A stretch of 44,220 nucleotides of DNA, from contig WELB01000135.1 in the NCBI GenBank assembly GCA_009602725.1, positions 256,705 through 300,924 on the forward strand, read 5' to 3'. This DNA is from Spirogloea muscicola. Lineage: Eukaryota; Streptophyta; Zygnematophyceae; Spirogloeales; Spirogloeaceae. The notes beneath the pieces were generated by a model. That model did no database searches. It had not been told where the DNA came from and worked only from the letters and a program-made list of their open reading frames with translations. Positions 1-44,220 of the stretch are shown in pieces. Every line of letters begins with the position of its first letter. Within the stretch, counting starts at the first letter, position 1. A program made the translations under genes and the position numbers.

Positions 1-3000
1 CGGCGGCCGCAATGCTGCCGCTGGCGCGGCAGCGGAGGTGGCGGCGCTGCTGCGGGCTCGGCAGGCTGCGCAGGCGTACCACCCGGCACTGGACGCCGCC
101 GCCGCGGCGCTCTGCGCAGCCCTCGCTGCGCTCCTGCACCTCCGGCGCCTGCCGTTGTCTGGCACTGAGGGCCCCGTGGCTCTGCGCCTGCTCGCTGTGC
201 ACGCCGCCGAGGGCTTCCGGGACGCGGCGGGAGGCCACGCCCACCCGCGCCGCGTCTTCGCCGCCGTCGCCGGGCCGCTGCTCGACCCCCTGCTTGCCGC
301 GCTGGCAGCTCTGCGGGGCGCCGCGACGTCCCACGGGCCTGAAGGTGGACATCAAACCCATCAGCAAAAGGGTTTAAGGTTCAGGGTCAGGGTTTAGGAT
401 CAGGGTTTAAGGATCCAGGGTTTTGAACTTGGGGTTTGAGCTCATAGACATAGGCATCCATAGATGGTGCAGGAGTTACAGTAAGTAAGCAAGAATTATG
501 CAGGGCTCATATGTCGTGAAGTTGAGATCACAAAATCTGGGGTTCATTGCGTTCTTGTGCAGCTAAGAATCAGGTCACGTAGTAATCATTCCCTCATGAC
601 CATATTTCCGGGCTCTGACATCAAAGTTGTCAATGTTAAAGCCGTTGCTTAGCCCAAATCTCAAACCCTGGCCACTTTGCTGCTTTGCTACAATGGCGGC
701 AAGCTCTGGCCCGCTGTGCCGCTGCCTGCCTGCGGCTGCCGCGGCGGCCCTGAGATGAGGGCGGCGCTCATCTTCGCGGGGACGGCGTCCTGTGGCAGGA
801 ACTGGTGGAGGCTGGGAGGCTCGCATGCTGGCAGCGGTGGAGGGCATCCTGGAGCGCGGGCTCTTCCTGAGCTTCCATGTAGGCGGGTATGCCGCGGCCG
901 CCGCCGCGGCAACTGGCAGTGCCTCTGCCGGAATGGCGAAGGACGATGACAGGAGTGACCATGACTTTGAAGAGCGGAGGAAAGAGGAGGGTGCGAGGAG
1001 AAGAGGTATGGAGCGGCGCCAGCGGGGGGGCGACGTTGACAACCCGCGGAGCTACCACCGGCTGCTGTTTGAGGCCGTCGATGCCGGCATTGGCGCCATG
1101 AGCACCCACCACCTCGAGGGCTTGGGCTGGCTGCTGCAGGCGTACGCCCGTGCGCTGGCTCGGTCGCCAGCACGGCTTACCGAGGCCATCGGCGGCGGCA
1201 GTGGTGTTGGCGGCTCCATGAAGGTACCGGCGGACTTTGGCGGTGGCAGCAATCTGGAGGGCGAAGCTGACGGACACACTGCAAGGGCGCCGCGCAGCTC
1301 GGCCCTCTTTGCCGTCTTCTCCAGGCTCCTCACGCCGGTGCAAGAGGGCCTGCTCTTGCGCTCTGCCGGTGGCGAACAGGCAGCGGAGCTGCTGCCGCTG
1401 GTCAATGCCATGGTGGCGCTCATGCGGGCCGCCCGCAGCGTGCATGCATATGTGCCCAGCGAGGACACACTGGCGCGGGATCATTCGCCCTCCTCACCAA
1501 ATTGGCAGGGTGAAGCGCGAGCAGCCATGGACCCCTTAGCTAGATTTGAGAATTTAGGGGAAGCCTTCAGGGGTTTCAGGGTCATGAGTACATGAAACCT
1601 GGTGGCAGCCTCGTACCTTAGATGCTGACGAGATGCTGATGCAATGGAAGGCCATCTGGCATCCAGATTCTGGCTGGGTTTGACCGTGCGCTACGCAAAG
1701 CATGCTGCTAGCTTCTCACGGCTGGCAGTGCTGCTGTCGGGCCTGCCTAGGGCAGCCTGGCGATGGAGCTGGCGACAAGCGCAGCGGTGCAGGCGCCGCC
1801 ACCGCCAACGAAGCCCCCGCCTGGCAGCAGGTGCACGCTGTGGCAACGGTTCACTGTTGTTTTTGATCTAAGGTGGAGGCGCCTGCTGATGAGATGGTCT
1901 TAACGGAGCTCATCCTGATGATTAATTGCTACCGTAAGCACAGCGAAGCGGTGGCAGCGGCGCCTGCTGATAAGAGAGGGGAGTCGTCAGCGGAGCTCAT
2001 CCTGATTGTTCATTGCTTTCGGCAGCGCAGCGAAGCAGCGGCGGCGTGGCACCCAGCACGCCTCTGGGCCCGGCAGGGACAACGGGACTCAGCACGCAAG
2101 GCTTGCCACGGCACTGGTCGTGCTCCTCGGCGAGCTGCTGGAGCTTGAATACCGGGTGATTGAGCCGCACGCAGCCGCGCTGTGGTCGCTCCTCCTCTGC
2201 ACTGCAGGCCTGAGTTACAGAGAACCCTTCTCTGAGTCTCTGGATACGGATGCATTTGCCGCTAGCGCGGCTCTCGGCAGCCGCCTCATCAAGCTTTATG
2301 GCGAGATACGGCAGGTGAGGATGACAACTGATCTGCTGTCTGACATGCCGTTGTCTAGGGGTTCTGGGTTGAGGTCCAGAAATGGAAAATTGGTTAGACA
2401 TTCAATACAATGTCAAGGTATCAGAAGTAAGGCTTCTAGCAGGGCGAGGACCAAAATCTGACTCTCGCCCCGCTGGTCATGAAGCTTAAGATGGAGTCGC
2501 CTCTGCCAATCGCTTCTGCTAATCTGAGCACAGCCGCTGCGCTGTCACTGCCATTGCAGGTCCATAAGGGGGTCTGCGGGCTCGCCATGGGACTCCGGGG
2601 CCCTGCTGGCGCTTCCCGTGGGGCCGCCGCGCTGGCCGCCAGCTGTTCTGTCCTGGGCGCTGCAGCAGAGGTGGCACGGCGCGCGCCGGCTGGCCAGGTG
2701 CCGTCCCTGCTAGAGACGCTGGGGGCTGACATGGCAGCCACTCTAGGTGCAGTGCGCGGTGACGGCTGGGTTGGCCACGAGCGTGCAAGAACGGCGGCTG
2801 CACTGGCAGGGCTGTACACCTGCGTCCTTGACAGTGTGGCAGTCACGGCAGGCAATGCGGTGGCTTCCGGGCTTTCAGCTTGCGAGATGCTCCAAGCGGT
2901 GCTGCCGTTGCTGCGGCAGCCGGGATGCACCTTCCTCGACGCTGCCGTCCTCGTGCCGCTCCTCCTGTCGCTGCAGGCCCTCCAGGCCCACTGCCGTGCT

Positions 3001-6000
3001 AATGCACCGCCGGAGGATAAATCATTGGCAGCGTCCGCTGCATTGCTCAAGACCGACGCAGACTTCTTGACCAAGTTAGCAGCCTTGTCTTCTGAGGCCC
3101 CGGCTGACGCCAACGGAAATGCCAGTCTGGCCATCAAAGGCGACGATAGCGGGGTCGCGCCAATAGCAAGACTGGCCTTGGACTCTGCAGCCGTGCACGC
3201 CCTCAGCGACCTCGCCGGCAAGTCGCTGCTGAGCAAGCCCGACAGCAGAGTTGCCAGGAAGCGCGCCGTGCGTCAGCTGCTGGCGGCGCTCTTTGGTGGG
3301 CTCCAAAGTCCGGCACTGGCAGCTGGCGGTAGTGACCGCTGGGACGTCGTTTCGGCATCGCTCACGTGGACGACGTACCCTATCGCTCAGTGGCAGCTCC
3401 TCTGCCACAGTGCGGACCTGTGGTCGCCACTGGCTAGCCGCGCCCAGCTGGCGCGCTTCTGGGCCACCGTGCTCGCCACGGTGCCGCCAGACCTGGCCTG
3501 CTGCGTCTCACAGTGCTCCGGCGAGGAGGTGGCCACAGAAGGAGGCATGTCGGCAGCCGATATCACATTGGAATTGCTGTCGGACGCCACCTTCTACGAG
3601 CTACTGGTACTCCCCTTGACTCTGAGCAACCTGGCATACATTGAGGTGCTCTGCAAGTGAAGCTATCAGAAACCAGCTTCTCTTTTCTAGCTGAGCATCC
3701 AGATCAATTACATTGTTCAAGGCAATTCCATGTGAGGCTCCTTTGCTTTGCTGCAATGCCGAAACCCACAGGCATCCATTTACAAGCTCAGGCTCAGACC
3801 AGGAGATTTATGGCATCTGCTGCTGTTGATGTGATTGTGCTTAGGAGTCGAGCTTGCGGAGTGGGTGTACTGCTTAGGGGATTCCAAGATGAAGAGCTTA
3901 GGCCAGCAAAACGCAGCAAATCAGTACCAGTCTTCAGCCCTGACATAGAAGTGCGTGTTTTGCATGTACTGCAGGCTCTTCGAGAAGCCTTTGCAGCCGC
4001 TTACACTCGGGAGCTTGAGAAGGCTACCCGTGCGGCACTGCAGCACTTTGGCTTGCCGTTTGCTTATGAGCTGCTGCACTCTGCCAGTGAGGGCCCTGGC
4101 GTTGTCGATAAGTGCTTGGAGCACGTGCAGGACCTGCTGGACAGCCAGGCGAGCTGGTCGCCAGAGGAGCGTGCAGGCGCAGTCGCTCAGCTGACCAGCG
4201 CACCCGAGCTGGACCTTGCAAGGCTGCGCAGCCTCCTCATGCTCCTGGGGAAGCTGCCGGCAGGATACTTAGCAGCTGGCGATGCAGCGGCCTTGTTCGG
4301 CGTGGTCGGTCGAGTTGAGCGGTACGGGCTTGCACTCTTTCGGTTGCTCGCAAGCAGTAGCAAGGCGAAGCATCTTAAAAACATGGAGCTCTGTCAATGA
4401 AGACTTTAGTGAGTGCCAGTCGCTTGTTTACGAGTATGTCTGAAGGACATGTCACTAATGGAATGGTCAATGGCAGAAGTAGGGTCAAAGCCAGAGTCAG
4501 TGTAGGATACTGATCGCCATCTTGATCTGACTTTGTGACTCGTGCAGGTTGCTCACCCTGCTGCTGCTCCAGGACCCTGCGCAGCACTTGCAGGCGCTCT
4601 CGGCGCTGGTCACGTGCCGCGCCGCTCAAGCCGCCCTGGCGCACGCCCTCTGTGCACCCCAGTTGTCATTCAGCTTGAGCTCCGCCGCAATGGATGTTGA
4701 CTCCACTGCAAAGGCCCTGCCACAATTGCTGGACTGGCCGCTGCTGTCTACCAGGGCGGCCCTGCATGCCGCAGAGGGGGCTGCTGAAAAGGGCAACGTT
4801 CTTGAACACCTGCCAGCCAGCACAGACCGGTACCAGGTGGCAGCACCAATTGACGACGCTGTGGAGGAGCTCATCGACGAGACCCAGGTGCTGGCTTACC
4901 GCCTCGCGGCGAGCCTGGGTGTTGACCCCAGCAGCCTCAGGACACTTGTGGCCCACCTTCTGAAGGAGCTGCACTGCTTCTCTAAGGACGGCAGTGGTGG
5001 AGCTGATTGCCAGGTCCGAGTCACAGCGGCGGCTGCCGTACTCAGCAGCGTGCTCTGGCAGCTTGTGGCGCAGAGCAGGCTGAGCTCTCAGAGAGCGGCA
5101 GAGCTTCATGACGTTCAGCGGCAGTGTGAGGCCACTCTTGCCGGCCTACTGGATGTCACGGAAAGCTCATCGATCTGGGGAACGGTCTTCCAGTGCCGAA
5201 CATCGCACAGACCGTCTGCAGCTTCACACAGAGTGGATAGTAGTGAAGCGGTGATGGAGGAGGAGCAGGCAGTCAATGAGGTGGATGTGAGCAAGCAGGC
5301 TGGCAATGCTAATGTCACTGACACTGCGGGTGAGAGTGAGAGTGATCATTTGGACGAAAGGGAAGAGGAGAAGAGCATGGAGGAGGTGAACGGTGAGGTC
5401 TCAGGCCAAGGTTGCGAGGATGGACCTGACATGATGCACGCCAAGTCCAGAAGGAAGATAGCGCTGTTCAGCTGGGAAGCGTGGGAGGACGTCGACATCC
5501 GCCTCACCAATGTCGACGCTCAGAACTCGCGGCGTGCGTTGGCCTGGCAGCGATGCATCGGCCACCTCTTCTCTGCGTGCGCAGCCACCTTGAAGCTGTG
5601 GGCTAGATCATGCCTCGAAGGTCATCTCAGCACCATCCTGGTCGTCTCTGGGACTAACACACTGCACCTCTTACCAACCTATAAGTGGTTTGCACCTCAC
5701 CTAAATCTGGCTGGAGGTACACCAGGTCCGCAAGCTGTGCACGTGGGGCTCGTGAGCAAGGTCACTCATTTGGGGCCTCCATTTTGCTTGTTCAAAACTA
5801 AGTCCTGAGTTGAAGCATTGCTCTGTAGCATGGGTGTCGCTTACGGCATCATCTGATACTGGCGTTGCGTGGCACAGGCGTCACGCCAGGTCACCGTGCA
5901 GCCTCAATCGGCGTCGATCGCGTCCACCTTATGGCAGCAGCAACGGGGCTCCTGGGAGATGCTCCATGCCGGCGGCTTGACGGGCGCTGCCTGCTGGGTG

Positions 6001-8737
6001 CCTGCCAGTACCTGGAAGCCGCCTTCGCCACCTTCCATGGCGGCGTGGAGCCCCCGCCCCTGCCACTGATGCGGAGCCTGGCTGAGCTCCACCTGCACCT
6101 CCTGGGATCCATGAGGCGAGCGGCCGGCAGGTCCCTGTCAGTACCAGCCCTCGATGTTGCCAAGTACCACGCAGGCAAGGACGTCAGGTTGCCACCTCTG
6201 CAGGCAGCTGCCAGGAGCTCGTTTGCGGCGCTCGTGAAGGTGGCGTCTCGGGCGCACCTCGATGTGGTGCTCTACCTTGTTGAGCAGGCCATTCTGGGCA
6301 ACGCCAATGCAGTCCTTGGTGATACCAGCCTTGCCACGGCGCCGTTGTTGGGCACTACGACTTCCGTGGCCAACCCTCATCTCAAAGAAGCGAGTGAGGT
6401 TACTGGCAGTGATGGCAATGGCTGTGTCGGAGCTGCTTCAGAGAGCCTCAGGTCTGCTGCTGCTGAGTGCCTGGATATAACATTTCAGGCAGTGTCAGGT
6501 ACTTTCTCTTGCAACACAGTCGTCCAACATGCTCAATGTAGTGAAGTCAGCATTGAAGGTTGAGGGCCTTGATCTCCAATCTGAATACATACCAGCCACA
6601 ATTGCTCAGAGCAGCGGAAAACCATCCGTCTTATCAGCCTAAGAGTCAACACGGCCTCACCTCCACCAAGTGATTGCGTTATGCTAGCATCAAAGCGTGC
6701 GCCTGAATCCGTGGGCCTATCCTTGCAAGGTTCAGGGGCCGAAGCAAGCTTCTTACAGAGCAATGCAAGCGACTATTGATAGCCGAAGAAGAGCAAGTAT
6801 CAATTGTTGGAGAACATGCCAAACTTGGAACACTTCGAATGAATCACGACCTGTTTATGCTGGTTGTGCTGACGGGTGACAAGTGACATATTGTCTCAAT
6901 GGCGTCACTTCAATGCAGGGCCATGGCGCCTGAGCCGGCTCGCCAGCCATGCCCAGGCCTTCCTCACGGCCATCTTTTACAACATCAGCGCTGGCAGCTG
7001 CAGCAACGGCCCAGCTGATGACGGCTGGGAGGGTGCTTCAGGGAGCATCGCCAGCCCTCATGTTCCCACGCACCCTGCTGACCTTCTGCTGGTGAGCATA
7101 ACCCACCGTTTTTGGTTCTCACTACTCAGTAGCTTGCACAGTCTGCCACCTGTGCTCTTATCTTTAGGGCCTAGAACTATGATTAACAGTCTTGGCTTCT
7201 GTTGAAAAAATCAAACAGGACCTGAGGGTCATTTGCACTTCTGATATAAGAAGCTGCATAATGATGATGATTCATTGCACTTGCTAGAAGCAGACTGTAT
7301 TTGTATCCTCGATGTTCAAATCATGTTAGAGGCAGGCTTTCGGACCAGAATACATGGATATTAGACATGCATATTAAGCATGGCCCTGCATTGGGGGGGT
7401 TTTTTGTGGTATTGACTTGAATTGACCTCGCATTGCACTTTCTTTTGCAGTACGTCAAGGTCATGACGACCATGATATCCAGGGCAGCCATCTTCCCCAT
7501 GATGGCTGCACACGTGGCGTTTGCGGTGCATACTCCTTGGATAATCTTCAACCGTGGCCCAAGCCGCAGGGCTCGAGTAGTCCTGCGCAGTGACGACCCA
7601 GCATCAGTGGACCTCTTTGTGGCTTGCTGCAAGCTGCTGACTGCAGCTGTGCACCACAGGCTGCGGTAAGTAGGCCGGACTAACTGATGCCCACCTGGCG
7701 CGTAACTCCTGCTTGGGCTATTTCACCTTATTGACGGGATTGCAGTCTGTACCTCGGGATCTGCCAGAAAGTAAGTGCATCAAGCAACCATGGACGTCAA
7801 CTCCATTGCCCGCGTTGAAGGTCAAGGCCATTGTCCGTTTAGCTAAGTGGGTCATCTATTCCTGCCCTGCAGGGAGGTCCGGCGGCTTGCAGCAATGCTC
7901 ACCTCGTCAAGTAAGGCACTCTTAAATTGCCTGGGAGCGCCCAACCGCCTGGCGGAGAGGCTGGAGCCGTCCGCTTTTGCAAACGAGGGTGCTGATGTTG
8001 CTGTACATTGTGCCAACTGGCTGAGGCGCGTCTATGAAGCAGTGAGGGACTTTGCCTATGGATCATCAAGGCAGTTGCACGAGCTGCTATCATGTGCATT
8101 AGTTAAGTGCTTTACTTGCTCTTATGCAGCTTGTCAGCATATGCACACAGCAAGTTGCTTGCATTGTTGTGTGTTCGGCATTTGACTGCATAACTAGGCA
8201 CCACTAACACTCTAGCTCCTGACAGGTTGCAGATCAGAAGGTCACGCTCGGGAAGTACTGTGTGCACTTGCTTGCAGACTACATCTCCCTTTCCTGTGCC
8301 CATTTTGGCTGGGGTCTTCCAAGGTGCGCTAGCGAGGACAATGAGAATGTCAAAGTGTTGGCTGGACATTTATCATTGTTGTGAGCATAAATCTGACACG
8401 GGTAGAGCTGTCAACCTTTGCCTCTGGATGGCGTGATGAGGTCTGCTGCAAAAGTCCTGCAGGAATGTGGAGGGAAGCCTGAAGTCCGGAGCATTTGCTC
8501 TTATGGATGCCTGCAAGCCCCACGAGCTGCAGCAGCTTTACACGGCGCTCGGTGGCGGTAGGAGTCTCTGCTTGCCATTGCTCAGCATTGCCTTTGGCCA
8601 CAATTGGGCGACCACCTGCACTCCTGACATTTCTGTGGCCGTCTGTGCTTGCTGGCGCAGAGGGCCTTAGGAGGGACGCGCTCCTCCAGCTCAAAGGTGA
8701 GTATGAGCGCCGCCATAAATATACTGGCAAGGTGTAG
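1..8737 (+). CDS. URB2: URB2/NPA2-family nucleolar pre-ribosome assembly protein (5' partial)
   Basis: Large, multi-exon, leucine/alanine-rich helical-repeat protein cut by the left window edge (open frame from base 2). The family signature is its C terminus: LLADYISLS, then SGAFALMDACKPHELQQLY, ending in HKYTGKV, which matches the Urb2/Npa2 C-terminal domain (large-subunit pre-rRNA processing in the nucleolus). The last six exons join in frame: ...-7091, 7451-7665, 7873-8041, 8226-8323, 8463-8557, 8661-8737. Upstream coding blocks are clear but their edges are less certain: 2-344, ~790-1515, ~2070-2330, ~2560-3654, ~3950-4345, ~4549-5620 (with an acidic, Glu/Asp/Ser-rich stretch near 5240-5430), ~5880-6498 and ~6900-7091. 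SVDLFVACCKLL at ~7605-7640 also fits plant URB2. The N terminus lies outside the window. The helical body alone would be uninformative; the assignment rests on the 3' half. Confidence 0.8.
370..438 (+). repeat. Degenerate TTTAGGG telomere-like repeats in a URB2 intron
   Basis: Imperfect units (GTTTAAGG, TTCAGGG, TCAGGG, TTTAGGAT, CAGGG, TTTAAGG) start about 25 nt downstream of the likely 5' splice site at 345. A weaker patch with TTTAGGGG and TTTCAGGG lies at 1552-1582. Confidence 0.75.
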
Positions 8738-10000
8738 CAGCTGTTGCTACGTCTAAGGCCTTGCCAAGTGGGTGCCGTTGTACGGAGTACCTCTGCTCCT
8801 GCCATCAGACTTCATTGTAAAAGCGAATGAATTGGAAATTAGAGTCCTTCCATTGGGACAGCAATTCTACAGTTCTTAAAAAATTGAGAGCCTTGATAAC
8901 CATATCTTTGGCCCTCTTCTAGTAGATATTGCAGGACATTTAGGAGTTACTGTTTGCTGCATTTCAGCCTTTTATACGGGGCCAGAGCCCTGCCCCCGTC
9001 CTTTGATGCATCTACTCCGCTGGGCATGGTGATGGAGACCCACTGCTGCACAACACTGATGTGCTTTCGATTTCCCATGATAGCCTCTTGCCAATGCTAG
9101 AGTTGTACAGAAGAAGCGTTTGATTCTTAGTACAGGGATGCAGTGTTCCTATGCCCCACAGCTCCCACTCTTGCTTGCCCCAAAGCTCCTTGCATGCATG
9201 GCACAGCTTGTGCATCTAAGCAATGAAGCATGCAAGCTGCCATATCAAGTACTGAGACCAGTAAAAAGCCTGCAGATCAAGTGTGGCCTGGAAAGTACAC
9301 ATAAAGTAATAATGAACACACGGTTAGCGCAGTCCTGTGCCACGCTTGAAGCGGAGGTGGCGACCACGCAAGCTTTGGGCCGGATGGCGAAGCACCTGCT
9401 ATGATATGGAGGGCTCAAGCTTCAGCTCGACCTTGAGCTGACACTGTGTCAACCTCTTGCTCACTCTTGTTGGCATTGGCACCATCAAGCAACGTGGCAG
9501 CAGCTCGGATGCATGCCCCTGCAGCTGCTTTGCTGCTCCACAGCCTCTGCTCCAACCTATCCTACAAAGCAAGCCATCTACTTGGTTTACTGCTGTCCTG
9601 ACTCCTGCACAGGGCCTGATGAGGGGCCAGATTGCTGCTGTGGCGGGCGAGCTTATGCACGCAGGATGGGGCATAACAAGCTGCTGAGGTGCAGTCCTGG
9701 AGATGAGGCCTGCTCACTATCAGCAGCAGCTCAAGCAACTGTGACCACAGCTTCGTAGCTCGTCACCTTCCAGCTGGTGCAGGTGTGTGTATAGATGAAC
9801 CTGGTGATGAGACCTTCTTATAGAGGCCCAAAGCCAAAGCCCAAGCCCAGGGCAGGCACCCAGTGCTTTGACAGGCCAAGTGTCAGACGTCTGGTCGAGC
9901 CTGTTCAGCGCGACTGCTGCTTTGTTCCTGCGATGCAGAACCTGCGCAGCCAAGTTCATACACTGTCAGTCCTTGAAGGATGGCCTGACCACACTGGACC
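8738..10000. other. Intergenic region between convergent genes
   Basis: About 1.26 kb between the URB2 stop and the stop of the RING-H2 gene on the opposite strand. It should hold both 3' untranslated regions. I see no conserved protein, tRNA or repeat here; short open frames show no family motif or splice-consistent neighbour. Confidence 0.6.
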
Positions 10001-12678
10001 TCACATGCAGCTTGAGGACAGGCAGCAACCTGGCAAAGGCCACAAGCAACCACTTGTGCTTCCAGAGTATGGAGGACAAGGTGGTTGCAGCAAGTTCAAC
10101 CAGGGGTAGCAACAACCCTCTGAGGCGCCACCTTCGACTGTGTTGCCTGAGATGTCCAGCTTGCAGAGTGGGCAGGAGGAGTTTATTCTGAGCCACGTAT
10201 CAACACAGCTGCTGTGGAAGTGGTGCTCGCATGGCAACTCCTTGAGCTCCACTCCATCGCAGTACCTTCCCAAGCAGATGCAGCAGACCTGTGCAAGCCG
10301 CAATGACTCCTCAGATGAATTCCAAGTCATCAAATGTGTACAAATTTCCAAGTGTTCTCATAGAATACGCACCCATGCTCAGGGTTGTAAGACTATCGCC
10401 TAACAGTGCTTGATGAAGCCTGACTATTGCAGAGTGCAGCAACTCGGGACATCAAGAGACATGCTACATGGTGGACTACGCCAGAGTATACTCAAGATGA
10501 CTATCCATCGTTGTGACACCACCCTCTGCATATCTGACGTTGCACATATACTTCAGCTATGTTGGACTGGCAAACTTAGAGCAGGATCTGAATGAAGACG
10601 ACACTGCGCTTCAATAGCATTTCATCAGAAAGGGAGGCGCGAAGGAGTCAGCAGGGAGTCTCACAGCATCTTCAGCTGAGACGCGGCGCTCATCAAGCGT
10701 CCCCTGAGCCAGAAGGCCGCCCTCACCGACGCCCTCAGTATCAGATTCTCCACCTTCCTCTTTGAAGCTATCCTTGTGTGCTCCGTGTGACCTAAATTTG
10801 TACTTCTGAAGCGAGCTGATTGCCTCAGGCGATGCTCCCTTGCCGTTCATCGGCTCATCCGAGAAGCCAAGGAGCATGATGATGACGGGAAGGCAGCAGC
10901 AGATTGTGGCACAGACTATAAATGGCATGGCATAGCTTATGCAGCTGAGTGTCAAGTACGAAACACAGAGCCTGCATCACCGGGACCACTGGAAGTCACT
11001 CACAAGCTTACCACTCCCAGACCCATCCATGTACACGCTACTGACAACTATGATATGGAGGTATCAGGGCGCAGCCTTGTCAGCACTGACTCTCTTGCAC
11101 CCTGTTGCATGACACATTACTATGACATGCAGGCAGCCCTCAATCACATACCAGTACAAGGTTGGCGCTTCGTGGTAGGCGGAGTCGTCTCCAAATACCC
11201 ACACATTGCCAACAACAAACCAGACTGCAAAAAAGCCGTCCAAAGCAATTTTGAACCGCTCCACGACAAGCATCATCCTGCAGGAGGAATGGAACGTTCT
11301 TATTCTTGCAAGATTTGGTCATGCTTCGGAAAAGAGGCTCCCTGCTGGCACAATGGCCAGGTCACATGGTATGGACGAGACAAGCACAAAGATGAACCAA
11401 TTCACGTGTAACTTGATGAAGCCATGAGGAACAGCTTCAAAGCTGCTCATAGCACTAGCAACCGCTTCCTTGCTGCGAGTGCATGCTATTGCAGAATGTC
11501 CAAGGTCCATGACATCATCCACTTACCGTTGCTCATTGTACTGCGCAACCATCCAGTTCCAGAAGGTTCTTCCAGACAAGGAGCGCCTTGCTTGCAGTCT
11601 GCTGTTGTGCAGACTGATTGGTAGTGATTCACCGGCAGACGTGGACCGAATCTGTGGTATGGCGGCAATCATGAATTGATCAGAGCTAGGAGTTGCTGGC
11701 GCAGGTATCATGCCACTTCTCGCCGTTCTGTCAGACCTGCGAGCACAAGGGAACGTGATGAGGTAGCCTGTGACAAGCTTAACTATTAGCTGGTTACTAT
11801 TATGGAAGCATATGGAAGTCTACAAAAGGGAGTGGGATCCTCCCAAGACCTTCTCATGGAAGCAGCAGTTCCAACTGGGAAAGCTGGCATGACTATTCTG
11901 CTCAAGGAAGCCATCCTTTAGTACATCATCACATGATAAAGGATACATTAAGACGGTTCCACAGATTGCATGCACATCTTGCGACCCGGCAGTGAAGCTG
12001 GCACCTTGATTGGCCTGAAGAAGGGGAGCGACTATGTCCGGACTGGCCATGCACACGAACATAGCGATGCGTGTATCGCCAGAAGAGCAACGGGATGGTT
12101 GCCATGCATCCAGCAGCGTAACCGATAATCCAGAGGCGGAGCGGAGGCTCGGGCTTCTCCTTCTGGGAGAAGACGAGCACGAGGCACGCTGCCAGAATCT
12201 GGCTGAGCGTGAAGACCAGCTCGATCGACACCCAGAGGCCGGTGTTGAAAGGATTGGTCCTCAGACGCTGGCCGGCCTCGACGGCGCTGCCCGTGGGGGA
12301 CTGGTCGCCGGCAGAGCCCTGCGAGGTCGGCGAGGATGGGAAGGTCGGCGACGACGGCAGGGACAGCGGCGACGGCACGGGGAGGCTCCTCGGAGGCTCC
12401 TCGACGCGGATAGCCATCTGACGTGACTGGCCATGGCCGTCCCGGGCCGGCGGCGGCGTTCGGTCCGGAGCTTCATCGGCGGCTGGACGCCTGGGGCCGA
12501 CGGCTTCGGCCTGCCTGGGCGCCTGCAGCTGCCCCCGCAAGTGCTCGGCGGAGGCGGCGCCGTCCGAGCCCTCCGGCGGCGCGCGCGTCGGGTGCATCTC
12601 GGGCGGGCGCGGCCGCGCCAGGTGGCCTAGCAGCGGCGACGCGTCGGCCGGCTGGTGGCCATGGCAGCGCAGCGGGGG
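10001..12678 (-). CDS. RIE1-like membrane RING-H2 E3 ubiquitin ligase (5' end in assembly gap)
   Basis: Plant-type transmembrane RING-H2 ligase of the RIE1 group. Coding order from 5': a Pro/Ser-rich N-terminal region up to ~12220; a two-TM block (~12220-12030, LWVSIELVFTLSQILAACLV, then EKPEPPLRLWIIGYAAGC); a short exon ending at 11527; exon 11277-11152 (FFAVWFVVGNVWVFG); exon 10971-10665 (CISYAMPFIVCATICCCLPV, then SAEDA); and exon 10288-10001 with the RING-H2. From 11527 onward the junction phases fit and the peptide aligns without gaps to the plant family. The RING reads CCICLGRYCDGVELKELPC, EHHFHSSC, SCPLCK, so all eight zinc ligands are present (C3-H2-C3). It probably resides in an endomembrane with the RING cytosolic. 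The start codon is in or beyond the gap at 12679-13607, and the exon(s) between ~12030 and ~11610 are unresolved. The substrate is unknown. Confidence 0.85.
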
Positions 12679-13607
12679 NNNNNNNNNNNNNNNNNNNNNN
12701 NNNNNNNNNNNNNNNNNNNNNNNNNNNNNNNNNNNNNNNNNNNNNNNNNNNNNNNNNNNNNNNNNNNNNNNNNNNNNNNNNNNNNNNNNNNNNNNNNNNN
12801 NNNNNNNNNNNNNNNNNNNNNNNNNNNNNNNNNNNNNNNNNNNNNNNNNNNNNNNNNNNNNNNNNNNNNNNNNNNNNNNNNNNNNNNNNNNNNNNNNNNN
12901 NNNNNNNNNNNNNNNNNNNNNNNNNNNNNNNNNNNNNNNNNNNNNNNNNNNNNNNNNNNNNNNNNNNNNNNNNNNNNNNNNNNNNNNNNNNNNNNNNNNN
13001 NNNNNNNNNNNNNNNNNNNNNNNNNNNNNNNNNNNNNNNNNNNNNNNNNNNNNNNNNNNNNNNNNNNNNNNNNNNNNNNNNNNNNNNNNNNNNNNNNNNN
13101 NNNNNNNNNNNNNNNNNNNNNNNNNNNNNNNNNNNNNNNNNNNNNNNNNNNNNNNNNNNNNNNNNNNNNNNNNNNNNNNNNNNNNNNNNNNNNNNNNNNN
13201 NNNNNNNNNNNNNNNNNNNNNNNNNNNNNNNNNNNNNNNNNNNNNNNNNNNNNNNNNNNNNNNNNNNNNNNNNNNNNNNNNNNNNNNNNNNNNNNNNNNN
13301 NNNNNNNNNNNNNNNNNNNNNNNNNNNNNNNNNNNNNNNNNNNNNNNNNNNNNNNNNNNNNNNNNNNNNNNNNNNNNNNNNNNNNNNNNNNNNNNNNNNN
13401 NNNNNNNNNNNNNNNNNNNNNNNNNNNNNNNNNNNNNNNNNNNNNNNNNNNNNNNNNNNNNNNNNNNNNNNNNNNNNNNNNNNNNNNNNNNNNNNNNNNN
13501 NNNNNNNNNNNNNNNNNNNNNNNNNNNNNNNNNNNNNNNNNNNNNNNNNNNNNNNNNNNNNNNNNNNNNNNNNNNNNNNNNNNNNNNNNNNNNNNNNNNN
13601 NNNNNNN
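12679..13607. other. Assembly gap (929 N) over a divergent promoter
   Basis: Run of N flanked on both sides by very GC-rich, CGG/CCG-rich sequence. It separates the 5' end of the RING-H2 gene (minus) from the MetRS start at 13615 (plus), so it should contain the first exon of the former and a shared promoter. Confidence 0.95.
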
Positions 13608-13614
13608 CGCGGCC

Positions 13615-17624
<4,010 letters not shown>

Positions 17625-18020
17625 AGGTTTGACTTTGCATTCTTTCTTGCTCTTCAATTGGCTCATGCTTTGTAGCGTCCTTCGTGATGCAGAGACTGAC
17701 AGCACAAGCGTGACAGGTAGGCCAGCAGCGAAAAGCAGAAGGGCAAGCTCTGTGTCCAAATTGGACAAGTCACTGTTCCTCAATAATAGTTTCTCAATAA
17801 TGATAATGAAATAGCCAATGCCAGCTGAGCTGAAGAATAGGTTGGGCAATTAGTAACATATTAAATGCGAGTCTAAGCAAAGCGAGTTGCAGCAAGCAAG
17901 CTCATCAGGGCAGGGCGGTCTGCCTTGCTAGGAGACACGGTGCAAGAAGTAAGAAGTAAGCAAGTAAGGCGGCCCTGGGGCAGATGTGGGACGACTGAGG
18001 GAAGCCTGGACTGAAGCTGA
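17625..18020. other. Intergenic region between convergent stops
   Basis: 396 bp between the MetRS stop (plus) and the acyltransferase stop (minus). It contains a short degenerate GTAAGAA-type repeat at ~17945-17968. Nothing else is recognisable; it presumably carries both polyadenylation regions. Confidence 0.6.
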
Positions 18021-21000
18021 TCAATCAACTTTGGATGTGCGCCGAGACTTGAGCAGACCACTCGCCCACAGGACAGCAAGCGGGAGGAGGTTGCCAACGA
18101 AGTACACAGAGGTCCAGACATCAAGCGTCTGACGCGCATGCAGCAACTGCAACAGAGATAGTCTCAACCGGATGGTGGGTGATTGTGGCATATTCCATGC
18201 ATCTCATGGGCAAGCTTGCTTCTGTAATGTAGGACACCCCAGTGCAGTACGACTCTAGAGTGCTGTGTTTAGCCAATACCATAATCACCAGCTGCGCTCT
18301 CTGCTCTGAAGCAGCTTTCATGCAAGAGATAATAGAAAGACGCTTCCAGTAGAGGGCGAAGAGCAAGCTCACAATGAAGCCAACTTGAGAGTAGTTGAGG
18401 ACCAATTGTGTGAACAGCCAGTGGAATTGGTTGCTGAAGACTTGCAGCAATGATGACTTCTCTGGGATCTTGAGGTGAAGCTTGTAATATGCTGGCAATG
18501 ACATGATGTTGTTAAGATCAGACCATGCTGGTGAATGCGGATGATTCAAGGCCTACCATTGCAATCCAGCAGATGCAAAGTTCACCACCAGCTCGCACGA
18601 GTGCAAGGAATGTGCAGCCATGTGGTCTGCAACTTTGCATATGCTAAGTCAGATAGGAATACCTTTTGAAGCTTGCTGTGCGACAGCACAGTTCACAAAG
18701 AACAGGTAGTACCCAGGATACACGCCCTAGAGCAAGGTCATGCAACAATGGCCACCGTTACCATTCCAGTCAAGAGATGAAAATCGACGAGGAAAACAGA
18801 GCTGGCACTCCAAAGCCCAACAACAAATGAAAAGGGCACTGCTCAACAGTGACATGTATCAAGTAGTAGCAGGCAAGTACGACCGGATTGTCATAAGGAA
18901 GTCCCTAACAATGTTTCAGAGAATCTTACATGCCACACGGCACTGACCACTTGGGTGGCCAGAAGAGTACCAAAGGTGGGCCTTCCTACCCAGAGATTGA
19001 GGCGATCATATACGTCTGCCAGAGGGCAAAGTGCGTATCAAGCAGGACAACATCACTATTTTCAGCTTACCAGATCTGCTTATATCGAGTCCCTTTACAG
19101 CCTGCTTTTGCATGGTGGCTTCATAGTGATCTCAAACATCCTTCAGATGCGCGACTCATGGAGCAGGTGTCCGCTTAAGTCAAGTGCTAACACTCACAGA
19201 TTCTGAGCCACTCAGCAGTCTTCATGTTCCAGTAAGACGGAAGCTTCGCTGCACTGGGAATTAGCTCGACCTTGAGAGGCTTCACATGGTCAGCCCGCTT
19301 CCTGCGGGACCAGCCGCAGACACAAAAGCAACTGAGCCTGCAGATGTGAGCTCCTCTTGCAGCCGCAAGCTCACACCAGAAAGGATGTACAGCTTGAGAA
19401 GCTCTAGCAGCAAAACCGACAGAAAGGCTAGAATTCTAGATGCTGCAAAGAGACCGCTTGCCTCGACAATGTTCAGCTGCTGCAAGCTGCTCTGACGAAA
19501 CAAAACAGAGGCTTTGGTTCCTAATCGCACCACTCTGGCTCCGAGGGAGTGCTCTTGGACCACCCCGAGAAGCCAAGGCCAGAGAGGAGGAGCCCTGTCT
19601 CGGCTAGCGACCAGATGAAGTAGTACATGATGCGCATAGTCAGGGCGGCCATCCAAATGTACCCGCATCTGCACAGGCCAGGTGGTGGACGCTTCTGCTA
19701 GCTCTTGACTGTCTTGTCGGCTCTTATCATGATTGGCTCAAGGGGGCTCTGACATCATCTACTGTTTGCTGTCCACAGCAGACAATCCCCGTGTCTGACA
19801 AAGTTGGAGGGTCATTGCTTGGTGTGTGTTGGCTTGCCTTTGTAGGAAGGTCAGCTTGAAGAAGCGTAGGTCGGTCATGTACTTGCCAGGGAAGCGTGGC
19901 ACCAGTGTCTGATACAGGGCTGCGCAGCAGGCAGCTTGGACGAGCCGTGTTATTGCAGTCGGAAGGACTGAAGGCATGGGCTTGTCAGCCCGAGGGTCCC
20001 ACTCCTGCGCCAAACGTACTGGACAACCAGTCAGCTACGTGGAGAGAGCACCAGACATACAAGAATCTCAGTGAACTCAATGCGTCCTGCGTTATGTAAC
20101 TTTTTGTTGTGTAACTTTCTATGCCAGCTCTGTGCGCTTCTGCAATAACTTGATGATGAAAACTTGCTCTTGTGGAACAGCTTCAGCCCTTCTGGCATTC
20201 ACCGCTCGACGCTCGCAGTAACTACGGTAGCCCCTGAAGTCGATGGTGGGCCCAACGAGCACGTTGCCGCAGCAAAGGATGTAGCCCGCAAACTCGAGCG
20301 GCGAGGGCAGCACTTTCAGCCGGTTCGTATACATCGGGCTAGCGGCCTGCAAATGTAGCACATGGCCACATGACCTCTCGGGGCAGGCCCTCACTCCAAC
20401 TGACTGCAAGAGACGGATATATGCCGCAGGTCCTGTAACAGTTTTTGGATGCTTCTGAGACATCTGCTCTGCCAGCAGCCTTCCATGAACAAGGACTCAC
20501 CTTGTCAGCCGGGAGGAGGCCGTCCTGGTAGTCCATGGCACACGACACGACCTTGAGCGTGAGCACCATGAGGCTGCCCGTGAAGTCCATGCCGCCCTGC
20601 CGCCAGGCCTGCCCGCTCAGCATCTTCACGTGACTGCGCACACGCTCTGCCTGTCACCCATCAGTCCTGAGAAATACAGTGCTCTCGCAAAGCGCTTGGA
20701 CGAGACTCTTGGGCTGAGCGAGGCGACCTTGTGCCAACATCGATGACCGCTTCTACGGCATGGGGACACATCCGGCCAGGCTCAGTCTGGCAAAGCGATG
20801 CAAAGGGACACCAATGAAGGAGACGAGGCTGGAGGAGTGTTCCAGAGGACCTTGGGCTGGCAGCATTGTGCAGCTTCATGAGGGGTCTCAAGCATCCATG
20901 GACTTGGCAAGCTAGCAGCTCCTAGTGGCGCGTACGGCTGACAGAACTCTAGGACTTAGGTGGTGTACAGAGGACAAGGCAAGCGGAGGCGACCAGTAGG

Positions 21001-21539
21001 CCAGGAAGGCGAAGCTCCCCGCGAAGGCGACCCCGCCGCACCGCCGCCGGTCGACCACCATGGCCGCGTACGCAAAGGCGGCGGGCGCCAGGAGGTGCCA
21101 GGCGGCTGCGACGAGGTCCACGCCGTTGCGGCAATGGGGTCAATGGGCATAACCCACGTCGTCGTGCCGCAAGCAACGGAAGAAGCTGAGCCAAGGTTGC
21201 AACATGGGCGGACCTGAGCCACCGCCGTAGGCCAGCCAGCAGAGGCCGCCGCCAGTGGCAGCGGCGTACACGTGCTTCCCAGTGGCTGCGACGCGGACGA
21301 CGCCCACATGAGTTGCATCATGTGGGCGTGACGTGAATCACAGTCAGTGCAGGGCGAGGCCTTCTCTTGTGCTGCAGATGATGGCGAGGCGCACCGGAGG
21401 GCACGAGGCGGTGCGCGCCCTGCGCCGGCAGCGAGAGCAGCAGCGCCATCAGGAAGCGCGAGACCGCGGGCGACAGGCCCAGCGCCGCGCCGGCGCCGTC
21501 CGCGTCGCGCAGCAGCTGGCCGACCGCCGCCGCCGCCAT
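18021..21539 (-). CDS. MBOAT-family lysophospholipid acyltransferase (LPCAT/LPLAT-like)
   Basis: Multi-spanning ER enzyme that reacylates lysophospholipids (acyl-CoA plus lysophosphatidylcholine or related acceptors), as in the Lands cycle. It aligns along its length with plant LPCAT1/2. Exons 21539-21395, 21285-21214 and one starting at 21105 keep frame (MAAAAVGQLL..., GKHVYAAATGG, AAWHLLAPAAFAYAAM). Next come GGMDFTGSLMVLTLKVVSCA with DYQDGLLP (~20590-20520) and EFAGYILCCGNVLVGPTIDF (~20300-20230). FIWSLAETGLLLSGLGFSGW lies at ~19620-19560 and YWNMKTAEWLR at ~19230-19205. The catalytic-histidine motif LLATQVVSAVWH is at ~18975-18935, continued by GVYPGYYLFFVN. LVLNYSQVGFI (~18400) precedes the last TM exon, which ends at a TGA at 18021. 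Start: first in-frame ATG of a GC-rich exon, with N-terminal length matching plant LPCAT. An ambiguous base at 21566 lies in the 5' UTR. Substrate preference cannot be read from sequence. Confidence 0.92.
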
Positions 21540-22193
21540 GGGTCCCCCAATGCGGGCCCACGACGNCGGCGGCGGCAGTGGCGGTAGCTGCAGGGAGTTC
21601 AAGCTTGATCCTGTTGCACTCTGCAACTTGCCTTGGTTCTCAAGAGAAGGTGATTGCATGAACGAGTCACTCCTGAGAGTCAGCGAAGTGTATACGACTT
21701 TGAAGCTAGGACCCTGTACTGCGGCCAGCATCTTAGCTTAATAGAATGTACGATGCTTCTCCTGACTGGTATTATAAATGGTTCGGCTTGCTGCAGCTGC
21801 AGAGCCTCAGCTGCACTCACGAGCAGGCACACCCGTGCTCCGCTACTCGCAGGACCCTCAGTCCTGCGGCTTCTGCGCAGTCTCATGCCAAGCCCTTCTT
21901 CATCAACAATTGCTTATGCTGTGTGCGATGACAAGCCCATTGCCATGCTTTATTTCCCCGACGCTTCGTCTCCAGTGACTTGTTGCTTGAGCTTGGCCCA
22001 AGCTTGTGCAGGCAGGTATTCGTCCACTGGCTGTTGTCAATGGGAGGCTACAGCCACCCCCAAATGCCCAGGGGGGATCAGGTCTTTCCCTGCCTCTGAG
22101 ACTTGGAGTCGAGCAGCGGAGTTGTAATCTCTGCTGCTCCACTTTCCTACACCTATCGAGACCGTGCTTGGAGCAGGTAGTCAGGAGGGGTTG
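21540..22193. other. Intergenic region (acyltransferase promoter, WEB-like 3' flank)
   Basis: About 650 bp between the stop of the WEB-like gene and the start of the acyltransferase, both on the minus strand. It starts GC-rich beside the acyltransferase ATG (ambiguous base at 21566) and becomes AT-richer. No TATA box or conserved protein is convincing. The open frame at 21654-22127 (plus) has no homologue I recognise and no coding pattern. Confidence 0.5.
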
Positions 22194-25100
22194 TCACATG
22201 ACTGTGCAACCGCCGCACTTTGGCTGTCGCAGCTTTTCGTGCGGATCAGAGGATTGCACCGGCTCTGTAGCCATGTGCTTCATGGCCGTCACAGCCTGCA
22301 CCTCGCCCTGGGCGGCGGCCCTCGCTGCTGCCGCATGAAACTCGCTGATGTTCGAGTTGGTGGCCGCTGCGAGCGCAGTTTAGATGCAAAAGTCAGACCG
22401 AGTGAGCCAGTGGCGGCCACTATGTCAGCAGGATTGTGTGAAGCCAAGAGTTCACCTACTTGCTCTAAAAGAGACCGTAACCTACAAATGCTAATGAGCA
22501 GATATCGTCCTAATGAGATATTTATCAAGGTGCCTCGTTATTCAACACTGGGCAATATATACTTCAAGGATAGCTACTACTGGACTTGTGAATACGCAAG
22601 GCTACTGACTTGCAGCTGCTAGGTGCGGCCACCAGGGCAATTTCACCTTCTATTGCTAGCGTCTGTGCCAAAGCTTCTGCCGACAGCCTACGGATGATTG
22701 CCTCCTCCCTCCACTTTTGCAGGTCGGCCTCTATCACAGCCTGCAGACCGTATTGTTTGACATTTGAAAGTCAGCTGACCGGCTCAACGTGCCAAGCCTG
22801 GTTCTCAAAGGGAGGACTGAGCCACTAGCAGTACTGTTTCACTTGTCAAATTCTCATAAGTCATAGGCACTTGCAAGTAGCTGAGTCTAAAGAAGAGATG
22901 CGTGATGCAAAGTGATGCTTCAAGCCAAACATCACCTTGGCAGATTGGACCTCGTCGAGCTTTGCTAAAGCTTCCTTCTCTCGACTCTTTGCCATCTCAG
23001 CCTCCAGCTTGACCTGCTCTAGCAGAGCCAAAGGGTCGTGCTGCCCAGAATCTGGCACTTCATGACTGCCCGACTGCGACTCCTTCATTTGTACTGGGTT
23101 ACCCGGCACCTTGGATGGGCTGACGAACTCCTTCAGGCCTTGACCACTCCTCTGGGCCTTGGCCTCTGTTGCTTCAGACGAGCCTACCTGAAGCCCTCGC
23201 AACTGGATGCTGTTCAGCAGCGGTGGCAAGAAAGCAAGGCCAATACTAGCAGATGCAAGAGCAAGACTGAGGGGAGGTACAAATAGATGCAAGCAAGAAA
23301 TAGCATGTATGCGAGCTGCACAGAGTTTGTTAGATTGCCTCCAGATGGGCAGGCGAAGCTGCAATTGAAAGTGCATCCAGTGGTGCTTCTCCTGAGTCGC
23401 GCTCGCTAACTCTTGGCGCTTCTTCAGCCACCTGCATCTGCTTCTCATCTTCTCCAAGGTTGCCATTCATTGATGGAGGCATGAGCCCTCTGTGAAGAAA
23501 ACTTGGGTGCAAATTAGACTGCTGAGACGTACGAGTAGCCACATTGACGAGTACGGCAGCACTTCAACGGCCCTGCTTGCGGTGACCATTGCTCTTACCC
23601 GGGGGGGTTGGCTTTCGCAAGCAGTCCTGCAGCCGTGGAGCCCCCAGGGAAGCCCCTGAGCCGCTCCACTTCAGCACAGGCTGCTGCTTCTCTTTGCCTG
23701 GCCAAGTCCACCTCCAGTAAGAGCCCCTGCATCCTCTCCCTGATGTGCTCATCCGCAGCTCTGGAGCTAGAGAGCTAACAAGCACAGAAGAGTAGGAATC
23801 AGGTCTGTCATCAAGAAGAGTTGCAAGAAAGTCCTATGAAGTCCACCAACATTCCAGCCTTTCAGCTGCCTTCACTTTCACTGCGTCAGAGCCAAGGAGC
23901 GTAAGAGCCACATGAAGGTTATCTTGCAACACACAAGGTGAGGCATGCAAGCAGCACTATCAGCGTGCTTACAACCTGCTCCTGTAGTGGCTGCAGCGTC
24001 GCCTGGGCTGTGGCCGCAGCCTCGGAGGCTACCTCAGCCCTCCTTGTTGCTGACGCCCTCTCCCGCTCGCTATCCTGCTAAGCTGCATGATAGCTTAATG
24101 AGCTGCTGTAACAGATTCTGTAGGTGTACAGTAGCACATGCAAGGGTGAGCTGCAGCACCTCACCTCCAGCTGCAGCTTCAAGTTGGCAATGTCCTTGTC
24201 CATCTGAGTCGACTTTGCAAGCTCCAAGTCTCGCTCCTGCGACCTTGTGTCTTCAGATGCTCCTGCTTCAGCACGAAGGACCTGCAAGTCCCTGCTTCTT
24301 GCTGCCAACATCTCTGCAGGCAGCACCACTCACTGTTCAAACCCCTGTAGCATGTCTGATTGACAAGCTGCAATTGCAGGGAGTTATTTCAAATCGCTGA
24401 TGCACTCTACGCGCATTTTCTAATGCAGAGCAGAAAAGTTCCTGCAACAGTGCCACACTTCAGGTCGCTTGCCTTGATATTCCTCAGTAGTAGCAGCCCT
24501 TGTGCTTTGCAGCTGCTCCTCCAAGTCTGTCACCCTGCTAGCAGTCCCTGCCTGCAGGCTCGCTGCACGCAGGCATGTGGCAAAGGGAACAGAGCTTTGT
24601 TGATGGCGGACACATCGAAAGGCAAGTAGACCTTGCCGCATCTAGCAGCACACCTTTGTGTGCTGCTACAGGGTGCAGGTTTAGGCTTCCATGCACTTGC
24701 TCAACCTGGCACAAGGATTGCTCCAATAGCTGCCACTGCAAGCTACCTGCCTCCCTGATGGCCGTTGCATGCTGGATCTGGGCGGACTCAAAATCCTGCT
24801 TCAACCGGGACACCTTGGCTTCCCACTCGCTAGATTTCTCAGCTGTCAACAAGAGAGCGTCAAACGGCCTCAAAGCCAGGTACAGGAGACAAGCTGAGCT
24901 TGCCTTCACAAGTGCAGTTCACCAGCAGGTGAGGCAAGCCTGGCAGTCAGCAGACTATCAAGTAGGAGACTGCCAAGTGTTATTGTGCTCGGCAGATGCT
25001 CACAAGGCTGAATAAGCTGGCGGTTGACAGCTTTACCTGAGTCTGCAAGGACAGCCTCATGCTGCGCCTTAACACCCACAAGCTCTGCCTGCAGCGCTGA

Positions 25101-26669
25101 AGTATTCTCCTCATGGTTGTTCTTCATCATGCCTGCAAGCTCAAAGCAGAACCCTCGTGTGAGTAGGAGACAGGTGAGCTACATCACGAGTTGGCGAACC
25201 TTGTGACAAGCAATCTTTTTCAGGGCGAGAGTACAGGCCTGTATCAGCAAGGGCTGCATTATAGGAACTCTTTGTGGCCTGCAGCTCCTCTTGCAACACC
25301 TTCAGCTTCACCTCTGTCGAAGCTGACGCCTCTTCGTGCAAAGCTGGAGGGCAAGTCAAGGGAAGGACGGGGATGTTCGCAGCCGTCAGGCACGCTGACC
25401 TGCTCGAGCTCCCTTGAGTCAAGCATGCTGCATTGCCAGCTCTTGGTGGCTCTATACAGGACACAGTACAACCCAAGCTTTCATTGGTGTGGCAGGACTT
25501 GCCCGCACCTTGAGTTGCCTCAAGCTTCGCTTGAAGAGCAACCATCTTAGCCTCCGTCTCGGCCTGACCAGCGACCACTCTCTCCTCGAATGCTTTCTTG
25601 GTGCTCTCGGCATCGGCCACTAGAGACTGCAAGAGAGGCAAATCGCTGTGCACGACGTCAACCATCCCACCCTTGCTAGATGACCTCGATTGCTTCCTTG
25701 GCGACTGCATATGCAGCGGTCACAATCAGGCAATGCAGACAATATGCTACTGCAAGTGACGGGCTTGATAACGTGCCAAAACGTAAGCAACTTCAGAGGG
25801 TTTGCATGTGTTGCTTCAGTTCAGCTCCAGAGAGTGTGCACACACGCACGGGAAACCACCTTCTAAGCCATTCCGAGGAAGTTGAGCAATGGCTGACATT
25901 GGACCCTGCTGTGGCAAAGGCCAGGTCGTACCTGAAGGCTCTGCGTACGTGCTTCGGCATCCTTCCTGGCAGCCTCCAGCTGACTGAGAGCAGCCTGCCG
26001 GGCGGCCTCGGCCTCAGCGGCCTTCGCCTGGTTCTCCATGGCCTTGGCTTTGGCGGCCGCCAGCTCCTCCTGGGTGCGCTGTAGCTCCAGCCACAAAGTC
26101 TGCCAGTACGGGCACGGCCACAGGCACAGGGAGTGAGCTCGCGGCACTTATAGCAGCAATGCACGGCTTGTCAGTTGGCCCGTGTAGCAGATTCTCTGAC
26201 CGGCTAGATACAGCGGTGAGCAGGTCCTTTCAAGGACAGAGCCTCCGTGGCAGCCGCGCCCACCTTGAAGCCTTCGGGAGCCTGAGGCTCCGCACCATGA
26301 TCAGGCGCCAAGCCAGCGGCTGGAGGCGCCGCCGCGCCGCCCTTGGTCATCCAGTCCATGTACGCGGCTGACGCCTTCTTGCGGATGTCCTGCGGCGTCT
26401 TGGCGCTGCGAAGCAGGCGCCAATTGGCACTCAGGCAAGGGGATGCAGCCTCTGTTGAGCGGCCTTGGCATGCCATGTCAAGCTGCGCCATCACGAGTCC
26501 CTCTGCTGGGGGCGGCATTCCGATGTCACGGCGCCAACGGCACTCACGAGTCCGTCTTGCTGCCGAACATGGACGCCGCGTCCCGCACGGACTTGATCTG
26601 CGACGCGCCGTCGATGGCCGCCGCCTTCTCCGGCGTCGCCGGCGGCGTCGCCGGCGCGAGGGCCGCCAT
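22194..26669 (-). CDS. WEB-family-like coiled-coil protein with C-terminal CaaX box (5' end uncertain)
   Basis: Many small exons encode an almost continuous coiled coil. N-terminal exon ~26669-26550 carries IKSVRDAASMFGSKTDS, like the SVK/SVR-xA-xS-xFG motif that opens plant WEB (WEAK CHLOROPLAST MOVEMENT) proteins. It is followed by AKTPQDIRKKASAAYMDWM (~26410). Coiled-coil exons follow near 26085-25933, 25640-25510, 25345-25235, 25135-25030, 24845-24745, 24545-24468, 24315-24165 and 23040-22935. IEADLQKWREEAIIRRLSA (~22735) resembles the WEB ending motif (E-L-x-x-W-R). The last exon (from ~22372) splices in phase to end ...KLRQPKCGGCTVM-stop. CTVM is a CaaX prenylation motif, with methionine favouring farnesyl transferase. 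Several internal introns are phase 1 and two look like GC-AG introns. WEB relatives act in actin-dependent chloroplast movement; that role here is inference. The start is either ATG 26669 or in the gap. A generic coiled-coil identity is the alternative. Confidence 0.55.
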
Positions 26670-26700
26670 GCCGGCCGCCACAGCGGCGCCCCCCCGCGGC

Positions 26701-27344
26701 NNNNNNNNNNNNNNNNNNNNNNNNNNNNNNNNNNNNNNNNNNNNNNNNNNNNNNNNNNNNNNNNNNNNNNNNNNNNNNNNNNNNNNNNNNNNNNNNNNNN
26801 NNNNNNNNNNNNNNNNNNNNNNNNNNNNNNNNNNNNNNNNNNNNNNNNNNNNNNNNNNNNNNNNNNNNNNNNNNNNNNNNNNNNNNNNNNNNNNNNNNNN
26901 NNNNNNNNNNNNNNNNNNNNNNNNNNNNNNNNNNNNNNNNNNNNNNNNNNNNNNNNNNNNNNNNNNNNNNNNNNNNNNNNNNNNNNNNNNNNNNNNNNNN
27001 NNNNNNNNNNNNNNNNNNNNNNNNNNNNNNNNNNNNNNNNNNNNNNNNNNNNNNNNNNNNNNNNNNNNNNNNNNNNNNNNNNNNNNNNNNNNNNNNNNNN
27101 NNNNNNNNNNNNNNNNNNNNNNNNNNNNNNNNNNNNNNNNNNNNNNNNNNNNNNNNNNNNNNNNNNNNNNNNNNNNNNNNNNNNNNNNNNNNNNNNNNNN
27201 NNNNNNNNNNNNNNNNNNNNNNNNNNNNNNNNNNNNNNNNNNNNNNNNNNNNNNNNNNNNNNNNNNNNNNNNNNNNNNNNNNNNNNNNNNNNNNNNNNNN
27301 NNNNNNNNNNNNNNNNNNNNNNNNNNNNNNNNNNNNNNNNNNNN
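26701..27344. other. Assembly gap (644 N) over a divergent promoter
   Basis: N run bounded by GC-rich sequence. It lies between the 5' end of the WEB-like gene (minus) and the first known HSBP codons (plus), so it should hide the HSBP start codon and the shared promoter. Confidence 0.95.
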
Positions 27345-28249
27345 GGTGGCGGCAGCGACCCCGCGGCGGCGGCGGCCGCGCCGCAGAGCGCGGCGGAGCT
27401 CACCGCCTTCGTGAGCGCCGCCGCCGCACTGCCCGCCGCCTCTGCCCGGAGATAGTCGCCGGCAGCGCTCCGGCACGGGCTCAGACCACCGCCGCCCGGC
27501 CAAGGGACTTAGGACTTCAGGGTTTAGGGCTTAGGGTTTAGGGTTGAAGGGTCCAGGAGAGCTGCCAGAGGCCTCACTTGCTGCTGCCGTGATGGCGTTC
27601 CGTCGTGGCCCGCAGGTCCAGAACCTGCTGCAGCAGATGGTGAGCTCGCCAAGTCCCACCGTGCTGTCTCGGTGCCTCTGACCGAGACCGCTGCCCACTG
27701 ATTTGCCACTGGCATAAGCCTGGACCCACAAAGCCTGGCCGGCCCGGCGACTGCCGGCGGCCGCCGCTGCGGTGCAGCTCTCACACCGCCTGACTCGTGG
27801 CTGGATGGCTGCAGCAAGCGCGGTTCCAGACCATGTCCGACTCCATCATCACGAGAAATATCCTCCTCGCTGCCTTTGGTCGGGCTGCCAGCCAGCATTC
27901 TCGTAGGCTCGGGTGCCACGCACTCGCGCTCGCCTGCCGACTTGATGCAGAACCACAGTGCTTCCGTGGAGCTTGCATCAAAGTCGCCGCCTCGGGCTGC
28001 GGTCCACCTTGGCTAGTCTTCACGTAGCTCCACAGCGAGCCTGCCTGTGCAACTCGGGGTGCTCTTTCCTGGCATCTCCTTGACTCTGCCGGCCCGCGCG
28101 CACTTGACGAAATGGGCACGAGGATTGACGAGCTGGAGCGGAGTATAGGGGACCTGGTCCGGGAAGCCGGGGCCGACGGCGGATCACAGGTCCTAGCGCA
28201 GCCGCCGCCACCACCGGCCCTGAAGCGGGACTCCTCCCAGGAGGCGTGA
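27345..28249 (+). CDS. HSBP: Heat shock factor-binding protein (HSBP), start codon in gap
   Basis: Small coiled-coil protein that binds the trimerisation domain of heat shock factors and damps the heat-shock response. Four exons: (gap)27345-27410 ending SAAELTAF; a 24-nt exon 27616-27639 (VQNLLQQM); 27815-27857 (QARFQTMSDSIITR); 28104-28249 (IDEMGTRIDELERSIGDL... to TGA). The joined core is almost identical to animal and plant HSBP1 (TAFVQNLLQQM, RFQTMSDSIIT, IDEMG, R-I-x-E-L-E). Intron 3 (27858-28103) begins ATATCCTC and ends GCAC, with branch-site-like TCCTTGAC 20 nt upstream of the splice. Only this AT-AC junction restores the conserved T-R/K-I-D-E-M. The N terminus is Gly/Ala-rich; the C terminus after the core is Pro-rich with no recognised domain. 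The initiator Met is lost in the gap. Confidence 0.93.
27507..27556 (+). repeat. Degenerate TTTAGGG telomere-like repeats in HSBP intron 1
   Basis: Five or six imperfect units (CTTAGGA, TTCAGGG, TTTAGGG, CTTAGGG, TTTAGGG, TTGAAGGG), about 100 nt inside HSBP intron 1. Confidence 0.85.
27858..28103 (+). other. U12-type AT-AC intron in HSBP
   Basis: 5' splice site ATATCCTCC (U12 consensus RTATCCTTT), branch-site TCCTTGAC at 28077-28084 (U12 consensus TCCTTRAC) with the adenosine at 28083, and 3' end GCGCAC. No GT or AG lies at the positions needed by homology. Splicing A|TT creates the Ile codon of the invariant IDEMG. All three U12 signals plus frame and homology agree. Confidence 0.88.
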
Positions 28250-28868
28250 CCTGCCAGCTGGCTGCTTGCCGCGTCCGGCCTGTCAAAGATGAGTCCAAAA
28301 TGCTGGCTCTCATGCAGGCACTGCCTCGCTTAGCAGTGACAGCCGCTGCCGCCGTGCCTAGTGCAGTACCCCCTCAGCAATTGCTGCTACCATTTGCCAG
28401 CCTGATTGTGGCTGGATGGCTGCCCTTGCAATCTGCCATGGCTGTCATCCATCTTCCTCCTCCCAAGATTGTGTACAGTCACAAGGTGGTCTCAGAATGC
28501 ACGCAATCCTCAGCGCTGCCTAAGGGTGGGAGCTTCTTCATCTTGTGATTGTGCATTTACATAGCATTTGGCGGCCCATGAGGTGGGTTCCAGCAAGACA
28601 TGCCTCAGCACTAGCTCTGCTGACGAGCAAGCCACGCAGTGTGCAAGTGCGTGCAAGATCTCAGAGGATCCTGCTTTTGATCGCCGATTGGTCCTAGAGG
28701 CTTAATGGACCAACAGTCATTCAAGGACCTTGTTGGTCGTCGAAGGACGTAGAAAAGACCACCTGGCATAGGGCCAGGTGAGCCTGTTGCCAAAAGCCTT
28801 GCAGCTTTCTCACTCTCAGGAGAAATGTCAAGAAGTAGCAATATGTAGGTGAGAGCGAGTCTGACGAG
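28250..28868. other. Intergenic region between convergent stops
   Basis: About 620 bp between HSBP (plus) and the sterol reductase (minus), expected to hold two 3' UTRs. The 100-codon open frame at 28246-28548 overlaps the HSBP stop and resembles nothing known; I treat it as 3' UTR. Confidence 0.55.
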
Positions 28869-31800
28869 TCAATATAGGCCGGGGACGATCTTATACGGCA
28901 CCCGCTTGCAGTACATCAACCAGTACTTGCCATACCTGAGGTGGCACAATATCATTCACAAGAAAAACTCAGGTCAAGGTGTTGTCAGCTCTACTGGGGG
29001 CATGGTCTATTGTAGACGCACTCTGCTAGGACCACTCTCTTCAGATATCAAACCTGCTTTCAAGGTGCACTATAACGAGTCGTGGCCAACAGCCAGATCA
29101 TGGAGCAATGCTTACTTGCTGCGGCACCGCTTGTCATCCCGCACAGCCCGGTCGACCAGTAGGATAGTGAGGTATACGACGTAAAAGTACGGCAGTATCT
29201 GCACCAGTGAGACAAGTTGCCACGGCGCCAGAATGTCAGTTGTCAGGATCTTTGCTGCACAACAGTCGCACTCCGCTTCATGGACAAACAACATAAGCTG
29301 GACTGCTTCTTAGCAATGAGCACGTGCAAAATTGGGGGCAGAGACACCCACGTTGTTGAAGAGGCCGGGGAGAGTCCAGAAGAAGGCCGCCAGGATCTCA
29401 GGCAGGTAGTGGAAATGCCGGGACAAGCCCCACCTACTTAGTATCAAGCACACAGGGCAACTCTTTAGTGACCACAGCAAAGGCACCCTGGCACTGACTG
29501 GCAAGCAACAGGATGGTCAATGCAACACCACTGGCATGACCTGTTACTTCTAGCTTCCTCGTCTCAAAGCAATCCGAAGTTCAAAGACCTTGGTGCTGAC
29601 CAGCCAGAGGTCAGCAGCAGACTGGTCTTCGTCTCGCCACTCTCTGTCACATACGTGGCTTCAATCTACACATAGCACGGTTTGTAAAGCAGGTGTGTTG
29701 TGCTCAGAGTGGTTACAGCTGTGACTGGCTATAGATGCTTGACAAAGGGCAACCAAAGTGGTCAGGGCTTGATAGGTGCAGCTTGAGCAGCAACGTCTAT
29801 TGCTCCTAACACCTAAATGCACCCTAATACCAGTTACATTCAGGGGCTCATGCAATCACCTTTGAGGGCTTGGAGCCCCAGATGGTGCACTTCCCATGGG
29901 TAGCTCGAAAGTGCGTCCGCTGCCGGTCAGAGTCGTAGTTCACCCAAATCATCAGGACGCCCAGGAGGAAGATGGTAGCCGAGTTCTGCAAGCCATGGCA
30001 GGATGGCGTAACATTGTGTCAACTTGCTGTAGTTCTTGCAGCTGCACCTCAAGCAAGGCGACCTGATATAATTGACATGCCAGTCTCAGTACTAGTCGTT
30101 GCAAGTATCGGACACCAACAACAAGATGTGCAAACGAGCAGAGCGCCATGAATCTCTAGTAGGACAGCAGAATGCTGAGCACCAGCGCCAGAGTGGGAGT
30201 GGACAGAGCAGCTCTCGCTGCGCACTAGTCCTGGTAGCAACGAGCATAGATGGGCTAGCCTGCTGGTTCATGTCCTTGAGACCCTTCATCATCAGCGTAG
30301 GTTGGCAACTCTGCAGATAGAGAGGGGCCAGCGTCTGACCAGGGCGCCGAGATGGTTGGGGTGGTGGACAAGGTACATGGCTGGCGAGGTGTAGATGCAG
30401 GGGACCCACACCATGCAGCCCCAGCAGAGGTAGTATCCAGCTGGAGAGCTTCATTACATGGCAGCCAACAACAAGCGTTAGATCCTACAAGATCAGACCT
30501 GAACGAGAGACCTCAGAGTCATCAAGTCCAAGCTGACCTTGAAACGGCAGAGGTCACGGTGGAGGACATAATTGTAGGCTGACAACCAGCAATGCTCAAA
30601 CTGCAGGTCTAGGATTTCTAGACGTGCAGACTGAGACCGCAGGCTATGACAACGAGGTGCAGGATCACTCTGTAGAGCAAGCAAAAAGCAGTGTGAAGAG
30701 CAGCGGTCCAGACCGCGATCATGCATGATGTCCATGGTGTTCCAGTAGCCCGACTCCCAGTAGAAGAACTTGGAGCAGTAGGCCAGCATCAACACCACGC
30801 TCACCAGCATTGAGTCCGTCCTACGCCGTTCATATCATACTGCTCGGCACAATCAAAGTGCCACGTTGTCAGCTGAGTTCTTGCACAAGGAGCTGCCTGT
30901 TGCAAGCAGACTATGCTCTGCCTCAATTCCTGATGTAAACGGTTGTGCCTCATTGTGAAAAGATCAGATTTCAGACACATGCAGTGTTATCCCGAAAATA
31001 GAGGGATGATAGCCTCAAGAGCACATCCTGTATCACTTGACAATAATGCGAACTTGCAGTGCTATATGCTCTCACGATGACAAAGATCATTACCTGCTTG
31101 ATGGCATAAGTGATGGCCAGGACCGCCCAGCTCATCATCCCAAATCGGCAGTTTGTAAACGTCTTGATATCAAACCACTTGCCAATCCGTGGGTATAGCT
31201 CCATGCCCTGGCAGAGGATATCAGCGCGAAGCCTTGCTTGTCAGTTGATCCATTTGCAAGTTGCTTCAGCCGGATGCCTTTACAGGGCTGCTATTGCCAC
31301 CTACCCAGAAGAAGTCCTGGATAAAATTCCCCGACGACCCCCAATCAGATGACGATGGTGCCACATTCCCCTGCTCACAGAAGTTCACCAAAGATGACAC
31401 AGTGAGCTACATAGAGGTGCGCGACTTGTGGAGCAACAATATACTCCCTCCGCGAGGTGATACGAAAATGCATTACGCAATCGAAGGACAAGAACAGCTG
31501 TGCACATCATTCTGAGGAGAAAGTCGAATTTAGAGGCGGTGAGGAGCACTTACCTTGATGTAGAGGAAGACGCAGAGTGCAAAAGCGGTGATGTTCAACG
31601 CAGAGATGATTTCTCCGAGGTGATCATAAACCACGCTTGGGTTGAATATACCCAGCCTGCAGAGGAGGCAACCACAACAAAACCACTTCAACAGACATAA
31701 CAATGATTGAAGGACATCCAAAACTATTAGCTGAGGAGCGGGAAGTAAACGGCTCTGTGTTGTACACTGTACCTCCAGATACTGAGATAAGTCACCAGCG

Positions 31801-32445
31801 TGATGACGTATGCCTGGAAGCCGTTGCACTGCAAAAGCAGCAGTGACAAGAGGGCCAATGTATAATGGCCTCTCAGAGAGTCGCCAAACCGCCAAGTCAT
31901 GTCACCGAAGCTACTTGACATAAGCGGCGGGTAGCACTTACGTGCTGCTGTGGCTTTATAAGGACTTGGGTTAAGGTTAACTTTAGGGTTCGGAGTTAGG
32001 GTTCGGGATTGAGGTTGTCAAGCACCTTGTAGACGGGCCGGTTGCCAGCGGGCGAGACGGGGCCGAGCCACTCCTTGGCCGGGATGGCGAGCATGAGCAG
32101 GGCCTCGAACGCGGCGAAGGCGAGGATGAGGGCCCACGCCGTGGCGCCGGGCACTGGCCAGGCGCCGCGCACGGCGGGCCAGCCGCCGTCGCGGCAGAGC
32201 GCCGCGAAGGCCGCGGCGGAGCCTCCCAGCTTGGCCATGACGAACCACCTGCGCGGCCCCGGCGGCGCTTGCGGGCGCTCAGCACGGCTCTGCCGGCAGC
32301 GCCTCTCCGCTGCCGCTCTCGCGAGCCCATGCTCGCGGCCGTCGCAGAAGCGACGGCAGCTGCAACGGGCTGTGACGGCGGCAGCGGCGGCGGCGGCGGC
32401 GGCGGCGGAGGCGCACATGTACACGGCCACGGGCGGCGTGNCCAC
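28869..32445 (-). CDS. DWF5: Sterol delta-7 reductase / 7-dehydrocholesterol reductase
   Basis: NADPH-dependent ER membrane enzyme that reduces the C7-C8 double bond late in sterol synthesis. The peptide aligns with plant DWF5: EWLGPVSPAGNRPVYK (exon ending 32026), 31828-31773 (NGFQAYVITLVTYLSIW), 31656-31554 (IFNPSVVYDHLGE), 31370-31305 (NVAPSSSDWGSSGNF) and 31207-31094 (MELYPRIGKWFDIKTFTNCR). FFYWESGYWNTMDI is at ~30780-30730 and CWGCMVWVPCIYTSPAMYLV at ~30430-30370. After these come SDRQRTHFRATHGKCTIWG (~29940-29890), RHFHYLPEILAAFFWTLPG (~29420-29360), LPYFYVVYLTILL (~29200) and a last exon ending YKIVPGLY-stop at 28869. The junctions checked keep frame. The N terminus is unsettled: WFVMAKLGGS aligns inside the usual first TM region, so ATG 32238 is probably internal. 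The true start is upstream, either in the open frame to ~32445 (which contains an ambiguous base at 32441) or in a separate exon. Confidence 0.95.
31963..32014 (+). repeat. Degenerate TTAGGG-like repeats in the first recognised DWF5 intron
   Basis: Units CTTGGGTTAAGG, CTTTAGGG, TTCGGAG, TTAGGG, TTCGGGA lie 11-62 nt into the intron that starts at 32025 on the minus strand. On the sense strand of the gene they read CCCTAA-like. A similar patch (GGGTTCAAGGGTTTAAGGG) is at ~32497-32516 upstream of the gene. Confidence 0.75.
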
Positions 32446-34644
32446 GGCGCGCGCCGCGAGGGGCGCCGCGGGGCGCGGCGCCTGTGCCGGGCGGGGGGGT
32501 TCAAGGGTTTAAGGGCGAAACTTGGGGTTATGGGCGAACTTTTAGGCTTTCTTAACATCGAGTCAATCAATTTCAATCAGCCCTAACAGCCCTTGTTGTT
32601 TCACGGCAGAGGAGCCGACCGAGCCCTGTGGGCCCCCCGCCGGGCCACGTTTGCCACGTCACCGCCACGTCACCCCCTCCCGGCCGGCGTGTCACGCCCC
32701 CCGCCTAGTCAGCAGCCACGGCAGCCCGGAGGAGGGGCCACCCATCCCAGGGCCGTCCGGCCAACGACTCGGGGGCCGCGCCTCCATTGGAATGACTATG
32801 ATTGTGAGAATCATTGTCTCCTGCGGACGATACCTGCCGGACGACGGCGGACACAGCGTCCTTCGCTGCCGCCCAGGAGCTTATGACTCAGATGCTGAGC
32901 TGGCATCCATGTGGCATATCCGGCTGAGCTGGCCGGCTTCGTCCGACTGCCGCCGTTCGAGGCAAGGTCCTTGCCCTGCCTTGCCTTGCCTTGCCTTGCC
33001 TTGCCTTGCTTCGCCTTGTTTCGCCTTGCCTTTGCCTCCGAGCTGCCTCGTCGCCGAGCCCGTTCTCGCAGCCCGCACACGATGCCATGCGGTGTCAATG
33101 ATGTTCTGCCGCCGGCCTCCACTGCTCTCACTGCCGGCCACGACTTGAACACCCAACGTGTGCGAGCAGGCTGCCGAGTCATGCGTGCTTTCGCAGTGCC
33201 AAGGGCTAATTTACACGTGGCATAGACACCAGCCCGTGCAATGGTGTCCGGATCTTAGTGCCTGACCAGAAGTCAATGTGGTTGATGTGAAGCCCGAGTC
33301 ATGGAACGTCCTGCTCCAGTCATCGGTAGGTAGTATCATACGAGAGTACGCAATTACTAGGTCCAATTCAATTGCATCTACAATAAAGAGACTTCTCCCA
33401 GCTGGTATTGATAAACCTTATGTAGCAATGCAGATACTTGTCACAATGCCATTGCCATTTCTAATGAGCAATTTCCAAGCAGGTTCCAGCACACGATGGT
33501 ATTTCTTGCTGTAGGCCGTCAATTTCGCGCCTCCTCTACTCGCTATCATAAAAGTGTGACATGCAGTTTCATTCAGCGGTCCCAAACTTGAAGTGCAGCC
33601 TTTCTGAAGGGACTGAAGGTAAAATGATGTCAAAGTACTGCAGCTCTAACTCCAAGGCCTACTGCACTGATGCAGTGAGAGTGAAGCATCAAGCTAACCT
33701 TCAAACAACCGCTCTTCCTGTGCACAAGCATTTGCACCTGGACAAAGACATGTATGTAGATTAGATGCCAACTGCAGTCGTCAAAGAAGCAAGTACTACA
33801 TGCATTGTAATGTATGCAACTCAAGCGAGGGCACGGCTGCCTTTAACGGGCTTGTTGCTCAAACTTGGTGCAGGTCATCAGTAAATCATTCTTGGGTTTC
33901 TAATGACCTTGTCTTGCAACAACCTCATTCTGCCAACTGCTTTAAAGCTCTGCCCGATCAGTCTTACCGGGGAATCAAAGCTTCTGAAACAGTGGCATCA
34001 ACAATGGCATGATAGATGATGGCTGAAATGTGTCATCAGTTCATCATTCTATCCTGTCAGGATCAGGTCTGGCAGGCCATACCGCTGCACATGAGCCCAT
34101 TGAGATGTGGATAGGGCTGATAGCGGCAGGAAGAGGCATCTCCTCTTCCATCCATTTCCTTGCCATCCCTTGCCGCATTCTCCTGATCAGCTTCATAAGC
34201 TGCAAGCTGCAACCGCCTGAGTAAGACACTTAAACGAAGAGTGAGGCACTACATTCACAGGGGCTGCAGATTGTTTCACTCACCACCCTATACATGTACT
34301 TCCTATCAATAACGTGTATCAGAAAAATACACCCTGCACGTACACAATTGCACGTCCAAGCAGATCTTCGACAAGTCACACAGCAGTCTCACTCGGGGCC
34401 ACCCCAAGTGCAGCACCTGCACTGCTCCACCATGGCCTTGGGACTCTCTTGTCAGGTGCCCAACTCAGTCACCACATGCCCTGCAGTGTACAGTGAAAGG
34501 ACCGCCAGCTAGTTAATCAAAATCCCAACATAGCGGTCAACAACACTTGAGATACCAGCGGATCCTGAATACTTGCTGGACATTCTTGCCCCATGACAAG
34601 ATCTACACTTACTCAGAGCATGACTGCACTGAGAAAGGTTGTCA
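32446..34644. other. Intergenic region upstream of DWF5 and downstream of formin
   Basis: About 2.2 kb. 32446-33200 is GC-rich, with telomere-like remnants and a CCTTG pentanucleotide tract; the rest is AT-richer. A GC-rich plus-strand frame at 32651-33148 runs through the CCTTG tract and has no recognisable domain. I see no tRNA, transposon ends or conserved protein between 33200 and 34644. Confidence 0.5.
32970..33037 (+). repeat. CCTTG pentanucleotide microsatellite
   Basis: About six perfect tandem GCCTT/CCTTG units (~32977-33008), followed by degenerate TTCGCCTTG units. It lies outside recognised genes, about 500 bp upstream of DWF5. Confidence 0.9.
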
Positions 34645-37600
34645 TCATAGCTTCCCATCCTTCTCATGTTTGTCAGAGGTTGTTGCTTTAGGTCCAAGTC
34701 TTCCAACAGCCCGGAAGTAGTCCTCAATATTGGGTGGTGGCTTTAAGGGAACTTTTTGAGGGGCCTTCTTCAAGTCTGTCGTTTGCTCAGACACTGCAGT
34801 GGTCTCATCTCGAGGTGTTTGCGGTGGTTCCTCCTCCTCCAGGGCCCCCCTGTCAGCCAGCTGTACTCCTTCCTCTCTCCTCTCCTCAATGTCCTGCTCG
34901 AGCGTTACCTTCTCCGTACTTTCTGAAATATTCAGCTCTGCCCTTCTCCTCTCGCCCTCTGCTTCCTGCTCAAGCCTCTCCTTCTCTGCCCTCTCCGCAT
35001 CTGCCCTTCTCTCCTCTTCCTTGGCTCTCTGCTCGAGCTGCTTCTTCTCCACTTCAGCCGCCTCCTTTTCCGCTTTCATCTTCTCCTGCTCGAGCAACTC
35101 CTTCTCCAACTTTTCCGCCTCCAATTCCGCAGTTCTCCTTTCCTCCTCAGCCTCCTGCTCAAGCCTCTTCTTCTCCAGTTCTGCAGCTTCCCTTTCTGCA
35201 TTCTTCCTCTCTATCTCCGCTTCCTGCTCAAGCCGTTTCACCTCCAGTTCTGCCGCCTCCGCTTCTGCCTTCCGCTTCTCCTCAGCTTCCTGCTTACGCC
35301 GCTTCTCCAATTCTGCGGCCTCCAGTTCTGCCCTTCGCAACTCCTCGGCTTCCTGCTCGAGCCTCTTCCTCTCGTCTTCTGCTGCCTCTAATGCCGCCTG
35401 CCTCCTCTTCCCCTCAGCTTCTTGCTCAAGCCGCTCCTTCTCAAGCTCTGCCGCCTCCAGCTCTCTCCTTCTCCTCTCCTTGTCAGCCTCCTCCTCCAAC
35501 CGCTTCTTCTCCAGCTCCACGGCCTCTGCTTCCGCCCTTCTCCTCTCCTCTTCAGCTTCCTGCTCGAGCCTCCTCTTCTCCAGCTCTGCCGCCTCCGCTG
35601 ATCTCCTCTCCTCGTCAGCTTCCTGCTCGAGCCTCTTCTTCTCCATGGCTGCTGCCTCCGCTTCTGCTGCCAGCTTTCTCCTTGCCTCGGCCTCCTGCTC
35701 CTGCAGTTTCTTCTCCAGCTCTGCCGCCTCCCTCTTTGCCCTTCTCTCCTCCTCCTCCGCAATCTGCCGGAGCCGCTCTTTCTCCAGCTCTGCTGCCTCC
35801 TCCTCTGCCACTTTCCTCGCATTGTCAGCCTCCAGTTCCAGCCGCTTCCTCTCCAGCTCCGCTGCCTCCCGCTCTGCCCTCATCTTTCCTTCCTCAGCCT
35901 CCTGCTCGAGCCGCTTCTTCTCCAGTTCTGCCGCCTCTTTTTCTATCTTTTGCCTCTCCTCCTCAGCTTCCTGCTCGAGCCGCTTCTTCTCCAGTTCTGC
36001 CACCTCCCTTTCTGTCCTTTTCCTTTCCTCCTCAGCTTCCTGCTCGAGCCGCTTCTTCTCCACTTCTGCCGCCTCACTTTCTGTCTTTCTCCTCTCCTCC
36101 TCAACCTCCTGCTCGAGCCGCTTCTTCTCCAGTTCTGCCGCCTCCCTTTCTGTCTTTCTCTTCTCCTCCTCAGCCTCCTGCTCGAGCCGCTTCTTCTCCA
36201 CTTCTGCCGCCTCCCTTTCTGTCTTTCTCCTTTCCTCAGCCTCCTTCTCTGACCTCTTACGCTCCAGGTCTGCCGCCTCCATGTCTGCCTTCTTCCTCAC
36301 CTCCTCAACTTCCTGCTCAAGCCTCTTGCTTTCCAGCTCCTTTACCTCCATCTCTGTCCTCAATTTACCGTCCTCCTGCTTGAGCTGATTCTTCTCCAAT
36401 TGCGCTGCCTCCTTCTCCCCATTCTGCGCTTGCTCTTTGACTGCCTGCTCGAGCTTCTTCTTCTCCATTTCAGCCGTCTCCTTTTTACTCCTCTTTTCCT
36501 CAGCTTGCTGCTCAAGCCTCTTCTTCTCCAGATCTGCAGTCTCCTTCTCTTTGGTCTTCCTTTCCTTCTCAGCTTCCTGCTCGAGCCTCTTCTTCTCAGC
36601 TTCAGCCATCTTCGTGTTCTCCTCAATGGCTCTCTTGAAGAGAGTGATGAAGTTGAACAGTATCAGAACCACTGCGAACAGACACCAACATAAGTGACGG
36701 TCACCTTGAACGTCAAGTTGAGAATAATGCGAGTGCCACTGCTAGTCTCGTACCATCTACCACCACATTAGAGTCACTCTGAAAGCCTGCAATCTATCTG
36801 CAAGGTATGGATGCGTCTGGCCAGATAGGCCTATCATGGACCTGCCATCATTTATTATCTTGTACAGCCCTTTCTTAGTGGCACACTCCCTCACCTTGCT
36901 CGAATGGGCATCGAGCTGGATCTTCACCGAAATATTGTGCCAGCATGTCTGCAGCTCTACTCTGTAGAACAAGAAGCCCAGATCAACGCCCATATCAGTG
37001 TACCCACCCCTTGAGAATAAGCAACATCGCAAATAGACCAAGGCATACTTGCTTGGACGGGTGAAGAGGCTCTGATGCAGTAGTCTTCATGTAACTCAAA
37101 TTGCCCAATATGTAAGAGAGAGTCAAGCACTCCTGCGCCCCTCACTGTCAATTACTGTGTCACACTCACAAGCTTATAGATTGAGAGTGCAGATCTGCAA
37201 TCGCATATGGCCACAGGCAAACTGCATTAGAAAGAATTACACACCACTTCTGTGTACAGCGATGTCACTGTCCGGACCTCTGCCTCAGCTTGCTCCAGGA
37301 ATCCGCTCAGAGTCTGCATCACCAAAGAAGAAGATGACAGTCTAACATGAGGTGTCTATTCTACCTACAAGCTACTGGCTACCTACGTGCTACGTGCTGC
37401 TACTTACTCTTACTCTGACTTACTCCTGCTACAAGCTTTGTGATAAGCAATATGTAACAGCACAAAGTTGACCTCCATTGCAGAATGAGGGTGGCAGGGA
37501 AAGCCTCTGGCTCATGTACGCAAGTGAATTCCGCGAGCATAACAATCATGCTGCACATTGTGAGATAGCGTACCTGTCGGAAGCCGACTGAGACAGGACC

Positions 37601-40600
37601 ATCTCCCTCTGACGCTGTTAACTCTTGCTCAACCTTCTCCAGTCCCTTGCTGATAGCTTGCATCTCTTCAGCCAGTGACTTCAATTGTACCTATTGCATA
37701 TCACAATTGGAGGAGCATGGGATGAGAAACAGCCCTATTGTCAAGAAAGGCAGTGCTGGTCAATGCGGCACGCTACTTCATATTGCGGAAGACCCCCCCT
37801 CATCAAAAGCTTGGCGATCCTGTTTCTTGGCCAGGGCAATTGTGGAGTAAGTACCTTGGCAGCATCACCAACATGTGGCATCTCCTTCCAGAAGTCCATC
37901 AATTCTGGCAGCTTCTCAGAAAGTACCTGCAAGCATTTGCACAAGAAACATTGACACATTGCCAGACCTAGATTGAGGCCTGCTAGCTGAACAACCATTG
38001 CCCGGAAGATACATGCCAGTGGTTAACCAGGTCATGGAGAAGGGTCATAAAGGACAGCTTAGACCCAAGCACTCCTCTGCCACATAAGGCCTAAAGCTGC
38101 CTAAAGCACATCAAATTTCAATACATTGTCATGGGAGGTCCTTGCATGTCAAGCCGGTCAAGTAAATGGGAGCGGCATTCCAACCTTGCACAAGTAGTGC
38201 ATGAGGGTCATCTTGTTGCCCCTTGCACGAGTATCGGTGAGCTTGAGTAGGCTGTCCAACTTGAAGCCGATGGCTTGACCTGAAATATCTCCAGAGCAAC
38301 TCTCAGCAATGCTGCCTGGAATGTCATCCTTCTGACGTGCAAGCCAAGCCTGGATAGTCAGTGGCTGACTCTTCAAGAGCAGACAGAGAGAACCACGTCA
38401 TCAGCCTTATCAGCCGGCACTGACCTCTTGTTGTACCCTGATTCAGCGCATTGCCAAGGGACAGTATTGTCTGCATAATGCGCCTCAATGCCCCTGATTC
38501 CCTGACCTGCATCATGATTGCGAAGCGTCAGAGCTGACAGACCCGCATATCAGAAGATCTTGCACAGGATTCCGGGTTACGTACCTCTCGTGACGCATTC
38601 CTGACGAGCTCCAGGTTTGCCCTCAGATCTGCAACCTGCAACAGCGGCAGCAAATACTGCTCTCAGCACTCATGTTAGCTTCCCTACACTGGAGTGTCTA
38701 AACGCACAGAGACATAGAGAGAGAGAGGGGGATAGAGAGGGAGAGGGAGGGAGGGAGGGAGGTAGGTTGCGAGAGAAAGAGAAGGAAGCACAGCAGGTAG
38801 CCAGCTGTGTACTCCATGACAAGCAACAGGGACAAGCCCACAAAGCCTCCAGCACACAGCACCTGCGTTTTGAACTGCAACTTGAAGGAAAAGACTCTGA
38901 GCTTTGCCTCCATTCGAGGTACTCGCATCATCTCCATGAAGAAAAGCTCACACTTGCCCAATTGCGTTATGTCTCCAGTGAAAGCCTGACATTGCCAGAA
39001 TCGGCATGAGTCCTCTGACATGGCCAATGCATCATATGCAGAATGAAAAGCTCTTGACAGATGTCAAGGATGGGAGGATGACCATTGAGCAATGCAAGTT
39101 AGGACCAATGAGGTATGACTTTGACCAGGACGACTATCTCTCACCCTCAGCTTCTCCATCTCATCCTTGGTTGGGCAGAACTTGAGAAGGTTCTCCACCT
39201 GATCAACATCCAGCACTGTGGAATCGAGTGCGAGCACACCTTTCTGCCCATCCAATCAAGATCAGGAAATGAATGCATGTTTGTGCTGACCGAACATGCT
39301 CAATTGTCAGCTAATAGACTGATGGCCACGAGCACCGAGAACAAGTAAGATCTGCAAGAAGGCAGTGTTGATTCAAATAGACTGATAAGCTGGCTAAAGA
39401 TCCACCAAAGAGCATCTGTTACGTCCTCTGGATTTCAGATTGCCTACTCCTGGTCCTTTGACCAAGGCCTGCCCAAGAGTCCATCCATAGCATACTGCTA
39501 TTGACCAATCATTGTCAGCAATTGGTGTCCAGTTCGACTTTGATGCAGCATGGGCTGCTCAGTATGAGCTTGAGGCAGAACTCACAAACATGTCTGGCAA
39601 GGGCATCTTCACTTTGCTCAACATGATTGCGCAGTTGTTGGCCCTTCTCAAATCCATCTGCAAAATTAAGGCTTGTGCAAGTCAGCGCTTATAAAAGTGC
39701 CGGCTTGCCAGGTTGTTGTTGTTGTTATCTCGTCTAGACTGACCACTTCATATATCTGCCATGCTTTAGAAGCAGGCAAGCACAAAATAGTGCAGTCAAT
39801 TCAATGCATATAGATCAGAAATGTACCAGGTGTATCTTCTCAGGCTTTCCTCCAAGCTTAGCAGCCTTGGCCTTGTCAGATTCAGCACTTTTGGAATTTG
39901 CTGGAGTTGCAGTGGAAAAGAGCGCTTCCAGCTCCGTGATGTCAAATGTGGGCTCCCTGACAGGCCAGATAATCAGAAGCTCAATAATACGTCATGCAGA
40001 GCAGGATGTCAAGACCACTGCTAGTAGATCATCATTGTCATGGCAAAGACGGTGCAGAAATGTAAGGCTATACATTGACCTCCCCCATGCATAGCAGGAT
40101 AAGGTGTGACATTAGTCTTTACCTATTAAAACAAAAATGTGAGGAGGCCCTAGCTTTGAGAAAGCCCTACAAAAATAGTATACCAAAGACTCAAGGCTTT
40201 CAAGATATAGAGCACACCTGGCCTCTTCATTCTCCTTTTGAGGTTCAGACCAGAGGCTGCCTTCGACTGCTCGGGTGACCTTCACCCAATGGAGGGGCCT
40301 CAGTGCAGCCTTCTTCGGGACTGGCGGGGGGGGAGGAGTGCCTGCAGCTGGACTGCCTCTTCCTCTTCCCAGTCCTGGTGGCGGCGGGGGTGGCGGGGGG
40401 GTTCCAGGTGTCAACCTCTTGCCTGGTGGCGGCGGAGGCGGTGGAGGGGGTCCTCCACGGCCTCTTCCACCTGGTGGTGGTGGTGGTGGCGGCGGAGGGG
40501 GCGGGTTTCCCTTACGACCTCCAGGAGGTGGTGGCGGCGGTGGAGGGGGAGGGGGCCCTGCGTGTCCTCGCCTCGGAGGAGGAGGCGGGGGAGGTGGAGG

Positions 40601-43600
40601 AGGAGGAGGAGCTGCCCCGCCGCCGCTGCTCCGTCTGGGTGGTGGGGGTGGAGGGGGAGGTGGAGGTGGCGGCATGGAGCCTGAGCTTGCTCGTCGTGGA
40701 GGGACTGGCGGTGGAGGTGGCGGAGGAGGAGGGGGTGCACCACCTTCCAACCGTGGGGCCTCTGGAGGGGGCTGTGAATGAGGCGCTGCAGGATCAGCTA
40801 ACTGGGCTCGACGAGGAGGGACAGGCGGTGGCGGAGGGGGCGGAGGGGGCTGCATCCCACCTGAGCGCGGAGGAGGGACCGGGGGTGGAGGAGGGGGAGG
40901 TGGCGGGCCTCCTGCTGATCTACGGGGAGGCACTGGTGGTGGGGGTGGCGGAGGTGGGGGGCCTCCTTCTGATCTACGACGCGGAACGGGGGGCGGAGGT
41001 GGTGGTGGAGGGATGGACCCTGCGGACCTACAGGAAGGGGCAAGCGGAGGCGGAGGTGAGAGCGGCTGCAGGACCTCTTCTATCCGATGCGGAGGGATGG
41101 GGTAAGGAGGAGGGGGAGGAGGGGGGACGATGCGGCGTGGTGGCTTAGGGGGTGGTGGGGGCGGAGGGGGTGGAGGCCTGCCAGTTACTGCCGGCGGCAA
41201 GGAGAGAGGAGGAGCGAGCCCGTCACTTCCATTAGCACATGCTGTAAGGGGAAGCTCGACAATGGAGGGAATGGCCTCGGTAACCCGGGGCGCAAGTGGA
41301 GGAGTGAGAGGAGGGGTGATTGTGCCAATCGACGACTCCGGCTCGGACTCTGTCTCCCAGTCGGAGCTCCCATTCGCCAACTTCCGGGCCTTCGCCTGCT
41401 GCTGGAGCTGCAACCGCTTTGGCGCCTCGCCATTCTCCAGGCTCTGGCTTGCATACTCATCATCCTCGTCACCAAGAGTGGAGGACGAGAGAGTCCGCTT
41501 ATGCAACGTCGACTGCTGCCTGTCAGCAAGAACCTTGTCCCAACTTGTCGCGAGACCGTTCTGAGCCGTGATGTGCCTCAGCAACTGCATCGCAGCTTCT
41601 GAGTCCATCCCTGTGTTCTCGCCCCATGTGGCCCCACTGAAGAGCTCCTGCAGCTTGGAAAAGGCCTCGACAGGAAGCCCGCCTTTCTCATCCCCCTTTC
41701 CATTGGGAAGAGCAACAGCTGAAACCTCTGGTGCAGGTGGCAAAACGTCAAGCTCTCCAAAGAGAACCTGCACGAGGAGTGATGCTGCTCAAGCTTGTCA
41801 AGCATGGCCTGCTCTTACACGGTTTTGACTGATAACCTTCGCAACTGATGACCTCTCGCTCGACAAGGAGACAACGACAAGAAGCCAAACTGCCTACATG
41901 GCACTCCAGTAACATCACTGCTGAGTGGCTGGCCAATATTTACTCAGTACTGTCCCAAAAGCAAGAAGGTGAAGAGTCTGGCAGGTCCAAAACCCGAGGT
42001 TGTGAGATATCCTGCTCATGCAGTGAACAAAGACACATGCATACTGTCGTAGGGCAGTTACCTCAGAGCGGAAGTCCTTAGTGAAGCGCTCCTTTGCCCC
42101 CCACAGCACGTCAATGTCATCCCTTGAGAGCATTAGCATGTTCGACCGCAAGAACGCGGTGTTGAACATGACCCTGAACATCATGGTCTCTCGCCGCGAC
42201 TCCACTTCTAAGTGGATGACCTCCACAACCACGTCTCCTTGCACTGCACATTGGATGTCCATCTTCACTACCTCGCAATCGACCTGGAAGAGAGACATGG
42301 ACCCACAAATTTATCAATCGCTCACGATTGCAGTCATGCGAAACCTGCTATAGCTCCTCCCGCTTCTTCTCAGCAACGTCTCTGACTTTGTACATGACCA
42401 TTCACAACAATGTCTCTGCATGCTTGCAGACTGCAAGCTTAGCGACGAGTAGGAAACTCTCAGTATACCTGTCGGTAGTGCCTTGGGGATCTCTTCTTGG
42501 TGGTCGAGAACAAGAGTGTGGTATCCTGGTCAGGGAAATGGGGATCCCTTCCATAAACCCTGATCATTGGCCTGCAGCCGCTTCCTGAGTCAAAGCTGGG
42601 AACCGAGCGAAGGATGAGGCAGTCCAGCGTCAGGGCCCTCTCTGGCGGAGGCCACTCCGCCATCATATTGTTTCTTCTGGTCACGTACTGCAGGTACCTC
42701 ACCTGCATGCATAGACTAGCAAGCTCTGATGTCGAGGCAAACCCGTGCTTTTCAGAGGTTATTGACTGAGCAGCTAGGACCACACGATTGAGCAACTGGT
42801 GCCAAGGCCCAGTAGATCGTGAAGTTTGACATGCATGTCATCCCCTGTGCCCTGATTCTTTTGCACTGGGTCAGCAAAAAGGAGCAGGCAAAGTTGGCAT
42901 CGTCCTGAGAGCAATGCCAACAGGCACATCACTGAAGGTGGTGATAGCAAGTTCTCATCCTTGAGGTCAAGACAAAGCACGGTGGAGACATACCTGTGAG
43001 GGGATCGGACTAAGAGGCGAGAGCAGTTGCAACAGGCCTTTAGGAGCCTCTCTCTGAATCATCTCCAATGTGCGGAGCTCCTCTCGATGATCCTTTTGGT
43101 AGAGAAGAATGGCAGTGAGGATGAACGCGAGCAGTGGCCAGCCGCCGCGCTCACAATGCATCAGAACCAAGTTCTGAGCTCCACTGTCCAGTTCGAGCCA
43201 GCTATTGTAAGAGCGGAGGAGGTGGTGGATCATGGCCATCGAGATGACGGGGCAGCCTTCAAACTGCCGGGGGTAGTCCATCACGATCATGTCCTGCCCT
43301 GCCAGCTGCTCACTCAGCTGGCTCCGCCTCTCCCCTTCCTGCACGACTGGATGCAAATTGGTCACCAGAGTTGGCTGATGCGAGTGTGACTCATCGCCAT
43401 CCTGAATTTAGTAGCTCAGCGGGGGGAGAGCAGTGTCCCACCCGGAAATTGAAGACCAGGAATGCAGCCTCTGGTAGCTGCTCGTGTAGCTGCGTCGCGA
43501 CATGGCGCACGTACACGGCGTAGGCGTCTTCCCGTAGAACCTCCGTGGAGAAGCACGAGTCAAAAACTGGGCAAGTGAAGATGCAAGATGGAGATTTTGA

Positions 43601-44063
43601 GAACGGCGAAAGCGATAAAGGCCACCGAAACCAGCAGCAATGAGGTCAGTGAGTCGCTGTGTAGCTGCGGCAGTCAAGTGCCACGCTGAGGAACGATGCC
43701 TGGGGCTAATGACTGCAAGCGAAGCTGCGACGTGCACAGGCCGCCTCAAGTGCGGCGGATTGCAAAGTCTGCGGCCAGCCAGCACTGCTTCTGCTGCTTG
43801 TGGTGTCTCTGCATGTTCCAAGGACACTCCTGCCAGCGCTATCTCCCAGCCTCGGCGCCACTGACAGTCTTCCGTATAGCAGGGCCCAAGCAAAGGGTCG
43901 TCCATGTTGCCTAGGCACACTGTGCAGCAAGCCGCGCCGGCGGCCTCGGTGACAGGGGCCCGGGCGTCCCCACAGCAGCCTCACCGTAGATGCGGTCGGT
44001 GACCTGGAAGAGGCCGTCCGGCGGCGCGCGGCGGCCGAACCAGCCGCGCCACGTGAACGCCAT
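34645..44063 (-). CDS. Class II formin: PTEN-like, C2, FH1, FH2 and long charged helical tail
   Basis: Actin nucleator/elongator. Eighteen exons join in frame to 1852 residues: 44063-43985, 43566-43442, 43338-42994, 42702-42469, 42283-42062, 41767-40218, 39956-39827, 39657-39586, 39243-39145, 38985-38863, 38635-38585, 38506-38425, 38279-38185, 37926-37855, 37690-37574, 37313-37245, 36961-36895, 36671-34645. Residues 1 to ~335 are the plant class II PTEN-like phosphatase plus C2 region (VFDSCFSTEVL, MDYPRQFEGCP, HCERGGWPLLAF, MMFRVMFNTAFLRSNMLML). The signature loop lacks the catalytic Arg, so phosphatase activity is unlikely; phosphoinositide/membrane binding is the family role. FH1 (~540-820) has over a dozen polyproline runs for profilin. 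FH2 (~825-1180) is complete: LRPLHWVKV, DLRRANNCAIMLSKVKMPLP, LDVDQVENLLKFCPTK, SLGNALNQGTTRG, YFGEDPARCPFEQ. The tail (~1195-1765) is Glu/Lys/Arg-rich repeats, then a Pro-containing end, PPPNIEDYFRAVGRL...DGKL. The ATG at 44063 (MAFTWRGWFGRRAPPDGL) matches the family start. Confidence 0.96.
34905..36612 (-). repeat. Coding ~69-bp tandem repeats (23-residue charged helix) in formin last exon
   Basis: About 25 imperfect copies of a unit built on EAAELEKKRLEQEAEEER plus a short K/R-T-E spacer. The most uniform copies are 23 residues, at ~35830-36240; outer copies vary at 20-23 residues. The E/K/R pattern with few hydrophobic positions resembles a single alpha-helix (ER/K) or caldesmon-type helix more than a classical heptad coil. 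The whole tail lies in one exon. Confidence 0.9.
38708..38785 (-). repeat. GA-rich (pyrimidine on sense strand) tract in formin intron
   Basis: GAGAGAGAGGGGGATAGAGAGGGAGGG-type simple repeat on the plus strand, inside the formin intron between 38863 and 38635. On the sense strand it is a long CT tract upstream of the acceptor. Confidence 0.85.
40320..41190 (-). other. FH1 polyproline-coding region
   Basis: GGN-rich on the plus strand, coding on the minus strand for repeated runs of 7-12 prolines separated by R-R/S-x-G-type linkers. This is the profilin-binding FH1 segment of the formin; antisense glycine/tryptophan-rich open frames here are shadows. Confidence 0.9.
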
Positions 44064-44098
44064 GGCCCTCCGCCCGCCGCCGCCGCCGCCGCCGGCGG

Positions 44099-44220
<122 letters not shown>

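Follow-up and report, generated by a model that had tools for sequence, protein, structure and literature searches.

A class II formin gene of Spirogloea muscicola encodes a long charged tail that may form a single-helix arm ending in a conserved tip

Why a formin should carry hundreds of charged, repetitive residues beyond its FH2 domain, and what shape such a tail would take, is the question raised by a locus of Spirogloea muscicola. The window, by which we mean the whole stretch of 44,220 nucleotides that was analysed, contains an 18-exon formin gene on the minus strand, running from the start ATG at 44063 to the stop TGA at 34645 and encoding a product of 1852 aa. The gene model was built by hand and has GT-AG borders at 17 of 17 introns. 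Its features are as follows:

43985..44063, minus strand: exon 1, holding the ATG at 44063; 98.7% identity in both other copies of the gene
42062..43566, minus strand: exons 2-5, PTEN-like domain and PTEN C2 domain
40218..41767, minus strand: exon 6, from the last part of C2 through a linker and the proline-rich FH1 into FH2
36895..39956, minus strand: exons 7-17, bulk of FH2
34645..36671, minus strand: exon 18, last FH2 helix (VVLILFNFITLFKRAIEEN), charged, predicted helical tail, non-repetitive end and stop
35083..36601, minus strand: tandem array of a 69-bp (23-aa) unit, 22.4 copies (Tandem Repeats Finder)
34648..34749, minus strand: conserved basic tip, the last 34 residues, PLKPPPNIEDYFRAVGRLGPKATTSDKHEKDGKL; dN/dS 0.09-0.11, pI 9.3

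Exons 2 to 5 occupy 43566-43442, 43338-42994, 42702-42469 and 42283-42062 (minus strand). The earlier note had placed the last exon at 36671-34645, continuing in frame from an FEQ junction, and this proved exact: the acceptor reads gttcgcag followed by TGGTTCTG and is in phase with exon 17 (36961-36895, ending in FEQ). No Pfam match at E 0.01 came from ten further ORFs in the window, nine of them drawn from a list of 48 and one from a second list.

In the product, Pfam recognises PTEN C2 at residues 202-339 (PF10409, E 3.9e-36) and FH2 over profile positions 5-372 of 372 (PF02181, E 2.6e-116), and the alignment of FH2 to solved formins extends through the end of the domain (best DAAM1, 2z6e, E 2e-50; mDia1, 9b27, E 5.8e-44). 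The phosphatase-like part, without a Pfam match of its own, was recognised by eye, as was the proline-rich FH1 preceding FH2 (residues ~531-818). The PTEN-type active-site motif is HCxxGxxR; the loop in the translation, read by eye, is HCERGGWP, with the catalytic Arg missing. Loss of this Arg from the PTEN-like domain is described for class II formins (PMC3820618). Judged by domain content and order, the window gene is a class II (PTEN-FH1-FH2) formin. The plant class II formins AtFH13, AtFH14, AtFH18 and AtFH20 and those of moss share the same order of PTEN-like domain without catalytic Arg, C2, FH1 and FH2 (PMC3820618); compared with them by description only, the window formin differs in having 656 residues of charged, predicted helix and tip after FH2. 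The class II assignment and the long charged tail that the earlier note had combined are both borne out by this succession of PTEN C2, FH1, FH2 and tail. The FH1 exon contains a 54-bp repeat of its own (40873-41002, 2.4 copies), and FH1 may have grown by tandem duplication too.

The tail begins after the last FH2 helix (after RAIEEN) and stays in frame within exon 18, comprising a charged part of 560 residues followed by 96 non-repetitive residues. A length of about 600 residues with about 25 repeats had been estimated for it; the charged repeats are indeed in frame, but the tail is longer (656 residues) and the 23-residue units number about 24 (560/23). The consensus of 11 clean units is AELEKKRLEQEAEEERRRAEREA. 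The 560-residue arm is 61.8% charged and 15.7% Ala, lacks Pro and has 5 Gly; Ala and large hydrophobics together make up 159 of its residues (28%). The conserved last residues include the stretch LKPPPNIEDYFRAVGRLGPK. Pfam reports no family in the tail at E up to 1 or 10. Against PDB sequences the tail had a single match, at chance level (SOX-17, E 0.23), and the tip had none. IEDYFRAV, within the tip, bears a likeness to the DAD pattern on which we place no weight, as it has no Pfam DAD match and any short amphipathic helix would show such spacing. Unlike DAD-bearing formins, the window tail has no Pfam DAD match, whether searched whole or as its last 90 aa (E up to 10); in this search HMMER filters drop most weak matches, and the Pfam profile misses many DADs (PMC2386819).

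We searched the host genome (153 Mb, 471 contigs) for further copies. FH2 has 18 matches on six contigs; all six PTEN C2 matches listed fall on three of these, as do all three matches listed for the tail end, and the three matches listed for the tip correspond to three formin genes. The search with the 23-aa repeat scores best candidates only, and all 36 matches listed (E up to 0.001) fall in the three terminal exons. Besides the window copy (contig C135), two collinear 18-exon copies are present (contigs C29 and C189). The three products have 1852, 1833 and 1856 aa, all with the tail, and exon borders correspond at all 18 exons. Collinearity extends past the gene to window positions 29076 (C189) and 30999 (C29), which are the ends of the fetched stretches; the region downstream of the gene, 29076-34644, has ~86% identity with the collinear C189 copy. 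This downstream collinearity with C189 suggests that the formin copies are segmental, as a genome triplication predicts, and such a triplication is stated for Spirogloea muscicola in PMC7994812. Both the three class II copies and another three FH2 loci agree with such a triplication. These further loci (L013, L014 and L015, on contigs C86, C320 and C2) are without PTEN C2 or charged-repeat matches among those listed; they possibly form a second triplet and are perhaps class I. Just before the formin start, an uninterrupted stretch of 122 A (44099-44220) adjoins a 1366-base N gap (C135, from 300925 on); the C29 copy has ordinary sequence at this position and the C189 copy an N run, and the poly-A is likely an artefact of the assembly edge. 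A search for FH2 relatives in a viral and a genomic collection of contigs, which cover viruses, bacteria and archaea and so have no bearing on algae, gave 1 and 16 stretches matching a pattern, none of which was confirmed.

The reading we favour, with a probability of roughly 0.55, is that of a class II formin whose post-FH2 tail, through tandem duplication of a 23-residue unit, has become a single alpha-helix (SAH) arm, after which come a disordered segment and a conserved basic tip, the two tips of each dimer reaching a putative partner.

The charge profile along the tail is basic-acidic-basic in all three copies. The tail is basic over its first 60 residues (pI 9.2 in 3/3 copies) and acidic in every 100-residue block past the first 100 (pI 4.5-5.3; five blocks in each of three copies), and its net charge as a whole is -42 to -59. 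The profile bears on a rival reading, in which the tail is a side-binding arm lying along actin or microtubules that raises processivity or bundles filaments. Such an arm was among the functions first suggested for the tail; the basic beginning agrees with it, and the idea is weakened because the tail is acidic past its first 100 residues. Actin and microtubule surfaces are acidic as well. Side binding is in keeping with the effect that formin tails have on processivity, an effect that in some cases varies with tail pI, but pI fails to predict processivity for Fhod tails (PMC10797183), so charge alone is indecisive either way. Since the INCENP single helix, which acts as a leash, also binds microtubules (PMC4571873), side binding keeps some credit; we regard it as unlikely.

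The favoured reading, a stiff arm presenting a tip, depends on the shape of the helix. AlphaFold2 models the tail of the window copy, from its single sequence, as one helix over residues 2-598 of 674 (597 residues, mean pLDDT 70.3), and that of the C189 copy, with the other two copies aligned, as one helix over residues 2-583 of 679 (582 residues, mean pLDDT 75.0). At 0.15 nm per residue the modelled helices, drawn with moderate confidence, would measure ~90 nm and 87 nm, matching the single helix of about 90 nm that had been proposed from the sequence; the arm of ~560 residues would contribute some 84 nm, the range of 87-90 nm including the FH2 end helix. After the long helix the models show mostly disorder and then a short tip helix, IEDYFRAV in the window copy and IEDYFRA in C189, at low to moderate confidence. 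Within the long helix pLDDT falls in places: in C189 to 53-62 over residues 141-180 and to 57-63 over residues 351-370, and in the window copy to 56-68 over residues 381-420. These dips may mark hinges. AlphaFold2 tends to draw long helices for charged sequence such as this tail.

Charge-pair counts were compared with 2000 shuffles. Pairs from E/D to K/R at i+3 (z 7.6) and from K/R to E/D at i+4 (z 7.9) are enriched, and like charges at i+4 are depleted (z -7.8). The E/D to K/R pair at i+4, usually held to be the more stabilising orientation, shows only a slight excess (63 vs 52.3 expected, z 2.2), and for K/R to E/D at i+3 there is no excess (45 vs 52.4, z -1.4). The E to R orientation at i+4 is supported as stabilising in PMC5812594. 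The arm thus combines richness in charge with the opposite pairs at i+3 and i+4 that mark SAH domains, two pair types being strong, one weak and one absent. The second mark of such domains is the lack of a hydrophobic coiled-coil seam. Our heptad analysis used our own script, not a published predictor, and one control, tropomyosin. Large hydrophobics fill heptad positions a and d at 0.27 vs 0.26 in shuffles; the register breaks into 44 runs, the longest of 38, vs one run in the tropomyosin control, and power at 3.5 residues is 0.7 in the arm vs 32.5 in that control. The strongest hydrophobicity period, 3.82 residues (power 9.7), is a harmonic (23/6) of the repeat unit. By this script no seam appears, with a slight excess if Ala counts: treated as fully hydrophobic, Ala brings a/d occupancy to 0.53 vs 0.47 shuffled (sd 0.014), and the number of windows at 0.75 rises from 0 to 39 of 533. 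A canonical heptad coiled coil is unsupported, there being no persistent register and an a/d occupancy equal to that of shuffles for large hydrophobics. Because neither a heptad core of large hydrophobics nor a lasting register is apparent, the evidence favours a single alpha-helix rather than a coiled coil for the arm.

The FH2 dimer sets two tails side by side, and they could pair as a coiled coil or other bundle to make one stiff rod. The joining of the tails by FH2, the 28% share of Ala and large hydrophobics, and the Ala-inclusive excess with its 39 windows would all accommodate this. Pairing is opposed by the broken register, the absence of a 3.5-residue signal, the lack of windows at 0.75 once Ala is set aside, and the 23-residue unit itself, each copy of which moves the heptad register by two; we consider it quite improbable.

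Whether the tail matters to the protein can be judged from differences among the three copies, for which dN/dS was computed per region in three pairs with our own Nei-Gojobori script. Values are 0.03-0.05 in the PTEN-like part, 0.12-0.20 in the linker, 0.15-0.23 in FH1, 0.04-0.05 in FH2 and 0.29-0.36 in the charged tail. The whole 96-residue end has 0.29-0.34, and its last 34 residues 0.09-0.11 with 94-97% identity. Exon 18 shares 90.3% (C29) and 92.3% (C189) identity with the window copy, and its indels, of 6 and 63 bp in C29 and 3 and 12 bp in C189, leave the frame intact in all four cases. Introns have 84.6% (C29) and 84.8% (C189) identity, and 48 of 58 and 47 of 55 of their indels have lengths not divisible by three. 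Within the tail, 2 of 60, 2 of 50 and 3 of 56 single-base non-synonymous differences gain or lose Gly or Pro, vs 18.8-19.1% expected, and 37, 34 and 29% gain or lose charge, vs 46% expected. Because dN/dS between the copies is low, and lower still at the tip, we take the tail for a selected part of the protein, under purifying selection looser than that on FH2, with stronger constraint on the tip. A separate gene or a non-coding minisatellite, the former named in advance by the earlier note as a refuting outcome, is very unlikely given the in-frame indels, the selection and the conservation between copies.

A nearly neutral expansion of last-exon repeats, tolerated as helical and without specific function, would explain why dN/dS is so much higher in the tail than in FH2 and why the C29 copy is short of about one unit (63 bp vs C135). 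It accords poorly with the purifying selection and avoidance of Gly and Pro, with arm lengths that stay within 5% in the three copies (560, 541 and 565 residues) and with the strong conservation of the tip past the repeats, and we rate it as improbable, below pairing. It is scarcely credible that alternative splicing or a different end keeps the tail out of the main protein, or that the tail is part of some other transcript, as the first codons of exon 18 encode the last FH2 helix and the frame is open to the stop in 3/3 copies, whereas the 600 bp past the stop have only 80.7% and 81.4% identity with 10 and 9 indels (two pairwise comparisons with the window).

An origin for the arm can be proposed. 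The first unit (AEAEKKRLEQEAEKERKTKEKET) starts ~10 residues past the point where the FH2 profile match stops, and the matching place after FH2 is charged in mDia1 and DAAM1 too; for these reasons the arm would have grown as the helix that follows FH2 in this formin was duplicated in tandem. For pN/pS we compared 11 clean units of 23 residues, out of 19 unit starts found with a protein pattern, a way of choosing that may lower pN. The ratio is 0.40 in the coding frame; the other two plus frames have 0.92 and 1.03, and the frames of the minus direction 1.14, 0.55 (also low) and 1.08. Opposite the array (34692-36388), long open frames of 563 and 542 codons lie on the plus strand. These are probably a by-product of the repetitive codon pattern, because the coding minus-strand frame has the lowest pN/pS.

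SAH domains are also carried by caldesmon and myosin VII. Like those of INCENP, drebrin and myosins VI and X, the arm is charge-rich, with opposite charges at i+3/i+4 and no canonical heptad seam; it differs in exceeding the 213-residue INCENP case (PMC4571873), in its 23-residue units and in its place on a formin. SAH domains occur in about 1.5% of the genes of a species and are thus common (PMC5812594), and the word formin is absent from the available part of that text. The start of the tail resembles the tails of mDia1, DAAM1, Capu, Fhod and INF2, which are likewise charged and helical just past FH2; the sequences of mDia1 and DAAM1 align into it. Formin tails range from ~0 to >200 residues (PMC10797183), and inverted formins have a large C-terminal extension (PMC3820618), and so the tail is not unique by its length. 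In INF2 the term 'single alpha-helix' refers to a WH2/DAD peptide of 25 residues (PMC12871907); in the accessible portion of PMC9705415 the term occurs only in a reference. The plant formin architectures given in PMC2386819 include no such element, and its text, as far as available, is without the words 'coiled' or 'helical'. The earlier note's view that no formin of this architecture has been described holds for the open-access literature covered (SAH, streptophyte algae, Zygnematophyceae, class II), in which no formin with such an arm was found.

How the arm might act can be outlined. The FH2 dimer would sit on the barbed end, with the PTEN-C2 part presumably holding the membrane. The basic first ~60 residues would touch the filament, as is thought for other formin tails, and the acidic stiff helix would stand off from it. 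Two tips per dimer could then reach a putative partner tens of nm away, the arm serving as tether, spacer or recruiter. The analysis itself shows the gene structure, the selection on the protein, the avoidance of helix breakers, the missing canonical heptad seam and the conserved tip; we infer the monomeric helix, the stand-off, the existence of a partner, the direction of the arm and its origin from the formin's own helix. Conservation within the tail is highest in the last 34 residues, and this points to an arm that presents a tip; arm length differs between copies, so its exact length is not critical. A more specific version, which we hold only tentatively, makes the tip a conserved docking peptide on a ~90 nm single-helix 'fishing rod' for each half of the dimer, derived from the formin's own post-FH2 helix and linking the filament end at long range to a membrane site, a microtubule or another filament.

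Class II formins, SAH domains and long formin tails are each known; what appears to be new is an SAH-like arm on a class II formin, of which the open-access literature covered yielded no other case. Formin tails tune nucleation and processivity, and SAH arms serve elsewhere as linkers, springs and leashes. A formin that unites the two would offer a natural way to test whether a stiff arm is able to position a machine that builds filaments. Simple truncations would separate arm from tip, and the arms of the three genomic copies are natural variants. If the fishing-rod version is true, Spirogloea muscicola would possess a type of formin with built-in long-range tethers.
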